This document shows positions 1 through 64,000 of a stretch of DNA of 64,000 nucleotides, piece after piece. Each line of letters opens with the position of its first letter. The first letter of the stretch is position 1. The notes below the pieces were generated by a model. That model was not told the DNA's origin, did no database searches, and saw only the letters and a program-made list of their open reading frames with translations. Origin of the DNA: Candidatus Nitrosopelagicus sp. Lineage in GTDB: Archaea > Thermoproteota > Nitrososphaeria > Nitrososphaerales > Nitrosopumilaceae. The stretch spans positions 42,519 to 106,518 of the forward strand of contig JAOJYB010000003.1 of the NCBI GenBank assembly GCA_028242535.1, written 5' to 3'. A program made the translations under genes and the position numbers.

Positions 1-27
1 CTTGAGATGTTTGGAGGTTATTTATAA

Positions 28-522
28 TTAAAGATCTGACAATCGTTTTTTTGGATCAATTTCTGATAAAACATCTATAGTTCCTGAAGGAAGAAATTGT
101 TTCCAGTTTTGATCGGTAGAAATCAGATTTCGGATATTAGTTCCAGATAAATCGCTGCGAGATTTCAATTCTACAGGGATTATTGATTTTCCTCGCTTAC
201 TATAAAGCTCATGAGTAAAATCATCATTAGAAAAAACAACATCATATTCAGGAATTAATTCATCAACAAGATGTGTCCATTTGGAATGATCATCAACATC
301 AGGTATGTAATGTACAGACAGATTTTTTTTTGATTTGTCATCTATAGATGATAAAATCATCTTTTTTCTTTCATCAGCAGTGAAAGGATTTCTTTTTTCA
401 TGACTTTTGTTTGAACTACCTATTCCAACATGAAGATGTTCCACTTTGGATAAAGCAAATTTTATTGCTTCTAAATGTCCTAAATGAAATGGTTGAAAAC
501 GACCAATTAGAAACCCAATCAT
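28..522 (-). CDS. nicotinamide-nucleotide adenylyltransferase (archaeal NadM type)
   Basis: N-terminal GRFQPFHLGHLEAI nucleotidyltransferase motif; size and ISTDQNW-type C-terminal region fit archaeal NMNAT. Confidence 0.85.
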   Translation of the reverse strand: MIGFLIGRFQPFHLGHLEAIKFALSKVEHLHVGIGSSNKSHEKRNPFTADERKKMILSSIDDKSKKNLSVHYIPDVDDHSKWTHLVDELIPEYDVVFSNDDFTHELYSKRGKSIIPVELKSRSDLSGTNIRNLISTDQNWKQFLPSGTIDVLSEIDPKKRLSDL

Positions 523-1019
523 AATTGTCCACCGGCATTAAGAACTGATGCTAAAAATAGAATTATCACAGATAATACAACAGTTACTTCCCCTAATATG
601 ATAATTTTTTTCCTTAATTTTTGTAGTTGCTCTGGAGGCATCTCTTTTGCAATAATTTTATCTTCAACATCTTTTCTAATTATTCTGACATGAACAGCAT
701 ATAAAATTAGTAATGCTGCAACTAAAATCATCTTTATGATTAAAACATGACCATAACTAGTGTCATACAAGATATCAGATTTTTGTAATACTAGATGGGC
801 CTGATACATTCCTGTTGCAATTAAAATAAACAAAGCAGGCATGGCTAATTTGTTAAAACGTCTTCCAACTTGCACCATTAATTGTATTCTTTCTTCAACA
901 GGCATTGACATTTTTTTTAAAATTGGTGCAAATACAATACCAATGAATAAAGAGCCACCAACCCAAATTGCCGCACTTGTGATGTGAATCCATGTTAGTA
1001 GTGCTTGCTCTAGTGCCAT
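519..1019 (-). CDS. CopD-like multi-TM membrane protein
   Basis: LTWIHITSAAIWVGGSLF and further hydrophobic helices; overlaps the NMNAT gene start by 4 nt. Confidence 0.6.
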   Translation of the reverse strand: MALEQALLTWIHITSAAIWVGGSLFIGIVFAPILKKMSMPVEERIQLMVQVGRRFNKLAMPALFILIATGMYQAHLVLQKSDILYDTSYGHVLIIKMILVAALLILYAVHVRIIRKDVEDKIIAKEMPPEQLQKLRKKIIILGEVTVVLSVIILFLASVLNAGGQL

Positions 1020-1087
1020 GACAATTAATGATTAGAACTCTATTTGACTCTTAACAAGGTTTTTTAGTATAAAATCTAAAAAAAATA

Positions 1088-1585
1088 TTGATGAATCCAC
1101 CTGGACGTCCAATACTATTTGTTGCAATAATTGCATTGTTAGGAATGATGGGCGGAATTGTTTACTATGCAAGTTTAGATAACGATGATCTTTCTATGGC
1201 TACAATTGAATTACAAGAAGTAGAATTGATAGATGTTAACAGTATTGAAAATCGTGCAATGCTCAAGGTTACATTTCTAGTTGCAAATCCAGGTGAAGTA
1301 ACAGTAACTGTTCCAGTAATTTCGTACAAATTGTATGCAGATGGAAGTGAGATTGGACATGGAGCATATTCGACAGAAGATGTTGCAATGCCAGGTCGTG
1401 CTGCATTTTATCCTGATGCAGAAATTCCATTAAAAAATAAATTAACTATTGTAATGTCAGAGATGAGTGAAACTGTCTATAATAAAATAGTCAGTGGACA
1501 AGCTATACAATATGCTGCAACAGGACAGATGACTGTAGAATCAGCATGGAGTATTGTAGAACTAGATTTTGATACTAGGTCTTAA
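1088..1585 (+). CDS. hypothetical protein, single N-terminal TM anchor, LEA14-like fold possible
   Basis: ORF with N-terminal hydrophobic anchor and beta-rich remainder. Confidence 0.55.
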   Translation: MMNPPGRPILFVAIIALLGMMGGIVYYASLDNDDLSMATIELQEVELIDVNSIENRAMLKVTFLVANPGEVTVTVPVISYKLYADGSEIGHGAYSTEDVAMPGRAAFYPDAEIPLKNKLTIVMSEMSETVYNKIVSGQAIQYAATGQMTVESAWSIVELDFDTRS

Positions 1586-1600
1586 TTTTAAAATTTAGAG

Positions 1601-1675
1601 TGGGCCTGGAGTGATTTGAACACTCGATCACTGCCATGTCGAGGCAGCATCATAACCAAACTAGACCACAAGCCC
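1601..1675 (-). tRNA. tRNA-Val(GAC)
   Basis: Minus strand GGGCTTG-TG-GTCTAGTTTGGTTATGAT-G-CTGCC-TCGACAT-GGCAG-TGATC-GAGTG-TTCAAAT-CACTC-CAGGCCC-A folds as a cloverleaf; anticodon GAC. Confidence 0.9.
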
Positions 1676-1740
1676 ACGAATTAAAAATTCTAAAAGAACA
1701 TTATTAACGTTTAAGAGATGTTGGAAATGAGGCTAGAAAA

Positions 1741-2451
1741 TTGAGCGACGAATTTACAGATGATGAAAAGACTGGATTTTACAAAGCAATTTACTCTAGA
1801 AGAGATGTTAGATCACATTTTACACAAGAACCAATTGACGAGGGAACATTAACAAAAATTCTTCACGCAGCACATCATGCACCATCAGTTGGATTTTCAC
1901 AGCCATGGAATTTTATTTTAATTAAAGATATGAATACTAAACAAAAAATCAAAGAATCATTTCAAAAAGAGCATAAACGAGCATCAGAATTAGTTGAAGA
2001 TCCAAAGAGATCAGAATATCTATCTCTCAAATTAGAAGGAATAATGGAGTCAGATGTCAATGTTTGTGTTACATACGATCCCACAAAATTTGGACCATTC
2101 ATTATAGGAACCACAAGCATACCCGAAGCTGGAATTTACAGTGTTTGTTGTGCTATACAAAACCTATGGTTAGCAGCAAGAGCAGAAAACATTGGATTAG
2201 GTTGGGTTAGCATAGTATCTAATGATGTATTAAGAGAACAATTAGATTTACCTGAGCATATTGTACCTGTTGCATATCTTTGTCTTGGTCATGTAACAAA
2301 TTTTGAAACAAAACCAGATTTGGAACGTTCAGGATGGCTTCCAAGATTAGAACTAAAAGATGTAGTTTATTATGAAAAATGGGAACAAAAAGAAGGCGAA
2401 TCATGGAATGTAATCCAAGAAATGATCAAGTCGAATCTTAACTACGCTTAA
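1741..2451 (+). CDS. bluB: 5,6-dimethylbenzimidazole synthase (BluB-like nitroreductase-fold protein)
   Basis: AAHHAPSVGFSQPWNFI, CAIQNLWLAARAENIGLGWVSI and PVAYLCLGHV motifs characteristic of BluB; TTG start. Confidence 0.85.
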   Translation: MSDEFTDDEKTGFYKAIYSRRDVRSHFTQEPIDEGTLTKILHAAHHAPSVGFSQPWNFILIKDMNTKQKIKESFQKEHKRASELVEDPKRSEYLSLKLEGIMESDVNVCVTYDPTKFGPFIIGTTSIPEAGIYSVCCAIQNLWLAARAENIGLGWVSIVSNDVLREQLDLPEHIVPVAYLCLGHVTNFETKPDLERSGWLPRLELKDVVYYEKWEQKEGESWNVIQEMIKSNLNYA

Positions 2452-2475
2452 ATTATTTCAAGTTATTTTTCTGCT

Positions 2476-2550
2476 GGGCTCGTGGCGCAGCATGGATAGC
2501 GCAGTAGCTTCCTAAGCTATAGGTCGAGGGATCGAAGCCCTTCGAGCCCG
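2476..2550 (+). tRNA. tRNA-Arg(CCT)
   Basis: Cloverleaf GGGCTCG-TG-GCGCAGCATGGATAGCGC-A-GTAGC-TTCCTAA-GCTAT-AGGTC-GAGGG-ATCGAAG-CCCTT-CGAGCCC-G; followed by a T-run. Confidence 0.92.
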
Positions 2551-2570
2551 CTTTTTTTATTACTTAAATT

Positions 2571-3113
2571 ATGTATAATTTTCAAATAGATATGAAAGTT
2601 GTAGTTATTTCTGGCAGCCCAAGAGAAAATGCCAATACAGAGATAATGATGAAACATGTTGCAGAATATGTAGAACAGAAAGATGTTGAACTAAAATTTA
2701 TCAATTTATCAGAAGGTGGTTTTGAATATTACAGAGGATGGGTAGATGATTATAATGAGAAAACACTTCAGGCTGCAAAAGATATCATGGCAGCAGATGT
2801 CTGGCTAATTGGAACACCGATTTACAATTCCATGTATAGTGCTGCTTTGAAGAATTTATTTGAATTTGTTAATTATAAAGAAACTGAAGGAAAAACAGCA
2901 GGTTTAGCAATTATTGCATCAGGTATGATTGGATTTACCGATGTCCAAACACTACTTACACAATTAATGTCATATTTCAGGGTAATAACAAATCCAACCC
3001 CAGTATTTGTAACTGCAGATAAAATGGCTGATGGTAAAATAATCGATGACGATGTCAAATCCAGATTAAATCAAATGGTAGATAAAACACTAGAATTAGC
3101 AAAAAGAAATTAG
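2571..3113 (+). CDS. NADPH-dependent FMN reductase / flavodoxin-like protein
   Basis: VVISGSPRENANTEIMMKHV and GTPIYNSMYSAALKNLFE motifs. Confidence 0.8.
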   Translation: MYNFQIDMKVVVISGSPRENANTEIMMKHVAEYVEQKDVELKFINLSEGGFEYYRGWVDDYNEKTLQAAKDIMAADVWLIGTPIYNSMYSAALKNLFEFVNYKETEGKTAGLAIIASGMIGFTDVQTLLTQLMSYFRVITNPTPVFVTADKMADGKIIDDDVKSRLNQMVDKTLELAKRN

Positions 3114-3517
3114 ATTAGATTTTTTCCAGTAATTTGTTTTGATTTAAAAATTTTAATTTCATAATCACCTTCGTAGACATTAACTACGTTATCTCCATCA
3201 ATATTTCTTGCACGAAATTTGTATTCGTAAGTACCATCTTCATTTACATCAGTTTGTGCAAAGTGAATTGGTTCATCATTTTGATAGATTTGAACAATTA
3301 CAGGATATCCTTCTGCATGGTTGTCTACAGTACCTTCAATGAATCCCCATGGCATTATGTTGTCTGAAGAAATTACCATTGGTACCACAGTTTTTGTTAG
3401 TTGAATACCATTATTTGTAGAAATTACAGTTGTGTTAGAGTCAGCAAATGAAGGAGACATTCCGATCATTGTGACTAGCACAAATAATCCAGCAAAAATT
3501 CCAATTTTTGTCTTCAT
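3110..3517 (-). CDS. secreted hypothetical protein
   Basis: Signal peptide-like N-terminus MKTKIGIFAGLFVLVTMIGMSPSFADS. Confidence 0.6.
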   Translation of the reverse strand: MKTKIGIFAGLFVLVTMIGMSPSFADSNTTVISTNNGIQLTKTVVPMVISSDNIMPWGFIEGTVDNHAEGYPVIVQIYQNDEPIHFAQTDVNEDGTYEYKFRARNIDGDNVVNVYEGDYEIKIFKSKQITGKNLI

Positions 3518-3574
3518 GAAAAAAATATGCTGTCAATAATATATTAACATGACTGATAATTTATTCAGATAGAA

Positions 3575-3688
3575 TTGGATACAAAAAAGAAGTGTGAATG
3601 TGAGTGTCATTTTGGAGGAGCTGTTAGTTGCCCAGGGTGCAAAAAGAATCATGAATATGAATTCAAATGTGAACACTGTAGTGAATAG
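3575..3688 (+). CDS. 37-aa zinc-binding microprotein
   Basis: TTG-start ORF MDTKKKCECECHFGGAVSCPGCKKNHEYEFKCEHCSE*; paired CxxC motifs; below ORF-track length cutoff. Confidence 0.5.
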   Translation: MDTKKKCECECHFGGAVSCPGCKKNHEYEFKCEHCSE

Positions 3689-3694
3689 TTATTT

Positions 3695-3882
3695 TTATTG
3701 TGCAAACATCTTTAGATTATAAATTTCAGCACGAATTGATTCAATTTCAACTTGAGTCTTAAGATTATCAATCTATTTTTTTAGATATGAAATTTTATCA
3801 TCTCTTGTGCCTGTTACATTAGAAAGATCTTTTTCTAGATCTAGTTTGTATGTAGAAATTTCTTTTGCCGTTAATTCATGGC
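3695..3882 (-). pseudogene. disrupted coiled-coil C-terminal extension of the upstream membrane protein
   Basis: Alternate frame reads SHELTAKEISTYKLDLEKDLSNVTGTRDDKISYLKK*IDNLKTQVEIESIRAEIYNLKMFAQ*; separated from the 3871..4101 ORF by an A8 homopolymer and interrupted by TAG. Confidence 0.5.
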
Positions 3883-4101
3883 TTTTTTTTCATCATGAGA
3901 GTGTGATTCTCCATGATTGTTATCTGCGGCTTTTTGTGCAATCCAGATGATAAACACCATAAACCACATAATTGGTACGGCCATCAGAAAAATGAAATAG
4001 AGTGAAGGTGCAAAGTCAACTAGGGGAAAGTATAATCCAGTCAAAACAGCTGCCCATATACCTGAAACAAGTGTGGCAAGATGGTTTTTTACGTATCCCA
4101 T
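3871..4101 (-). CDS. small membrane protein with His-rich C-terminus
   Basis: Two hydrophobic segments followed by NNHGESHSHDEKKAMN. Confidence 0.6.
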   Translation of the reverse strand: MGYVKNHLATLVSGIWAAVLTGLYFPLVDFAPSLYFIFLMAVPIMWFMVFIIWIAQKAADNNHGESHSHDEKKAMN

Positions 4102-4173
4102 TATTTATCCAAGAAAATATACAAAATATAACGTTAATGGTAGATTTTTGAATATATAATATGAAAAGGAGGA

Positions 4174-4446
4174 TTATTGCTCTGCAGTAACTTCTACAGT
4201 AGCAGTTGATGTTTTAGTTTCAGACTGTAAGATTTGGATTTTCTCTAAAAGTTCATTTCTCAAGTCACGAGCAACACGTCTTACGGTTGGTCTTGGGACT
4301 CCTAATTCGTCAACGACTTTAGTATAGATATCTTGTTTGTCTGTAACACCTTTATCAAGCAAAGAATTGATTGCTGCTTTGATTACAGTGCTTTGATTAG
4401 TACGATTCACAAGGATCGTGTAATACTGATCTATATAAAATTTCAA
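4174..4446 (-). CDS. predicted DNA-binding protein (HTH-like)
   Basis: TDKQDIYTKVVDELGVPRPTVRRVARDLRNELLEKI resembles a helix-turn-helix. Confidence 0.6.
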   Translation of the reverse strand: MKFYIDQYYTILVNRTNQSTVIKAAINSLLDKGVTDKQDIYTKVVDELGVPRPTVRRVARDLRNELLEKIQILQSETKTSTATVEVTAEQ

Positions 4447-4581
4447 TTTACAAATTTGAGAAACGTCATTCGCAGTTTTATTAAAAAAGAATAGCCAAAA
4501 TATTACAATGATAAAAGGTTTTCATTGAAAAAATAATTAATGATCAAAAGACTCTTATGATAATCGCATGTCGTTGCGACA

Positions 4582-5064
4582 TTGACTAGCGTAAATATAG
4601 AAACCAATCATGGAAATATTTCATTTGGTTTACTTCCTGATTTAGCACCTGAAACTGTTAGAAACTTTATCAAATTAACAAAAGACGGATTTTACGATGG
4701 AACATTATTTCATAGGGTCATTCCTGGATTCATGATTCAAGGAGGAGACCCAAATACAAAGAATCCAAACATGAAAGGTCAATGGGGAATGGGCGGACCA
4801 GGATATAATGTAAAAGGAGAATTTAGTTCAAGATCACACTTGCGGGGAATCGTTTCAATGGCTAGATCAACTGATCCAAACAGTGCGGGTTCACAATTTT
4901 TCATAGTAACAAAGGATAGTACATTTCTAGATAGAGAATATACTGTATTTGGAGAAGTAACAGAAGGAATGGATGTTGCAGATAAAATAGTAAACCTTCA
5001 AAAGGATCAGAACGACTGCCCTCTAGAAGATGCAAAAATGCTCAAAGTTTCAATTTCAGAGTAG
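4582..5064 (+). CDS. peptidyl-prolyl cis-trans isomerase (cyclophilin type)
   Basis: FHRVIPGFMIQGGDP, SAGSQFFIVTKDSTFLD, YTVFGEV motifs. Confidence 0.92.
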   Translation: MTSVNIETNHGNISFGLLPDLAPETVRNFIKLTKDGFYDGTLFHRVIPGFMIQGGDPNTKNPNMKGQWGMGGPGYNVKGEFSSRSHLRGIVSMARSTDPNSAGSQFFIVTKDSTFLDREYTVFGEVTEGMDVADKIVNLQKDQNDCPLEDAKMLKVSISE

Positions 5065-5068
5065 AGTC

Positions 5069-6274
5069 TTGGATAAGAAAATTTTAGTTACAATTTTTAC
5101 AGTATTACTATTATTTTCAGTAAGTTCTCAAGTCTATGCTGATGAGTCTAATGAACAAATTGATATTTCCAAATTTTATGAGCGGGAGTCATTTAATTCA
5201 GGTTTTGCCGAAGTGAGACAAACCGACAAAATTATTTTTGAAATTGGCAAAGATACAACTGTTCACGTAAAGCATATCATTATTGGAGATCCGTGGCAAC
5301 CTCATGAACCAAAAGTGATTAAAATGTTGCCTGGAAAGCATTCAAATCTACAAGTAACAGATGAAGATGGGGATTATTTAAGACCAATGGGATTTGTTGG
5401 AGAAACTTTTGAAGAAGCAGAATATATCATAGCTGGACAGAAAGCACTTGCTGGTTATGATTTGGTTGCAGAATATGATTTGGAAAATTTTCTAGAGCTA
5501 AATGATGGACTATGGACAAAAAATTTTGATTTTCCACATGATGTAATGATTCACGTTGATGATGAAGTTGAAATAATTTTCGCAAATTCACGTCCTGTTG
5601 ATATTTCTGATGCAGAGGGAATTAATTGTATGGGATGCAATATACTAATAGAATTTTTTGATAATACAGAGTCAATTACAAAAACAGTGATTAGAACTGA
5701 TACAAAATTTGAAGAAATTTCTAATACAGGTGAAGAATATTCTGTAGAGTTTTTATCAGATGGAGCAATTGGTGAATTGAATTTTATAGATGAATTAAAT
5801 TATTTGTCATTCGATGTTAACCAAGAAAATCAGTTGTTTTTGGTAAAAATTCCATTGGATTTACTTTTGTCGCCATATCATGTTTTCTTGTCAGAAATTG
5901 ATCAGGACATTTTAGTTGACTCGGATCAAATTCGAAAAAGTGAATTTAAGCAAACTGCTACACATGCAAATCTTTCATTTAGAGCAAATATAGAAGGGGT
6001 AATTCATATTGTTGGATCAACAGAAATGGAACACGAAAAACTACTTGATAAGTTACAAAAGAGAATCCCAGAACCTGCTAAAGAAACTATAGATGGTGTA
6101 AAGCAAAGTGATGAAAAGTTGGATGATACTACAAAAGAACAGCTTTTTGAGGATTGGGGAGATACTAGTTCAAACGTAAATAATAATGAGGACAATACAA
6201 TGATTTTTGTAATTATTGGTGGCGCTGTTATTGCAGTGATTATTGGAATTGTTATTAAATTAAAGAAAAATTAA
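5069..6274 (+). CDS. secreted/membrane-anchored hypothetical protein
   Basis: In-frame TTG at 5069 gives MDKKILVTIFTVLLLFSVSSQVYADES signal peptide; C-terminal TM IFVIIGGAVIAVIIGIVIKLKKN; longer ORF starts at 5030. Confidence 0.65.
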   Translation: MDKKILVTIFTVLLLFSVSSQVYADESNEQIDISKFYERESFNSGFAEVRQTDKIIFEIGKDTTVHVKHIIIGDPWQPHEPKVIKMLPGKHSNLQVTDEDGDYLRPMGFVGETFEEAEYIIAGQKALAGYDLVAEYDLENFLELNDGLWTKNFDFPHDVMIHVDDEVEIIFANSRPVDISDAEGINCMGCNILIEFFDNTESITKTVIRTDTKFEEISNTGEEYSVEFLSDGAIGELNFIDELNYLSFDVNQENQLFLVKIPLDLLLSPYHVFLSEIDQDILVDSDQIRKSEFKQTATHANLSFRANIEGVIHIVGSTEMEHEKLLDKLQKRIPEPAKETIDGVKQSDEKLDDTTKEQLFEDWGDTSSNVNNNEDNTMIFVIIGGAVIAVIIGIVIKLKKN

Positions 6275-6426
6275 TCGCCTTTTGAGTCACAAGCACATCC
6301 TTCAAACTCGTCAAATCTGGAATTACATAGTGGACATTTATCACCATATTCTATCTCCCAAGGTTCCTTTCCAAATAGTTTAAGATGATCATCTATCTCT
6401 TCAGGAATTTCTTGTTTTTCTTCCAT
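6271..6426 (-). CDS. 51-aa zinc-binding microprotein
   Basis: MEEKQEIPEEIDDHLKLFGKEPWEIEYGDKCPLCNSRFDEFEGCACDSKGD*; CPLC and CAC cysteines; convergent overlap with the 5069..6274 CDS. Confidence 0.6.
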   Translation of the reverse strand: MEEKQEIPEEIDDHLKLFGKEPWEIEYGDKCPLCNSRFDEFEGCACDSKGD

Positions 6427-6480
6427 CGTAAGATTAAGCTTACAAAGTATGTATACTTGTTCAAAAATATAGATTTGATT

Positions 6481-6909
6481 TTAGTTAGTTAGTAATGCTT
6501 CTTTTGAGATGTATTGATTTCTTTGATCAGTTGTGTTTTTTAGAAATTCCTTGTTAAATGCCATTTTTGTTAATGCAACAGATACATCAAATGGACTTGC
6601 AGACCAGCCATACTCTGACATTTGCGCAACCGTTTCACCAACTGTCTTTGGCTGATCAAAGAAGGAGTCTTTTGCTAAGATTCTCAACTTGTTTTTGATA
6701 TCATCTACTGCAATTGTAGAAGGTGATGAGAATTCAGGCTCGTGGAATTCAGCATTGTCCAAAGAATTCATTACATCAGTTTGTGGTCTTTCATTAAGCA
6801 ATTGTTTCAATGATGCTATAACGTCAGCTACAGAGTCATTATCAACATAAAAGTCTCTAGAATCGATCTCAATTTCATTTGAACCTTGTTTGATTCGAAT
6901 TTTTGCCAT
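6481..6909 (-). CDS. conserved hypothetical protein
   Basis: Intact 142-aa ORF, MAKIRIKQGSNEIEIDSRDFYVD... Confidence 0.6.
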   Translation of the reverse strand: MAKIRIKQGSNEIEIDSRDFYVDNDSVADVIASLKQLLNERPQTDVMNSLDNAEFHEPEFSSPSTIAVDDIKNKLRILAKDSFFDQPKTVGETVAQMSEYGWSASPFDVSVALTKMAFNKEFLKNTTDQRNQYISKEALLTN

Positions 6910-7043
6910 GTGTAATCTACGCTAATGTTGATTTATTTTGCTAGCTCAAAGTAGCTTAGAGAAATAATCAAAAGTTGTACACAAGATCATTAAGGAATAG
7001 TTCAGTTGATAACGGATTTATAGATATTTTTACAAAAAAACAC

Positions 7044-7937
7044 ATGTTAACAGTTTTTGGATCAACTGCACTAGATACAATTCGAACCCCAAAAAAAACT
7101 CTGAAAAATGTACTAGGGGGGGCTGCAACATTTGCAGCAATTTCAGCCAGTTTTTTCACAAAACCAGGACTAATTGCAGTTGTAGGAAGTGATTTCCCAA
7201 AAAAATATCACACAGTGTTAAAAAATCATCTAGATCTAAAAGGATTGACAGTTCTTGATGGTAAAACCTTCAGATACGATGGCAAATATGATGCAACTAT
7301 GAGTGTTAGAGAGACACTCAAAACAGAACTAAATGTATTAGCAGAATTCAAACCAACGGTTCCTGATGCATACAGAAAATCTGAATTTGTGTATCTGGCA
7401 AACAATGACCCTGAACAAAATGCAAAAATTATCAAAGAATTTGATAATGTTAAATTTTCAATGTGTGATACTATTGAATTTTGGATTGCAACAAAACGTA
7501 ATGCAGTCATTAAAATGATAAAATCAGTAGATGCAGTAGTCATTAATGATGAAGAGGCAAAATTACTCACAAAAGAAGATAATTTGATCAAGTGTGCAAA
7601 AAAAATGATGGCTTGGGGCGCCAATTATGTTGTAATTAAAAAAGGAGAACATGGTGCATTACTATTTCATGAAGATGTGATTTTTCCATCAGTTGGATTT
7701 TCATTAGAATCTGTTGTAGACCCAACTGGTGCAGGAGATTCTTTTGCTGGTGCAATGATCGGACATTTGGCTGCTAAGAATAAAATAAGTTTTTCTGAAA
7801 TTAAAAAATCAATCATTTATGGAAATGTTATGGGTTCATTTGCTGTTGAGAAATATGGATTGGCAGGATTAACATCATTGAAGAAATCTGACATTACAAA
7901 GAGAGTGAGACAGTATGAGAAGATGGTTACTTTTTGA
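7044..7937 (+). CDS. PfkB-family carbohydrate/nucleoside kinase
   Basis: DPTGAGDSFAGAMIGHLA signature; internal ATG at 7044 (MLTVFGSTALDTI) is the likely start. Confidence 0.85.
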   Translation: MLTVFGSTALDTIRTPKKTLKNVLGGAATFAAISASFFTKPGLIAVVGSDFPKKYHTVLKNHLDLKGLTVLDGKTFRYDGKYDATMSVRETLKTELNVLAEFKPTVPDAYRKSEFVYLANNDPEQNAKIIKEFDNVKFSMCDTIEFWIATKRNAVIKMIKSVDAVVINDEEAKLLTKEDNLIKCAKKMMAWGANYVVIKKGEHGALLFHEDVIFPSVGFSLESVVDPTGAGDSFAGAMIGHLAAKNKISFSEIKKSIIYGNVMGSFAVEKYGLAGLTSLKKSDITKRVRQYEKMVTF

Positions 7938-7969
7938 AGAGTTATAGATAAGAATTTTTTTTATTAATC

Positions 7970-8302
7970 ATGGAAGATAGATTAGATTCAATTTTTACAA
8001 TGCAAAAAAGTCTAGAAGACATGATGAATCTTGATAGATATCCAAAAGATACTGAAGGGAAGGTATCTGCATTGTGTACTGCAATAATGCACGAAGCAGT
8101 AGAACTACAACGGACTACAAACTGGAAGTGGTGGAAGACACCAACTGCATTTGATGAAGCAGAAGCAAGAGAAGAGTTGATAGACATTTGGCACTTTGTT
8201 GTTCAAGCATCATTAGAACTCAATCTCACACCGGATGATATTTTAAAAGAATATGAAAGGAAAAATGAGATTAACAGACAACGACAAAAAGATGGTTACT
8301 AG
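7970..8302 (+). CDS. MazG/dimeric dUTPase-like all-alpha NTP pyrophosphohydrolase
   Basis: EAVELQRTTNWKWWK...EAREELIDIWHFVVQASLELNLTPDDIL resembles dimeric dUTPase. Confidence 0.75.
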   Translation: MEDRLDSIFTMQKSLEDMMNLDRYPKDTEGKVSALCTAIMHEAVELQRTTNWKWWKTPTAFDEAEAREELIDIWHFVVQASLELNLTPDDILKEYERKNEINRQRQKDGY

Positions 8303-8360
8303 TTTAGTCATATAATATGATTGAAATAATTTTATAGTAGGTCTATTAAAAATCGATGAA

Positions 8361-8936
8361 TTGAAAGTAAGACACTTACAAGAAGATGATAAACAGTACA
8401 AAGTTTTTCTATACATATTTTATGCTGCTTCTGCAATGATGGTATCTATCCTGATTTATGGAGTAGTCATGATGACTGGAGAGTGGCAAGAAAATGGCAC
8501 ATATGTAATGGGTGAAATTTTAGTCAACACACATGTTCCATTTGAAAACTTTGCAAACCTAACTACATGGTTGTCATTTGCATGCATAATTGCATGGTAT
8601 TGTGTTTCAAGAATTGGATGGAAACGAACAGTTGGAGTAGTATCATACAGAATGGCTCTATTACAATTAATGTTGTTAGGCTTTGCAGTAATTTGTCTAT
8701 ACGAAGTTTTGTGGAGTTTCACTGTACTCAACGCAGAGATTACATCACAAATGGTAATTGATGGAACAACTCCAGATATTGATAGATTAATAGTAGATTA
8801 TCCAGATCCAGAAAGACCATGGAATTTGATATTTGCAACGAAGATTTGGCTTGTTGGTTTCATAATTAGTGCACACGCATTCTATCTAAGCAAGAAACCA
8901 AGAAAGTCTATTGAAGAGTTAAACCCTGAAGAGTAA
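8361..8936 (+). CDS. multi-TM membrane protein
   Basis: Several hydrophobic segments; TTG start. Confidence 0.6.
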   Translation: MKVRHLQEDDKQYKVFLYIFYAASAMMVSILIYGVVMMTGEWQENGTYVMGEILVNTHVPFENFANLTTWLSFACIIAWYCVSRIGWKRTVGVVSYRMALLQLMLLGFAVICLYEVLWSFTVLNAEITSQMVIDGTTPDIDRLIVDYPDPERPWNLIFATKIWLVGFIISAHAFYLSKKPRKSIEELNPEE

Positions 8937-8992
8937 TTCAGTGACAAAAATTGAAGATTGATTATATTCTCTTGATTTAGATATCCGATCAA

Positions 8993-9373
8993 ATGTTATT
9001 TGATAGTAACAACAGAAAATATTCTTATTTTTTAATTGCCGTCATTGGTTGTATTGTAATTTTATCAATTCCAATGATGTACGGTCATTTTTTTCATGAA
9101 GGACATATGTTTTTTGTTGCAATTCATGAATCTGGTTTTATTTTAGCTACTTTTTTGACTGTAATGGCTATAATTTCTTACAAAAAAACTAAGGTCAAAA
9201 GAATGTTGTTTTCAGCAGCTGCATTTGGTGTTTTAGCATTTGGACAAGGTGAGGTAATGTATCAAAAAATGCACGATCATACTGTAGATCTAACAAGTCC
9301 GGGTAATGTTTTAGAGTATTGTATTGTGATTATGACTGTTTTGTTTGCAATTGGAATTTTTTACAAACGATAA
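8993..9373 (+). CDS. membrane protein
   Basis: Four predicted hydrophobic helices. Confidence 0.55.
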   Translation: MLFDSNNRKYSYFLIAVIGCIVILSIPMMYGHFFHEGHMFFVAIHESGFILATFLTVMAIISYKKTKVKRMLFSAAAFGVLAFGQGEVMYQKMHDHTVDLTSPGNVLEYCIVIMTVLFAIGIFYKR

Positions 9374-9486
9374 TTTCAAAAAATCAAAAAAATTACCTCT
9401 ATATAAAATCAAACAAAAGTTCTAAATTTCAAAATGACACTTAAGAAATAAATAGTATAAATAACGAAAACTTTTTAGAATTAAAA

Positions 9487-9981
9487 TTGGATAGAAGTAA
9501 AATTGTTTTAGAAGTAATTGAAAAAAATCCTGGAATTAGATTTAATGAAATTATGAGGATTACAGATATCAGAAATGGTACACTGAGTCATTATGTAAAA
9601 AGATTAGAAGGAAATGGTACTATCAAACTAGAGCGAACCCCACGAGTAACACGTGCGTATCCAGTAGGCATAGCTAAACACGAGGCTACAATATGCAAAT
9701 ACATAACAATGCCAACTCAGAAAAAGTTAATTCTATTTTTACTCAAAAAAGAAGTTGCCACATCAATTGAGATTAGAGAATTTCTGAAAAAATCACCATC
9801 GGTCATATCTGTAAATCTTAACGAACTTTTTAGAATGAAAATTATCAACAAAAGATATGATATTCCTTCAAACAAATATTCCCTAAAAAATCCTAAAGAG
9901 GTTGAGGGAGTATTGAGGGAGTACTATCCAAATTTACTTGATAAACTTTTAGAAAATACAATAGAAATGCTTGATTTTTAG
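9487..9981 (+). CDS. winged-helix transcriptional regulator (two HTH domains)
   Basis: NPGIRFNEIMRITDIRNGTLSHYVKRLEGNGTIKLER is a typical wHTH; second HTH-like segment downstream. Confidence 0.8.
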   Translation: MDRSKIVLEVIEKNPGIRFNEIMRITDIRNGTLSHYVKRLEGNGTIKLERTPRVTRAYPVGIAKHEATICKYITMPTQKKLILFLLKKEVATSIEIREFLKKSPSVISVNLNELFRMKIINKRYDIPSNKYSLKNPKEVEGVLREYYPNLLDKLLENTIEMLDF

Positions 9982-10057
9982 TGTAAGAAAATTTTTGTAA
10001 TTACTTTCAAAAATTAATACAAGACTTTATAGATAAACAAAAGTAAAATCTGTTAAA

Positions 10058-11104
10058 ATGGATGTTACAGAAAAAGTAGAATTAATCAAGAGGCCACCTA
10101 CAAAAGAAATAGTAAAAGATGAAGCAGAATTAATTGAATTACTAAACAGCAATTCCAAACCAAAACACTACATTGGTTTAGAGATTTCTGGATTTTTGCA
10201 TCTTGGAAGTTTAATCAGCACTGGTTTTAAAATTAATGACTTTATGAAAGCAGGAATTGACTGTACTGTGTTTTTGGCAGATTGGCACACTTTGATTAAT
10301 GATAAACTTGGAGGAGATTTAGAAACAATTTCTAAAGTTTCAAAATATTATGCAGATGCATTTCGACTGGTTTGCCCAGGTGTAAACATTGTAATGGGAA
10401 CAGAACTTTATGATTCTAAAAAAGAATATTGGGCAGAACTTGTGAAATTTACAAAACATATGACTCTTGCAAGAACAATGCGTACTTTAACAATCATGGG
10501 AAGATCGGAAAATGAAGAAAAAATTGATTTGGCAAAATTGTTGTATCCTCCAATGCAAGCAGCAGACATTCATTCTTTAGATTTAGATATCGTACACGCA
10601 GGAATGGACCAACGAAAAATTCACATGTTAGTAAGAGAAATTTTTCCAAAAATGAAATGGAAGGTTCCTGTTGCGATACATCATTCATTACTACCAGGAT
10701 TAACACAACCAAAAGATGATTCTACATCAGAACCAGGAAAAATGAGCAAGTCAGATCCAAACTCAGGAATTTTTATACATAATTCTGATGATGAGATTAC
10801 AAAGAAAATTAGAAAAGGTTGGTGTGAAGAAGGACTAACAGAAAATAATCCAATATTGGAACTTGCAAGGCAAGTTGTATTTCATGAATATGATTCAATA
10901 TCAATAGAGAGACCTGAGAAATTTGGAGGAAATGTAACATACAATTCGTATGAAGAGTTAGAATCCGATTTTGCTCAAAAGAATTTACACCCAGGTGATT
11001 TGAAAAACACCATAAGTGACTACATGGTGAAGATTATTGCTCCAATCAGAGATAAAATTTCATTGAGTAATGAATTGTTTGAATTAATTAAAAACAGTCA
11101 CTAG
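10058..11104 (+). CDS. tyrS: tyrosyl-tRNA synthetase
   Basis: GFLHLGSLI (HIGH-like) and GKMSKSDP (KMSKS) motifs in archaeal TyrRS context. Confidence 0.9.
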   Translation: MDVTEKVELIKRPPTKEIVKDEAELIELLNSNSKPKHYIGLEISGFLHLGSLISTGFKINDFMKAGIDCTVFLADWHTLINDKLGGDLETISKVSKYYADAFRLVCPGVNIVMGTELYDSKKEYWAELVKFTKHMTLARTMRTLTIMGRSENEEKIDLAKLLYPPMQAADIHSLDLDIVHAGMDQRKIHMLVREIFPKMKWKVPVAIHHSLLPGLTQPKDDSTSEPGKMSKSDPNSGIFIHNSDDEITKKIRKGWCEEGLTENNPILELARQVVFHEYDSISIERPEKFGGNVTYNSYEELESDFAQKNLHPGDLKNTISDYMVKIIAPIRDKISLSNELFELIKNSH

Positions 11105-11886
11105 TTTTTAATTTCTGGTTCTTCTAGATTATACTTTGATTTGTATCCACGTGGATTAATCATTAAATCCTTAAAGTTGTAAGTAGATGAATTTCCAACT
11201 ATTACAGTAGTAATCATTCCTAGTTGATCTGCATAGTTTTCCATATGCTCTAGATCAGTCATTATTACAGTTTCAGATTCTCTAAATGCTCCTTTGATTA
11301 TTGCTACAGGTGTTGTTGGTTTTCTATATTTTAATAAAATTTTTCTTGTGTCTTGTAATTGATGAATTCTTTTCTTACTAGCTGGATTGTAAATTACTAG
11401 GACAAAGTCTCCTTGTGCTGCAGCCTCTACTCTTTTTACAATAATTTCCCATGGAACTAATAAATCACTCATACTACAAACTGCAAAGTCTGTCATTAAT
11501 GGTGAACCAATTATACTTGCACAAGAATTCAATGCAGAAACACCAGGAACCAATTCAACATGTAAGCCACTTTTTGGATCCCAGCCAGATTCTGCAAGTA
11601 CTTCAAAAATTAATCCAGCCATTCCATAAATTCCAGGATCACCGCTTGAAACAAGTGACACAATTTTTCCTTCCTTAGCTAAATCAATACATTGATGTGC
11701 ACGTTCAACTTCTTGTGTCATTGCATAACTATGAATTTCCTTTCCTTGAATCAGATCTTCAACTAAATTTACATAAGTTGTATATCCAACTATAGTATCA
11801 CTTTCTTCGATTACCTGTTTTGCTCGAAATGTCATATGATCGTGATGACCAGGACCAACTCCAACAATGTACAGTTTGCCCTCCAT
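11101..11886 (-). CDS. precorrin-3B/cobalt-factor III C17-methyltransferase
   Basis: LYIVGVGPGHHDHMTFRA, SSGDPGIYGMAGL, VPGVSALNSCASIIGSPLMTDFAVCSMSDLLVPWE motifs. Confidence 0.88.
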   Translation of the reverse strand: MEGKLYIVGVGPGHHDHMTFRAKQVIEESDTIVGYTTYVNLVEDLIQGKEIHSYAMTQEVERAHQCIDLAKEGKIVSLVSSGDPGIYGMAGLIFEVLAESGWDPKSGLHVELVPGVSALNSCASIIGSPLMTDFAVCSMSDLLVPWEIIVKRVEAAAQGDFVLVIYNPASKKRIHQLQDTRKILLKYRKPTTPVAIIKGAFRESETVIMTDLEHMENYADQLGMITTVIVGNSSTYNFKDLMINPRGYKSKYNLEEPEIKN

Positions 11887-11923
11887 GGAAATTAATGGTT
11901 TTTTGAATAATTTATCCCTTGTC

Positions 11924-13324
11924 TTAGTTTATTGTATTCAGTTTGAATTCATTATGTAGAGATTCAACTACGGATTTGCAATCATTATCCTTTACAACAA
12001 ATGCCAAATTTAGTTCAGATGAACCTTGAGCAATCATCATTACATTGGAATTAGATTTTTGCGCTGCAAGAAATACTCTGGATGCTATTCCAACTTTACC
12101 TCTCATTCCAGAACCAATTACTGCAATTATTGCAACATTTGGGATTGTGTCAATTTTTTTAAGAGTTGTTCCAAGTAAGTTGATTTCTAATGCATTTTCT
12201 GCCTTATGAAGATCCTCTTTTTTGACAACAATCGTTATGCTTGATTCAGACGGATTTGATGATACCATCATTGCATTAATGTTATTTTTGGTAAGCACTG
12301 AAAATATTTTTGCAGCAGCGCCAGGTCCAGCAAATAATATACCGCCAGTTAGGTCAAGTAATCCAACTTTTCTAATTGCAGACACACATTTTACAGAATT
12401 CTTTGATTTTGAATGAAGTGATGTTACAAGAGTTCCTGGATTATTCACATTAAAACTACTTCTTATTCGCATTGGGATCTTTTTTGATAATAATGGCTCA
12501 AATGTTCTTGGATGGATTTGTTTTGCACCGAATCTAGCCATCTCAATTGCCTCAGAATATGACACTTCTTTGATTAATTTTGCATTTTTTATCAACTTTG
12601 GATCTGCTGTCATCATTCCTTCAACATCACTCATCAACCATATTTCATCTGCATCAATGCATGATGCAATTATTGTTGCAGTATAATCAGAGCCTCCACG
12701 ACCAAATGTTGTGGTATTTTCATGTTGGTCAGCTCCTGCAAATCCAGCAATAACAGGAATTGTTTTTTTAGCAAAATAATCATTAATTGTTTTTGATAGA
12801 CGAATTCTTGTGGTATCCATTAGAGGTCTGGAATCACCAAAGTTAGAGTCAGTAACTATTCCCGCTTCTTTTCCACTTAATGGTACAGATTTATTTTTCA
12901 TTTCTTGTAGTGTAAATGAAACCAAATCAATTGAGAGTCTTTCACCAAAAGAGATTAGATAGTCATATGAACGTGGAGTCACCTCACCTAACAAGATTAA
13001 TCCGTGAACTAATTCATCTAGTTCAGAAAGATCAGAATAAAGCTTGTTTGATAATGATTTTAGAATTTTAGAATTTGTTATTAGATGTGTGGCAAATTGT
13101 TTGTGCTTTTGAGATATTTTTGCAAGCACTCTGTTTGCATCTTTTTTATTTCCTTTTCCTATTAGAGAAGATATCTGAATCAATTCATCAGTGACAGTAT
13201 CTATGGCAGAGCAGACAACTACAATTTTGTTATTTTTTGATATTTTGTCTACAGTTTTGACTACGTTTTTGATGTCCTTTACAGTTGCTAGTGACGTTCC
13301 GCCAAATTTTACTACTAATTTCAA
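11924..13324 (-). CDS. lysC: aspartate kinase with ACT domains
   Basis: VVKFGGTSLATVKDI, GRGGSDYTATIIASCIDADEIWLMSDVEGMMTADP motifs. Confidence 0.9.
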   Translation of the reverse strand: MKLVVKFGGTSLATVKDIKNVVKTVDKISKNNKIVVVCSAIDTVTDELIQISSLIGKGNKKDANRVLAKISQKHKQFATHLITNSKILKSLSNKLYSDLSELDELVHGLILLGEVTPRSYDYLISFGERLSIDLVSFTLQEMKNKSVPLSGKEAGIVTDSNFGDSRPLMDTTRIRLSKTINDYFAKKTIPVIAGFAGADQHENTTTFGRGGSDYTATIIASCIDADEIWLMSDVEGMMTADPKLIKNAKLIKEVSYSEAIEMARFGAKQIHPRTFEPLLSKKIPMRIRSSFNVNNPGTLVTSLHSKSKNSVKCVSAIRKVGLLDLTGGILFAGPGAAAKIFSVLTKNNINAMMVSSNPSESSITIVVKKEDLHKAENALEINLLGTTLKKIDTIPNVAIIAVIGSGMRGKVGIASRVFLAAQKSNSNVMMIAQGSSELNLAFVVKDNDCKSVVESLHNEFKLNTIN

Positions 13325-13359
13325 ATCAGTTTCACCTGAACAATTGGTCTTAAAATTCT

Positions 13360-14106
13360 TTAACTCTCAACACGAGGAGCAAGATAGAAATGAATTTGGC
13401 CGAGATTTGAGACCTTAAATTCAACTCTTAGTGGTTTTGCAGTAGAATATTCGCATGTAACAATATCAACACTATTGCCAACAGCCTTGATTATAGGATT
13501 AAGATATTCCAGACTATATGTTCCAGTGCTTTCTTGTTTTACTGATAATTCCTGTATTTCATCCTGATTGCTTTCTAATGAGATATCAACTTCCCCAGAA
13601 TCACCCTTACCTGAAAACGTCGCAGATGATTCACTAGAAGTTATAGCTAGATAATCAGAAACTACCTGAACATCTCCAAGAATTTTATCTAAAGCAGATG
13701 AGGTTAGAGATATTTTTGCATCATATGGAATCTTTGGCAGCGGGGTATCAGATGCGGAGCTTTCAATTAATCGCATTTTGTATTTCTTGTTCTTGCCTAT
13801 GGTGACTAGAAGCATGTTATCATCAGATATGTTAATTTCAATTGAATCGCTTTTGTCAGATCTTTTTATTAATTTTGAAAATTCATCAATACGGACTCCA
13901 AATTTTATATCACTATCACAATTGTATTTTTCAAATGCAGAATTTGGCCAGTTGATATCAATTAATGCTACATGAGAAGGATCCATCCCTCGGAATGAGA
14001 TTCCTTCGACAGTTGCTTCAAATGTTGCCTCTTCAACAAGTGTGGAAATAGCAGAGATTATTGCCTTCCATTCATCTGCTCTATTTGTCTTTGCTGAGAA
14101 AACCAA
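13360..14106 (-). CDS. pcn: DNA polymerase sliding clamp PCNA
   Basis: MVFSAKTNRADEWKAIISAI...GMDPSHVALIDI...LRVEFKVSNLGQIHFYLAPRVES. Confidence 0.95.
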   Translation of the reverse strand: MVFSAKTNRADEWKAIISAISTLVEEATFEATVEGISFRGMDPSHVALIDINWPNSAFEKYNCDSDIKFGVRIDEFSKLIKRSDKSDSIEINISDDNMLLVTIGKNKKYKMRLIESSASDTPLPKIPYDAKISLTSSALDKILGDVQVVSDYLAITSSESSATFSGKGDSGEVDISLESNQDEIQELSVKQESTGTYSLEYLNPIIKAVGNSVDIVTCEYSTAKPLRVEFKVSNLGQIHFYLAPRVES

Positions 14107-14148
14107 ATCACTTTTTGGTCACAAATGCTAAAGTTAAACCTTATTGCC

Positions 14149-14472
14149 TTATGCGTAATTTCGCCAAGTTGTTTTACATTTTGTACATCTAAAGAATTGT
14201 GTTGTTGGTTCATCTGCACTTCTTGTTTGAAACATCCACGAAATTGCCTCTCTACCATCACATTTTTTATTTTCACAATCCATCTCAATTGTAGATGAAA
14301 ATTCGTTGCCTTCATTTTCTCCTACCACAAGAAAATCAGATTCTACCTTTTGAACACCTGATTTCTTTTTATCTTTTGGTCCACCTTCAGTATAATTACA
14401 CTTTGAACAAGTTAAAATTGAAGTAGTGGAGTCTTTTTTGAGTCTGATGTCACAAGTAGGACAGAATTTCAT
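14149..14472 (-). CDS. transcription factor S (TFIIS-like)
   Basis: Two zinc ribbons; C-terminal MFQTRSADEPTTQFFRCTKCKTTWRNYA. Confidence 0.92.
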   Translation of the reverse strand: MKFCPTCDIRLKKDSTTSILTCSKCNYTEGGPKDKKKSGVQKVESDFLVVGENEGNEFSSTIEMDCENKKCDGREAISWMFQTRSADEPTTQFFRCTKCKTTWRNYA

Positions 14473-14481
14473 TTGTTACAA

Positions 14482-14754
14482 TCACTTTATTTTTGAGTTG
14501 ATTAGTTTTTTTAAACTTTCAACTTCAGCAATGGCAGTATCTGCTGCTGCAGAAATTTGAGTCATTGGGTTGGATTGTGAATTAACTCTCATCCATATTT
14601 CATTGGTTAATGGATGCTTGATTATAACACCAGCAAAATCCGTATTTTTATCTTGTAGGAGTTCGTGTTGAATAATGTAAAGAGCGCCTATATCAGCATC
14701 TTTGATTTGTAAACTTGCCTCTTTTTTATCTGAATTAATCAATTGAATGTTCAA
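14482..14754 (-). CDS. rpoL: DNA-directed RNA polymerase subunit L
   Basis: LNIQLINSDKKEASLQIKDADIGALYIIQHELL...FAGVIIKHPLTNEIWMRV; likely TTG start at 14754 (track ORF extends to 14796). Confidence 0.85.
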   Translation of the reverse strand: MNIQLINSDKKEASLQIKDADIGALYIIQHELLQDKNTDFAGVIIKHPLTNEIWMRVNSQSNPMTQISAAADTAIAEVESLKKLINSKIK

Positions 14755-14789
14755 TTGATCAAAAAAGAACTTATTGTGGATATAAATCA

Positions 14790-15335
14790 ATGTCAATTAT
14801 GTCCGAAACTCAGATTTCAGCAATAACTCTGGAGAAAGAAAAAAATGAGTTTTCAGGTGATGAAAATATTACCATTAATGTCAGATTTTCACTGACTGGT
14901 GGATTAAGGGATGCATTTACTGAGAAAAATTGGACACAGGCGTATAATGAAAATGATAATACTATGAAGCTAAAATATGGAGTAAAATTGGCAAAAGGAG
15001 GTATTCGAAAACATGAACTTGGCAAGACCATAGACACTTACAGAAAGGCATCAATTTTTTGGACTAGAAATCCAAAGCTGGTGAATCCAATGAAAGATAG
15101 AAAAATTTGGGTGCAGGTGGCAAAGAATTTTGAACCATTTGTTGCATTAACTGAAGAAGATGTGAGAAAGGAATTTTTTGATTTTGAGGAAAAATTCACA
15201 TTCAAAGCCTCAGAGTTGGGAACAGGAAATCATAAAATTTCTGCAGAAGCATTCGTATCATGGGAAACACATCCTTACATCAAAAAAGGAGATGCAAAAA
15301 ACCAATCAAATGAGATTGAAATAAGTATTAATTAG
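14790..15335 (+). CDS. hypothetical protein
   Basis: Intact 181-aa ORF; alternative ATG at 14799. Confidence 0.6.
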   Translation: MSIMSETQISAITLEKEKNEFSGDENITINVRFSLTGGLRDAFTEKNWTQAYNENDNTMKLKYGVKLAKGGIRKHELGKTIDTYRKASIFWTRNPKLVNPMKDRKIWVQVAKNFEPFVALTEEDVRKEFFDFEEKFTFKASELGTGNHKISAEAFVSWETHPYIKKGDAKNQSNEIEISIN

Positions 15336-15354
15336 TTAATTTTAAGACAATAGT

Positions 15355-15507
15355 ATGGCAAAATATGACGGATTACTTGGACAACCAGTTTTAGAAGTTG
15401 AAGAACCAGACAAAGAAGGCGGAATTACAATAATTTTTAAAGATAACAGATTCATGTTCATTAAGGCAGTAGATGGCAAAATTGATACTGTCTCAATTCC
15501 GGAGTGA
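15355..15507 (+). CDS. 50-aa microprotein, copy 1 of a tandem pair
   Basis: MAKYDGLLGQPVLEVEEPDKEGGITIIFKDNRFMFIKAVDGKIDTVSIPE*; similar to the next ORF; missed by the ORF track. Confidence 0.75.
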   Translation: MAKYDGLLGQPVLEVEEPDKEGGITIIFKDNRFMFIKAVDGKIDTVSIPE

Positions 15508-15513
15508 TTTAAG

Positions 15514-15666
15514 ATGGCAAAATTTGACGGTGTAAGAATGCAAGATTTGGTTGAAGTTAAGGATCCTGATGAAGAAGGCGGTCTTACCCTAGTATTCAAA
15601 GACAATAGACTACTAAAAATTAAAGTTGTAGATGGAAAATTAGTTTCTGAGTCTATCCCGGAATAG
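15514..15666 (+). CDS. 50-aa microprotein, copy 2 of a tandem pair
   Basis: MAKFDGVRMQDLVEVKDPDEEGGLTLVFKDNRLLKIKVVDGKLVSESIPE*; paralogue of 15355..15507. Confidence 0.75.
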   Translation: MAKFDGVRMQDLVEVKDPDEEGGLTLVFKDNRLLKIKVVDGKLVSESIPE

Positions 15667-15668
15667 AC

Positions 15669-16163
15669 TTAATCAAGTATAGTTTTGGCATACTGAAAAA
15701 TTAGTTCTTCTTGTACAAATGACTGAATTGAACCGTGTCTTTTTTCTCTAACGTGTTGAATAGCATCTTCGGCTGACATTTTTTCATATTTTATTAAATA
15801 ACAGGCAAGAATTGTTCCAGTACGTCCTAAACCTGCTAAACAATGCACCATCACAGGTTCTTTATTCTGAATTTTTTCATGGACATAATCTACTGAATTT
15901 TTTAGATCATCAAAACTTGGCACACCCATATCATCAGATAATACATGCAAGTAATTCATCTTGTTTACCCAATTTTCATCGAGTGGTTCTTCTCTAATTG
16001 TTACAATTGATTTAATGCCTTCTTCTTGCATCCATTCAATTTCCTTTTTTGATGTAGGAATTGCACTTCCTGCTAGTTTTCCTTCAATTAACCATGAAAA
16101 ATTATCTGGTCTTCCAGTAAGTTTTCCGTGAAGTTTTCGTTTAGCATCTCCAATTTTTGTCAT
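15669..16163 (-). CDS. dual-specificity/tyrosine protein phosphatase
   Basis: VMVHCLAGLGRTGTILACYLI matches the HCxxGxxRT active-site signature. Confidence 0.9.
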   Translation of the reverse strand: MTKIGDAKRKLHGKLTGRPDNFSWLIEGKLAGSAIPTSKKEIEWMQEEGIKSIVTIREEPLDENWVNKMNYLHVLSDDMGVPSFDDLKNSVDYVHEKIQNKEPVMVHCLAGLGRTGTILACYLIKYEKMSAEDAIQHVREKRHGSIQSFVQEELIFQYAKTILD

Positions 16164-16224
16164 AAGATATGAAATATGAAATCACAATATAAAATAAAAG
16201 ATAATAAAAAGAAATTTTGGTGGA

Positions 16225-16524
16225 CTAATCTATTAATTCAGTCCAACCTTTGACGAAGACAGAGTTCTTGTATAGTGGGACAGGTTGTCCTACTGTAAAG
16301 TCCATTGGTCTCATCCAAAAGATTGCTTTTGTTGGGCAAACTCCGATACATGCACCGTCTGAGATGCATCTTTCAGGATAAAAGACAAATGCTTTTCCTC
16401 TTTTCCAGCCTTCGACTGGTTTTACTCTTAATACATCAGGTCCCAAAGTTGTACAAATTTCAACACATAGTGCGCATCCAATGCACATTTGTTCACTAAT
16501 GTCTGGAAGTATTGCTACTGGCAT
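16225..16524 (-). CDS. 4Fe-4S ferredoxin-type protein
   Basis: CIGCALCVEIC...C and CISDGACIGVCPTKAI cluster-binding motifs. Confidence 0.9.
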   Translation of the reverse strand: MPVAILPDISEQMCIGCALCVEICTTLGPDVLRVKPVEGWKRGKAFVFYPERCISDGACIGVCPTKAIFWMRPMDFTVGQPVPLYKNSVFVKGWTELID

Positions 16525-16544
16525 GAAAAATTATGATAATTTGA

Positions 16545-16557
16545 TCTTAATATAACT
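16545..16557 (-). promoter_or_regulatory. putative TATA box for the ferredoxin gene
   Basis: Minus-strand AAGTTATATTAAG about 25-30 nt upstream of the ATG. Confidence 0.4.
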
Positions 16558-16574
16558 TGCCTCAAAATAGCAAA

Positions 16575-16615
16575 TTATAACACCGTTTGAAATTTTTATA
16601 ACACCGTTTGAAATT
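16575..16615. repeat. perfect 20-bp direct repeat, 2 copies, 21-bp period
   Basis: TTATAACACCGTTTGAAATT at 16575-16594 and 16596-16615. Confidence 0.95.
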
Positions 16616-16617
16616 GT

Positions 16618-17166
16618 TTAATTTTCAATTGAGATTTTTGATCGATCAGAAATTATAAATTTTTTCATTTTATTATTTTCAAGAATTTGACGACCGTTTG
16701 GAAGGAGCCAATTATTTTCTTTTTTTCCAGCCAACGCAGAAATGATCAAAATTGAATTTGAGAATGAGACATTTCTTGCAAGAAGCATTAAAATTGAATT
16801 TACGACCCTTCCAGAATCCACATCATTTGAAAGAGTGTTGTATAATCCATTTATCGAATCAAATATCACAAGATGAGGTTCTATGGAAATTTTTGTGAGT
16901 ATTTTAGGAATAATTTCATTCACTTTTGATTCTAATGTGTTGAATAATGTCAGATTAGACATAGTAAGTAGTTTTGATTTTACATAACCAGAAAAAAGAA
17001 AATCAAAGTCAATATACAAAATTGGAAGATTTTGTTTAGATGTAATTTCCTGAATTAGTTTAATTTTAGAAAATGCATTTTCATAAAAAAGAAGACTAGA
17101 GTTAGATGGAACTAGGTTTTCTTCTAGTAATTGAAGATTTTCAAATGTTGTATGGTTTTTATCCAA
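16618..17166 (-). CDS. RecA/KaiC-like protein with degenerate Walker A
   Basis: HLVIFDSINGLYN Walker-B-like strand and SILIISALAG segment; no GxxGxGK(T/S) in the N-terminal region. Confidence 0.45.
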   Translation of the reverse strand: MDKNHTTFENLQLLEENLVPSNSSLLFYENAFSKIKLIQEITSKQNLPILYIDFDFLFSGYVKSKLLTMSNLTLFNTLESKVNEIIPKILTKISIEPHLVIFDSINGLYNTLSNDVDSGRVVNSILMLLARNVSFSNSILIISALAGKKENNWLLPNGRQILENNKMKKFIISDRSKISIEN

Positions 17167-17194
17167 CAGTAATTATTTTTGAATCGGATATATA

Positions 17195-18340
17195 ATGAAT
17201 TTTGAATCAATTTCTGAAGAATTTCAAACTGATAAGATCTATTTGAACAACGCTTCTGTTTCAATAATGCCAAAGACAAGCATAGAAGCAATGAGACAAT
17301 TTCTTATTTCATACTCAGAGATGGGACCAGATTCTTTAGAATCTGAAATTTTCATTAAAGAATTATGGGAAAAGACAAGAAAGGCAGTTTCAAGATTAGT
17401 AAAGTGTAAGCCTGATGAGATCATAATTACACAAAGCGTTACTGATGGAGTAAACATGGTGGCAAATGGAATGAAGTTTGGTAATGATTCGAATATTATC
17501 ATACGAGGCGGAGATCACGAACACCATGCAAATTATTTTCCCTGGTTAAAATTGAAAGAGAAAATTGATGTAAGAAGTTTACCAGTTGATGAAAATGGAG
17601 GCTTTACAGATTCAGATTTCAAAAAAATGGTTGATGAAAAAACAAAATTAGTTGCATTAAGTCATGGATTATACAATTCTGGTTTAATTTTACCAGTTAA
17701 AGAGATCGGAGAACAATTGCAAAAGCAGAACATTCCATATTTTTTAGATACAGCTCAGACTGTTGGATGTATAGGTGATTATGACTTTGCAAATACGGGA
17801 TGTGATTTCATGTCGTTTAATGGTTCAAAATGGTTATGTGGACCAATGGGAACTGGAGTGTTTTATTGTAAACGAGAATCAAGTAATTTACTAGAACCTG
17901 TTAACATTGGAGGAGAATCCGCCACATCAAATGAAAATGGGACTTTGGTATACAATGAATTACCTGATCGATTTCAAACAGGTTTTAGAAATTATGTTGG
18001 GCTTGCAGGAATGGAATCATCAGTTACTATCTTGCAAAATTTAGGATTAGATAATATCAGAAAACATATCATGGAATTATCAAATTTATTCATAGATGAG
18101 ATTGGAAAGATTCCAGAAGCTAGAGTTTTTGGACCAGAAAATGAAAATGAAAGGACAAGTATAGTTTCTTTTGAGGTTGGAAAAAATGATCCTGAGAAGA
18201 TTGTATCAGCATTGGCTGAAAAAGGAATTATTGTTGCAAAGAGAGAGATTTATGAAAAACCAATTTTGAGAATTTCTCCTCATGTCTTTAACACAAAAAA
18301 TGAGATTTTAAAATTGGTAGAAGAATTAAAAAAGTTATGA
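17195..18340 (+). CDS. class V aminotransferase / cysteine desulfurase-like PLP enzyme
   Basis: IRGGDHEHHANYFPW, FLDTAQTVGCI, FNGSKWLCGPMGTGVFY motifs. Confidence 0.85.
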   Translation: MNFESISEEFQTDKIYLNNASVSIMPKTSIEAMRQFLISYSEMGPDSLESEIFIKELWEKTRKAVSRLVKCKPDEIIITQSVTDGVNMVANGMKFGNDSNIIIRGGDHEHHANYFPWLKLKEKIDVRSLPVDENGGFTDSDFKKMVDEKTKLVALSHGLYNSGLILPVKEIGEQLQKQNIPYFLDTAQTVGCIGDYDFANTGCDFMSFNGSKWLCGPMGTGVFYCKRESSNLLEPVNIGGESATSNENGTLVYNELPDRFQTGFRNYVGLAGMESSVTILQNLGLDNIRKHIMELSNLFIDEIGKIPEARVFGPENENERTSIVSFEVGKNDPEKIVSALAEKGIIVAKREIYEKPILRISPHVFNTKNEILKLVEELKKL

Positions 18341-18601
18341 TTTTTCTTGTTGTTCAATTACCATCATTGTGAGAGTAGACTGAACGTTTTCAATTTTTCT
18401 AATATCGTTTGTTACTATTGATCTTAATTTTTCACTATTATCAGATGATAATTTAACGATTATATCATAAACACCATACACACCATTGATTTCAAATTCA
18501 ACGTCTTTTTGATCTGCCAAAATATCTTTGATTTTGGTAATGATTTCAACGTCTGTTCCAAGATTTGAATTGATCAATACGAAAGAAGTGGGCATAACCA
18601 A
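18335..18601 (-). CDS. Lrp/AsnC-type ligand-binding (RAM) domain protein
   Basis: VLINSNLGTDVEIITKIKDILADQKDVEFEINGVYGVYDIIVKLSSDN. Confidence 0.75.
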   Translation of the reverse strand: MVMPTSFVLINSNLGTDVEIITKIKDILADQKDVEFEINGVYGVYDIIVKLSSDNSEKLRSIVTNDIRKIENVQSTLTMMVIEQQEKS

Positions 18602-18648
18602 AAAGCCTCAAATACGATATTTAACTTTTCATAGATGTACCAATCAAC

Positions 18649-19296
18649 ATGAAAGTAATTGATTTAACACTAACAATTTCTGAAAACATTCCAACATTTC
18701 CAGGATCTCCTCAACCAAATTTCATTAGTTGGGAGAGTATAGAAAAAGATGGATATAATCTGGAACTGCTGTTTCTTAGCACTCACACAGGAACTCATAT
18801 TGATGCACCATATCATTTCCTCAAAAAAGGTCAGAAAATTCATCAAATTATAACTAAAAGACTGGTAACTGAGGCTGTTTTGATAAAAATTCGAAAGGGT
18901 TCAGATCAATCAATCACAAAAGCTGACATAGAAAAATTTGAGAATAAACATGGAAAAATAGATGATGGTTCAACTGTTATTTTCAATACAGGCTGGCAGA
19001 AAAATCTAAAAAAGAAATTTTATTTTTTGAAAAATCCTGGACTAGCAGTATCTGCTGCTAAATATCTAGCATCAAAGAAGATCAATTTGGTGGGAATTGA
19101 TTCTCCAAGTATTGATTTGGGAAAAGATGATAAATTTTCTGTTCATCGTATTTTAGCTAAGAATGGAATTTTAATTGTAGAGAATTTGGCAAATCTTGAT
19201 AAAATTCATTCAGAAAAGTTTCATCTAATTGTCGCTCCATTAAAGCTAAAAAATGCTACAGGCTCGCCTATCAGAGCAATGGCCTTAGTTGATTAA
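18649..19296 (+). CDS. cyclase/kynurenine formamidase-like metal-dependent hydrolase
   Basis: STHTGTHIDAPYHFLKKGQ signature (HxGTHxDxPxH). Confidence 0.85.
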   Translation: MKVIDLTLTISENIPTFPGSPQPNFISWESIEKDGYNLELLFLSTHTGTHIDAPYHFLKKGQKIHQIITKRLVTEAVLIKIRKGSDQSITKADIEKFENKHGKIDDGSTVIFNTGWQKNLKKKFYFLKNPGLAVSAAKYLASKKINLVGIDSPSIDLGKDDKFSVHRILAKNGILIVENLANLDKIHSEKFHLIVAPLKLKNATGSPIRAMALVD

Positions 19297-19324
19297 TTTT
19301 AGCACTAGTTTATATTATTAGCAC

Positions 19325-19684
19325 TTGCTTATATGTTCTGAACACGTAGATACACTGAGGAAAATGCAACAAACATCACTCAAAAACGAGGGCACATCAC
19401 GTGTAGCAATGTTAGGTCTTGCGGTAGTAGGTATCGCAGTAATTCTAACATTATTGCTTGCACCGTGGAACTGGATGCCAACAGAATACGCAGAACAAAT
19501 TACTGTGATTGCAGTAACTGACTACGGATGTGTTGGTGAATCCCAAATGGGCCAATCAGTTGTAGTCAGTGATTGTTCAGCAAGCGTTGGGGATGTAATT
19601 TCCGCAGAATTTTACGCACCAGCCAGCGACAAAAACGGCTACTATGACAGAATCTATGAGAAACTAGCAATGGTTGAACCATAA
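19325..19684 (+). CDS. membrane-anchored hypothetical protein
   Basis: TM segment VAMLGLAVVGIAVILTLLLAPW with extracytoplasmic remainder; internal ATG (MQQTSLKNEG) may be the start. Confidence 0.55.
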   Translation: MLICSEHVDTLRKMQQTSLKNEGTSRVAMLGLAVVGIAVILTLLLAPWNWMPTEYAEQITVIAVTDYGCVGESQMGQSVVVSDCSASVGDVISAEFYAPASDKNGYYDRIYEKLAMVEP

Positions 19685-19742
19685 TTCTATCTTTTTTTGT
19701 TTTTTCTAAAACACTTTTAATCAATCTTGAAAATCTCACTTC

Positions 19743-19904
19743 ATGGGTCTTTTTGGAAATAAAGGAAGAAAAATTGTCATCACAGGCACAATGTGTCAAA
19801 TTTGTGGAATGAGTTTTGTTGCCACTGATAGATTGATGAGACATATGCTAAAAGCTCATGGTAAAGCCAAAAAAGACTCTGGACCTAGTTGTCCAAATTG
19901 TTAG
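19743..19904 (+). CDS. 53-aa C2H2-type zinc finger microprotein
   Basis: MGLFGNKGRKIVITGTMCQICGMSFVATDRLMRHMLKAHGKAKKDSGPSCPNC*. Confidence 0.65.
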   Translation: MGLFGNKGRKIVITGTMCQICGMSFVATDRLMRHMLKAHGKAKKDSGPSCPNC

Positions 19905-19916
19905 TTTAAGGAAAAA

Positions 19917-20210
19917 TTATCTTTCATAATATTCAACTGGATAATCAAACTGCTTGTTGTAATCAACTGCTTCCCAAAACTTCTCATCATCAATATCTCT
20001 ACCTTCTGATAACCAAACATTGAGAACTTTTTGCATGAAGAGTTTTGTGGTATCGTCAATCTCAGGTCTTTTTCCTGTACTCTGTTCTATTTGGTCGCGA
20101 TTCTCCTTTAGTGCTGTTAGAACTTGTTTGAGAGACTTGCCATTCTTGAGTGACTGTTTTGCTTGCATTTCAGCCATCTTCTCTTCTTCTGATTTGCCAA
20201 AAAATCGCAT
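19917..20210 (-). CDS. hypothetical protein
   Basis: Intact 97-aa ORF, MRFFGKSEEEKMAEMQAKQSLKNG... Confidence 0.55.
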   Translation of the reverse strand: MRFFGKSEEEKMAEMQAKQSLKNGKSLKQVLTALKENRDQIEQSTGKRPEIDDTTKLFMQKVLNVWLSEGRDIDDEKFWEAVDYNKQFDYPVEYYER

Positions 20211-20274
20211 GTCAACTGAGGGAATTTTGCATCTTTAAGTCTGATCTGTAAATGATCCCTTAGTATAATTAGGG

Positions 20275-20727
20275 GTGATGCAGCCAAAATTCAGAAATAA
20301 TATGGGTTACGACAGACCACCAAGAGAAATGCACGACGCAAAATGTGGAGATTGCGGAAAAGATTGCCAGGTTCCATTTGAGCCTCGTAATGACAAACCA
20401 GTTTATTGTAATGATTGCTTCCAAGATCACAAACCAGCAAGAGACGACCGTGGCGGCGGATATAGTAGAGGCGGCGGCGGTGGACGATATGGTGGTAATA
20501 GAGATGGTGGACGCGGAGCCGGCGGATATGGTAGAAACAGCCGTGGTGGCGGGGGCGGATATGGTAGAGACAGACCACCAAGAGAAATGCACAAAGCAAC
20601 TTGTGGAGATTGCGGTAACGAATGTGAAGTTCCATTCAAACCAAGCGGAGACAAACCAGTTTATTGTAATGATTGCTTCCAAGATCACAAACCAGCAAGA
20701 GACGACCGTGGACGCGGAAGATATTAG
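20275..20727 (+). CDS. duplicated CxxC-x17-CxxC zinc domain protein with Arg/Gly-rich (RGG) linker
   Basis: Two CGDCGK/N..CNDCFQDHKPARDDRG modules joined by GGGYSRGGGGGRYGGNRDGGRG... Confidence 0.85.
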   Translation: MMQPKFRNNMGYDRPPREMHDAKCGDCGKDCQVPFEPRNDKPVYCNDCFQDHKPARDDRGGGYSRGGGGGRYGGNRDGGRGAGGYGRNSRGGGGGYGRDRPPREMHKATCGDCGNECEVPFKPSGDKPVYCNDCFQDHKPARDDRGRGRY

Positions 20728-20775
20728 TCATTTTCAGGCATAAATTTTAATTAAAAATAATTTAGTCATATATTA

Positions 20776-20967
20776 TTGAATTTCAACTGTGTTTACCCAT
20801 CTTGTAATTTTAAAAAAAATGACATTGAAGAAGAAGAGTTTCTAAAGCATCTGAATGATGTACATCATAATGAGATGTTAGAGGCATCAGAAAGAGAAAG
20901 CATTCCAATTAAGATGATTGAAATGATATCAGTGTCTAATTCTACTGTGTTCATTAATTCAAGTTAG
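20776..20967 (+). CDS. small C2H2-like zinc finger protein
   Basis: NCVYPSCNFKKNDIEEEEFLKHLNDVHH (C-x4-C-x15-H-x4-H). Confidence 0.5.
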   Translation: MNFNCVYPSCNFKKNDIEEEEFLKHLNDVHHNEMLEASERESIPIKMIEMISVSNSTVFINSS

Positions 20968-20991
20968 ATTAATTCACTTTTCATAGGATCT

Positions 20992-21072
20992 TTACTGTTT
21001 TTTACAGATACATTGAGGGCGTTTTAGATTACACTTGTTACAATAATGTCTTCGTGTTCGAGCTACTGCCAT
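20992..21072 (-). CDS. possible 26-aa Cys-rich basic microprotein
   Basis: MAVARTRRHYCNKCNLKRPQCICKKQ*. Confidence 0.35.
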   Translation of the reverse strand: MAVARTRRHYCNKCNLKRPQCICKKQ

Positions 21073-21184
21073 AGTCAAACATTTCGAATAAGAGAATAAA
21101 GGTTTACTGTTTGACCTTGATCCATAGCATCAATCCAGTGTTTATCACGGTGGCATAAACTAGGACATGGAATATTAACGCCTT

Positions 21185-21403
21185 ATGCCCACATCATCTA
21201 TGGGAAGTGGAACAAAATATCTGGCTTTGGAAGAATTTTTAATGGATAAAACTGAAAATATTACTTTAACATTTATAGAAATTAATGAAATAATTGGAGA
21301 AAAACTCCCTGTTCCAAGCGATTCAGCAGTATTCAAAGCAGGTTACAAAGTTGAAAAGATTGATTTTAAAACAAAATCTATAATATTTTCAAAAATTGAT
21401 TAA
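21185..21403 (+). CDS. hypothetical small protein
   Basis: Intact 72-aa ORF MPTSSMGSGTKYLALEEFLMDKTENITLTFIEINEIIGEKLP... Confidence 0.55.
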   Translation: MPTSSMGSGTKYLALEEFLMDKTENITLTFIEINEIIGEKLPVPSDSAVFKAGYKVEKIDFKTKSIIFSKID

Positions 21404-21407
21404 TTCT

Positions 21408-21530
21408 TTATCTAAAAATTTCTTCTATCTTTTTCCGGTTACCTTTTCCCATTAAAAAGAAAGCCCCAGCACCCAATAATGCAGTTGGAATAGCAAGGTA
21501 TAGCAAATCTAGTATTGGGTCTCCACACAT
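21408..21530 (-). CDS. 40-aa single-TM microprotein
   Basis: MCGDPILDLLYLAIPTALLGAGAFFLMGKGNRKKIEEIFR*. Confidence 0.45.
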   Translation of the reverse strand: MCGDPILDLLYLAIPTALLGAGAFFLMGKGNRKKIEEIFR

Positions 21531-21676
21531 ACTATCTATCACAATAACTAGTATTTGAAACTAGACGTAAATTCTAGTGTTCATAAATTCTTGAAAATTA
21601 GGCATGAGTAGGCACGAATTTTGAGATTTATGAGAGTAGTTTTAGGCGACTTTAGTTTTCTTAGAAAAAAAAAGGA

Positions 21677-22210
21677 TCAGAGTACGTCTACAGATTTGCC
21701 TTTTGGTTTGGTATCCAAATTGAAGGTTAGTTCAAGGATACCATTTGTGTAAGTAGCTTTTGGAGAATCTGAATCGACCGTGTGTTGAATTGGGACGTTA
21801 ACATGGTAGTCTTTTTCGCCATGTTCTGCATCAATGTGAATGATATCCTCATCCACAACGACTTTCACATCGGTCTTTTCAACACCTGGCATCTCTGCAA
21901 CAATCTTGAGAGTTTGTTCCTTCTCGTCAACCAAGGTGTCTATCAGAGGTTCTCTTTTTTCGGCAATCTGTTCTTGGGAGTGGTTGGCACATCCACAAGA
22001 ATCGACTGTAGGTAAAATGTCTGGCTTGACATTTCCGTACTCTTGAATAACAGGCTTTCCGTCAGGTCCTACGGTCATGGTATAACCGAAATATAGTGGG
22101 CCTGATTGTCCGCTTGAATTTTGTAGCATCTCAAAGACATCGTCTAGATTCCCAAAGGAACTAGACATCTGTTTGAAGATTCTATTGAATTCGTCGTTAA
22201 ACATTGTCAT
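21677..22210 (-). CDS. Hsp20/alpha-crystallin family small heat-shock protein
   Basis: LKIVAEMPGVEKTDVKVVVDEDIIHIDAEHGEKDYHVNVPI...YTNGILELTF. Confidence 0.88.
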   Translation of the reverse strand: MTMFNDEFNRIFKQMSSSFGNLDDVFEMLQNSSGQSGPLYFGYTMTVGPDGKPVIQEYGNVKPDILPTVDSCGCANHSQEQIAEKREPLIDTLVDEKEQTLKIVAEMPGVEKTDVKVVVDEDIIHIDAEHGEKDYHVNVPIQHTVDSDSPKATYTNGILELTFNLDTKPKGKSVDVL

Positions 22211-22333
22211 ATTTACCTCTATTATGTCATATACGTTACATTATATAAGTTTTATTTTCTATTCATGAGTATACTTACAATATAGATCTAAAATTACATA
22301 ATCTTATTATATATGTCATAGGTATTATATTCT

Positions 22334-22990
22334 ATGAGAACAAGTGGTGTTTCCATGCCTGAAGTTGTGCGTGAAATCATTACTAGAAACCGCTCAATTT
22401 ACGACTGCATGAAGATGGATGTCATTAATTTCACCGCATTGGCAGTCAAGATTCAAGCTGATGTAGAAAAGACAATGGGAGGTCCTGTTCATCTCAACAC
22501 CATAGTAGTTGCCATAAAGCGATATGCCGACTCTTTTGAGACTACAAATGAAATGATAGATGAGCCGGTCCTCAAAGATGCCAGATTGACCTTAACTGAT
22601 GGAATTATGGGCATTCAATGGAATATGGTAGATGCAGGAGATGAGATGACAAAGATGCTAAACGAGTTCCACAAAGAGTTTACCGATTCAGAGTTTTTCA
22701 GATTTGGAGATTCCTTTAGAATTTTAGCCGAAGATAGTGATAAAGTTAGACGAATGTTCCAATCCCTACCTAAAGAAAATCAATATAATTCAGGATTGGC
22801 AAAAATCAAGGTTGCAGTTCCAGCAGGCCACAGTCGTTCAGATGTAATGCAGTTCGTGGCAGAAATTCTACAGTATAATGGAATTGAAATGGCTGATGCG
22901 CTATTCACACCAGATGGAGTGGTAATTGTTTTGCAAGAAGCAGATGCTCCAAGAGCATATGAAAAGTTACGTGCCCAAATTTCTCGATAA
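22334..22990 (+). CDS. conserved archaeal protein with ACT-like C-terminal region
   Basis: MPEVVREIITRNRSIYDCMKMDVINFTALAVKIQADVEK...; GLAKIKVAVPAGHSRSDVMQFVAEILQYNGIEMADALFTPDGVVIVL. Confidence 0.6.
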   Translation: MRTSGVSMPEVVREIITRNRSIYDCMKMDVINFTALAVKIQADVEKTMGGPVHLNTIVVAIKRYADSFETTNEMIDEPVLKDARLTLTDGIMGIQWNMVDAGDEMTKMLNEFHKEFTDSEFFRFGDSFRILAEDSDKVRRMFQSLPKENQYNSGLAKIKVAVPAGHSRSDVMQFVAEILQYNGIEMADALFTPDGVVIVLQEADAPRAYEKLRAQISR

Positions 22991-23059
22991 ATTCTCTTGA
23001 GTTTTGAGGATAAATTTTCTAATACAATCTTAAATTACCATTAATGAGGCTGAAATATC

Positions 23060-24523
23060 ATGAATTTGATTTTTCTGAGTATTTTTGAGGAATTTCAAAA
23101 TTTATTCAAAGACGGATTCTTGTCAAAAATTGATACTGATGCTCTAGCAGATTCTAATGCTCGAGATTTAGTAAGATCATATTTTGAAAGAAATCCACTT
23201 CCCGAAATGGATAGTAATAATCCAGGTATGGAAATTATACTGAATGGGTTAGCAAACGTTCAAAATTTCGTAGGTGAGATTTCAATGGGAGAAGGTTCAC
23301 TAATTGCATCTGCTCCAATTTTGTTACTTGCTGCAAGTGTTGTAATTATTTTAGGCGTTTTAGGTGAGGCATTTTTCAAAAAGACTGGAATTCCAGACAT
23401 CGCATTTTTGATGATACTAGGTGTAATGATTGGACCAGTACTTGGAATTGTACAACCGGCTGCAGTTATAGAAATTGTTCCGTACTTTGCAGCGCTTGCA
23501 TTAATCATAATCATGTTTGATGGTGGGTATAATCTAAAGATTGGACAAATTATAAAGACTGCACACTTTTCATTGATTCTAGTAATTTTGGGATTTGCTG
23601 CAGCTGTTGGAACTGTTGGTGTATTTGGTCATTATGGTTTAGGATGGGAATGGCTTGATAGCATATTACTTGGAACAATAGTGGGTGGTAGCAGCTCGAT
23701 CATTGTTTTCGGTTTGGTTAGAAAACTGAGAATTTCAGACAAAGCAAAATCAATGCTTAGTTTTGAATCTGCATTAACTGATATTTTATCAACAATTGTT
23801 GCATTCATTTTGTTTGAAGCAGTACTGTCAGGAACATTCAGTATCGATCTGTTGGGCGAAACAATTGGAAGAGCAATTGCAGTTGGTTTGATACTTGGAT
23901 TCGGAGTAGGAATTCCATGGATGTTTATAATTTCCAAGTTAAGTAATGCACAACACAGTTACATGCTCACACTAGGCGTTCTGTTTTTGCTATTCTTCTT
24001 GGCAACCTCATTTGGAGAATCTGGAGCACTAACAGCCCTAGTCTTTGGATTAATGCTTGGAAACAAAAGGTATTTGCTCAAAAAACTACGAATCAAGCTA
24101 CCAGAACATACCATAGATAATTCACTTCATAGCCAGGTTACCTTCATTGTTAGAGCATTCTTCTTCGTCTTTGTAGGACTGTTAGCAAGCTTTGGCCAGA
24201 TTGAATATGTCATATTTGGAATTATAGCGGCGGTGGCAATCTACGTTGGAAGAATTATAATTACACATACAGCGCTTGTGCGTGGATTCTCTAGATTAGA
24301 TAAGAGTGTTACATCTGTAATGATACCAAGAGGATTAGCTGCGGCTGTACTAGCTACAATACCGCTTACAATGGGACTTCAAAATGGAGAGGCCTATCCG
24401 CAGATAATATTTTTCATAATACTAACATCTGTAATAATTACAACAATTGGATTGGGTAGAGCAAAGAAAATTCCACCACCAGAAGGTTCAGGTGGATTTG
24501 TTACAGAAACAAAAGATAAATAA
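23060..24523 (+). CDS. Na+(cation)/H+ antiporter, CPA family
   Basis: Multi-TM; KTGIPDIAFLMILGVMIGPVLG, FDGGYNL, GGSSSIIVFGL motifs. Confidence 0.88.
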   Translation: MNLIFLSIFEEFQNLFKDGFLSKIDTDALADSNARDLVRSYFERNPLPEMDSNNPGMEIILNGLANVQNFVGEISMGEGSLIASAPILLLAASVVIILGVLGEAFFKKTGIPDIAFLMILGVMIGPVLGIVQPAAVIEIVPYFAALALIIIMFDGGYNLKIGQIIKTAHFSLILVILGFAAAVGTVGVFGHYGLGWEWLDSILLGTIVGGSSSIIVFGLVRKLRISDKAKSMLSFESALTDILSTIVAFILFEAVLSGTFSIDLLGETIGRAIAVGLILGFGVGIPWMFIISKLSNAQHSYMLTLGVLFLLFFLATSFGESGALTALVFGLMLGNKRYLLKKLRIKLPEHTIDNSLHSQVTFIVRAFFFVFVGLLASFGQIEYVIFGIIAAVAIYVGRIIITHTALVRGFSRLDKSVTSVMIPRGLAAAVLATIPLTMGLQNGEAYPQIIFFIILTSVIITTIGLGRAKKIPPPEGSGGFVTETKDK

Positions 24524-24528
24524 TTGCT

Positions 24529-25440
24529 TTATACGTCTATAGATTCTTTTAAGCCTTTGTAGCGATTTCGGATTGTAACTTCAGTAACATTTGCAGCTTC
24601 TGCAATGTCACGTTGTGTTTTGTCTTCACCATTTTTAACACAAGATAGATACAATGCTGCGGCTGCCAATCCCATTGGATCTTTTCCTGCAGATGCTTCG
24701 TTTGCTTGTGCAATTTTTAAGACTTTGATTGCATAACGTTTTGTTTTTTCTGCAATACCAATTTTACTTGCAATTCTTGCCACACATTGCACTGAATCAG
24801 TAACAGGCATTTTTAGATCTAATTCTTTAACTAATAATCTATAACAGCGTGCAATATCTTTTCTTTTGATGTTTGCAGCAATCTCAACATCTTTAAGATT
24901 TCTTGGTGTTTCTGTATCACGACATGCAGCATACAATGCAGATGCCATTAATGCAGAAATTGATCGTCCTCTTACAAGACCTTTGTCTAGTGCTTTACGA
25001 TAAATGTAAGCTGCTTTTTCAACAACAGATTCTGAAATTGCAAGTTTGTCTTTTAGTCTATTTAGTTCACTGAATGCTTGTCTAAAGTTTCTGTCAACTG
25101 GTTCATGAACTTGACTTCTACTGTCCCAGGTTCTTAATCTTTCAATTGTATTTTTCATTGATGCAGTAAGTGGTTTACCAGATGCATCTTTATTTACAGG
25201 ATTAATTACAGTTGCAAGACCCATGTCATGCATTGTTAGTGATGTTGGTGCACCAGCTCTTGCTCTGTCACCATGTTCATCTTGTGTAAAGGAACGCCAT
25301 TCAGGACCAGATTCTTGTAGTTTTTCTGACATTACAAAACCACATTTGGAGCAAAACATTTCGCCAGATTCATTATCTGTGACCATTTTACCTTTAACAC
25401 AACGTGGGCAACTATCTTTTGAGGCGCCTTGATTAACCAT
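24529..25440 (-). CDS. tfb: transcription initiation factor IIB
   Basis: CPRCVKGKMVTDNESGEMFCSKCGFV zinc ribbon plus two cyclin-like repeats. Confidence 0.95.
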   Translation of the reverse strand: MVNQGASKDSCPRCVKGKMVTDNESGEMFCSKCGFVMSEKLQESGPEWRSFTQDEHGDRARAGAPTSLTMHDMGLATVINPVNKDASGKPLTASMKNTIERLRTWDSRSQVHEPVDRNFRQAFSELNRLKDKLAISESVVEKAAYIYRKALDKGLVRGRSISALMASALYAACRDTETPRNLKDVEIAANIKRKDIARCYRLLVKELDLKMPVTDSVQCVARIASKIGIAEKTKRYAIKVLKIAQANEASAGKDPMGLAAAALYLSCVKNGEDKTQRDIAEAANVTEVTIRNRYKGLKESIDV

Positions 25441-25541
25441 AATGTTAATCCATTACAGAATTGGTTTATAATCCTAATTGTTTGGTTGTGCCTAAATTGA
25501 GCCTAAAATGACTCTGTAATATCAGTTAATTATAGAAAAGG

Positions 25542-27893
25542 TTGATTATTGGTATGAATTCTAAATTTCTCATAATTCCAGTTTTTCTTATAGGATTATT
25601 ATTTTTAGGATTAGTTCCAGATTCATTAGGACATGGTCTTGGTTCTGAGACAATGCCTCCAGTAATGATTGGCGATACAGAAGCCACTCTAGAAGTTAAT
25701 TCATTTACAAATTATGTTGACATTGATGGAGAAGAAGTTGGAATAAAGCAGATTACAATTAATTTGTTTGAGAGTTTTATTGGCATGAATTCCAATGCTG
25801 TAGAACCAATCAACAACGTAACATTTCAAGTTGAATTGATAAAAGGGAATACCATACTAATTAATGAAATATTTCAAAGAGACGATGGTGTTTTGATAAT
25901 GAATCTTATGCCATCAAATAATGAAGATGTAAGAGTTTTGGAACGTGAAACAGTTGCATCATTTTTGGGATTAGCAAGTGAACAATACAACTTTGAAGGA
26001 GAGATTTTTGAAAATGGTGGTTTGTATGAGTTTAAAATTACAGTTATAACAATTAATAGTTACGATAATGTTTTAATGGATCCTGTAAATTATGAACTTG
26101 GAATTTCAATTGAAGAAACCACTAGATATGATATCAAGGATGTAAATTATGGAATACAGAGTTTAGGGATTATCACATACTTTGATCAAATAATAGATTT
26201 TGAATATGATGATCAGACAAAAGAAATAAAATTTTCATTTCCATTTAAATGGAATCAGAAAACAATTGATCAGACAACTGTAATACATGGAGAAGTTTTG
26301 GTGCCAAAAACATTTGGTGATCTTTTAGTTTCAAAGTATGTTGCAACATTAAATGGATTGGAGTTACCTGAATCAATGGTAAATATAGATGACTTTTCAG
26401 CTGATGATAGACTTGTTCATGTTGTTGTAAGTCAAAATGAATTACAGGAGATTTTTCTAACCAGTCAATTTAATGAAGATTTGATTTTGATGACAATAAA
26501 ACCTGAAAGTACTTTACCATTATCAGGAGTTACAGAAAATGGACAATTCAAAATTAAGTTATGGTGGGATAGTGAATTAAAATCTGGGCAAACTTCAATT
26601 CTTCATTATGATGTGTTAGATACATTTCTCAGAGACAAGCCAATTGCAGTTCCATACGAATTAAAATTATTCCATAATGAAAAAGAAATACAAAGTAAAA
26701 CTGGAATAAGTACTGGCTCAAAAATACAAAGTGATAATTTTGAGTTTTTCATTCCAACTGATATATCTGGAATTTTAGTTGTGAAATTTGAGAATCTCGA
26801 TGGAAGTAAACTGGCAAATGTTGAATTTCCAATAATAATAGATAGAAAAAATCCTATTTCAACTAGTTACCAAATACCTAACTGGGTAAAAAATAATGCT
26901 GGATGGTGGGCAGATGGACAGATTCCAGATTCTGCGTTTGTGCAGGGAATACAATTCTTGATCAAGGAAGGAATTATCGTTATTCCTCCAACAGAGCAGG
27001 AAGCAAGTTCGGAATCTACATCTATTCCAGCTTGGATTAAGAATAATGCTGGATGGTGGGCAGATGGACAGATTCCAGATTCTGCGTTTGTGCAAGGAAT
27101 ACAATTCTTGATCAAGGAAGGAATTATCGTTATAGAACAAGAACGGCTGGAAACAGAATCACAAGTTGTTGAATCATTAGACCTAACTATCTCATCTCCG
27201 CCTAAATTTGAGAAATATTTTGGAAAGTATGTTGATGTGTTTGGTGTTCCCATTTATGCAACATCACAAGTAACCGATGGCAAAGTGTTACACGCAGCAA
27301 ATGTTCTTGCACAGTATTTAGACAATGATGCAGATGGCACACCTGACAATCCACTTGTGGTGGAGAAACTAAAGGAAACAAACTCAGTAATCCCATTATT
27401 TGCCAATGAATGGGAAGATGAGACTAGTAAAATTTGGGATGACTTTAGTGATGACGGTTACGGTTATGAGCTTAATTGTTGGATTGCACTTTATGCGGAT
27501 GAAACAAACCCCAGAAATCAGTTTGATGCATCATTAGAAGAAATCTTGCATATGATCACACAGTGTGGTTATGGAGAAGCGTACCCAGAAATTTTTGCTG
27601 AAAAAGAAGGATCTGCTCTTTCTAATGCAATGACAAATGCAATTGAATCTAGGCACTACAATCCATTCGTTGATGAAAGGATGCCGTTTGAAGATCAGCA
27701 TACTGAATACATCTATTGGGCACTGACATCAATTTTGGGTGCACAAGAAAACAGACTGGGTGAAATTGGACAAGAATGGAAGTTAAACACTAAAGAAAAA
27801 ATCATGGAAGGGGATCCTGATATCTATAATTTACTTACTGAACCTGAATACAAGTTTCCAACAATTCTACCTGATGGGAATTATCAAGGCTAG
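25542..27893 (+). CDS. large secreted protein with tandem WIKNNAGWWADGQI repeats and putative metallopeptidase-like C-terminal domain
   Basis: Signal peptide; two near-identical approx. 37-aa repeats; C-terminal FDASLEEILHMITQCGYGEAYPEIFAEKEGSALSNAMTNA. Confidence 0.75.
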   Translation: MIIGMNSKFLIIPVFLIGLLFLGLVPDSLGHGLGSETMPPVMIGDTEATLEVNSFTNYVDIDGEEVGIKQITINLFESFIGMNSNAVEPINNVTFQVELIKGNTILINEIFQRDDGVLIMNLMPSNNEDVRVLERETVASFLGLASEQYNFEGEIFENGGLYEFKITVITINSYDNVLMDPVNYELGISIEETTRYDIKDVNYGIQSLGIITYFDQIIDFEYDDQTKEIKFSFPFKWNQKTIDQTTVIHGEVLVPKTFGDLLVSKYVATLNGLELPESMVNIDDFSADDRLVHVVVSQNELQEIFLTSQFNEDLILMTIKPESTLPLSGVTENGQFKIKLWWDSELKSGQTSILHYDVLDTFLRDKPIAVPYELKLFHNEKEIQSKTGISTGSKIQSDNFEFFIPTDISGILVVKFENLDGSKLANVEFPIIIDRKNPISTSYQIPNWVKNNAGWWADGQIPDSAFVQGIQFLIKEGIIVIPPTEQEASSESTSIPAWIKNNAGWWADGQIPDSAFVQGIQFLIKEGIIVIEQERLETESQVVESLDLTISSPPKFEKYFGKYVDVFGVPIYATSQVTDGKVLHAANVLAQYLDNDADGTPDNPLVVEKLKETNSVIPLFANEWEDETSKIWDDFSDDGYGYELNCWIALYADETNPRNQFDASLEEILHMITQCGYGEAYPEIFAEKEGSALSNAMTNAIESRHYNPFVDERMPFEDQHTEYIYWALTSILGAQENRLGEIGQEWKLNTKEKIMEGDPDIYNLLTEPEYKFPTILPDGNYQG
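26892..27133. repeat. 92-bp intragenic direct repeat, 2 copies, 150-bp period
   Basis: 26892-26983 and 27042-27133 differ at one base (G at 26945, A at 27095). Confidence 0.92.
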
Positions 27894-27906
27894 TTTGATT
27901 ACAAAA

Positions 27907-29448
27907 TTATTTTAGTCTATTTTTTATTGCAATGATTACTGCGGCTGGTGCTACAAAGTACATTCCAATGTTTAGTAGAATGATTCCAATACCATAACCT
28001 AACATTTCTTGCTCAGAGTCAACATCAACGTAGTTGAGTAGTGTTAATGAAGTGAGTAATGGTGTTAGTGTTACTTTTACTGCTTCTTTGAAGATTGGAT
28101 TCTCTCTTTCATAATCTGCTACATATGGTGAAAATGAATAGTAGAATTGGTTGAATCCTGTCATGAATACTGTACCGGATTGTGTTGTCATAACGGTATT
28201 ATCTCTAATCTCTCTCAAGAATTGAACTTGTGGTGCCATTTCACTACCAAATGCTGCAGTTGCAATTAGACATCCACCACCTTCTTCATTAGAACCAGTT
28301 ACTTCTTCGGAGTCTTCAGAAGGTGGAGGTCCTGAATGAATTAGTTTGAACGATTGCATCAGGTCATTTATTTCGTCTTCATGATTGTAATAGTCAGTTA
28401 AATGATTTGTATATTGAATTGTGTAAACTCGATTATCATTAACAAACATGATTGTCGAAAAGCCTACTTCTCTTACTACATCATTTAGATTTTCAAATTT
28501 TCCTGTTGCACGAAGGATGTATGCAGGATTATCATCAATTGATGTTCGTCCTTCATCCGTAATTGTTAAAACTTTCTGTGTAATCAGAGGGCTAATCTTA
28601 TCTTGTAATTTTAAAATTTCATCTGCAAGAGTACCAGATGTACCATCAATGGTTAGTGATAATGCAGGACTTGAAGTTGAAGTTTGAGGTCCTAAAACAA
28701 CTAGATCAGGAACGTTAGAATCAGTTTTTGGTGGTGATTGTATTAACCATCCAACTGGGGACTTGAAAGAAACTCCAAGATAGTTGTTAGTGTAAAGTTC
28801 AGGTGCGGTCTGCATAATTGGTGTGTTGGTACTTGTTGGAGATTTCAAATCCAAAATATTTGAAATTTCACTACGATCTTTAACAATTGCCTTAGTGACA
28901 ATTGCTTTGAATGTTTGAACTGCTTGATCATTTGGCATTGTTTCTAATTCCGCAAGTTTATCTAAAGTTTCAAAACTTTCTTGAGTGATAATTCTTCCAA
29001 ATACAGTATATTGACCATCAAGGAAAGTAGAATCTTTGTGAATAATAAAAAATTGTGAGCCAGCACTGTTTGGATCATTTGAACGTGCCATAGATACAAT
29101 TCCTCTTTCATGTGAGATGTCATTAAATTCTGCATCTATTGAATATCCAGGATCACCTGTACCCCACAATGATGGAGATACCCCGGCTTGTGCAGTTAAG
29201 GGATCACCTCCTTGAATCATAAATCCATTAATAATTCTATGAAAGATGATTCCATCGTAAACTCCATCTTCTGTTAATTTTAGAAAATTATCAACATGAT
29301 TTGGTGCGTGATCTGGAAAAAATTCAATAACAATATCACCAGAACCAGTTTCTAGAACAACTACAATGTCTTCGTTTTCTGCAAAAGCTTGAGGAGTGAT
29401 GGCTATAATCAATAATGTAAGAGGTATGGAGAGGAATTTTCCATTCAT
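27907..29448 (-). CDS. secreted cyclophilin fused to a PsbP-like domain, a CFI-box (CLIATAAFGS) region and a C-terminal TM
   Basis: FHRIINGFMIQGGDP and SAGSQFFIIHKDSTFLDGQYTVFGRI; GGGCLIATAAFGSEMAPQVQFLREIRDN; terminal hydrophobic helix. Confidence 0.85.
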   Translation of the reverse strand: MNGKFLSIPLTLLIIAITPQAFAENEDIVVVLETGSGDIVIEFFPDHAPNHVDNFLKLTEDGVYDGIIFHRIINGFMIQGGDPLTAQAGVSPSLWGTGDPGYSIDAEFNDISHERGIVSMARSNDPNSAGSQFFIIHKDSTFLDGQYTVFGRIITQESFETLDKLAELETMPNDQAVQTFKAIVTKAIVKDRSEISNILDLKSPTSTNTPIMQTAPELYTNNYLGVSFKSPVGWLIQSPPKTDSNVPDLVVLGPQTSTSSPALSLTIDGTSGTLADEILKLQDKISPLITQKVLTITDEGRTSIDDNPAYILRATGKFENLNDVVREVGFSTIMFVNDNRVYTIQYTNHLTDYYNHEDEINDLMQSFKLIHSGPPPSEDSEEVTGSNEEGGGCLIATAAFGSEMAPQVQFLREIRDNTVMTTQSGTVFMTGFNQFYYSFSPYVADYERENPIFKEAVKVTLTPLLTSLTLLNYVDVDSEQEMLGYGIGIILLNIGMYFVAPAAVIIAIKNRLK

Positions 29449-29523
29449 AAATTTTAAAATTTTATCTATAATAAAAATTAGATCTGCAATTGACTTTTAA
29501 CGATCTATTTTTCAACTTGTTCT

Positions 29524-30027
29524 ATGGAATTTGATGAAAAGATCCATACACATTTGATGTCTGTTTGGAGAGAATCAAAATCGTTTTTTGGTATTGGTGG
29601 GAAAGAAGGGATGCTAATTTTAACAGATAATCATTTCATATTTCTAAAAAGAACTGAGAGAATGAAAAAATGGTGGGGGGCAGCAAGTAAAAGACAGATA
29701 GTTACACTATTACAAAATAAAAATACAATGACTGACAAATTGGATGGATATGAGGAAAAAGACTTGAAAATAGATTTGGAAGAAGTAAAAGAAAAATATA
29801 TCAGTAAAATTACATTTGACAATATTTTAGAAATTGATGAAGAAGAAAAAACATGGGGTAGTGTATTACAAATAAAAGCTATTGAAAATGGTAAAGAGAA
29901 AAATTTTGAATTTTCGATTGTACAAGACTGGGTAAAATATCCAATTAAAGATCCAACAAAATATCTTAGTGTTAATTGGAAACCTTGTGTAGAATTCATT
30001 AAATCAAGACAAAGAGTCACAAAATAA
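29524..30027 (+). CDS. hypothetical protein
   Basis: Intact ORF adjacent to the CbiE-like gene (next start at 30029). Confidence 0.55.
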   Translation: MEFDEKIHTHLMSVWRESKSFFGIGGKEGMLILTDNHFIFLKRTERMKKWWGAASKRQIVTLLQNKNTMTDKLDGYEEKDLKIDLEEVKEKYISKITFDNILEIDEEEKTWGSVLQIKAIENGKEKNFEFSIVQDWVKYPIKDPTKYLSVNWKPCVEFIKSRQRVTK

Positions 30028-30028
30028 A

Positions 30029-30727
30029 ATGAACAAAGTTTTTGCTGTAGGAGTGGGTCCAGGCTCACCAAAATATGTTACAGATATTGTAAAAGATGCA
30101 ATATCACAATGTGATGTTGTAATTGGTTATGGATATACGATAAAAACAATTGAAGAGTTTGTCAAAGGGAAAAAAATACTTGAAATAACGATGCAGAATC
30201 AAGAAGACGCATATCAAGAGATTGCAAAAGAGGACAATCATACAATACTAGTTCCTTTTACAGGTGATGTCAACTTTTCAGAATCTGAAGTAGTTGATAG
30301 ATTAATTGAGATTTATGATAAAGTGGAGATAATTCCTGGAATTAGTTCAACGCAAGTAGCTGCATCACGTGCGAGAGTCCCAACTGACAAGTCCAAAGTA
30401 ATTACTATGCATATTTCAACATCAATTGAAGAGAAAAAATTAGAATTACAAAAAGCATTAATTGACGGTCTTAGTGTTATACTAGTTCCAAGACCATGGC
30501 CAAAAGTTCCAGAAAAACATTTTATGCAATCTGAAATTGCAAAATATTTGAAACAAAATGGTTTTGATACTTCAAAGATGAAAGTACATGTCTACGAGTC
30601 AATAACTACAGAAAATGAAACAAATTTCGAGGGTACAGTTGATCAATTAGAAGGAAAAGAGTTCTCAGACCTCTCTGTAATGGTTTTCAATCAGGCAACA
30701 CTTGAATCGTATACCAATTTTGAATAG
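30029..30727 (+). CDS. precorrin-6Y C5,15-methyltransferase, CbiE-like subunit
   Basis: FAVGVGPGSPKYVTDIV, VPFTGDVNFSESEVVDRL, IPGISSTQVAASRARVP motifs of the tetrapyrrole methylase family. Confidence 0.8.
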   Translation: MNKVFAVGVGPGSPKYVTDIVKDAISQCDVVIGYGYTIKTIEEFVKGKKILEITMQNQEDAYQEIAKEDNHTILVPFTGDVNFSESEVVDRLIEIYDKVEIIPGISSTQVAASRARVPTDKSKVITMHISTSIEEKKLELQKALIDGLSVILVPRPWPKVPEKHFMQSEIAKYLKQNGFDTSKMKVHVYESITTENETNFEGTVDQLEGKEFSDLSVMVFNQATLESYTNFE

Positions 30728-30729
30728 TT

Positions 30730-31158
30730 ATGGGTAAAAAAGCACCAATGTGGGCTCCATCAAAAAAAGAATTAGAGAAAATATTAGAAGTAGATAACGT
30801 ACATGAATTATTTCTAGTTGGACAGGTTTGTATCGAGAGAATGTTAGAGAAAATATTAGAAAAGAAATTCAATATTCCTATAGAAGCATTAGATGATCCA
30901 ATGATTATGTGGACACAAAAATACTTGATACTAGAAAAATCAGGTCTACTCAAAGGTAATGTAAAGAAAAATGTTCGTTTGATTAACAGTATAAGAAATA
31001 GATATGCACATAGATTGAAACCTGATGAAAAAGCGATTGGAAACAATATTAGAGAATTAGAGTATCTTGGTGTATCACATACAAATCCAACCACGAAATT
31101 TGAAAAGTATAGAATTTGTGTGATTAGTACTTTTACAGTATTAGAGAAAATGTTGTAA
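30730..31158 (+). CDS. HEPN-like domain protein
   Basis: Alpha-helical; VRLINSIRNRYAHRLKPDE contains an Rx4H HEPN-type motif. Confidence 0.55.
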   Translation: MGKKAPMWAPSKKELEKILEVDNVHELFLVGQVCIERMLEKILEKKFNIPIEALDDPMIMWTQKYLILEKSGLLKGNVKKNVRLINSIRNRYAHRLKPDEKAIGNNIRELEYLGVSHTNPTTKFEKYRICVISTFTVLEKML

Positions 31159-31188
31159 ATTTATTAGAGAAAAAATCTATTCAATATT

Positions 31189-31410
31189 ATGAAGCCAGAA
31201 AAATGTGCATATTGTGGAGATATGGTAGACATTCCATTTGAATGCACATATTGTAAAGATCCATTTTGTGATGAACATAGACTTCCAGAAGACCATCGCT
31301 GTGTAAAATTAACAGTGATAAGAGCAAAAAAGTTTGGAGAGAACAGAGTGATTAGAGATGGCGGACCGGATTCTAGTAAATTCAAAAAATTCTTTGGAAG
31401 ATTTCGATAA
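31189..31410 (+). CDS. AN1-type zinc finger protein
   Basis: CAYCGDMVDIPFECTYCKDPFCDEHRLPEDHRC. Confidence 0.9.
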   Translation: MKPEKCAYCGDMVDIPFECTYCKDPFCDEHRLPEDHRCVKLTVIRAKKFGENRVIRDGGPDSSKFKKFFGRFR

Positions 31411-31411
31411 T

Positions 31412-31726
31412 TTAGTAATCTGCTTTTGTTGGATCAATTTTTGAACGCCTAGCTTGATAAAATAATGTAACAGCTAATGCAAGCATTACCAAAATTGACA
31501 TCCATAATGGTTCTACATGTACATTATTCTCTTGTGTAACAATCATTGAAGGAGAAACAACATAAATCACAGATAAGATTATCATAGAAACTCCCTGCAC
31601 AGAAAGTTTTTTCCATGAAGAAATTTTGATTGCCCTGCTGATTAATTCTATTATGATAAGAGCCAGAAATGGATAGATTGTGAAGGCCAAGAAATCAATT
31701 ATGTCAACTGAGCCAGGATGAGACAT
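31412..31726 (-). CDS. membrane protein
   Basis: Three hydrophobic segments. Confidence 0.55.
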   Translation of the reverse strand: MSHPGSVDIIDFLAFTIYPFLALIIIELISRAIKISSWKKLSVQGVSMIILSVIYVVSPSMIVTQENNVHVEPLWMSILVMLALAVTLFYQARRSKIDPTKADY

Positions 31727-31727
31727 G

Positions 31728-32285
31728 TTATTCTTCTATTCTAACTTTTAATGCAATTCCATTTGAAATTAAAGATTGTGCATTTTCGTTAGGGATTGTT
31801 GCAATATCTTCAGGTTTGAATGGGCCATATTTTTCTAGATCAACGCCTACAATTTCGTCAAATTCTTTGACAAATCTGACTGTTACAGGTTTTGTTTTGT
31901 GTTTTGTAGAAGTAATTTCTAGTAATTTTGATTTTCCATTTACTATTCCAGATATTATTATGTTTTTTCTTTCATTCATTTCATCGTTTGAATCAATAAC
32001 AAATTTTTCTTCATCAGTTAGAATACTATAAGATGTTGTGGACATTGTAGAGATTTTTTCCAGTCTTCTATTTATTAAGAGTTCAGTTAAATTTGTAGCA
32101 GTTGAAATTATCTGGTTTTTAATTTTCTTTGCAATTCCATCGTATTCTTCATTTTTTAATTTTCCAATAAAGTTTGATAAATTTCTAAAAAAATCAGTAC
32201 TAAGCTCCTGCGGTTCATCGGTTTGAAATTCTTGCATGACAATTATATGGAGATTTTTTAGATCCACTGATTCATTAGATGACAT
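31728..32285 (-). CDS. GINS complex subunit (Gins51/Sld5-like)
   Basis: Helical A-domain followed by VRFVKEFDEIVGVDLEKYGPFKPEDIATIPNENAQSLISNGIALKV, resembling the GINS B-domain. Confidence 0.75.
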   Translation of the reverse strand: MSSNESVDLKNLHIIVMQEFQTDEPQELSTDFFRNLSNFIGKLKNEEYDGIAKKIKNQIISTATNLTELLINRRLEKISTMSTTSYSILTDEEKFVIDSNDEMNERKNIIISGIVNGKSKLLEITSTKHKTKPVTVRFVKEFDEIVGVDLEKYGPFKPEDIATIPNENAQSLISNGIALKVRIEE

Positions 32286-32343
32286 TTTAATACAAAGTTA
32301 ATCTTAAATGGTACGTTTAATTCTTTTAGCTTGAAGTAAAAAA

Positions 32344-33804
32344 TTGCCGTATAAAGTAATTGGTGGCAAAGCCACACAAGTAAAATATTCATCAGATGAG
32401 GTATTCTCTAGAATAAAACATGAGGATATCAAGTTCATAGATCTTCAATTTACTGGTCTAACTGGTAGATTTCATCATACCACAATCTCAGCAAATACAT
32501 TCACGCCTGATCAGATGGAAGATGGCTTACCAAAACTAGATGGTTCGTCAATTGTAGGATTTACAGACATTGCAGATTCGGATTTAATACTAAAACCTGA
32601 TCCAAGTACATTTGCAATCATCCCATGGGTTAAAGAGAAAAAGACAGCCAGATTACTTTGTGATGTTTATTGGGGTGGAGGCAGAGGTCGTCTAGAAAGT
32701 GATCCTAGAGGAATTTGCCAAAAAGCAGAGAAATATGTCAAAACACAAGGATTTGATTTTAGTAATTGGGGACCTGAAGTAGAATTTTTTGTATTTGATA
32801 AGGTACATTGGGATGTTTTGACACCATACAAAGGTCAATCATACTCGATTGAATCTGTCGAAGCACCATGGAGTCAGGAAGGAACTGGGTATCCTATGGG
32901 ATTACAAGAAGGATATTACCCAAGTACACCATCAGATACTCTTGCGCCATTTAGAAATGAATGTGTAGATGTTTTGAATGATAATTTTGGAATTTTATGT
33001 GATAACCATCATCACGAAGTAGCAACAGCAGGACAATGTGAAATTGATATCAAATATGATTATATGACAAATTCTGCTGATGGTGCTCAAACATACAAGT
33101 ATGTTGTAAGAAATGTTGCACAACAATTTGGTAAAGTAGCAACAATGATGCCAAAACCAATTTCTATGGACTCGGGTTCTGGAATGCATACTAATGTCAG
33201 TTTATGGAAAAAAGATGAAAATACATTTTATGATAAAGATGAAGAATTAGAATTAAGTCAAACTGGTCGTTATTTTTGTGGAGGAGTAATGGCACATGCT
33301 AAAGGATTAACAGCAATCACAAATCCTACCACAAACTCTTATCACAGATTGGTTCCAGGTTATGAAGCACCAGTTTACATTGCATGGAGCTCAAGTAATC
33401 GTTCTGCAACAGTTAGAATTCCAGGTCATTTTAAGGGAGAAAAATATGCATATATGAAAAGAATGGAATATCGTGTACCTGATCCTGCATCAAATCCGTA
33501 TCTTGTATTTTCAGCAGTGTTAGCTGCAGGTCTAGACGGAATTAAAAAGAAAACAGAGCCAGGAGATCCGGTAAAAGAGGATATTTACAAAATGACAAAA
33601 ACAGAAAGAAAGAAACGCGGAATAGATACATTGCCTGCTAATCTTGGAAGAGCATTAGATGAATTGGAAAGTGATAGAAAATTTCTAACCCCAGTTTTCT
33701 CAAATGAAGTTTTAGATAAAATTATTGAATTAGAAAGAAGAGATCATAGAGAGATTGCAATTAGACCACATCCTCATGAATTTTATCTTTATTTTGATGT
33801 ATAG
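32344..33804 (+). CDS. glnA: glutamine synthetase type I
   Basis: FTGLTGRFHHTTI, DGSSI, MPKPISMDSGSGMHTNVSLWK, NSYHRLVPGYEAPVYIAWS motifs. Confidence 0.96.
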   Translation: MPYKVIGGKATQVKYSSDEVFSRIKHEDIKFIDLQFTGLTGRFHHTTISANTFTPDQMEDGLPKLDGSSIVGFTDIADSDLILKPDPSTFAIIPWVKEKKTARLLCDVYWGGGRGRLESDPRGICQKAEKYVKTQGFDFSNWGPEVEFFVFDKVHWDVLTPYKGQSYSIESVEAPWSQEGTGYPMGLQEGYYPSTPSDTLAPFRNECVDVLNDNFGILCDNHHHEVATAGQCEIDIKYDYMTNSADGAQTYKYVVRNVAQQFGKVATMMPKPISMDSGSGMHTNVSLWKKDENTFYDKDEELELSQTGRYFCGGVMAHAKGLTAITNPTTNSYHRLVPGYEAPVYIAWSSSNRSATVRIPGHFKGEKYAYMKRMEYRVPDPASNPYLVFSAVLAAGLDGIKKKTEPGDPVKEDIYKMTKTERKKRGIDTLPANLGRALDELESDRKFLTPVFSNEVLDKIIELERRDHREIAIRPHPHEFYLYFDV

Positions 33805-33812
33805 ACATAGAT

Positions 33813-34199
33813 TCAAAATAATGGACGATCAGCCAGTTCATAAATAAGCACCAACGAAGCAATCATCATTCCCAATCCGCCGCAGATCATCAATGTAGTG
33901 AATTTTTGATTTTTGACTCCTAGAAAAATTGTAATGCCTCCTCCAAGTCCTAAGAAAACTGAAAGCATTCCGAATGCTACAGTTTCAAATTCTGCACCTA
34001 TAGTCAAGGGAGTAAATATTCCAGAGAGTAATGCGACCGCTGCTATAATGTAGACGTATTTTGTTCCAGATAGTAGTATTGATTTGATATTAGTTGATGT
34101 TTCTTTAGAGGGAATTTCTTGTTCTACTAATTCAATTTCTTCATCTTTTTGAACAGAGTCAGGTTCTGGAGTGTCAGAAAATCGTCTATGTTTTGCCAT
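33813..34199 (-). CDS. membrane protein
   Basis: Three TM-like segments. Confidence 0.55.
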   Translation of the reverse strand: MAKHRRFSDTPEPDSVQKDEEIELVEQEIPSKETSTNIKSILLSGTKYVYIIAAVALLSGIFTPLTIGAEFETVAFGMLSVFLGLGGGITIFLGVKNQKFTTLMICGGLGMMIASLVLIYELADRPLF

Positions 34200-34241
34200 T
34201 CTAATTTAGTCTAAAATTGATTGATTAAAATTTTTGCTAAT

Positions 34242-35936
34242 CTACATTCCCATTCCAGGCGGCATTCCCATGCCTCCCATTCCAGGCATACCACCCATTC
34301 CACCCATGTCAGGCATTCCACCTTCTGCACCTGGTGGAGGACCAGCAGATTTTGCTGTAGCAATAACATCATCAATTCTTAGAATCATACATGCAGCCTC
34401 TGTTGCTGCCGAAACAATTTGGTGTTTTACTGCTAGTGGTTCAATAATATCGGTTGATTTCAAATTTCCAACTTTACCTTTCATTACATCAATTCCTGTC
34501 CATTTTTCACCTTTGATTTGTTTTGAACGTAAGTGGGTTAGAGTATCAATAGGATCCATTCCTGCGTTTTCAGATAATGCTAAAGGAATTGATTCTAATG
34601 CTTCTGCAAATTTTTCTGCAGCTAGTTGTTCACGCCCTTGAAGAGATTTTGCCCAACTTCTGATTTTTGTAGCACAAAATGTTTCTGGAGCCCCACCACC
34701 TGCAACTATAGATGGTAATTCCATTACATCTCTTACAACCATTAATGAATCATGAACTGAACGTTCTACTTCATCAACAACTCTTTGTGAACCAGCACGA
34801 AGTAATAATGTTACAGATTTTGGATGTTTGCAACCTTCAACGAAAACCCATTTGTCTTCTTCAATTTTCTTTTCTTGGATTGAGGATGCAGAACCCAAGT
34901 CTTTTTCAAATAAATCATCTAGATTAGTTACAATTCTTGCACCTGTTGCTTTTGCAAGTTTTGATAAATCACTTTCTTTTACACGTCTTACAGCTAAGAT
35001 GCCTGCTTTTGACAAGTAATGTTGTGCCATATCATCAATTCCTTTTTGACATAATACAACATTTGCACCAGAACCAATAACTTTGTCAACCATTGTTTTG
35101 AGCATTTTGTTTTCTTCATCTAAGAATGCTTTCATTTGTTGTGGATTTGAAATGTTAATTTTTGCATCAGTCTCTGTTTTGTTAATTTCTAGTGCTGCGT
35201 TTAAGAGTGCAATTTTCCCTTCTGTAATTTTCTTTGGCATTCCAGAGTGAACTATTTCTTTATCCAAAACAATTCCTTGAATAATTGAAGAATCATTGAT
35301 AGAGCCACCAGATTTCTTTTCTACTTTAATATCATCAATGTCAACAGTGTATTTCTCACCGTTCTTTTCTGCAACGGCTTTTACTGCTTTGACAATCATT
35401 TCAGATAGCTGTTCTGAGTCTTTTCTAACAAGTTTAGTTTGCATGGAAGTTTTTGCTATTTTTAATAGAACTGCATTATCAGTTGGAGATACCTTATCTG
35501 CAATTTGATCTAAGAACTCTTTTGCTTTTTTTCCTGCCTTTCTATAACCATCAACAATAATTGTTGGATGAACGTCTTGTAGGACTAGTGTTTCAGCATG
35601 TTCTAGTAATGCACCAGCCAATACAACTGCAGATGTTGTTCCATCACCTACTTCATTATCAGTAGTCTTTGCAATTTCAACTAGCATTTTTGCTGCTGGA
35701 TGTTGTACATCAATTTCTTTTAGAATTGTAGCACCATCGTTTGTAATTGTAACATCGCCTAAAGAGTCTACAAGCATTTTGTCCATTCCTTTTGGACCTA
35801 AACTGGTATGAACAATTTCGGCTATAATTTTAGCAGCTGCAATGTTGTTTTTCTGGGCTTCTCGTCCTTTTACTTGACTTGCGTCATCTTTGAGAACCAC
35901 AACCGGCATGTTGCCTTTTGGAGTTTGTGCTGCCAT
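34242..35936 (-). CDS. thermosome subunit (group II chaperonin)
   Basis: [43 protein letters not shown]-terminal tail. Confidence 0.97.
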
Positions 35937-36023
35937 AGATCAAAACGCCAATTTTCAAAATATATAGCTAGCTTCTTGTTTTTCTAGAAGAAAGATCGCT
36001 GTTCTTAAATTAGGAAAATCGAG

Positions 36024-37352
36024 TTGAAAGTCATGGCTGATTCGAACAAAGAGTCGTATGATAAGATTTTTTCCAGCCTCGAGAAACATCATGAATGGTT
36101 TGAGAATTCAATTCCGTTAATTGCCAGTGAGAATATTCCTAGTCCAGCTGTACGAGAGGCTGTAATGTCAGATTTCGGTAATAGATATGCTGAAGGCTGG
36201 CCAGGTGAGCGAGTCTATGCTGGATGTACCTACATCGATGAGGTTGAAATTCAATGTATGGAGTTAGCACAAAAATTATTCAAAGCTGAATTTGCAGATG
36301 TAAGAAGTGTTTCGGGTGTTGTAGCAAACTTGGCAATTTATTCTGCTTATTCAAATCCAGGTGATGTTATGATTGCATCATCAATTCCTGCTGGAGGTCA
36401 CATTTCTCATGGTAAAAAAGAACATTCAGGAACTGCAGGATTAGTACACGGATTAGACATTGAGTTCTTTGCATTTGATCCTGTAGAAATGACATTAGAT
36501 GTTGATAAAACAAAAGCTAAAGTTGAAGATTTAAAATCACAAGGAAAATTGCCAAAGATTGCAATGTTTGGTGGTTCAGTGTTTTTATTTCCACATCCTG
36601 TAAAAGAATTAGCTGATTTCCTAAAAGGTCATGGTATGCACATTAATTATGATGCAGCGCACGTTGCAGGATTAATTGCAGGTGGAAGATTCCAAGACCC
36701 ACTTAGAGAAGGAACAGATACAATGACAATGAGTACTCACAAAACTTTGTTTGGCCCACAAGGAGGATTAGTATTAGGATTTGAAAAACATGCAGAAGAA
36801 ATCAAAAAAGCAACGTTCCCAGGATTAACAAGTAGTCATCACATTCATCATATGGGTGCTAAAGCAGTAGCATTTGCAGAAGCTTTAGAGTTTGGAAAAG
36901 ATTATGCAGAACAAACAATCAAAAATGCAAAAGCATTAGCATCAGAATTAAACAATGTAGGATTCAAAGTGTTAGGTGAGAAGAGAGGTTATACGGAATC
37001 ACACCAAACAGTTGTGAATGTTTTAGATTATAGCGATGGTGGAACAATTGAAGCTGATTTGGAAAAAGCAAACATCATTGTAAACCGTCAGTTAATTCCT
37101 GGAGATTTGAAAGCAAATCGTCACTACATGCACCCAGGTGGAATTCGTTTAGGAACATCTGAGATCACACGTCTAGGAATGAAAGAATCTGAAATGAAAG
37201 AGATTGCATCGTTGATGAAACAAGTTATTGTTGATAAGAAAGATGCAGGAGAAATTGCAGCACATGTTAAGGAGTTCAAGACTGATTTTAAAAAGACCCA
37301 ATACTGTTTTGATAACAAACTTGGTGCCTACGAATACGTAAAATTACGCTAA
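36024..37352 (+). CDS. glyA: serine hydroxymethyltransferase
   Basis: IPLIASENIPSPAVREA, NRYAEGWPGERVYAGC, MSTHKTLFGPQGG. Confidence 0.95.
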   Translation: MKVMADSNKESYDKIFSSLEKHHEWFENSIPLIASENIPSPAVREAVMSDFGNRYAEGWPGERVYAGCTYIDEVEIQCMELAQKLFKAEFADVRSVSGVVANLAIYSAYSNPGDVMIASSIPAGGHISHGKKEHSGTAGLVHGLDIEFFAFDPVEMTLDVDKTKAKVEDLKSQGKLPKIAMFGGSVFLFPHPVKELADFLKGHGMHINYDAAHVAGLIAGGRFQDPLREGTDTMTMSTHKTLFGPQGGLVLGFEKHAEEIKKATFPGLTSSHHIHHMGAKAVAFAEALEFGKDYAEQTIKNAKALASELNNVGFKVLGEKRGYTESHQTVVNVLDYSDGGTIEADLEKANIIVNRQLIPGDLKANRHYMHPGGIRLGTSEITRLGMKESEMKEIASLMKQVIVDKKDAGEIAAHVKEFKTDFKKTQYCFDNKLGAYEYVKLR

Positions 37353-40300
37353 TTCACATAATCGGTTAACAATTGTTGTGAACCATCACCTTTTCCAAAG
37401 AGTAGTTCAATTTCATCAGATAATGTCATAATTCTTCCTTTTAGATATGGGTCAACATCATATTTTATGACTAGTTTCTTTGCTAATGGGAGATATTTTT
37501 CGATTGACGGTCGAGTAATTGTTTGTAATAATTTGTGACCACACGTACATTTTTGAAGTAACGGCATTCGTCTATACTTTGCACCACATGCAGTACAACG
37601 AAATTTTTGTTTTGCATATGCACGGATGTTTCCCATTATATCAGGAATAAGATGTGTTGATATCAAATATGAAACAATATCTCTTGTTTCAACAGCATTG
37701 ATAATGTCTGCATTTCTAATTTGTAAGTCAAGCTTGTCAACCATTGATTCAAGTGTTGAATATGCGCTTCGTGGTTTTGATGAGGTTAATGTTGTTGTAG
37801 TGTGTGTGAAAAAATGATCATAGAAAATATTTTCATCACCAGTGTCTTTTCTCATAGCTAATGTTTCAATTGAAGATATCTCTCCAGATTTCTCATGATT
37901 GTAACTTGATTCATAAAATTCGAGTGGGAATTTTTTTGTAACCTCAAAGTTGTGTGCCTGAGTTTGTGCCTCATGTGGCAGTACAATTGGTTGAATTAAG
38001 AGAGGTGCATCCATCAATCCTCCAATTTTATCAGACAAGAATTGTCTTGAGAAATTCAATAATGCATCTAATAATAACATGACAGAATCTGCATCGCCAT
38101 CCGCGTCTCTTCTTTTAGCAGAATGCCAGATTGGACTAGCAAAGCAGACATGGGTTTTTGTATAACCAATTAGTCGTCCAGTAATACCAACAGAGGTATG
38201 TGGTGCAAGACCAATTACTAGATGGCCTAGTAAGTCTTGAGTATTCTTTATGTTGTAAAATGGTTGTTTGCCAAAAAATTTCTGTAGTTCAAAATCAACA
38301 TACTTTGAAACATTAACAAGATATTCAGCACTTTCTAAGGGAATAATCACATCCTGCATTTTTAATTCAATTAATTGTTCATCATTTGTGATTGGATTTC
38401 CATCGATGTCCTTTTCATATCCTAGTTTGATGATTTGTTCAATTGTTGTGCCTATCCAGGACAGTTTGAAGTGTGTTAAAGGTGAGTTTGTGGCATCAAA
38501 TCTGACAGTACCATCTTTGAAAACAGATAATCCAAATTTTTGCCTAATCAGTCCCTTTTCTAGAGGTTCAGGGATTTTTTCTTGGTTGATTAATTTATCA
38601 ACACCTTTGAATGGTTGTTGTACACGAATTCCAAGTTTTTCTTGTGCAGCAATTAGATTTTGTCTTAATGGAAATTGTTTGTAAGAAAATCCATTTGCAT
38701 CTCTTTTACATTTTTCACAATGTGGTGTTTCTAATTCATCTTTACAAATTCTGCATATGTAAAATTTTGTTGTTTTATTACCACAGTTGGAACAAACTAT
38801 TCCAATTGAAGGAATATTACAATGTGTGCAACGACGATTATTCAAATTTGTGAAAAATGACTCTGATGCGGCGGATGCTTTTAGAATATCACGAGTGATT
38901 CCACCTTTTTCAGCAACTGGAAATAATACATGAACAGGCGGTTTCATTAAACGAGGTGCAGCTTTTTCAGGTCTACCAATTCGAACACCGATTGATTTTG
39001 AAAATTTGTTTTTAATTGCAATTCCAGTGCTTTTTGTTAACAATTCTAAGACAGAATCTGAAGTACCAAAATCCAGAGTATTTCCAAAAATTAGATGGTT
39101 TAAGATTTGAACGTCTATTCCAGATATGATGACTTTCTCATCTGCAACTTTATGAGGAATTCCCAAGTTTTCGAAAATTTGTTTTTTGGAAATTTCATAG
39201 TGTATTTCGGTTTCTGATTTCAAAATTGGGTTTGTAATTTCTTCAAGTTCTTCTGTTGTGATGAAATCCCAGTAATAGAGGAATTTTGGATGTAGAGGAA
39301 TTTTCAATTCTTTTGAGAGTAAAATAGCCTCAACAAATGAGGGAGTTTTAGTTAGAAACTCGAGTCTTTCGTCATGTTCAGAAAGTTTCGGTTTGAGATA
39401 TTCAGTCCAGACTTCCTCTACCATTGGAGTTGGAATTAATTCTGCATTATTTTCCAAAAAGTCACCAAACGTGATTAGAATGTCACCAAGATGAAGAATC
39501 TTTTCAATGTCATTTTTAATCTGAATTCCGTGTTCTGTATCTCGAATTTTGACTACTTCGCCTCCTTTTAGTCTGACAATAGGCGTCTCAAGTGAGTCAA
39601 CAAAGCCTACAGTTGCACCTTTGCTTGGTTTGTCAAGTTTGATTTGTGTGCCTACCGCAACGGTGTGATCTAAAATTTCAGCAATGACTGGATGCAAACC
39701 TACACTAGCAAAGCCGGTATTACAGGCACGACCATATCTGAGTCGAAAGCCCCCAATCTTATTTGGCATAGATAACACAGATCTTCCTGTGATAACTTCT
39801 CTCATGCGTTTTTCAGAAGCATCATCACCCGATTCTCCTGTTTGGACAGCGCCATGAACATCGTTTAGCCACTCCCAACCCTCCAAATTATACTTCTCAA
39901 TTCGTTTTAGAAGTTTTTTTGATCTACCAATTAATCCATCATTTAAAACTCGTAATGCACCACCTCTAACTCTGTCAGTTTTGATTCGTGTCATGTTACG
40001 ATGATTAACTACTTCAACAGGATTTGTTCCTTCTCCTTCTAATTCAACCGGTAAGTTCGAGATTACAGTTTTAATATCATCATCAGATACATGAAACTGA
40101 AAACTTTGTTTTGCTTCACTTTCATAGATTCGTAGTTCTTCTACAAATCTTCCTGTTTCATCATCGAAACAATCAGCTTGATATTTTGAAAGACCAACTG
40201 CACGTCTCACATGATCAGCGATTAACATTGTAACAGCAGATTCCGTTCCTCCTGCAGATCTCATTGGCCCTGCAATTGATACAGAAAGATACTGAGAACC

Positions 40301-40726
40301 ATCTTTATTATTTTTAATTTTAATTTCACTAATTCCTTGTAATGGAGCAATGGTCACACCTTCTGTTACAATAGCTAATCCAACTCTAACTGCATGATCT
40401 AATCTGTCCTCTAAACTTGCATCTGAAGATTGATACTTTCCTAATGCGATCTCCTTTGACATTATCAGAGCAGCATTTTCTTTTCCAGTTTTATCTAATA
40501 ATTCACGAAGAGGTGTTGCGATATCAATATCGTGCATTTTAGCTACTCGTTCCGCTAGATCAAATGCGATTTTCGGCTCTATTATTCCAGAAGAGTCTAA
40601 AAGTGTCGATTTTGCATCGGCTGCAGCCTCAAATTCTTTGTAAACTTGCTTTGATAGTTCTTCATAATATTCAGAGTAACTCTGAGGAACCTTGATTTCC
40701 TTAAGATAATTTGCGGTAGTAGACAT
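37349..40726 (-). CDS. polC: DNA polymerase D large subunit (DP2)
   Basis: 1125 aa; AGPMRSAGGTESAVTMLIADHVRRAVGL, RRDADGDADSVMLLLDALLNFSRQFL; zinc-ribbon CTACGAKYRRMPLLQKCTCG; no intein apparent. Confidence 0.95.
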   Translation of the reverse strand: MSTTANYLKEIKVPQSYSEYYEELSKQVYKEFEAAADAKSTLLDSSGIIEPKIAFDLAERVAKMHDIDIATPLRELLDKTGKENAALIMSKEIALGKYQSSDASLEDRLDHAVRVGLAIVTEGVTIAPLQGISEIKIKNNKDGSQYLSVSIAGPMRSAGGTESAVTMLIADHVRRAVGLSKYQADCFDDETGRFVEELRIYESEAKQSFQFHVSDDDIKTVISNLPVELEGEGTNPVEVVNHRNMTRIKTDRVRGGALRVLNDGLIGRSKKLLKRIEKYNLEGWEWLNDVHGAVQTGESGDDASEKRMREVITGRSVLSMPNKIGGFRLRYGRACNTGFASVGLHPVIAEILDHTVAVGTQIKLDKPSKGATVGFVDSLETPIVRLKGGEVVKIRDTEHGIQIKNDIEKILHLGDILITFGDFLENNAELIPTPMVEEVWTEYLKPKLSEHDERLEFLTKTPSFVEAILLSKELKIPLHPKFLYYWDFITTEELEEITNPILKSETEIHYEISKKQIFENLGIPHKVADEKVIISGIDVQILNHLIFGNTLDFGTSDSVLELLTKSTGIAIKNKFSKSIGVRIGRPEKAAPRLMKPPVHVLFPVAEKGGITRDILKASAASESFFTNLNNRRCTHCNIPSIGIVCSNCGNKTTKFYICRICKDELETPHCEKCKRDANGFSYKQFPLRQNLIAAQEKLGIRVQQPFKGVDKLINQEKIPEPLEKGLIRQKFGLSVFKDGTVRFDATNSPLTHFKLSWIGTTIEQIIKLGYEKDIDGNPITNDEQLIELKMQDVIIPLESAEYLVNVSKYVDFELQKFFGKQPFYNIKNTQDLLGHLVIGLAPHTSVGITGRLIGYTKTHVCFASPIWHSAKRRDADGDADSVMLLLDALLNFSRQFLSDKIGGLMDAPLLIQPIVLPHEAQTQAHNFEVTKKFPLEFYESSYNHEKSGEISSIETLAMRKDTGDENIFYDHFFTHTTTTLTSSKPRSAYSTLESMVDKLDLQIRNADIINAVETRDIVSYLISTHLIPDIMGNIRAYAKQKFRCTACGAKYRRMPLLQKCTCGHKLLQTITRPSIEKYLPLAKKLVIKYDVDPYLKGRIMTLSDEIELLFGKGDGSQQLLTDYVN

Positions 40727-40734
40727 GTAAGAGG

Positions 40735-41475
40735 TTAATTTTTGATGGCTTTGGCTATTTCGGTTAGTTTCTCCAAGTTCTTACTATCCTCAAGGAGAGT
40801 TCCAATCACTAAAGCATCAGCTCCTGCATCGGTCAATGCTTTTGCGGTCTGGGCATCACGAATGCCTCCGCCTACGATTAAGAATCCTTGAAAAACCTTT
40901 CTTACAGTTGCGACCATCTCAGGAGTTACGTTGGTTTTTGCCCCAGACCCTGCCTCTAAATAGACAAATCTCATGCCTAAAAATTGGGCTGCTAAGGAGT
41001 ATGCAGCTGCGATTTTTGGCTTGTCAAATGGAATTCCTCTTACATTTCCTACAAACCAAGCTGATGTGCCTTCTCCAATCACTAAATATGATGTTGGGAG
41101 TGGTTCTAAGCCAAATTTGAGGACGTTTGGGGCACCAAGGGCTTGTGCCTGGGTAATATAATATGGGTTCTCAGAGTTCATTAAGGAACTAAACAGTATA
41201 GCATCTGCCTGAGGTACAACACCAGTAATATTACCTGGAAATAGAATAATGGGAATATTTACTGCATTTTTGAGGTTTTTGACTACTTCGGCCATCTCCA
41301 TCTGATCAGTTGCAGATGAACCGCCTACCAATATTGATGCTGCACCTATTTCCTCAACATTTTTGGCTAGTTTTATAGCAGAATCTATCTGAGATGTCTC
41401 TGAATCGATTAATACGAATAGTAATGGTGATTTTTTACGCTCAGAAATGAGTAATTCTTCTACTTTTCCAGTCAT
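40735..41475 (-). CDS. (S)-3-O-geranylgeranylglyceryl phosphate synthase
   Basis: ILVGGSSATDQ, LFPGNITGVVPQADAILFSSLMNS, YLEAGSGAKTNV, IVGGGIRDAQTAKALTDAGADALVIGT. Confidence 0.92.
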   Translation of the reverse strand: MTGKVEELLISERKKSPLLFVLIDSETSQIDSAIKLAKNVEEIGAASILVGGSSATDQMEMAEVVKNLKNAVNIPIILFPGNITGVVPQADAILFSSLMNSENPYYITQAQALGAPNVLKFGLEPLPTSYLVIGEGTSAWFVGNVRGIPFDKPKIAAAYSLAAQFLGMRFVYLEAGSGAKTNVTPEMVATVRKVFQGFLIVGGGIRDAQTAKALTDAGADALVIGTLLEDSKNLEKLTEIAKAIKN

Positions 41476-41539
41476 GCTTCACGTTTAATGATGACCCTTT
41501 AAGTTTTATTCAAGTATCGGTATACAGATTTGTATAGCT

Positions 41540-41902
41540 ATGAGCGACCCTAATAATTCTAATTTTTCTAATATTTTAAAGGAAATTATTAAAAAATCGC
41601 TGTTTACAGAGAGACAAATTGAAATTATTCTAAAATCAAAGAATCTTTCTGATATCGAATTTACTATGACTAAAGGTGCCTATTACAGGCAGGTTTCTCA
41701 GTGTAGAGACAAGCTTTCAGGCTTGTATTATTCATTCATAGTTCTAGGCATACTAGGCGTGGTTTTACCTGATGATATTGATGTGATATCAGAACTATCC
41801 GAACGAATGAGTGTGATGAAAGATGGTGATGTTTTCCCTGAGAAAGAACAAGAAATCATTAGTGTGATAGAACGTGTAGTCAAGCAGACTACAGCAATGT
41901 GA
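41540..41902 (+). CDS. conserved hypothetical protein near the putative origin
   Basis: Intact 120-aa helical ORF. Confidence 0.6.
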   Translation: MSDPNNSNFSNILKEIIKKSLFTERQIEIILKSKNLSDIEFTMTKGAYYRQVSQCRDKLSGLYYSFIVLGILGVVLPDDIDVISELSERMSVMKDGDVFPEKEQEIISVIERVVKQTTAM

Positions 41903-42015
41903 TTTTGTGGCTAAGAGGGTGTTTTTCTTACGTTAGTGTGATGAGGTTTTGGTTACTCTAAGTGTAAAATAATATTGTCCAATCACGATAAATCACAAAT
42001 TCCTCATGATATGTC

Positions 42016-42609
42016 ATGTTAGTTGAGATACCAGATCTTAATGTGATATTTGGACTCGTATCGGCATTCATAGGTGGTTTATTCACATTATTCGTATATT
42101 CTAGATTAAAGGCAGATTCAGCCTCTAACAACCAAATAAAGGCAGATTCAGAGCGTTTGGAGTTCTATGAAAGGCAGTTAATTGATCTTAAAATCAAATT
42201 AGACGCAATTGACTTGGAAAATCTTAGCTTTTCTCAAGAAATACCACAAGATATTGTAAAAAATGAGGAAAAGTCTGTACAAGTTGTAGAGAAACAGGTG
42301 CAAATTGTGCCTGAACAAGTCTCAGTTTCGGCTAGAGTAGAAAGAACACCCAATATGAGCAGCGGTGATATTGTTGAAGCAGTATTAAGACTAATCACAG
42401 ATAGGTCACACACATCGCGTGATATTCAAATCACACTTGGTAAGAGTAGAGAGCATATTTCAAGGACAATGAAGAAAATGTCTGATGATGGATTGGTGAA
42501 GAGAAACACCAATGCAAAGCCATACAGCTACTCAATTACTCAAAATGGCCTTTCTAAGTTGTCTGAACCAGGTTCAGCACCTCAAACTATAGCTCCACAA
42601 ACCTCCTAA
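42016..42609 (+). CDS. membrane-anchored winged-helix regulator
   Basis: N-terminal TM, coiled coil, C-terminal DRSHTSRDIQITLGKSREHISRTMKKMSDDGLVKRNTNAKPYSYSIT. Confidence 0.7.
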   Translation: MLVEIPDLNVIFGLVSAFIGGLFTLFVYSRLKADSASNNQIKADSERLEFYERQLIDLKIKLDAIDLENLSFSQEIPQDIVKNEEKSVQVVEKQVQIVPEQVSVSARVERTPNMSSGDIVEAVLRLITDRSHTSRDIQITLGKSREHISRTMKKMSDDGLVKRNTNAKPYSYSITQNGLSKLSEPGSAPQTIAPQTS

Positions 42610-42762
42610 TCGGCAATAATCAAGGTAAATTTAATGATCTGAAGGGTTTTTTGACTTTGTTGAATTGTGTTTGAAATGAGGGTTTTACTCATATTTTCTA
42701 TTATAATTTATAAAGAAATAAAAAACATAATTAATTAATACTAGTTTATCATAATATATAAT

Positions 42763-42921
42763 ATGAGTGAGATTCAAGAAGAGTTAGTGAAGATAACATC
42801 GGGTGGAACCATCTCCATACCTAAGCAATTTAGGCAATATTTGGAGATGCAGAAGGGTGATTACCTCAAAATAGGCCTGGAAGGGGATCATTTAGTTGTC
42901 CGAAAAGTGCATATTTCATAG
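42763..42921 (+). CDS. 52-aa AbrB/SpoVT-type DNA-binding microprotein
   Basis: MSEIQEELVKITSGGTISIPKQFRQYLEMQKGDYLKIGLEGDHLVVRKVHIS*; swapped-hairpin AbrB pattern; absent from ORF track. Confidence 0.75.
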   Translation: MSEIQEELVKITSGGTISIPKQFRQYLEMQKGDYLKIGLEGDHLVVRKVHIS

Positions 42922-42972
42922 AAATATATTCTAAGCTGGAATGTTTTTATAGATTTATGTCATATATGACCC

Positions 42973-43173
42973 ATGGGTGACACAAATACTGAAAAATGGA
43001 AGACTGTTAAGCTGCCAAAAGGACTTTCAGAACGTGTTGATGAGTTTGTAAAAAGCCAAGAGGCTTATCATCAGGGATGGACGTCTAACTCACAAGTTGT
43101 TGCACATGCTATACGTCAGTTTTTAGAAAGTAAAGGAACTTGGAAAACCCCAGAGCATGAGCCTATTCACTAG
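42973..43173 (+). CDS. ribbon-helix-helix-like DNA-binding protein
   Basis: WKTVKLPKGLSERVDEFVKSQ...SNSQVVAHAIRQFLES. Confidence 0.65.
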   Translation: MGDTNTEKWKTVKLPKGLSERVDEFVKSQEAYHQGWTSNSQVVAHAIRQFLESKGTWKTPEHEPIH

Positions 43174-43175
43174 GA

Positions 43176-43577
43176 TTAGTTTTCTGAGAGTTTTGGGGTC
43201 GTATTAGTGAGTTTTAGTGTGTGATATGCCCATTCTCTGCCTTTTTTGGCTCTTTCAACCTTATTTTTAGAGGTAAATCTGGCCAAATATGTCGAAATTA
43301 CGCTAAGTTTGATTGGTTCGTTATACTCGTCTTCATATTTTTCTAGTATCTCTGAAGAAGTGAACTTACCAGTAGGGTAGTATTTGTCTACGATGTGCCA
43401 TATCTTGCCTCCGACTGTCTCTACACCCGGGTTGTTTGCAGTCTCTTCTATATTCAACAAGTCTAATAAATCGAAAATTTTGAGGACCTTATCACGATTG
43501 ATGTTGCCTTCCAAGTTGAACTTGTATTTGGCCCCATCCTTATCCTCTAGATCTATTCTAATTCTTTTTCCTGCCAT
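43176..43577 (-). CDS. hypothetical protein, possible wHTH
   Basis: Intact 133-aa ORF adjacent to the repeat-rich region. Confidence 0.55.
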   Translation of the reverse strand: MAGKRIRIDLEDKDGAKYKFNLEGNINRDKVLKIFDLLDLLNIEETANNPGVETVGGKIWHIVDKYYPTGKFTSSEILEKYEDEYNEPIKLSVISTYLARFTSKNKVERAKKGREWAYHTLKLTNTTPKLSEN

Positions 43578-43619
43578 TCAGATCAATAAGGATCCGACCT
43601 TAACTCATCAACTGATCTT

Positions 43620-44050
43620 CTGAGATTTGTTAACTAACAGGTTTGTTAACATTGACTGCCTAGCCCACGCCTGGGTAGTTTTTTATCATTAACAAAACTT
43701 GTTCCAACATCCCCCACAATTAAGATGATATCACGCCTAGACTGGAAATATGGGGGTTGTTTTAGGATATTAACAGTGTTAACAGCCATCTTCACACCTA
43801 GACTGGAAATAGGGGGGTAAAATGACCTTCTTTTTGTTTTCCTTAACATGTCCTTAACAATTGTTAATTATCCTCAGGCTTTTTAGATTTTTTATAAAAT
43901 TCTCTTATAAATTTTATTTTTCATTTTTATTTTTTAATATCCCACACACCAATCTTTCCAGTGTTGCCTTTTCTAATTTTTTTAAAATGAGAATTCATAT
44001 TCATATTATTTTTATTTTATTTCATTATACAATACAACCTATCATTAGAA
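43620..44050. other. putative chromosomal replication origin (ORB-like repeats plus AT-rich tract)
   Basis: Direct repeats CAC(G/A)CCTAGACTGGAAATA at 43732 and 43793, both followed by G-runs; multiple GTTAAC/TTAACA motifs; 14-bp palindrome TTAACAATTGTTAA at 43854; AT-rich tract approx. 43880-44040; adjacent orc1/cdc6. Confidence 0.7.
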
Positions 44051-44170
44051 ATGAAGGTGTCTGGGAGCGATCCTATCGATCTGAGAAGAGTCAACAAGAA
44101 CGATCAGTCTTGTGAAGTTTTTCAAAAAGATCAGTTGAACTGTTGTTTTGAAATAGTTAATGATCTCAAC

Positions 44171-45406
44171 ATGAGCACAACTACCATCGATCCAATTGAC
44201 CGTCTTTTAGATGCAGCCCAGAACGGTAAAATACTAATCAAGAATAGAGACGTACTCCACTTCACATTCATGCCTAATCAAATCCTTCATCGAGACCCTG
44301 AACAGGAAAAAATCACTCAATCTTTACTCCCAATTCTCATGGAATCAAGACCATCTAATTTACTGGTGTATGGCAAGCCTGGAACAGGCAAAACACTGGT
44401 AATCAAAAAAGTACTCTCAAAAATACAAAAAAGAGTAGAAGAGGGATCATTTCCAATTAAACTAGTATACACAAACGCAAAACAAGAGACAACCCTATAC
44501 GGACTTTTAGTATCATTTGGAAGGCAATTAGGTTTAGGTAGCCAAAAAACCACTGATGAGAAAATGTGGCTTCCAAGCACAGGATTATCCATAAGTGAGG
44601 TTTTTAATAGAATTCTCTATGTAATAGAAAAAAACGAGACAAACGCAGTATTCGTTATTGATGAAATTGATTACTTGGCAGAACTAATCCAAAAAACAGG
44701 TAAAGACGTCCTATACCAAATTACCAGAGCAAACGAGCGATTAACCACAGGCTCACTAACACTAATTGGTGTATCAAATGACCTTACCTTCAAAGAAAGG
44801 CTGGACCCACGGGTTATCAGTAGTTTAAGTGAGGAAGAGGTTGTCTTCACAAATTACAACTTACCCCAAATCAGAGAGATATTGAATGCTAGAATTGAGG
44901 TAGCTTTTGATGAAGATATAGTAACAGATTCGGCCTTGAATCTTTGTTCTGCTATGGCAGGAAGAGAATCAGGTGATGCAAGACGTGCACTTGATCTTTT
45001 ACGAGTAGCAGCAGAGATAGCAGAAAGAAGTCAAATGTCAACTGTAACAGAGGAGCACATCAGAATGGCAGCTGAAAAGATAGAGGAAAACAAAGAAGTC
45101 ATAGCACTTCGCTCATATCCACTACATGAAAAATTACTAATCTTAGCAATTATGAAATCGTCAGAGATATCCACAGGTGAGGTATATTCAACATACAAAA
45201 GCCTCTGTAAAGATATACGCCAAAAAGAGCTCACTCAAAGAAGAGTTACTCAAATGCTCAGTGAGATAGAAATGTCAGGAATTATTGCTGGTAGAATCGT
45301 TCACCAAGGCACACATGGAAACACAAAGAAATTCAGAATTACAGTCTCACCTGATATGGTAAAAACTACCTTCAAAGATGAGATGTTACTAGAAGATATT
45401 CTCTAA
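44171..45406 (+). CDS. cdc6: Orc1/Cdc6 replication initiator
   Basis: GKPGTGKTLVIKKVL Walker A, VFVIDEIDYL Walker B, RESGDARRALDLLRVAAEIAE sensor 2, C-terminal wHTH; ATG at 44171 preferred over track start 44051. Confidence 0.93.
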   Translation: MSTTTIDPIDRLLDAAQNGKILIKNRDVLHFTFMPNQILHRDPEQEKITQSLLPILMESRPSNLLVYGKPGTGKTLVIKKVLSKIQKRVEEGSFPIKLVYTNAKQETTLYGLLVSFGRQLGLGSQKTTDEKMWLPSTGLSISEVFNRILYVIEKNETNAVFVIDEIDYLAELIQKTGKDVLYQITRANERLTTGSLTLIGVSNDLTFKERLDPRVISSLSEEEVVFTNYNLPQIREILNARIEVAFDEDIVTDSALNLCSAMAGRESGDARRALDLLRVAAEIAERSQMSTVTEEHIRMAAEKIEENKEVIALRSYPLHEKLLILAIMKSSEISTGEVYSTYKSLCKDIRQKELTQRRVTQMLSEIEMSGIIAGRIVHQGTHGNTKKFRITVSPDMVKTTFKDEMLLEDIL

Positions 45407-46878
45407 CCAAGTGGTGCAGGCTCTGCATACTTTGGTTCAATAAAGTCTGATTCTTGAACACGAAAGTCCTTTTGGAAAACCTTCATTGTTTGCAGGTTCA
45501 CTATAATGGCCATTCCTGGAGTAGGTGTAATCCCAACACTTTCCTGAAAATCAGTCTGTCTTTGCCATGCGCCTGAATTAATTATTAATACCCCTTTGTA
45601 CATATCAAGACCCACAAAATGAACATGCCCAGAATGGAAAATATCTGGAATATCATCAATTACCATCATATCTTCTGTTTCAGGCGCAATTGGTGTTCTG
45701 CTTCCATAAATTGGACTCATATGTCTGGCCTTTAGAAAATGTCTCATCACAGCAGCTGGTTTATCATAACTAACTCCAGGTGTAGTCCTAACTACATCAT
45801 CTATGGACTGACCATGATACATCAAAACCTTAACCCCATTTAGTGAGACCATTGATGGATTTCCTAGCATGAAGAAATTCTCCCTATCCCATAGTTGAGA
45901 ATTGTACATCTTTGGAATTGCTGGTTGTGGAAGAGCCTTTCTTCCAGCATCATGGTTTCCAGATATGAGGAAAACCTTGATGTGTTTTGGAATTCTATCT
46001 AAGACCTCAAACGTCTTTTGTAATTGACCTTCGGTTGTTGTTTGGTTCAATATCTTTTCTTGACCTGGGAACACACCTACTCCATCAATCAAATCTCCCC
46101 CTACTACAACAAATCTGATCTTTCTAGCTATCGAATCTGCACTTGAAATCCAATTGATAAATTCTGATAACTCCTCTTCCATGAAGAATTTACTTCCAAC
46201 GTGTAAATCTGATAGAAATACGGCATATGTCTCAGTTTTTGAGCGATTTGTAGTATGTTCTGGTATATCTGGAAGGAATATCTCTTTTGCAAAAAATCCT
46301 CCATTTTTAGCAGGTACTATTCTTAACATTGCAAACTGGTCCATCAACAAAGTATCCGCCGTATCTTTCAAATCACCTTCAAAAACCACTATTTCCATCG
46401 AACTGGTAGGATCCTCAAGAGTAATTTTTGTAATTTTTCTATCTGATTTTCTATCTGAGACTAATCCCCACACAAACAACTCATCATCAGTTTTGGTAAT
46501 TGATTTCACAGATGCTATTTCTCTGACCTTTTTTGATTCTGGTCTATCTGACATTATCTGTTTTAATTTGTTAAATCTACTAGCAAATAATTTACCATAT
46601 CCATCAACACCTTCTGCAGAGGTTATTTTGTCAGTAGGATCCGATAAAATCTCAAATTCCACCTGATGTTCCTCGTCATCCTTAATTCCTAGATAAATCT
46701 CAAAATCTTCTTCGTTTATCAAGAATTGTTTCTGTTTGGTCTTTTCTCTAACAACATCTTTGATAATTTGTGATAATTCACTTACATTGATTTTATGTAA
46801 AATTTCTAATGCATCAGGATGGATCTGGAATCCTTTATTCAGAGCATAAGAGACTGCTGAGGAAATTTCTTCATCCAT
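45403..46878 (-). CDS. polB: DNA polymerase D small subunit (DP1)
   Basis: Calcineurin-like phosphoesterase motifs FLSDLHVGS, VVVGGDLIDG, LISGNHDAGR, FHSGHVH in PolD architecture. Confidence 0.93.
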   Translation of the reverse strand: MDEEISSAVSYALNKGFQIHPDALEILHKINVSELSQIIKDVVREKTKQKQFLINEEDFEIYLGIKDDEEHQVEFEILSDPTDKITSAEGVDGYGKLFASRFNKLKQIMSDRPESKKVREIASVKSITKTDDELFVWGLVSDRKSDRKITKITLEDPTSSMEIVVFEGDLKDTADTLLMDQFAMLRIVPAKNGGFFAKEIFLPDIPEHTTNRSKTETYAVFLSDLHVGSKFFMEEELSEFINWISSADSIARKIRFVVVGGDLIDGVGVFPGQEKILNQTTTEGQLQKTFEVLDRIPKHIKVFLISGNHDAGRKALPQPAIPKMYNSQLWDRENFFMLGNPSMVSLNGVKVLMYHGQSIDDVVRTTPGVSYDKPAAVMRHFLKARHMSPIYGSRTPIAPETEDMMVIDDIPDIFHSGHVHFVGLDMYKGVLIINSGAWQRQTDFQESVGITPTPGMAIIVNLQTMKVFQKDFRVQESDFIEPKYAEPAPLG

Positions 46879-46954
46879 TCCAAATAGTGATTAGAGTTTT
46901 AATTAAATCTGTTTTACAACAAAACCTCAAATATAGATCGATTAAACGTGCACC

Positions 46955-47485
46955 ATGCTAACCATGAAAAGAATAATCCTATTTTTCATATTTACAGCAA
47001 TTTTTACAGTAGTATATGGTACCTCTGCTGTAACTAGTGAACCAACAGAAGAAGAGATTCAGGAAGTCATGGATTTCTTTGATGAAATTGTTGGTACTAT
47101 AGATGGAATTGGTATCTTTGTGCACAATGTTTTGATAGCTTTACCAATGTTCATTCCAGGCTTTGGAGTTGCATGGGGGTTATTTTCTGCTTATTCAACA
47201 GGATTTGCATTTTCAGCAATCGCAGCTGCAAATGCTGATGTTGCACAACTAAACCCTTTAGCCATTCTTTTGACACCGTTTGGACTGATGGAGATGGCTG
47301 CTTATTCCATTGCTATGTCACGTAGTACTTTACTTGCAAAAAATGTCTTTCAAAAGAATTGGGAACTAATCAAAAATGAAAAACTCATTTTATCTATTGA
47401 AATTGGCATTGTTATTGCATTATTGTTGATTGGTGGTATAGTTGAGATGTGGATGATAGAAACGGCTCAAGGCATGGAAGGATAG
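46955..47485 (+). CDS. membrane protein
   Basis: Signal/TM N-terminus and several TM segments. Confidence 0.6.
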   Translation: MLTMKRIILFFIFTAIFTVVYGTSAVTSEPTEEEIQEVMDFFDEIVGTIDGIGIFVHNVLIALPMFIPGFGVAWGLFSAYSTGFAFSAIAAANADVAQLNPLAILLTPFGLMEMAAYSIAMSRSTLLAKNVFQKNWELIKNEKLILSIEIGIVIALLLIGGIVEMWMIETAQGMEG

Positions 47486-47515
47486 CATAAAATACTCACC
47501 AAATCGACCAATGAT

Positions 47516-47653
47516 ATGTCAAGTACAAAATGTGTAACATGTGGAATTGGATTCTTTTCCCCAGATGGAAAAGACAAATGTTCCAAATGTAGATCAAGTG
47601 AACCTCAGATGTCTGAGGGTCATGATGGATGTGGCTGTGGACATAGTCACTAA
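47516..47653 (+). CDS. 45-aa zinc-ribbon microprotein
   Basis: MSSTKCVTCGIGFFSPDGKDKCSKCRSSEPQMSEGHDGCGCGHSH*. Confidence 0.6.
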   Translation: MSSTKCVTCGIGFFSPDGKDKCSKCRSSEPQMSEGHDGCGCGHSH

Positions 47654-47715
47654 ATCTTCTTTTTATCTAAATCACGTAACATTTTTAGTCACAACGAATT
47701 TCATAAAATTCAACT

Positions 47716-48456
47716 TTGATACAAGATAAGGTTGTAGTAATTACTGGTGGTTCTAGCGGAATTGGCTATTCAACTGCTAAAGCACTTGCAAAAAAAGGTG
47801 CAAAAATAGTTGCTGGAGCAAGAAGATTAGATAAATTAGAAACTTTGAAAAAAGAAATTACCGATGATGGTGGTGAAATTATTATCTGTGAAACAGATGT
47901 TACCAAAAAACCTGATTGTGATAATTTAGTTAAACAAGCAATTGACAAGTATGGAACCGTAGATGTTTTGATAAATAATGCTGGTTTGATGCCTCTTAGT
48001 TTTGTGAAATCTCTAAAAATAGATGAATGGGATAGAATGATAGACGTAAACATCAAAGGTGTACTCTATTGTACTGCAGCAGTAGTACCTACAATGGTTG
48101 AGAAGAAATCAGGTCACATTGTAAACATTTCATCAGTAGCGGGAAGAGTTGTCTTCCCAGCGGGAAGTGTATATTGTGCTACAAAACACGCAGTAACTGC
48201 ATTTTCAGAAGGGTTACGACAAGAACTTAGTGTTCGAAAAAATATTCGAATTACTAGTATTGAACCCGGAGTTGTACAAACCGAATTAACTAATACAATT
48301 ACTGAAAAAGCTTTAGAGGCATTTGTTGAAAAGCATAAAGAAATGGAAGGATTAAAGGCTGAAGATATCTCAAATGCAATCATTTTTGCAATTGATGCAC
48401 CAAACCATGTCAACGTAAATGAAATTCTAGTAAGACCGACCGCACAAGAAGTATGA
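47716..48456 (+). CDS. short-chain dehydrogenase/reductase
   Basis: VVITGGSSGIGYSTAKAL, NNAG, YCATKHAVTAFSEGLRQEL. Confidence 0.93.
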   Translation: MIQDKVVVITGGSSGIGYSTAKALAKKGAKIVAGARRLDKLETLKKEITDDGGEIIICETDVTKKPDCDNLVKQAIDKYGTVDVLINNAGLMPLSFVKSLKIDEWDRMIDVNIKGVLYCTAAVVPTMVEKKSGHIVNISSVAGRVVFPAGSVYCATKHAVTAFSEGLRQELSVRKNIRITSIEPGVVQTELTNTITEKALEAFVEKHKEMEGLKAEDISNAIIFAIDAPNHVNVNEILVRPTAQEV

Positions 48457-48669
48457 TTATTTTGATTTAGTTTCTTTTTCTCTAGCCATATGTCCTAAAA
48501 GTGCCTTAATTTCTGCACCTATATTATTTGGGTCTTTTCCCAAATCTAATTTTTCTGTAATTGTATCTTTCATCTGCAAATTTTCTAATTCAATTCGTCT
48601 TTTTTCTACACAATCTAAATGATCGTTATCTGATGCAGAAATTTTTTTGCAGATGGAACAAGTTTTCAT
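48457..48669 (-). CDS. small zinc-binding hypothetical protein
   Basis: MKTCSICKKISASDNDHLDCVEKRRIELENLQ. Confidence 0.55.
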   Translation of the reverse strand: MKTCSICKKISASDNDHLDCVEKRRIELENLQMKDTITEKLDLGKDPNNIGAEIKALLGHMAREKETKSK

Positions 48670-48716
48670 ATTGTTAATTACTCACACCACGATTTATTTC
48701 TTGCATCTTCTATCCT

Positions 48717-49481
48717 TCAATTTTTCTCTAATTTTAAACCAATTAGGAGGCTCTCAAAATTTTCTATTGTTGGATTTTTTTTATACACCCTAATTAGATC
48801 AATAATTTTCTTTTTAGATGGAATCTTAATCTTTTTTTGAATAATTTTTGCTAACCCAGTACCTATCAAAATTCCCTGTGTAGCACCTGTAACATTAGAA
48901 GGTTTTCTGTTCACACTAGAACTCTCAAAATCTATTATCGTATTTCCTTTTTTATTAACTATCACATGCTTGTCTATTGTACTTAATTCACCATGATCCA
49001 GCCCTGCATCATCCAAGAGAAAACATTCTCTTAATACATTTTTTACAACACTATGAATTTCTTTAGCTTTTGTTTCTGATTTTTTTGCCCAATCAATAAT
49101 TTTTTCACCATCAATGTACTCCATTATCAAAAAGTTTTTTGAATTTTTGATAAACTTCGGACCAATTTCCAGTTTGTTTGCAGTTTTAAGTAATTTAGCT
49201 TCATTTGTCATATTTTTTCTAGGCGAATCAGTTCGTCTAATTTTTAACGCTACTATACTACTTCGTTTTTTTGCAAGAACAACCATTCCCACGTATCCCT
49301 TTCCAAGTATATGACATTTTTCAATTTGTAATGGTCCTGTAAATGAAATGTGTGTAATTCCCAACTTTCTTAATTCTACCATTCGTTTTGTTATTTCCGA
49401 TTCTGTTACTTGAGGGAAAGTAAGAATTTTCTTGTAAGGATCTTTTTTGAAAACGCTAATTGGCTGAAAATACTGTGTCAT
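48717..49481 (-). CDS. predicted Ser/Thr protein kinase (RIO/Bud32-like, COG2112-type)
   Basis: LGKGYVGMVVLAKK...VALKIRR; FLIMEYIDGEKI; LDHGELSTIDKHVIVNKKGNTIIDFESSS. Confidence 0.75.
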   Translation of the reverse strand: MTQYFQPISVFKKDPYKKILTFPQVTESEITKRMVELRKLGITHISFTGPLQIEKCHILGKGYVGMVVLAKKRSSIVALKIRRTDSPRKNMTNEAKLLKTANKLEIGPKFIKNSKNFLIMEYIDGEKIIDWAKKSETKAKEIHSVVKNVLRECFLLDDAGLDHGELSTIDKHVIVNKKGNTIIDFESSSVNRKPSNVTGATQGILIGTGLAKIIQKKIKIPSKKKIIDLIRVYKKNPTIENFESLLIGLKLEKN

Positions 49482-50796
49482 CGGTAATTACTAGATTTGA
49501 AATACTCTTTTTAACAGATATGTTTTGTTTTCCTTCTCCACTCGAAATTTTAAAACCACTTCTAAAATCTCCTCTTAGACCTTTTGGAATTCCTGACTCA
49601 CCAATATGATTTTTTATTAGATCATTAAGGTATGTTTTGGCATTTTCATACCTTCGAGTTTGTAATGATTGCAGCTTCCCCTCCTTATCGGTCCACATCA
49701 ATTTAGATTTTTTAAAATTAGTTTGAATGAATTTGGTTGAAAAATCACCAGAAAATACATTTGGTCCTATTCTGATTTCATTTTTTGAAATAATTAATGA
49801 TTCTAACAAGAACAATAAACTAGCTTTAGTTTCATTGTATGCTATGGCATCATTTCTAAGAACATTAAATCCCTCATTGGTCATCTGAGATTCAATTGAG
49901 TTAGATGCACGTTTAATTTGTCCATAAATTATGTCATCGCTTCTTTTTTTGTATGTAAAATTTATAATTAACAAGTTTTTTGCAATTTCTCCAGGAGTCT
50001 TTATTCTTGATTTTTCTTTAAAGTATGAAATTGAATTTTTCTTTAAGAAATTTCTAGCAATTAAAATGAAATTTGTAACATTTTGAATTGATATTGCAGC
50101 ACCCAGATTTCTATTCCTGTCTATTGGATCAATTATTACTATTGGAGACTCAAATTTTCTTGGAGACTCCCCAACCATTTCATTATTTTGTAATTTTACA
50201 ATCTTCTTTAAGACATTTTCAAAACTACCCAAATAATAAACTAAAACTTCACAAACATACCCGCTAAATCCTTGTTTTGCAATCTCTGCACCATACATTC
50301 CATTAATTTTCAAAAAACATTTTAGAACTCTGATATCATCCTTCATTAAACCAGTTAATTTTTCACTCATAAATTCTGTATGAAATGTTGATCTATCAGC
50401 TGCACTTTTCCATTCTCCTTTTTTAATATCATAACATGGTACGACATTTACTCCAACACCATTAATGTCTGCTTCAACAAATGGGTGTTCTGAATATCTT
50501 ACATATGGTTTGAATTTCTTTAGCGAATCAAACCCAATTTTTTTACCAATTGTTTCAAATTTTTTTTCAGTTGTTGTTTTTTTGAATTTAACAAAAATAT
50601 CAATATCAATTTTTTCAGGAGTCCAAGTTTCTTTTGCGTATGATCCCCCAAAATGTACTGATACAACTGATTTGTGTTTCTCAGCTTCTCTATTTACTAA
50701 ACTAAAAACCTGATTTGCAATTTTATCCACCTTTTTTCTTTGTATATTATTTGGAATTGCTATTTGTTTTGATTTTTTTATAATATCGCTTTTCAT
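49456..50796 (-). CDS. cca: CCA tRNA nucleotidyltransferase (archaeal class I)
   Basis: VHFGGSYAKETWTPEKIDIDIFVKF nucleotidyltransferase motif and archaeal CCA-enzyme layout. Confidence 0.88.
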   Translation of the reverse strand: MKSDIIKKSKQIAIPNNIQRKKVDKIANQVFSLVNREAEKHKSVVSVHFGGSYAKETWTPEKIDIDIFVKFKKTTTEKKFETIGKKIGFDSLKKFKPYVRYSEHPFVEADINGVGVNVVPCYDIKKGEWKSAADRSTFHTEFMSEKLTGLMKDDIRVLKCFLKINGMYGAEIAKQGFSGYVCEVLVYYLGSFENVLKKIVKLQNNEMVGESPRKFESPIVIIDPIDRNRNLGAAISIQNVTNFILIARNFLKKNSISYFKEKSRIKTPGEIAKNLLIINFTYKKRSDDIIYGQIKRASNSIESQMTNEGFNVLRNDAIAYNETKASLLFLLESLIISKNEIRIGPNVFSGDFSTKFIQTNFKKSKLMWTDKEGKLQSLQTRRYENAKTYLNDLIKNHIGESGIPKGLRGDFRSGFKISSGEGKQNISVKKSISNLVITDDTVFSAN

Positions 50797-51332
50797 TTTG
50801 CATTAACCTCCAGTAAATCTGAATATTCTGGTCCCTTTGGACTTAAAACACTTCTTTTTACTTTAATTTTGGATATAGTCTGTACACCAAATTCAACAGT
50901 CTCATATTCTTTCATTATAGTTGAAATGTCATTAATCTTCTTTTTTACTCTAAAAACTGTCAAGTGAGGTTTAAATTTTTTCTCCTTTTCAAAACCTAAT
51001 GTTGTTAATTTAATTTCTACTTCGTTTGCTATGGAGATTAGTTTACCTGCACCATTTTCATCAATTCCAATCCAAATTACTCGTGGATTTTTCAAGTTTG
51101 GAAAAACTCCTACACCTTTCAACGATATATCAAAAGAAGAAAATGATATTTTCTCCATGACATCTTTCACTTGATCATACTTGACTTGATCAATTTCCCC
51201 TAAGAATTCTAAAGTAAAATGGATCTGATCAATTTTTGTAGGTTTTGCATCAATCCCAACATTTTTTTGAAATGTTTGGATCTTCTTTAGAATTTCTTCT
51301 TTAGAAATTTCAATCGCTACAAAGACTCTCAT
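50793..51332 (-). CDS. thpR: RNA 2',3'-cyclic phosphodiesterase (LigT/ThpR)
   Basis: IHFTLEFLGEI and FKPHLTVFRVK HxT/S motifs. Confidence 0.85.
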   Translation of the reverse strand: MRVFVAIEISKEEILKKIQTFQKNVGIDAKPTKIDQIHFTLEFLGEIDQVKYDQVKDVMEKISFSSFDISLKGVGVFPNLKNPRVIWIGIDENGAGKLISIANEVEIKLTTLGFEKEKKFKPHLTVFRVKKKINDISTIMKEYETVEFGVQTISKIKVKRSVLSPKGPEYSDLLEVNAK

Positions 51333-51397
51333 GAAAAATAAAACATTAGTAATTATTTATCGCTACCTTCATAGACTAGTCTCCCAAAAATAATCTG

Positions 51398-51949
51398 TTG
51401 TCAAAACTGGTTGTATGTTTAACTGGAATGCCAGGAGCTGGAAAGTCTACAATTGTTTCAAAACTAAAAGAACAAGGATATGAAACCTTTAGTCTTGGTG
51501 ATGGTGTTAGATCTGAAGCTAAAAGACAAAATTTAGAACCTACTGGAGAAAATTTAGGAAAATTGATGTTAGAACTACGTCAAAAAAATGGACCTGGTGC
51601 TATTGCTGAATTAATTAAAGAATCAATACAAAACTCAACTCATGAAATTATAATTATTGATGGTGTTCGTTCCATACATGAAATTAATGTTCTAAAAGAA
51701 ACTGGAAATGTAAAACTTTTGGCAGTAAATGCATCTCCTGATACAAGATTCATATTTTTAAGTGAGCGTAAAAGATCTGATGATCCCCTAACAAGAGAAA
51801 AGTTTGAAGAACGTGATAATCGTGAAATTGGTGTTGGGTTACAAGAAATAATTCAACTTGCTGATGAATCAATTGAAAACAATAATGTAACGATTGATCA
51901 AATGGTAGATTCGGCAATCAAAATTTTTCAGAACTGGACAGAAAAATGA
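51398..51949 (+). CDS. P-loop nucleotide kinase (archaeal dephospho-CoA-kinase-like, UPF0200)
   Basis: CLTGMPGAGKSTIVSKLKEQG; IIIDGVRSIHEINVLK. Confidence 0.8.
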   Translation: MSKLVVCLTGMPGAGKSTIVSKLKEQGYETFSLGDGVRSEAKRQNLEPTGENLGKLMLELRQKNGPGAIAELIKESIQNSTHEIIIIDGVRSIHEINVLKETGNVKLLAVNASPDTRFIFLSERKRSDDPLTREKFEERDNREIGVGLQEIIQLADESIENNNVTIDQMVDSAIKIFQNWTEK

Positions 51950-52329
51950 ATCAAAAAACTACAATTCAAATTTTCTGTGAAATCAATCCTTCTGAAGATT
52001 CTGAAAAAGTAAAACTAGCAGTAAGTAACATTTTTCCTGATATTGAATTAGAAATATCTGATACAGACATTACTGGAAAAACAAACAATCTTGCAATTTT
52101 ATCTCAAATTTTAAAATCAATTCGTGAAAAAAATGTAAAAAAAACATACCAGCGCATACTCAAAAACAATAATGATGGTGAATCCACTTGGTTTTATCTC
52201 AATAAACAGGCTGCATTTGTAAACACTGTATCTTTGTCCAGTGAGGCAAATGAATCATCTTTAGGTCCAATCAAGGTAATTTTACGCTCAAATGATATTG
52301 AACAAGTAATTGATTCCATAACGAATTAG
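51946..52329 (+). CDS. UPF0201-like putative RNA-binding protein
   Basis: Overlaps the UPF0200-type gene by 4 nt; 127-aa alpha/beta protein. Confidence 0.6.
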   Translation: MNQKTTIQIFCEINPSEDSEKVKLAVSNIFPDIELEISDTDITGKTNNLAILSQILKSIREKNVKKTYQRILKNNNDGESTWFYLNKQAAFVNTVSLSSEANESSLGPIKVILRSNDIEQVIDSITN

Positions 52330-52406
52330 TCAACTAATTATTTCTAGCCATTTTGAGAGCTTTTTTTTAGCTCAGTTATGAAAAATCAATTTTTACAGGA
52401 TTATTC

Positions 52407-52694
52407 ATGAAGATACAGTTAGCAATAATTGGTGCAGTATTGGTGGCAGGAGGAATATTTTTCTTACCTGAAACAATGAGTCAATTTCCTGCTGGTCAGA
52501 TGCTTCTTGATGCATTAATTGAAGATGCTACAAACATTAAGCAATACAATGAACACACAAGCCAAGTAGGTGAAACATTGTATGATGTAGGATTAATAGC
52601 TGGAGATACAGTAACTGATGTTGCAGGTCAAGTCGAAAATACCCTCGATGAGACAGAGATTCCTGAAATTGATTTCTTAAAATTTGAAGATTAA
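52407..52694 (+). CDS. membrane-anchored hypothetical protein
   Basis: N-terminal TM, acidic C-terminus. Confidence 0.5.
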   Translation: MKIQLAIIGAVLVAGGIFFLPETMSQFPAGQMLLDALIEDATNIKQYNEHTSQVGETLYDVGLIAGDTVTDVAGQVENTLDETEIPEIDFLKFED

Positions 52695-52695
52695 T

Positions 52696-53592
52696 CTAAA
52701 TCTCAATTTCAAGTAGATCTTTTGCAGCTATAGCTGATTCATGAATCTGTTTTGCTTCATTTAACAAAACTGATTCATCATTATATCTTGCAGAAAAATG
52801 TGTTAAAATGAGATTTTTAACATTTGCATTTTTTGCCAATTCAGCAGCTTCTTTTGCAGTTGAATGATTTGTTTCAATCGCTCTGTCTTTTAGATCATCT
52901 GAAAATGTACAATCAAAACTCAAATAATCGCTATTTTTGAAAAACTCTTCTAATTTTTCAGTAGGACGCGTATCTCCTGAAATTCCAATCTTCTTACCGG
53001 CTCTTTTCTCTCCTGTAACTTGTGATGAATCAATCTTCTTACCCTCTATTTCTATGGAATTTCCATTTTGCAACTCTTGCCATAACTTTCCTTCAGGAAT
53101 TCCTAATTCTTTTGCTTTATCTGGATAAAAAACTCCAGATTTTTCGTTTTCTTCAAAACAATAGGAAAATGCAGGAACCCCGTGTTGTGCTTCACAACAT
53201 CTTATTTGATAATTCTTTTCGTTTACCACATTACCTTCTTCTACGATTGTAATGAAAACTGGAAATGGTAATCCAAAATTTAATACCTTAATGTTTGCTG
53301 TAATGAACTCTTCAATTCCAGCAGGACCATAAATCTCTAAACTCTCAGTCCTTTTTTGTAATGACATTGTTTGAAGAAGACCTAAAATTCCTAAACAATG
53401 ATCTCCATGAAGATGAGTTACAAATATTTTCATTTTTTTATTCCAAGGTAGGCTCGCCTTCAAATATGCAACTTGTGCTCCCTCTCCTGCATCAAACATC
53501 AAGACTTCATTTTCGCGTACAAGACAAATGCATGTTAACGAGCGCTCAACTGTTGGTGCTGCAGCTGATGTTCCAAGATAAACTAATTTCAT
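52696..53592 (-). CDS. rnz: ribonuclease Z
   Basis: MFDAGEGAQ, FVTHLHGDHCLGILGLLQTM, FDCTFSDDL, LTHFSARY. Confidence 0.93.
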   Translation of the reverse strand: MKLVYLGTSAAAPTVERSLTCICLVRENEVLMFDAGEGAQVAYLKASLPWNKKMKIFVTHLHGDHCLGILGLLQTMSLQKRTESLEIYGPAGIEEFITANIKVLNFGLPFPVFITIVEEGNVVNEKNYQIRCCEAQHGVPAFSYCFEENEKSGVFYPDKAKELGIPEGKLWQELQNGNSIEIEGKKIDSSQVTGEKRAGKKIGISGDTRPTEKLEEFFKNSDYLSFDCTFSDDLKDRAIETNHSTAKEAAELAKNANVKNLILTHFSARYNDESVLLNEAKQIHESAIAAKDLLEIEI

Positions 53593-53602
53593 AATATTAT
53601 TT

Positions 53603-54478
53603 TCATTTTAATGCATCAGAAATAACTTTTGACACGTCTACCTTCGCAGAATCTCCTGGTATTGTATTTGAGCTGATTATTTGAGACACTCCTGCACTTT
53701 TGATCTTTTTTGCAGCATTATTTACTAATAATGCATGCGTGCATGCAACAAAAACGCGTTTACATTTCTGTCTCTTCAAAAACTGAGTTGCCTTAATGAT
53801 ACTTCCTCCCGTACTTATCATATCATCAACTATGATTAGATCTCTATTTTTTACCACAACTTTTTCAGAAAGAATGTTCACCTTTCCAGTTTTCCTATCT
53901 CTGTGTTTTTTTAATGCAATAAAACCAGTTTTTAAAAGACTGGCAAATTCTTTTGCTCTTTCCTGACCGCCTAAATCAGGAGAAACTACAAGCGGATCTT
54001 TCATTTTCATTTTCTTAAAATACTTGACTAATCCTTCCATTGCAGAAACATTTTCTGATGAGATTTTTAGCTCTTTTAATGCCAGTTTACTGTGAATATC
54101 TACTGTCAGTACTTTTTTTACACCCGATGCTTTGAGTAATTTTCCAACTACGCCAATAGTAATTATTTCTCCATCCAGAAATTCTCTGTCTTGTCTTGCA
54201 TATCCCATGTATGGAATTACAGTATAAATTTTTGAAGAAAATTTTTGAACTTTTGAAACAATACTCAATAATTCTAAAAGATTTGTATCAACTGGTGGAT
54301 AAGTTGATTGAACCACAACCACTATGCTCTTTTTTGGAATGTGATTAATTGTTATTTTACTTTCCCCATCTGGGAATACTTTTCTCTCAGTTTTTACATA
54401 TGGGGCTTTTAATCTTCTAGCGATCCTTTTTGCTAAATCTGATGATGCATCTCCTCCAACTACTGTGAACTTTACCAT
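53603..54478 (-). CDS. prs: ribose-phosphate pyrophosphokinase
   Basis: GYARQDREFLDGE; LIIVDDMISTGGSIIKA PRPP-binding motif. Confidence 0.93.
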   Translation of the reverse strand: MVKFTVVGGDASSDLAKRIARRLKAPYVKTERKVFPDGESKITINHIPKKSIVVVVQSTYPPVDTNLLELLSIVSKVQKFSSKIYTVIPYMGYARQDREFLDGEIITIGVVGKLLKASGVKKVLTVDIHSKLALKELKISSENVSAMEGLVKYFKKMKMKDPLVVSPDLGGQERAKEFASLLKTGFIALKKHRDRKTGKVNILSEKVVVKNRDLIIVDDMISTGGSIIKATQFLKRQKCKRVFVACTHALLVNNAAKKIKSAGVSQIISSNTIPGDSAKVDVSKVISDALK

Positions 54479-54503
54479 TAAATCAACGAATCAAAACGGA
54501 TTC

Positions 54504-55115
54504 TTAAGTTTTCGTAAGATTGTTTTCTAGCCTACCCTCTTTTCTCTTGGCAAGATAGCTAACAACAGCAACTATCACTACTCCAATAATTTCAATTCCA
54601 AGCCAGTCCAAACCAGCAAATTCTATTCTATCTAAAATGAATGGTGAGAATAGCGGGAAAGTTGTACTTGAATTAAATCCAACATCTGCAAGAAATATGT
54701 CAAATGCAATATGTGATAGTACGGCTCCAAATGCTATTGCAGCAATTCTCAGATCCTTTCCTCGAAGAACTATGAAAAAAACTATAGCCACTATAACTGC
54801 AAGTGCCACCGAATGACTCATTCTTGAAACTAATTCTATATCTAAGAATTGAAGTAAATGATCTGCATCTAACAAAATTGCAAAACTTCCTCCAAGTATG
54901 ATGTATCGTATACTTAAAGTTCCTAGTCCAATTATTGCCCCCCAAAAAATGTGCCCAACTACATGTTCAACAGTAATACCACTAACTACCAATGGATTTC
55001 CAATCACAAACGTATGTTCACTAGATGGAAATAACCCTCCAATAATCGAAAATACAAATGAAACTACAGCAAAAATTATTGAATTTTGTAAAATAAATTT
55101 AATGTGATCCCTCAT
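54504..55115 (-). CDS. multi-TM membrane protein (metal-dependent hydrolase-like)
   Basis: Several TM helices with conserved-looking DADHLLQF and SHIAFDIFLAD. Confidence 0.6.
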   Translation of the reverse strand: MRDHIKFILQNSIIFAVVSFVFSIIGGLFPSSEHTFVIGNPLVVSGITVEHVVGHIFWGAIIGLGTLSIRYIILGGSFAILLDADHLLQFLDIELVSRMSHSVALAVIVAIVFFIVLRGKDLRIAAIAFGAVLSHIAFDIFLADVGFNSSTTFPLFSPFILDRIEFAGLDWLGIEIIGVVIVAVVSYLAKRKEGRLENNLTKT

Positions 55116-55151
55116 TATGTAAAAAGAAATTTCTGAATAAATTAATGATTA

Positions 55152-56894
55152 CTATTCATCTGCAGACTCGCCACGACCCAAATCACCCATGCCGTATTCA
55201 TCCATCACTTCATCACGCTTTGAATCAAGTTGATTAATCTCTTGTTCTTCACGTTTTTCATCACCTTGGTAAACAGTTCGAATTGGCCATGGAATTCTAA
55301 TGTCATATTTCTTAAATTCTTCATACATTATTAGACGCATATCACTTTTTGTCTTGAATTGTGCACCATAATCTCTAACGTAAACCCACATTGAAAAATC
55401 CAAAGAGGAATCATTGAATTTATCAAATCGTACAACTGGTTGTGTTACATCTACGTGAATGTCTTTATCACATCCACAACTTGGTTTATTTTCCTCAACG
55501 TATGGGCATCTATTTTGTCTAACTAGATGTCTTCCTCTTGCATCTTTAGCTTCTACCATTGCACGTTTACCAACTTTAACTAGAATTGATGTGACTTGTC
55601 TTGGATTGTTCAGATATGAAACACCAACACTTACAACTGCAGGAACAAGTTTGATCTCTTTTGTATAATTGATAATTTCTGCACTAACCAGTTGTCGTGT
55701 AGGGATTATTGCAACTGATTCATTCAAGCCATGGCGAATGTATGTTACCCTCGGCGTAATTTTGTGTACATATCCATTGTATCCACTTTGTAATTCTATT
55801 CTATCTCCCTCTTTGACAACCTTATCTTTTCTGATAAGAATATACGAAAAGTAATTTTCTAATGTTTCCTTTAGTGCTAATCCTACACCAAACGCAAGTC
55901 CTCCTGTTGCAGTTGCTAAAACTATCAAATCTACTTCCCACCATGATACTACTCCAACTAGTACTCCAACAAAAATTAAAATTGGTAAAACTTGTTTTGC
56001 AGATTTTGGAACACCTTCTTTTTGTTTACGTGAGTGTCCAGGAGGTTTATTTCCAGAAATTATTGATTCATAACCTGTATTTCTTTTCTGTTCTCTCCAA
56101 ATATCTATAGGATAAATCTCCTCAGGTAATACGCCTGGAAATAATTTCCTTCCAGATATATTATTTCCAGTTATACAAGATTCAAAATATAATTCATATT
56201 TTTTACGTTCAGATTTTTTCCACTTTTCATATGGTTCTTTGCTATTTTTCTCGTAACTTCCAATCGGAGCTCCTCTTGCCGTGCGAAAATTTTCCAAGTA
56301 TAGAACTCCTTCTTCAGTTTGCAAGTAACTATTGAATTCTTCTTCTGTTAGATCATCCGGTTTTTGTTTTGGTGGAATCCATTTGTATAATTTATGAAAT
56401 AAATCATCATCATCATCTGGAAATCCTCTCATTTCTCGCCAAGCTTCAAAATCTTCACGCTCAAGACGTGAACTATCACGTTTTGTTAATGCTATTGGAA
56501 CTAACTGTGAAATTGTATATCCTATCACCAAGATATTCAACGTGTTTAACATTTTTGCAAAAATTTCACTAGGTGCTAGTTCTCCTTCTACTTGCATAAC
56601 CGTTGACTCTTCATCAAATAATTCAAAAACTTGAATGTACATGTTTACAGATGAAATTAAAGCAATTGCCAAGAATGGTAAGATTATTTTTCTTGCAAAT
56701 CTTGCAACGTGTGGTTTTGTATGGTTAAATTTTTGTGTTTTAATCCAAAACGAAAATTTTCTATAAACTACACTGATTATGATAATTCCAATTATTAATC
56801 CAATTACAGCTAGTTGTAAAGAAACCGATGATGCGATCAATTGTGAAACTGTATCAAACTGACCAACTGAAATTTCACTAATTTCTTCTGCCAT
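55152..56894 (-). CDS. MscS-family mechanosensitive ion channel
   Basis: LIVLATATGGLAFGVGLALKETLENYFSYILIRKDKVVKEGDRIEL pore/beta-domain region. Confidence 0.85.
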   Translation of the reverse strand: MAEEISEISVGQFDTVSQLIASSVSLQLAVIGLIIGIIIISVVYRKFSFWIKTQKFNHTKPHVARFARKIILPFLAIALISSVNMYIQVFELFDEESTVMQVEGELAPSEIFAKMLNTLNILVIGYTISQLVPIALTKRDSSRLEREDFEAWREMRGFPDDDDDLFHKLYKWIPPKQKPDDLTEEEFNSYLQTEEGVLYLENFRTARGAPIGSYEKNSKEPYEKWKKSERKKYELYFESCITGNNISGRKLFPGVLPEEIYPIDIWREQKRNTGYESIISGNKPPGHSRKQKEGVPKSAKQVLPILIFVGVLVGVVSWWEVDLIVLATATGGLAFGVGLALKETLENYFSYILIRKDKVVKEGDRIELQSGYNGYVHKITPRVTYIRHGLNESVAIIPTRQLVSAEIINYTKEIKLVPAVVSVGVSYLNNPRQVTSILVKVGKRAMVEAKDARGRHLVRQNRCPYVEENKPSCGCDKDIHVDVTQPVVRFDKFNDSSLDFSMWVYVRDYGAQFKTKSDMRLIMYEEFKKYDIRIPWPIRTVYQGDEKREEQEINQLDSKRDEVMDEYGMGDLGRGESADE

Positions 56895-57050
56895 CTCTCT
56901 ATTTTTTGAGAATCCTAAACTTAAGTTAGTAGATTTGTCGTCAAGTTTTCAAAAAACTGTCAAATTTTTTTTAAAATCGCCTTTCTAGGCACAATTTCTC
57001 TGTATGACGCAGATCCTAAAGTTTAACAGAGGATTTACCTTAACTTTGTA

Positions 57051-58424
57051 ATGGCACAGACTAATCAACAGGAATCTGTTTGGACAGTGGATTCTTCACC
57101 ATCACTTCAATCAGTTACTCTTGCGAATCTAAGAAAACTTCCACAAATTGAAAATTTCTCAGAAGAGCAAATTTTTGAGATGGAGGTGGTTGGAAATGTT
57201 CTTCCTTTCAAAGCAAACAATTACGTAATTGAGCAATTAATTGATTGGGATAATGTCCCTGGTGACTCGATGTTCAATCTAACATTCCCACAAAAGAACA
57301 TGCTAAAAACAGAACATTATGACATGATGGCCTCTGTTTTGAAAAATGATCCTGATAGAAAACAAATCCAAGAAATGGCAAATAAAATCAGACTGGAATT
57401 AAATCCACATCCTGCAGGTCAAATGGAACTAAATGTCCCAATGCTAAAAGATGGAACGAAACTTTTCGGAATGCAGCACAAATACAAAGAAACTACTCTC
57501 TTTTTCCCTAGTCAAGGACAAACATGTCATGCATACTGCAGCTTCTGTTTTAGATGGCCACAATTCGTTGGTATGGATGAAATGAAATTTGCTATGAAAG
57601 AAGGCGATGATTTGGCACAATATGTAAGAGAACATCCTGAAATTTCTGATATTTTGTTTACTGGAGGAGATCCAATGATTATGAAAGCAAGTTTGTTTGC
57701 CACATATATTGATAAAATATTAGATGCTAACTTGCCAAATCTTAAAACAATTAGAATTGGAACAAAGGCCCTATCTTACTGGCCATACAAATTTACCTCA
57801 GACAGTGATTCTGAAGAAACACTTGAAACATTTAGACGAATAAAATCAAAAGGAATCCACGTAGCACTTATGGGTCACTTTAATCATTTAACAGAACTAA
57901 AAACTGATTCAGTCAAACTTGCAATTGAAAAGGTTCGTGAAACTGGTGTACAAATTAGAACTCAATCTCCACTTCTAACTAACATTAATGACGATGCAGA
58001 CATGTGGGCTCAGATGTGGCAAAAACAAGTTGAACTTGGTTGTATTCCATACTACATGTTTGTTGTACGAGATACTGGTGCACAACATTACTTTGGTGTT
58101 TCTTTAGTAAAAGCACATGAAATTTTCCAACAAGCAATTCAAAAAGTAAGTGGTTTGGCAAGAACAGTTAGAGGTCCAAGCATGTCAGCCACCCCTGGAA
58201 AGGTTCAGGTTGATGGTGTTGCTGAAATTAATGGAACTAAAGTTATTGTATTGAGAATGCTTCAGGGAAGAAATCCAGAGTGGGTAAATCGTCCATTCTT
58301 TGCAAAATATGATGAAAATGCAATCTGGCTTGATGATTTGAAACCTGCATTTGAAGACAAGTTCTTTTTTGAAGATGAATTAAAGCAAATTAAAGAACAA
58401 AAAATGAAAAACATGAATAGTTAA
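57051..58424 (+). CDS. KamA-family radical SAM protein (lysine 2,3-aminomutase-like)
   Basis: CHAYCSFCFRWPQFVG CxxxCxxC motif; DILFTGGDPMIMK. Confidence 0.9.
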   Translation: MAQTNQQESVWTVDSSPSLQSVTLANLRKLPQIENFSEEQIFEMEVVGNVLPFKANNYVIEQLIDWDNVPGDSMFNLTFPQKNMLKTEHYDMMASVLKNDPDRKQIQEMANKIRLELNPHPAGQMELNVPMLKDGTKLFGMQHKYKETTLFFPSQGQTCHAYCSFCFRWPQFVGMDEMKFAMKEGDDLAQYVREHPEISDILFTGGDPMIMKASLFATYIDKILDANLPNLKTIRIGTKALSYWPYKFTSDSDSEETLETFRRIKSKGIHVALMGHFNHLTELKTDSVKLAIEKVRETGVQIRTQSPLLTNINDDADMWAQMWQKQVELGCIPYYMFVVRDTGAQHYFGVSLVKAHEIFQQAIQKVSGLARTVRGPSMSATPGKVQVDGVAEINGTKVIVLRMLQGRNPEWVNRPFFAKYDENAIWLDDLKPAFEDKFFFEDELKQIKEQKMKNMNS

Positions 58425-58450
58425 AATATGGATTTTATTGGTGATATGAT

Positions 58451-58783
58451 ATGAGAAAAGAATTTGTTGTTATGAGAATTGATGCAGCACCGGATGGTTC
58501 TCCATACGTTCTAGTTACTCTATCTCTAGCAAAAGACATGGCAGAGGGAAATCAACCTCCAAATCCATCTACGACAAATGTAATGGGATTTTCCAATATG
58601 GATGACATGATGAAAAATCTTAACAAAATGATAGCAGGTGGTGGAATGCCAGGTATGATGGGTGGCGCAGCACCAGGAACAACTTCTATCAAACTAGAGA
58701 TGCATGAATACAAACAACTTGCATTATCTGTAGGAGATAAAGTAAGCCTGGATATCTCAAAAGTAGAATCTCTAGGCGTATAG
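58451..58783 (+). CDS. conserved hypothetical protein
   Basis: EFVVMRIDAAPDGSPYVLVTLSLAKDMAEG...; Met/Gly-rich central linker. Confidence 0.6.
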   Translation: MRKEFVVMRIDAAPDGSPYVLVTLSLAKDMAEGNQPPNPSTTNVMGFSNMDDMMKNLNKMIAGGGMPGMMGGAAPGTTSIKLEMHEYKQLALSVGDKVSLDISKVESLGV

Positions 58784-58817
58784 ATCTCTTTAAAAATCTA
58801 AAATTTCTATTATCTTC

Positions 58818-58916
58818 ATGGGCGATAAATCCGACGAAATGGTTCAAAATTTAAAAATGGAATTAGATATTTACAAAGAAAAAATAAGATCCCTTTTCTC
58901 GAAATCAAAAAAGTAG
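58818..58916 (+). CDS. possible 32-aa microprotein
   Basis: MGDKSDEMVQNLKMELDIYKEKIRSLFSKSKK*; amphipathic helix; 3 nt upstream of the next CDS. Confidence 0.4.
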   Translation: MGDKSDEMVQNLKMELDIYKEKIRSLFSKSKK

Positions 58917-58919
58917 AAT

Positions 58920-59459
58920 ATGAGTGCAAGTGAGTTTCTACGAAAAGAACATCAAGAAATAATGCGTCTTGAAAAAGTAATTACAAAATCATACAAAGCA
59001 CTATACGATGGAGTAAATATTCCATTTTCTCATATTGATAAGATTAATTTTCTAATTGCAGAATTTTTAGATTCTGTACATTTTACAAGAGAAGAAGGAT
59101 CCTATTTTCCATGTGTTGCAACATATGATCATTTGAATAAAGAAATCCGTGCTTTGTTAATTGAACATGAGTTCAGTAGAAATATTGCTAAACAAATATC
59201 AGAAAATCTAAAACTATGGAAAAAAGGACAAGACAAACGTGAACCTGTTGCCAGATTCCTTAGAACATATTCCATATTTCTAATAGATCATATGCAAAAA
59301 GAGGAACAGTTTTTTGAAAAAGCCGAAAAAGAGATTCTATCAAGAGAAGAGGAACAGGAAATGTTTGAACAGTTCCAATCAATTTCTGCGATCACAGAAA
59401 AGGTCACCTCTCTTTTAGAAGATATCAATTATCTGGAATCTCAAGACTGGGCAAAATAA
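58920..59459 (+). CDS. hemerythrin-like domain protein
   Basis: FLRKEHQEIMRLEKVI, HFTREEGSYFP, IEHEFSR, IDHMQKEEQFFEKAEKEI. Confidence 0.82.
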   Translation: MSASEFLRKEHQEIMRLEKVITKSYKALYDGVNIPFSHIDKINFLIAEFLDSVHFTREEGSYFPCVATYDHLNKEIRALLIEHEFSRNIAKQISENLKLWKKGQDKREPVARFLRTYSIFLIDHMQKEEQFFEKAEKEILSREEEQEMFEQFQSISAITEKVTSLLEDINYLESQDWAK

Positions 59460-59492
59460 CATTCTTAAACGGTAATTTCTCTGTCATTAACA

Positions 59493-60005
59493 ATGGCCTT
59501 TTGTTTATGGATGACTGGATTACCTTGTTCAGGTAAAACCACCATAGTAAGAAAACTTGCTGAAACCATACCAAATCTAGCCATCTTAGACGGAGATGAA
59601 CTAAGAGAATGGTTCTCACCAAAGGACTTTTCAAAAGAGGCAAGAGATGAGCACAACAGAAGAGTTGCTCACTTGTCAAAATTACTTCTAAAGCATAACG
59701 TTCCAATGGGTGTTTCACTAATCAGTCCATACAAGGAAAACCGTGCAAATGCAAAAGAGATCATCGGTGATGATACAAAATTCTTTGAAGTTTATGTCAA
59801 TGCCTCACTAGCACAATGTGAAGAGCGTGATGTCAAAGGAATGTATGCAAAAGCCCGCTCAGGAGAGATTAAGGGATTTACAGGAATCGACGACCCATAT
59901 GAGGCACCAGATAACGCTGATTTAGTCCTAGATACTGAGAACAAATCACTTGATGAGAGTGCTGCTGAAGTACTAGAATTTTTGAAATCTAAGAATCTAA
60001 TTTAG
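59493..60005 (+). CDS. cysC: adenylylsulfate kinase
   Basis: WMTGLPCSGKTTIVRKLAE; LDGDELREWFSPKDFSKEARDEHNRRVAHLSKLL. Confidence 0.92.
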   Translation: MAFCLWMTGLPCSGKTTIVRKLAETIPNLAILDGDELREWFSPKDFSKEARDEHNRRVAHLSKLLLKHNVPMGVSLISPYKENRANAKEIIGDDTKFFEVYVNASLAQCEERDVKGMYAKARSGEIKGFTGIDDPYEAPDNADLVLDTENKSLDESAAEVLEFLKSKNLI

Positions 60006-60807
60006 AAATAACATCTAATGCATCTTGATGAATTAATCCATTTGTAACTAATATTCCATTTTCATGATGAACCGCATCTGTGTTGTATGAAAATTCCTTG
60101 CCTGAAATATCTGTCATTTTACCCCCAGCTTCTGAAATTATGCAGTTTGAGGCACAGGTATCCCATTGTTTCATCTTATTAGTAGTAGTTAGATAAATTT
60201 CGGCTTCTCCAGATGCAATCTCTGTTACTTTGAGCGAGCTTCCAATACTTGTAACAACTGAAATCTCCATCTCATCTAGTAATTTTTTCTCTTTCTCTGA
60301 TAGATGATGTCTGCTGACTAGGGCATGACAATTTTGTATTTCTGACATCATAGTAACTTCAATCTTCTCCCATTCTTCATCATGACAAAATGCTCCTTTT
60401 TCAGATTCAGCCAAATACATCTTCTTTTTTATTGGCCAGTAAATTATACCCAAAATTGATTTATGATTTTTCACTAACCCTACCATTATCGTAAACTCTC
60501 CTGTTTTGTTTACAAAATCTGTTGTTCCATCTAATGGATCAATTATCCAAATTTTTTCTTCAGATAGTCTCTTCTTGTCGTCAACATCTTCTTCAGATAA
60601 TATTGCAATTCCTGTTTCTTCTAAAACCTCTTTGAGAATTTCGTTACTTTCAATATCTGCTTGAGTTATTGGTGAATCATCATCTTTTTTCTCAGTTGAG
60701 AAATCTGTATTGTATATCTCAATAATTTTTTCACCGGCTCTTACTACCCCATCAAGAATTTTCTCTAATTTTGGTTGGCTTGAATTAAACGGTAATTCAC
60801 TAATCAT
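59989..60807 (-). CDS. cysQ: inositol-monophosphatase family, CysQ-like 3'(2'),5'-bisphosphate nucleotidase
   Basis: ILSEEDVDDK, IWIIDPLDGTTDFVNKTGEFTIMVGLV, QWDTCASNCIISEAGGKMTDISG. Confidence 0.88.
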   Translation of the reverse strand: MISELPFNSSQPKLEKILDGVVRAGEKIIEIYNTDFSTEKKDDDSPITQADIESNEILKEVLEETGIAILSEEDVDDKKRLSEEKIWIIDPLDGTTDFVNKTGEFTIMVGLVKNHKSILGIIYWPIKKKMYLAESEKGAFCHDEEWEKIEVTMMSEIQNCHALVSRHHLSEKEKKLLDEMEISVVTSIGSSLKVTEIASGEAEIYLTTTNKMKQWDTCASNCIISEAGGKMTDISGKEFSYNTDAVHHENGILVTNGLIHQDALDVISKLDS

Positions 60808-61027
60808 ATTTTAAATCTCTATTTGCTAATTCTGGCTTTAGAGTCCATGCTACAGCTAAACCAATAAATGGAATAGATACCAATCCTGTCATTTGCAGAA
60901 TTATCAATAATTGTTGTTGTGCTACATCCGGAATTGTTATCAGCCATGGTAGTGGAAGTGATAAAATAAACCAGATTCCAACTAGAAGTCCAATTATCTC
61001 AATCTTCTGCTTTTTCTTAGGATTCAT
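60800..61027 (-). CDS. small membrane protein
   Basis: Two TM helices; overlaps the cysQ-like gene start by 8 nt. Confidence 0.6.
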   Translation of the reverse strand: MNPKKKQKIEIIGLLVGIWFILSLPLPWLITIPDVAQQQLLIILQMTGLVSIPFIGLAVAWTLKPELANRDLKYD

Positions 61028-61062
61028 CGTAATTACTCTGTGCTTTCATCAAATTTTAACCC

Positions 61063-61551
61063 TTAGAACTTTATTCCAAAAGTAACTCTTCTGTTTAGAA
61101 CATAATTTATGGCACTTGCAACTGCAATTCCAATTATCGCTCCATACATGTGATAAAATGCACTACTCTCAACTAAAGTGACTGTAATTCCTAATTGTAT
61201 AGCCATTCCAACTGCACTAACTATTAAAAATTTGACATACATGACAGAATTTCTCTGGTCTTTTACAAAACTACCAAATGTCCAATATCTGTTGAAAAAG
61301 AAATTTGTAGTAATTGAAACTGAAATTGCTATAATTTGAGATGCAACATACCAAAATCCTCCAATGTCTGTTAGAAGATACAATAATCCTAGATTTACTA
61401 GAACACCGGTTGCACCAACTATGTAAAATTGAACCGCATGTTTTGCAAATAATGACAATCCGCCTTTCTTTTTTTCGTCCTCTATAGTCATGTCCCTCTT
61501 GAATGGACCTTCTATAATTAAGAAACTGATCAAATCAATTAAAATTTTCAA
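61063..61551 (-). CDS. GtrA-family membrane protein
   Basis: Four TMs; FYIVGATGVLVNLGLLYLLTD, SITTNFFFNRYWTF, VASAINYVLNRRVTFG. Confidence 0.85.
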   Translation of the reverse strand: MKILIDLISFLIIEGPFKRDMTIEDEKKKGGLSLFAKHAVQFYIVGATGVLVNLGLLYLLTDIGGFWYVASQIIAISVSITTNFFFNRYWTFGSFVKDQRNSVMYVKFLIVSAVGMAIQLGITVTLVESSAFYHMYGAIIGIAVASAINYVLNRRVTFGIKF

Positions 61552-61618
61552 AAAAGCCTAGTTTTTTTTGTAAAAATTATGGATATATTTTAAATATGAT
61601 AAAGACCTATAGCAAGTA

Positions 61619-61750
61619 ATGCGGAAGGATGTAAATCCTATCGATTAGACCTGCGTGGTCCTGCGAAGCAGAAAATCAAGTGAGCACATTGTTGCTTCAA
61701 GTGAGGGAATCTCACATTGCTTTGCCGAAGGGCCACGCCCCCATTAATTT
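61619..61750 (+). ncRNA. unidentified structured ncRNA candidate
   Basis: Intergenic; TATA-like TTTTAAATAT upstream; long-range pairing 61653-61661 with 61730-61738 and 61663-61670 with 61718-61725; internal hairpins; strand and ends inferred. Confidence 0.55.
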
Positions 61751-61753
61751 AGC

Positions 61754-62269
61754 CTAGATGCTTCTATCTACTTTCGATAAAGAGATGCTTACAGACCCTT
61801 CCAAATTTCCATCTCTCTGAATAGTGATCTCATACCTTGCATCTCCTTCTGTTTTTGGAAATTGGACAAATTTCTGACCAAGATATTCCCAGGTATAATA
61901 TTTTGAGACGCCTGTATCAACTAAACTTCGTTCCAAAATAAATTCCTCAGAAAAAATTTCTGTTTTGACAGGATCATCCAAGTAATATTTCTGATTTTCT
62001 GGAATCACTCCATCGATTATCAATCTGATTTTTTTAGGTGAATCTCCCATAGGAACAAATCCAATTTCGTACGTTCCTTCTTCTATTACTCCTAAACTAG
62101 TCATGATAGTTGTCTTACCATGAAACTCTTGTCCTGAAATTCGAAAATCCCATATCTCTCCACCTGAGCGTTTTTGTTCATCTCCACCTGGATTCATCGA
62201 TGCACCATATACCATTGAAATTACAATTAATGCTATGACTACGCCCCCAACAATCACCATTTTATTCAT
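61754..62269 (-). CDS. membrane-anchored hypothetical protein
   Basis: N-terminal TM MNKMVIVGGVVIALIVISMVYG. Confidence 0.6.
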   Translation of the reverse strand: MNKMVIVGGVVIALIVISMVYGASMNPGGDEQKRSGGEIWDFRISGQEFHGKTTIMTSLGVIEEGTYEIGFVPMGDSPKKIRLIIDGVIPENQKYYLDDPVKTEIFSEEFILERSLVDTGVSKYYTWEYLGQKFVQFPKTEGDARYEITIQRDGNLEGSVSISLSKVDRSI

Positions 62270-62388
62270 AATCTAGGCATGAATCTTCCAAATTAAAGCC
62301 ATTTTGGTGAATTTTAGTCATACATTTTCCATAATGTGTGAACCATTATTCACACCGGAAATTAATAACATATTTCAAAACACAACGC

Positions 62389-63048
62389 ATGGGAAGTTTC
62401 CAAGACAAATGGTCTGCTCCACAAAAGCAAAGTTTTGTAGATAAATTAGGTGATACCTTCAAACCAAAAGGATCACTAAAACCAAGAGTCGAAATGGCTG
62501 TAAAACGATTACAGGCTCAAATCGGAAAACTTGACGGCATGTGCCAAAAACTCCAAGAAAGAGACCAGAAAATTTTCCAAAAAATCGTAGCTGCTCAACA
62601 AGCACACGACACCTATTCAAGTAAAGTATTATCAAATGAACTAGTTGAAGTTCGTAAAGTTAACAAAATAATGTCCAACGCCAAAATGGGCTTGGAAAGA
62701 ATTGAATTAAGATTAACAACCTTCCATGACTTGGGAGATACAGTCACCACATTGATGCCAACAATTGGCCTCATGAATGGACTCAAATCATCACTTGTCA
62801 AATTCATGCCAGGTGCAGACCAAGAGATTGGTAGAATGACTGAGATGTTAGGTGGACTAATGACTGAAACCTTCAGCAGCAGCGGATCATCTTTCGGAGT
62901 TGAAGAATCAACAAACAGCGAATCTGATAGCATCCTAGCAGAAGCAGCAGCAGTTGCAGAATCACAATCAGGCGAACAATTCCCATCAGTACCATCAACT
63001 GGATTGGAGCAATTTAACGTCCCAACTTCTGAATCAAAATTTATGTAA
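62389..63048 (+). CDS. ESCRT-III-like (Snf7/CdvB family) protein
   Basis: Basic helical N-terminus with KLDGMCQKLQERDQKIFQKIVAAQQAHDTYSSKVLSNELVEVRKVNKIMSNAKMGLERIELRL; ATG 62389 preferred over track start 62338. Confidence 0.75.
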   Translation: MGSFQDKWSAPQKQSFVDKLGDTFKPKGSLKPRVEMAVKRLQAQIGKLDGMCQKLQERDQKIFQKIVAAQQAHDTYSSKVLSNELVEVRKVNKIMSNAKMGLERIELRLTTFHDLGDTVTTLMPTIGLMNGLKSSLVKFMPGADQEIGRMTEMLGGLMTETFSSSGSSFGVEESTNSESDSILAEAAAVAESQSGEQFPSVPSTGLEQFNVPTSESKFM

Positions 63049-63106
63049 AATTTTAAAATTTTTTGAAACAACCTTATTTTTTAATTCTAATGTATTTCTA
63101 AATTAC

Positions 63107-64000
63107 ATGCATAGACCTAACAAATTGATTATCTTCATTAGTATGGTGCTACTCTTTTCCTTGTCCGTATCTCAAACACAAACTGTCTTTGCCTACGGTG
63201 GCGGAGGCGGAAGTGGTGGCGGAAGCGGAAGCGGAGGTAATTCGCCGAGTGGATATAATCCGTATGGGCTTGTTGTAGGAGATGATATGTTATTCATGTC
63301 ACATACTGCTTGGAATCATATCAAGGTATACGATCTTGATAGTACACTACTAGACACTTTCGGAGATTTTGGAATCAAGGATGGATTTCTAATTTATCCA
63401 TATGGTATGGCCCTACATGAAAACATGCTTTATGTAGCAGATACAGGAAATTATCGAATACAGGTTTTTACTACTACTGGGGAATTTATGTTCTCATTTG
63501 GCAAAAAGGGTGCTAGTGATGGCCAGTTTCAAAAACCCTATGATATTGCAATAGAACAAAATATGATTTTTGTAACTGATCCAAAAAATAAAAGAATTCA
63601 ATTTTTTGATCTTGATGGAAATTTCATTTCAAAATTTAGCCCGTCTCATGATAATCTACAATATCCTTCTGAAATCACGGTTTCCGGAGATAGAATCTTT
63701 CTTACTGATACAATAAAACCAGGCATTTTTGTCTATGATATAGATGGTAATCCTATCACAGAATTTGGCTCCAAAGGCGATGGTGAAAAAGAACTTAAAA
63801 CATCAAATGATCTGCTGACTTATGAAAATCATCTATTAGTTGTTGATGGTAAAAATAATCGAATTCAAGTTTTTGATTTTGAAGGAAATTATGTACAGAT
63901 GTTCGGTGCATTTGTACCTCAAATCCCAAATGATTATGTGCCAAAAAACGAAGCACCACATTCCATAGCATATTCAAACAACAAGTTCTATGTTGGACAT
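63107..64000 (+). CDS. secreted NHL-repeat beta-propeller protein, truncated by window end
   Basis: Signal peptide then YGGGGGSGGGSGSGG linker and repeated YPYGMALHENMLYVADTGNYRIQVFTTTGEFMFSFGKKG-type blades; no stop before 64000. Confidence 0.85.
   Translation, partial: MHRPNKLIIFISMVLLFSLSVSQTQTVFAYGGGGGSGGGSGSGGNSPSGYNPYGLVVGDDMLFMSHTAWNHIKVYDLDSTLLDTFGDFGIKDGFLIYPYGMALHENMLYVADTGNYRIQVFTTTGEFMFSFGKKGASDGQFQKPYDIAIEQNMIFVTDPKNKRIQFFDLDGNFISKFSPSHDNLQYPSEITVSGDRIFLTDTIKPGIFVYDIDGNPITEFGSKGDGEKELKTSNDLLTYENHLLVVDGKNNRIQVFDFEGNYVQMFGAFVPQIPNDYVPKNEAPHSIAYSNNKFYVGH

Follow-up and report, generated by a model that had tools for sequence, protein, structure and literature searches.

A Predicted Chromosomal Replication Origin of Nitrosopelagicus with a TTAAC Site Array in Fixed Register to Its ORB Elements and a Divergent Winged-Helix Gene

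The DNA considered here, the window, is a stretch of 64,000 nucleotides (positions 42519-106518 of contig C19) from a Nitrosopelagicus assembly of 1.007 Mb that is 81% complete. Within it, an interval of 473 bp separates the orc1/cdc6 reading frame from a divergent gene for a protein of 133 aa, here called wH (table 1). The identity of Orc1 is firm, as it scores 348 bits against TIGR02928 (cut-off 181) and also matches Cdc6_lid and Cdc6_C; orc1/cdc6 was found only once in this assembly. The wH protein has no assignment in Pfam or NCBIfam. Just past its gene there is an ORF of 66 aa (42973-43173) that resembles a small protein of the ribbon-helix-helix type and has no family match.

Table 1. 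Features of the orc1/cdc6 locus (positions in the window)
Feature	Position	Strand	Remark
wH, 133-aa winged-helix protein gene	43176-43577	-	Divergent from orc1 across the interval; candidate second origin protein
TTAAC site	43600-43604	+	Slot -138 relative to ORB1 core
GTTAAC site	43629-43634		Slot -109 relative to ORB1 core
GTTAAC site	43645-43650		Slot -93 relative to ORB1 core
Lone copy of ORB1/ORB2 5' extension, CACGCCTGGG	43666-43675	+	Conserved
TTAAC site	43689-43693	+	Slot -49 relative to ORB1 core
ORB1	43732-43757 (core 43738)	+	5' extension CACGCC and G-string; 16/20
TTAAC site	43770-43774	+	Slot +32; conserved to other families
GTTAAC site	43778-43783		Slot +41; conserved to other families
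TTCAC variant site	43791-43795	+	Slot +53, abuts ORB2; TTAAC in some relatives
ORB2	43793-43818 (core 43799)	+	61 bp after ORB1; 16/20
TTAAC site	43843-43847	+	Slot +106 relative to ORB1 core
14-bp palindrome TTAACAATTGTTAA	43854-43867		Holds slots +117 and +127
AT-rich tract 1, candidate unwinding element	43868-43940		73 bp, 86% AT, between ORB2 (+) and ORB3 (-)
ORB3, inverted	43941-43965 (core 43946)	-	GGTGTGTGGG replaces G-string; 14/20, 15/20 in G019
AT-rich tract 2	43966-44040		83% AT
ORB4	44041-44065	+	15/20; full ORB CTGGAGTGGAAATGGTGGTGTGTGAG in L062
orc1 leader, noncoding, near-invariant	44051-44170	+	120 bp; five GATC sites; overlaps ORB4
orc1/cdc6	44171-45406	+	TIGR02928, Cdc6_C, Cdc6_lid
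DNA polymerase D small subunit	45403-46878	-	Next gene after orc1

The orc1 ORF opens at 44051, which an earlier note on this DNA had taken as the start of the gene; however, translation most likely begins at 44171, because codons 1-40 have 1 synonymous versus 83 nonsynonymous changes (4823 versus 581 in codons 41-451) and one relative has an in-frame stop within them. On the same grounds the first 120 bp of the ORF are considered a noncoding leader, and the substitution pattern rules out a coding N-terminal extension of Orc1 there. A structured RNA in this leader was also rejected, with nothing credible in Rfam and a folding z of 0.04. A sixth GATC is present at 44189, and the GATC spacing of the leader is repeated in four other loci (L040-L043). 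The sequence AGATCAGTTGA occurs at 43609-43618 and, inverted, at 44129-44138, so that each of the two divergent genes has a copy in its leader; this pair may be a shared control element.

The intergenic DNA is rich in repeats. Two near-identical direct repeats that had been recorded there, CACGCCTAGACTGGAAATATGGGGG from 43732 and CACACCTAGACTGGAAATAGGGGGG from 43793, agree in 23 of 25 positions and are 61 bp apart; a partial relative beginning at 43666 and an inverted copy at 43941-43963 also lie where they had been placed. The 14-mer CCTAGACTGGAAAT has exactly two copies in the entire 1.007-Mb assembly, both in this interval. The proposal that the CCTAGACTGGAAAT element is the Orc1 box was examined with the published common ORB motif, TCCA[CG]T[TG]GAAA[TC][GA]AAGGGGT (PMC4164010, Table 1), which was derived from other archaea and hence provides a test that is independent of this region. 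The motif supports the proposal and finds four ORBs with the scores given in table 1, including ORB4, which had previously been overlooked; a stretch of 493 bp has four matches that score 14/20 or better, against an expectation of 0.29. A GGTGTGTG-type stretch stands where the G-string would be in ORB3 and ORB4. Among Nitrosopumilus-type relatives, ORB elements score up to 18/20 (e.g., TGGAGTGGAAATAAAGGGGT). In 23 of the 24 Nitrosopumilaceae compared, ORB1 and ORB2 are 61-62 bp apart, or about six helical turns, and the other families of the class mostly keep them at 60-62 bp. At one marine group I locus (L057:2576-3001), the usual ORB2 slot is without an ORB and there is an extra ORB 38 bp upstream of ORB1.

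A single AT-rich stretch had been described from about 43880 to 44040; its AT-richness is borne out, but it consists of two tracts that are split by the inverted ORB3. Only 0.05% of 75-bp windows reach the AT content of the first of these (43868-43940). The second presumably also holds the orc1 promoter.

Interspersed among the ORBs is a second series of short sites. The recurrent GTTAAC/TTAACA motifs were already recognized in the earlier note, as was the palindrome at 43854-43867, and their coordinates all check. TTAAC or GTTAA occurs 12 times in the 473 bp, when the rest of the window predicts 1.0 and shuffled sequence 1.9 (maximum 8). In G019, a complete genome from the same genus, the corresponding region is the genome's TTAAC/GTTAA-richest 500-bp window, with 14 occurrences versus 7 for the runner-up. 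Ten slots were defined by their distance from ORB1, with the window as the only source, and chance was estimated from 2000 rotations. In 20 other Nitrosopumilaceae these slots were filled in 180 of 200 cases, with 35 expected and a maximum of 62 in any rotation. The three slots between ORB1 and ORB2 extend further: in other families, from which 15 members were scored, +32, +41, and +53 were filled in 13, 11, and 8, respectively, where about 2.6 would be expected for each. Most of the register is kept in L057, despite the absence of ORB2 from its usual position. In two loci (L018:1010-1510 and L039:1-368), lineage-specific insertions separate the AT-rich tract from the last TTAAC site, and we therefore consider the length of this spacer to be free and the ORB1-ORB2-TTAAC module to be rigid.

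The most enriched 6-mer of the origin region in Nitrosopumilaceae is TGTTAA (193 versus 16 expected), and in the corresponding region of the Bathyarchaeia it is TGTGAA (52 versus 6.5). The upstream regions of orc1 in archaea without wH have no enrichment of TGTTAA/TGTGAA (31 observed versus 25 expected). The fixed register to ORB1 gives strong support to the earlier suggestion that the TTAACA elements are sites of a second class, and its rigidity makes it likely that a second protein binds the array.

The AlphaFold2 model of wH (25 homologues) has a beta-hairpin and a helix followed by a winged helix, with a pLDDT of 75 overall and of about 87-94 for residues 61-120. Foldseek and weak profile matches relate it to ArsR, BlaI/MecI, and CopY domains, the best Foldseek E-values being no better than 0.01; the protein encoded in the window scores below the curated cut-offs of both PF03965 (19.8 versus 22.6 bits) and TIGR02698, CopY (19.2 versus 121.95 bits). 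Of 300 genomes from the class, 260 have the protein, as do 102 of 161 in a sample of the phylum. The wH gene adjoins orc1 in named Bathyarchaeota loci and, more weakly, in Asgard loci. Outside the family, 46 genomes have both wH and orc1, which are on one contig in 40; pairs were compared by hand, and the two genes are neighbors in all 40 (in three cases across the join of a contig that appears to be circular) and divergent in 36.

In several lineages the two genes are apart. Where wH is far from orc1 in families f30, f35, and f50, the ORBs and a TGTKAA cluster remain at orc1 (12, 11, 7, and 5 sites in f30, with 1.8-2.6 expected), and the region upstream of wH has no ORB. The ORBs and sites likewise stay with orc1 in Nitrososphaeraceae-like genomes (f3) that have wH and orc1 on different contigs. 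A different arrangement is found in families f25, f46, f48, f54, and f56, where at least one ORB is directly upstream of wH and no ORB at 16 or 17 of 20 was found upstream of the orc1 copies examined, a subset of the paralogues. Across twelve 13-kb regions around wH from these five families there are 28 ORBs, every one of them upstream of wH by no more than about 2 kb, and Orc1 genes are absent. In these families wH is thus separate from orc1 and still accompanied by ORBs, so that it tracks the ORBs independently of orc1. In four of them (f25, f46, f48, and f54) there is little or no TGTKAA enrichment at the ORBs beside wH; because of this pattern and that of f30, f35, and f50, TTAAC-type sites and wH linkage are not strictly coupled. 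ORB clusters at wH, with no Orc1 gene for several kilobases, occur in loci L397-L408, from five families, and are candidate origins hidden from an orc1-based finder. A combination of the wH profile and ORBs may locate origins where orc1 is elsewhere, a case that is missed when the origin is assumed to adjoin orc1.

On this evidence, wH is the best guess for the protein that binds the TTAAC array, because sites and gene co-occur and wH is linked to the ORBs: one of the words TGTTAA and TGTGAA ranks first in each of the two large groups that have wH, and neither is enriched in the controls that lack it. The guess is weakened by the families that have wH at ORBs without TGTKAA enrichment, and we would give it about an even chance. 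That the array affects initiation at all is, we think, a slightly worse than even bet. The ORBs could mark an origin while the TTAAC array was simply the operator of the divergent orc1/wH promoters, used in autoregulation by wH or by some other factor, and itself took no direct part in initiation. The region does double as a divergent promoter region, and the similarity of the wH domain to the BlaI/MecI/CopY repressors makes a plain role in transcription possible. However, the sites also occupy the interval from ORB1 to ORB2, at fixed slots of which +32 and +41 are conserved between families, and in genomes in which wH is far away or on another contig they stay at the ORBs and orc1 and are fewer or absent upstream of wH. 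An operator of wH only is disfavored by these relocated genomes, since the sites stay with orc1; an operator of orc1 is possible. Taken as a whole, an operator explanation of the array seems to us rather unlikely.

It is still less probable that Orc1 itself, with no second protein being involved, recognizes TTAAC as an alternative or low-affinity target. The interleaving of the sites with the ORBs is compatible with this idea, and so is the presence of orc1 as the sole initiator gene found in the assembly; nevertheless, TTAAC and the ORB core have nothing in common, and upstream of orc1 in archaea without wH the sites are not enriched.

The asymmetry of the two strands also changes at this locus, as the earlier note had anticipated for an origin. 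Within the window, the skew is positive to the left of orc1 and negative to its right. In the complete G019 genome (1,232,128 bp, 97% read), the sign changes at orc1: the cumulative GC skew has its maximum there and its minimum at 613 kb, or at 575 kb when fourfold sites are used, and the antipode of orc1 is at 616 kb. The switch is also present in intergenic DNA and in the fourfold sites of both strands (P from 5e-5 to 5e-8). The leading strand in Nitrosopelagicus is C- and T-rich, a polarity opposite to that of most bacteria. This inverted polarity is pronounced in Nitrosopelagicus but only weak in G046, and G017 lacks it; it was rejected as a family-wide trait. A bacterial reading of the skew, with its cumulative maximum and not its minimum at orc1, would put the terminus at orc1 and the origin at the antipode, but this is highly improbable, given that the conserved ORB architecture and AT tract sit at orc1, that no ORB cluster is near 613 kb, that the strand bias of genes (f+ 0.54 versus 0.45, P = 0.03) is weakly codirectional with forks leaving orc1 and the one site matching 16S (478 kb, + strand) has this orientation too, and that N. 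maritimus has a mapped single origin (PMC4010727, PMC5333045).

The sequence features of an oriC1 are found together here: an adjacent orc1, at least two ORBs, an AT-rich tract between inverted ORBs, and an extreme of strand asymmetry. The replication origin that had been proposed beside orc1/cdc6 is upheld by the conservation of its elements upstream of orthologous orc1 genes across the Nitrosopumilaceae and beyond and by the switch in skew; judged from sequence comparison, the locus is almost certainly the chromosomal replication origin of Nitrosopelagicus and of the oriC1 type. A phage or mobile origin was considered and rejected, with no match in phage records. Orc1 from the adjacent gene very probably binds the ORBs, and would do so at the direct ORB1 and ORB2, the inverted ORB3, and ORB4 at the orc1 leader. 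The G-strings of ORB2 and ORB3 face the AT-rich tract between them, where, by extension from Sulfolobus, MCM would be loaded and from which forks would depart in both directions. The approximately ten TTAAC/GTTAAC sites, in a register fixed to ORB1 and ORB2, would make up an array distinct from the ORBs, bound by a protein and governing the geometry or the timing of initiation, with wH, the product of the divergent neighbor, as the likeliest protein to occupy it. The combined explanation, an oriC1 origin with a TTAAC protein-binding array of which wH is the likeliest binder, appears to us quite probable. A broader view is more tentative and somewhat short of an even prospect: wH could be an ancient TACK/Asgard origin factor that binds an array of fixed-register TGTKAA-type half-sites surrounding the ORBs and, with Orc1, builds a structure for the loading or gating of MCM. 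In the open-access literature we found no paper describing the fixed TTAAC array or the origin-linked winged-helix family, and it is these that are new here, an ORB-type origin itself being of a kind already known.

In N. maritimus one origin has been mapped and one is predicted by Ori-Finder 2 (PMC4010727, PMC4164010), and at the oriC1 of Sulfolobus inverted ORBs surround an AT-rich tract (PMC12141716). The present locus resembles the oriC1 of Sulfolobus, Pyrococcus, and N. maritimus in its adjacency to orc1/cdc6, its ORBs with G-strings, its inverted ORBs around an AT tract, and its skew switch. It differs from them in the fixed 61-62 bp between ORB1 and ORB2 with their CACGCCT extension, in having a fourth ORB that overlaps the orc1 leader, in the rigid TTAAC array, and in its inverted skew polarity. 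The wH domain has its fold and a weak profile similarity in common with the BlaI/MecI/CopY (Penicillinase_R) repressors; unlike them, it scores below the curated cut-offs, has an additional N-terminal beta-hairpin and helix, and is linked to ORBs and orc1.

The closest parallel comes from work on Sulfolobus in 2025, which revealed that an archaeal origin requires a non-ORB element, ucm, that is bound by the protein UBP; mutation of ucm abolishes firing of the origin with a normal level of Orc1 (PMC12141716). UBP contacts DNA via beta-hairpins, and its interaction with the MCM N-terminal domains was assayed by pull-down or two-hybrid (PMC12141716). It is limited to the Sulfolobales and Desulfurococcales, where its gene is a relatively recent acquisition, and its discoverers ask whether analogues exist in other lineages (PMC12141716). 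If wH is truly an origin factor, it would answer this question for the TACK/Asgard lineages. The locus offers a specific and testable candidate, both protein and sites, for ammonia-oxidizing archaea, the Bathyarchaeia, and some Asgard archaea. A search of PDB sequences with the wH profile, at E up to 5, matched no UBP chain. Both systems have a non-ORB element inside the origin with a small DNA-binding protein of its own, though for wH this is our inference. The ucm element occurs once, halfway along the unwinding element, whereas the present origin has about ten sites around ORB1 and ORB2; and wH, unlike UBP in fold, is a winged-helix protein that is encoded at the origin and spread over the Nitrososphaeria, the Bathyarchaeia, and some Asgard archaea. 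We regard wH as a candidate analogue of the Sulfolobus UBP and probably not its homologue.

Follow-up and report, generated by a model that had tools for sequence, protein, structure and literature searches.

A putative structured RNA gene with a conserved nine-codon reading frame in the Nitrosopumilaceae

The locus and its neighbouring genes

The window analysed in this study is a stretch of 64,000 nucleotides from Candidatus Nitrosopelagicus sp. (contig JAOJYB010000003.1), in which two protein-coding genes of the minus strand enclose a short intergenic region (Table 1). A preliminary description of the window had placed an unidentified structured RNA between these two genes, and this was upheld by the lack of any Rfam match and by compensatory changes in the homologues, with no data on transcription. 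Based on the comparisons given below, the plus strand from approximately 61619 to 61750 is a free-standing structured RNA gene that spans about 130 nt and has a promoter of its own, for which there are no transcript data.

The protein encoded on the 3' side is 143-171 aa long and belongs to an unknown family; its stop codon is located about 10 nt from the end of the RNA model in Nitrosopelagicus and not more than a few nucleotides from it in most relatives. Two genes away, within a conserved neighbourhood, a plus-strand gene (62338-63048) encodes a protein that looked CdvB/ESCRT-III-like by eye and had no Pfam match at 0.001. The nearest next gene was on the opposite strand and close in 39 of the 45 loci compared, many of which represent one syntenic copy in different species and are therefore not independent. 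Four copies (L069, L071, L074, and L079) were found 34-101 nt upstream of same-strand genes, where action in cis is possible; the same-strand genes past these copies were CorA-, superoxide-dismutase-, and UbiX-like by eye and unrelated to one another.

Table 1. Positions of the genes, promoter, reading frame and helices at the locus, numbered from the first nucleotide of the window.
Feature	Position	Strand	Remarks
Upstream neighbour, GtrA-family membrane protein	61063..61551	-	PF04138, E 3.9e-25; transcribed away from the RNA
TATA box, TTAAATA	61590..61596	+	29 nt from its first base to the ATG
Micro-ORF, ATGCGGAAGGATGTAAATCCTATCGATTAG (ATG...TAG; MRKDVNPID*)	61619..61648	+	Start, stop and length conserved; presumed leaderless
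P2 hairpin within the micro-ORF, AGGAT-GTAA-ATCCT	61626..61639	+	Frequent, not universal
Spacer between stop codon and P3, 4 nt	61649..61652	+	4 nt in 83/132 homologues, 3 nt in 32/132
P3, 5' strand, GCGTGGTCC	61653..61661	+	98.8% of cells paired; two-sided changes in 7 of 9 pairs (unfitted alignment)
P4, 5' strand, GCGAAGCA	61663..61670	+	Two-sided changes in 6 of 6 pairs tested
P5 hairpin, core GCA/TGC	61684..61695	+	Variable in both sequence and length
P6 hairpin, GTGAG-GGAAT-CTCAC	61701..61715	+	94% of cells paired; two-sided changes in 4 of 5 pairs; loop strongly conserved
P4, 3' strand, TGCTTTGC	61718..61725	+	Pair test on the unfitted alignment
P3, 3' strand, GGGCCACGC	61730..61738	+	Pair test on the unfitted alignment
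Presumed 3' end, CCCCATTAATTT	61739..61753	+	T-rich tract weak here; T-rich after P3 in many relatives
Convergent neighbour, 171-aa protein	61754..62269	-	Adjoins this RNA copy across the family; no Pfam match

Fold, covariation and distribution of the RNA

The plus strand of positions 61588-61753 folded with -47.6 kcal/mol (z -2.73), which was not equalled by any of 200 shuffled sequences. An element on the minus strand was rejected because its fold was weaker (z -1.42) and because the G-U pairs suit the plus strand. Both long stems (P3 and P4) were located exactly at the coordinates given for them in the preliminary description, and the hairpin that it had noted with a GGAAT loop is real, conserved across the homologues (P6), and has the family consensus GAGAG-GNAAU-CUCUC. 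The AAGTGA/TTGCTT hairpin that it had likewise placed inside the long stems was also present, but is merely the local form of the variable hairpin P5.

In an alignment of 45 homologues that was fitted to the structure, 28 of the 36 pairs had two-sided changes, with 122 cells changed on both sides versus 33 after shuffling. Since this alignment was structure-fitted, a plain MAFFT alignment not fitted to the structure was made, using only the 3' part of 38 diverse copies, from which P3 and P4 were recovered unaided by RNAalifold. For P3, P4, and P6 together, 96.6% of the cells in this unfitted alignment could pair and 17 of the 20 pairs had two-sided changes; the number of two-sided cells was 71, versus 15.1 +/- 4.6 in the shuffled and 5-16 in the slid controls. 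The shuffled controls leave the relatedness of the sequences in, and the slid controls remove it. Compensatory changes in both long stems, which the preliminary description had named as a check on the RNA, are thereby present among the homologues in the unfitted alignment.

The comparison with Rfam, another of its proposed checks, gave no Rfam 15 match over the RNA in the window down to E = 5, and eight diverged relatives likewise had no match over the RNA at E-values up to 1. The only matches to Rfam in the whole window were two tRNAs; the same number was returned by ARAGORN, both distant in the window, and a tRNA or tmRNA was therefore rejected. No match was obtained to RNase P RNA or SRP RNA (RF00373 and RF01857), the genes of which sit elsewhere in the genome (G000, C22:28764-29045 and C23:45178-45489). 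An H/ACA guide RNA, for which an ANA trinucleotide 3' of the stem and, below a K-turn, a two-sided guide pocket would be expected, was rejected by inspection: in the window, as in most relatives, P3 is not followed by ANA, and the loop between P3 and P4 is nearly confined to one side. The possibility that P6 pairs with the 16S rRNA at its 3' end was considered without computation and discarded, because a conserved A of the loop would be a mismatch. No description of such an RNA was found in the open-licence full-text literature, and to our knowledge there is no precedent for it.

A BLAST search yielded 12 matches among 61 relatives, all of them within Ca. Nitrosopelagicus. The covariance model built from these homologues (R1) matched 168 of 200 Nitrosopumilaceae genomes from 15 of 22 genera, with one to four copies per genome. 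A second model (R2) matched 160 of 300 genomes of the class, and among the matches listed all were from Nitrosopumilaceae with at most four per genome. No match was obtained in the other families searched, and under stricter filters no copy was found in 70 genomes of a Nitrososphaeraceae-like family (f8). Several genera of the Nitrosopumilaceae had no copy detectable at the sensitivity of the model, and the members without one included G034, G079, and G094 (genus g5), G067 (g34), and G061 (g28); the g5 genomes are small, at 0.8 Mb, with a completeness of 79-95%. As judged from these searches, the RNA gene is near family-wide and multi-copy in the Nitrosopumilaceae and has not been catalogued before.

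A scan of 85,462 species genomes for an exact pattern returned 82 stretches that were labelled as thaumarchaeal save three, the thaumarchaeal ones mostly as Nitrosopumilus, Nitrosarchaeum, and Nitrosopelagicus. Of the other three, one was labelled as a Hyphomicrobiales MAG, one as a Chitinophagaceae MAG, and one as an "uncultured archaeon". The two bacterial MAG contigs (L182 and L184) carry the Nitrosopumilus-type peptide MPKDIIPID and are probably mis-binned. A viral origin was rejected, the pattern being absent from 2.9 million viral contigs.

The nine-codon frame, its start and its peptide

The preliminary description was right about the structure and missed that the 5' part of the RNA is a conserved nine-codon ORF, which makes it, by inference, a translated and not a purely non-coding RNA. 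The 5' hairpin with a GNRA-type loop that had been described there does exist (P2), but it sits within the nine-codon frame, is not universal, and its loop is generally not GNRA. Compared across homologues the reading frame is nearly invariant, unlike the hairpin, and the 30-mers of the ORF fold better than their shuffles (mean z -2.6).

Position 3 of the covariance model corresponds to the A of the start codon. Among 147 full and distinct homologues the automatic scan found a start and a stop in 142, of which 140 had eight or nine codons (nine codons in 132, eight in 8, twelve in one, and five in one). The start codons were ATG (137), TTG (3), and GTG (2), and the stop codons TAA (99), TAG (33), and TGA (10). 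The five-codon frame (L203:1481-1594) was a spurious match on the opposite strand. Four of the five frameless sequences (L210, L213, L214, and L215) had eight or nine codons once the offset was widened, and the fifth (L170) was outside this recheck. In the frame of the ORF, where eight-codon variants were scored as premature, 6 of 136 sequences had premature stops; when the two alternative frames were read, 113 and 31 sequences did. All 40 representatives below 80% identity had eight or nine codons, 39 by the script and L213 (MAEKSRQMT) after the wider search.

A further model (R3), derived from the 3' part alone with the ORF region excluded, was run on 16 complete genomes, where it recovered the known copies together with strongly diverged ones. 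All seven diverged copies (L253-L259), which were absent from the 149-sequence homologue set, had a nine-codon frame directly upstream that ended within about 1 nt of the start of the model and had a TATA heptamer 28-29 nt before its ATG; their peptides were MQKRVNYTA, MVKRVNYNK, MEKRAIFTA, MQKRVNSKP, MHKDISSEA, MRKDANYDK, and MRKDANSDK. Randomly chosen sites of this DNA have a frame of eight or nine codons in about 4% of cases. The regions tested were taken by their position in the match list, and the upstream DNA of L258 and L259 had already been viewed beforehand. One additional R3 copy (L260) has a GTG start. No nine-codon frame was found upstream of the one sub-threshold match (L261, E 0.31), nor was one seen at a weak match with a plausible P3 and P6 (L263, G064:C52:3577-3671, E 0.026), which may be a degenerate copy or may have arisen by chance. 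The comparative case that the nine-codon frame is translated is strong, in the absence of ribosome-profiling or peptide data, and one requirement of a dual-function small RNA, a translated ORF on the RNA, is thus met by comparative evidence alone.

The TATA-like box of the preliminary description proved to be real and is conserved in the homologues, but the start, which had been expected about 25 nt past it, is instead placed at the A of the ATG. The distance of 29 nt from the first base of the heptamer to the ATG was found in 105 of 132 homologues, and a distance of 28-29 nt in nearly all diverged copies. For the protein genes of the window, TATA-like motifs cluster 27-32 nt before the ATG (9 of 16). 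Archaeal TATA boxes are generally located about 26 nt before the transcription start. Taken together, these spacings would fit a leaderless transcript, and transcription is presumed to start at the ATG or within 1-2 bases of it, an inference made without data on transcript ends. At the other end of the frame P3 follows the stop codon after 3-5 nt, with a distance of 3-4 nt in 115 of 132 homologues. In a ribosome that holds the stop codon in its A site, a distance of 3-4 nt would put P3 at +10 to +11 from the first nucleotide in the P site, and the base of P3 would in general lie 10-12 nt downstream of that nucleotide; in bacteria the helicase of the ribosome is placed at about +11. Readthrough of the stop codon into P3-P6 was rejected, as the lengths modulo 3 were mixed and the in-frame continuation was not preferentially open.

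The homologues share the frame with its start, stop, and length, but their peptides diverge. Changes between close pairs in codons 2-9 were synonymous in 6 and non-synonymous in 30 cases (8.9 and 27.1 expected), and the mean entropy of codon positions 1, 2, and 3 was 0.99, 1.27, and 1.13, respectively, such that position 3 was not the most variable. A second requirement of a dual-function small RNA, a functional and selected peptide, is not met by these counts. The hairpin of the ORF constrains the same bases, and the missing third-position bias is therefore no clean test of selection on the peptide.

Interpretation of the presumably translated RNA

The comparison supports a separate conserved structured gene, a conserved translated frame, an unconserved peptide, and set distances between promoter, start, stop, and P3; the leaderless start, the docking of the ribosome on P3, and any regulatory effect are inferred, and transcription is without data. 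A purely structural non-coding RNA, in which a conserved 5' hairpin merely happens to contain a frame, was the view of the preliminary description and agrees with the folding of the ORF region as a hairpin. It is scarcely tenable against the interchange of ATG, GTG, and TTG and of TAA, TAG, and TGA, lengths of whole eight or nine codons, and diverged copies that retain the frame with little or no hairpin. A cis-acting attenuator, with a leader peptide and a terminator controlling a downstream gene on the same strand, would account for a leader ORF with a stem after it, for the T-rich tract that many relatives have there, and for the few copies shortly upstream of same-strand genes. The neighbour is nevertheless close and on the opposite strand at most loci, so that a same-strand regulated gene is lacking; the same-strand genes that do occur are unrelated to one another, and the leader has no conserved regulatory codons and differs widely in peptide among copies, which makes this explanation very improbable.

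Two further explanations are unlikely to a similar degree and cannot be dismissed. If the locus were a micropeptide gene, the nine-residue peptide would be the product and P3-P6 a stabilising structured 3' untranslated region, consistent with the conserved frame and with the small variation within the syntenic copy (MPKDIIPID, MRKDVNPID, and MRKDINPID); across copies, however, the peptides are almost wholly different (MSLVTKSNE, MTLVVRAMD, MHMARKSMA, and MQKRVNYTA) with the structure retained, and there is neither a synonymous excess in close pairs nor a most variable third codon position. For a conventional trans-acting small RNA, in which P3-P6 binds mRNAs or proteins and translation is incidental or only protects the 5' end from decay, there are no target data; its free-standing position and one to four paralogues per genome speak for it, as do the variability of P5 and the conservation of the P6 loop, both of which could be contact sites, but an incidental frame would be unlikely to keep eight or nine codons and the spacing to P3 in all copies.

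The lack of peptide conservation together with the fixed length and spacing leads us to prefer a role for the ribosome itself, and suggests, as far as comparative data can, that the reading of the ORF by a ribosome and not the peptide made is what matters. The transcript would begin at or within 1-2 bases of the AUG, where a ribosome would initiate and translate nine codons to the stop, the fixed length but not the peptide sequence being of importance. Once the stop codon is in the A site, P3 would have its base where the mRNA enters the small subunit. The ribosome would hereby act as the moving part that melts the hairpin of the ORF, docks at P3, and is held or sensed there, and the P3-P6 domain may be active only in a ribosome-dependent manner, whether it serves to park ribosomes or belongs to a translation-gated small RNA. 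We give even chances to this preferred reading, in which a structured RNA is translated without a leader, the ribosome that terminates on it has P3 at its mRNA entry, and the P3-P6 domain depends on the ribosome; there are no transcript, ribosome, or peptide data, and no target, partner, or phenotype is known.

The bacterial dual-function small RNAs SgrS/SgrT and Spot 42/SpfP are likewise small transcripts that combine a short ORF with a structured part for regulation, but their peptides are functional and conserved and their ORFs longer, whereas the archaeal RNA has an unconserved peptide and a fixed nine (eight) codons. The trp, his, erm, and mgtL leader attenuators share with it a short 5' ORF and a ribosome beside RNA stems; in contrast to these, the archaeal RNA has no consistent same-strand downstream gene and no conserved peptide, is free-standing, and occurs in several copies. 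Archaeal small RNAs with ribosome occupancy, which is only proposed for the RNA described here, are known from Haloferax volcanii, a member of another phylum, where they were found by ribosome profiling; the abstract of that study gives no fixed-length ORF or shared sequence (PMC12482152). Tan1, an abundant RNA of marine group II Euryarchaeota, is also an unclassified structured RNA of planktonic archaea, but is 229 nt long and belongs to another phylum (PMC5069720).

If a peptide or a conventional target mechanism were the function, the RNA would rank among the translated small RNAs. A wider proposal, which we make only tentatively and consider rather less probable than the preferred reading itself, is that of an archaeal RNA family in which the translating ribosome is a structural or sensing part. 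Its leaderless ORF, being of fixed length, would bring in exactly one ribosome, which would terminate with the neighbouring RNA domain at its mRNA entry, and the RNA would in this way park, count, or sense ribosomes whatever the peptide. The Nitrosopumilaceae rank among the ocean's most abundant ammonia oxidisers, and cultured strains exist in this family, which makes the idea directly testable; if true, it would represent a new mode of coupling ribosomes to RNA.
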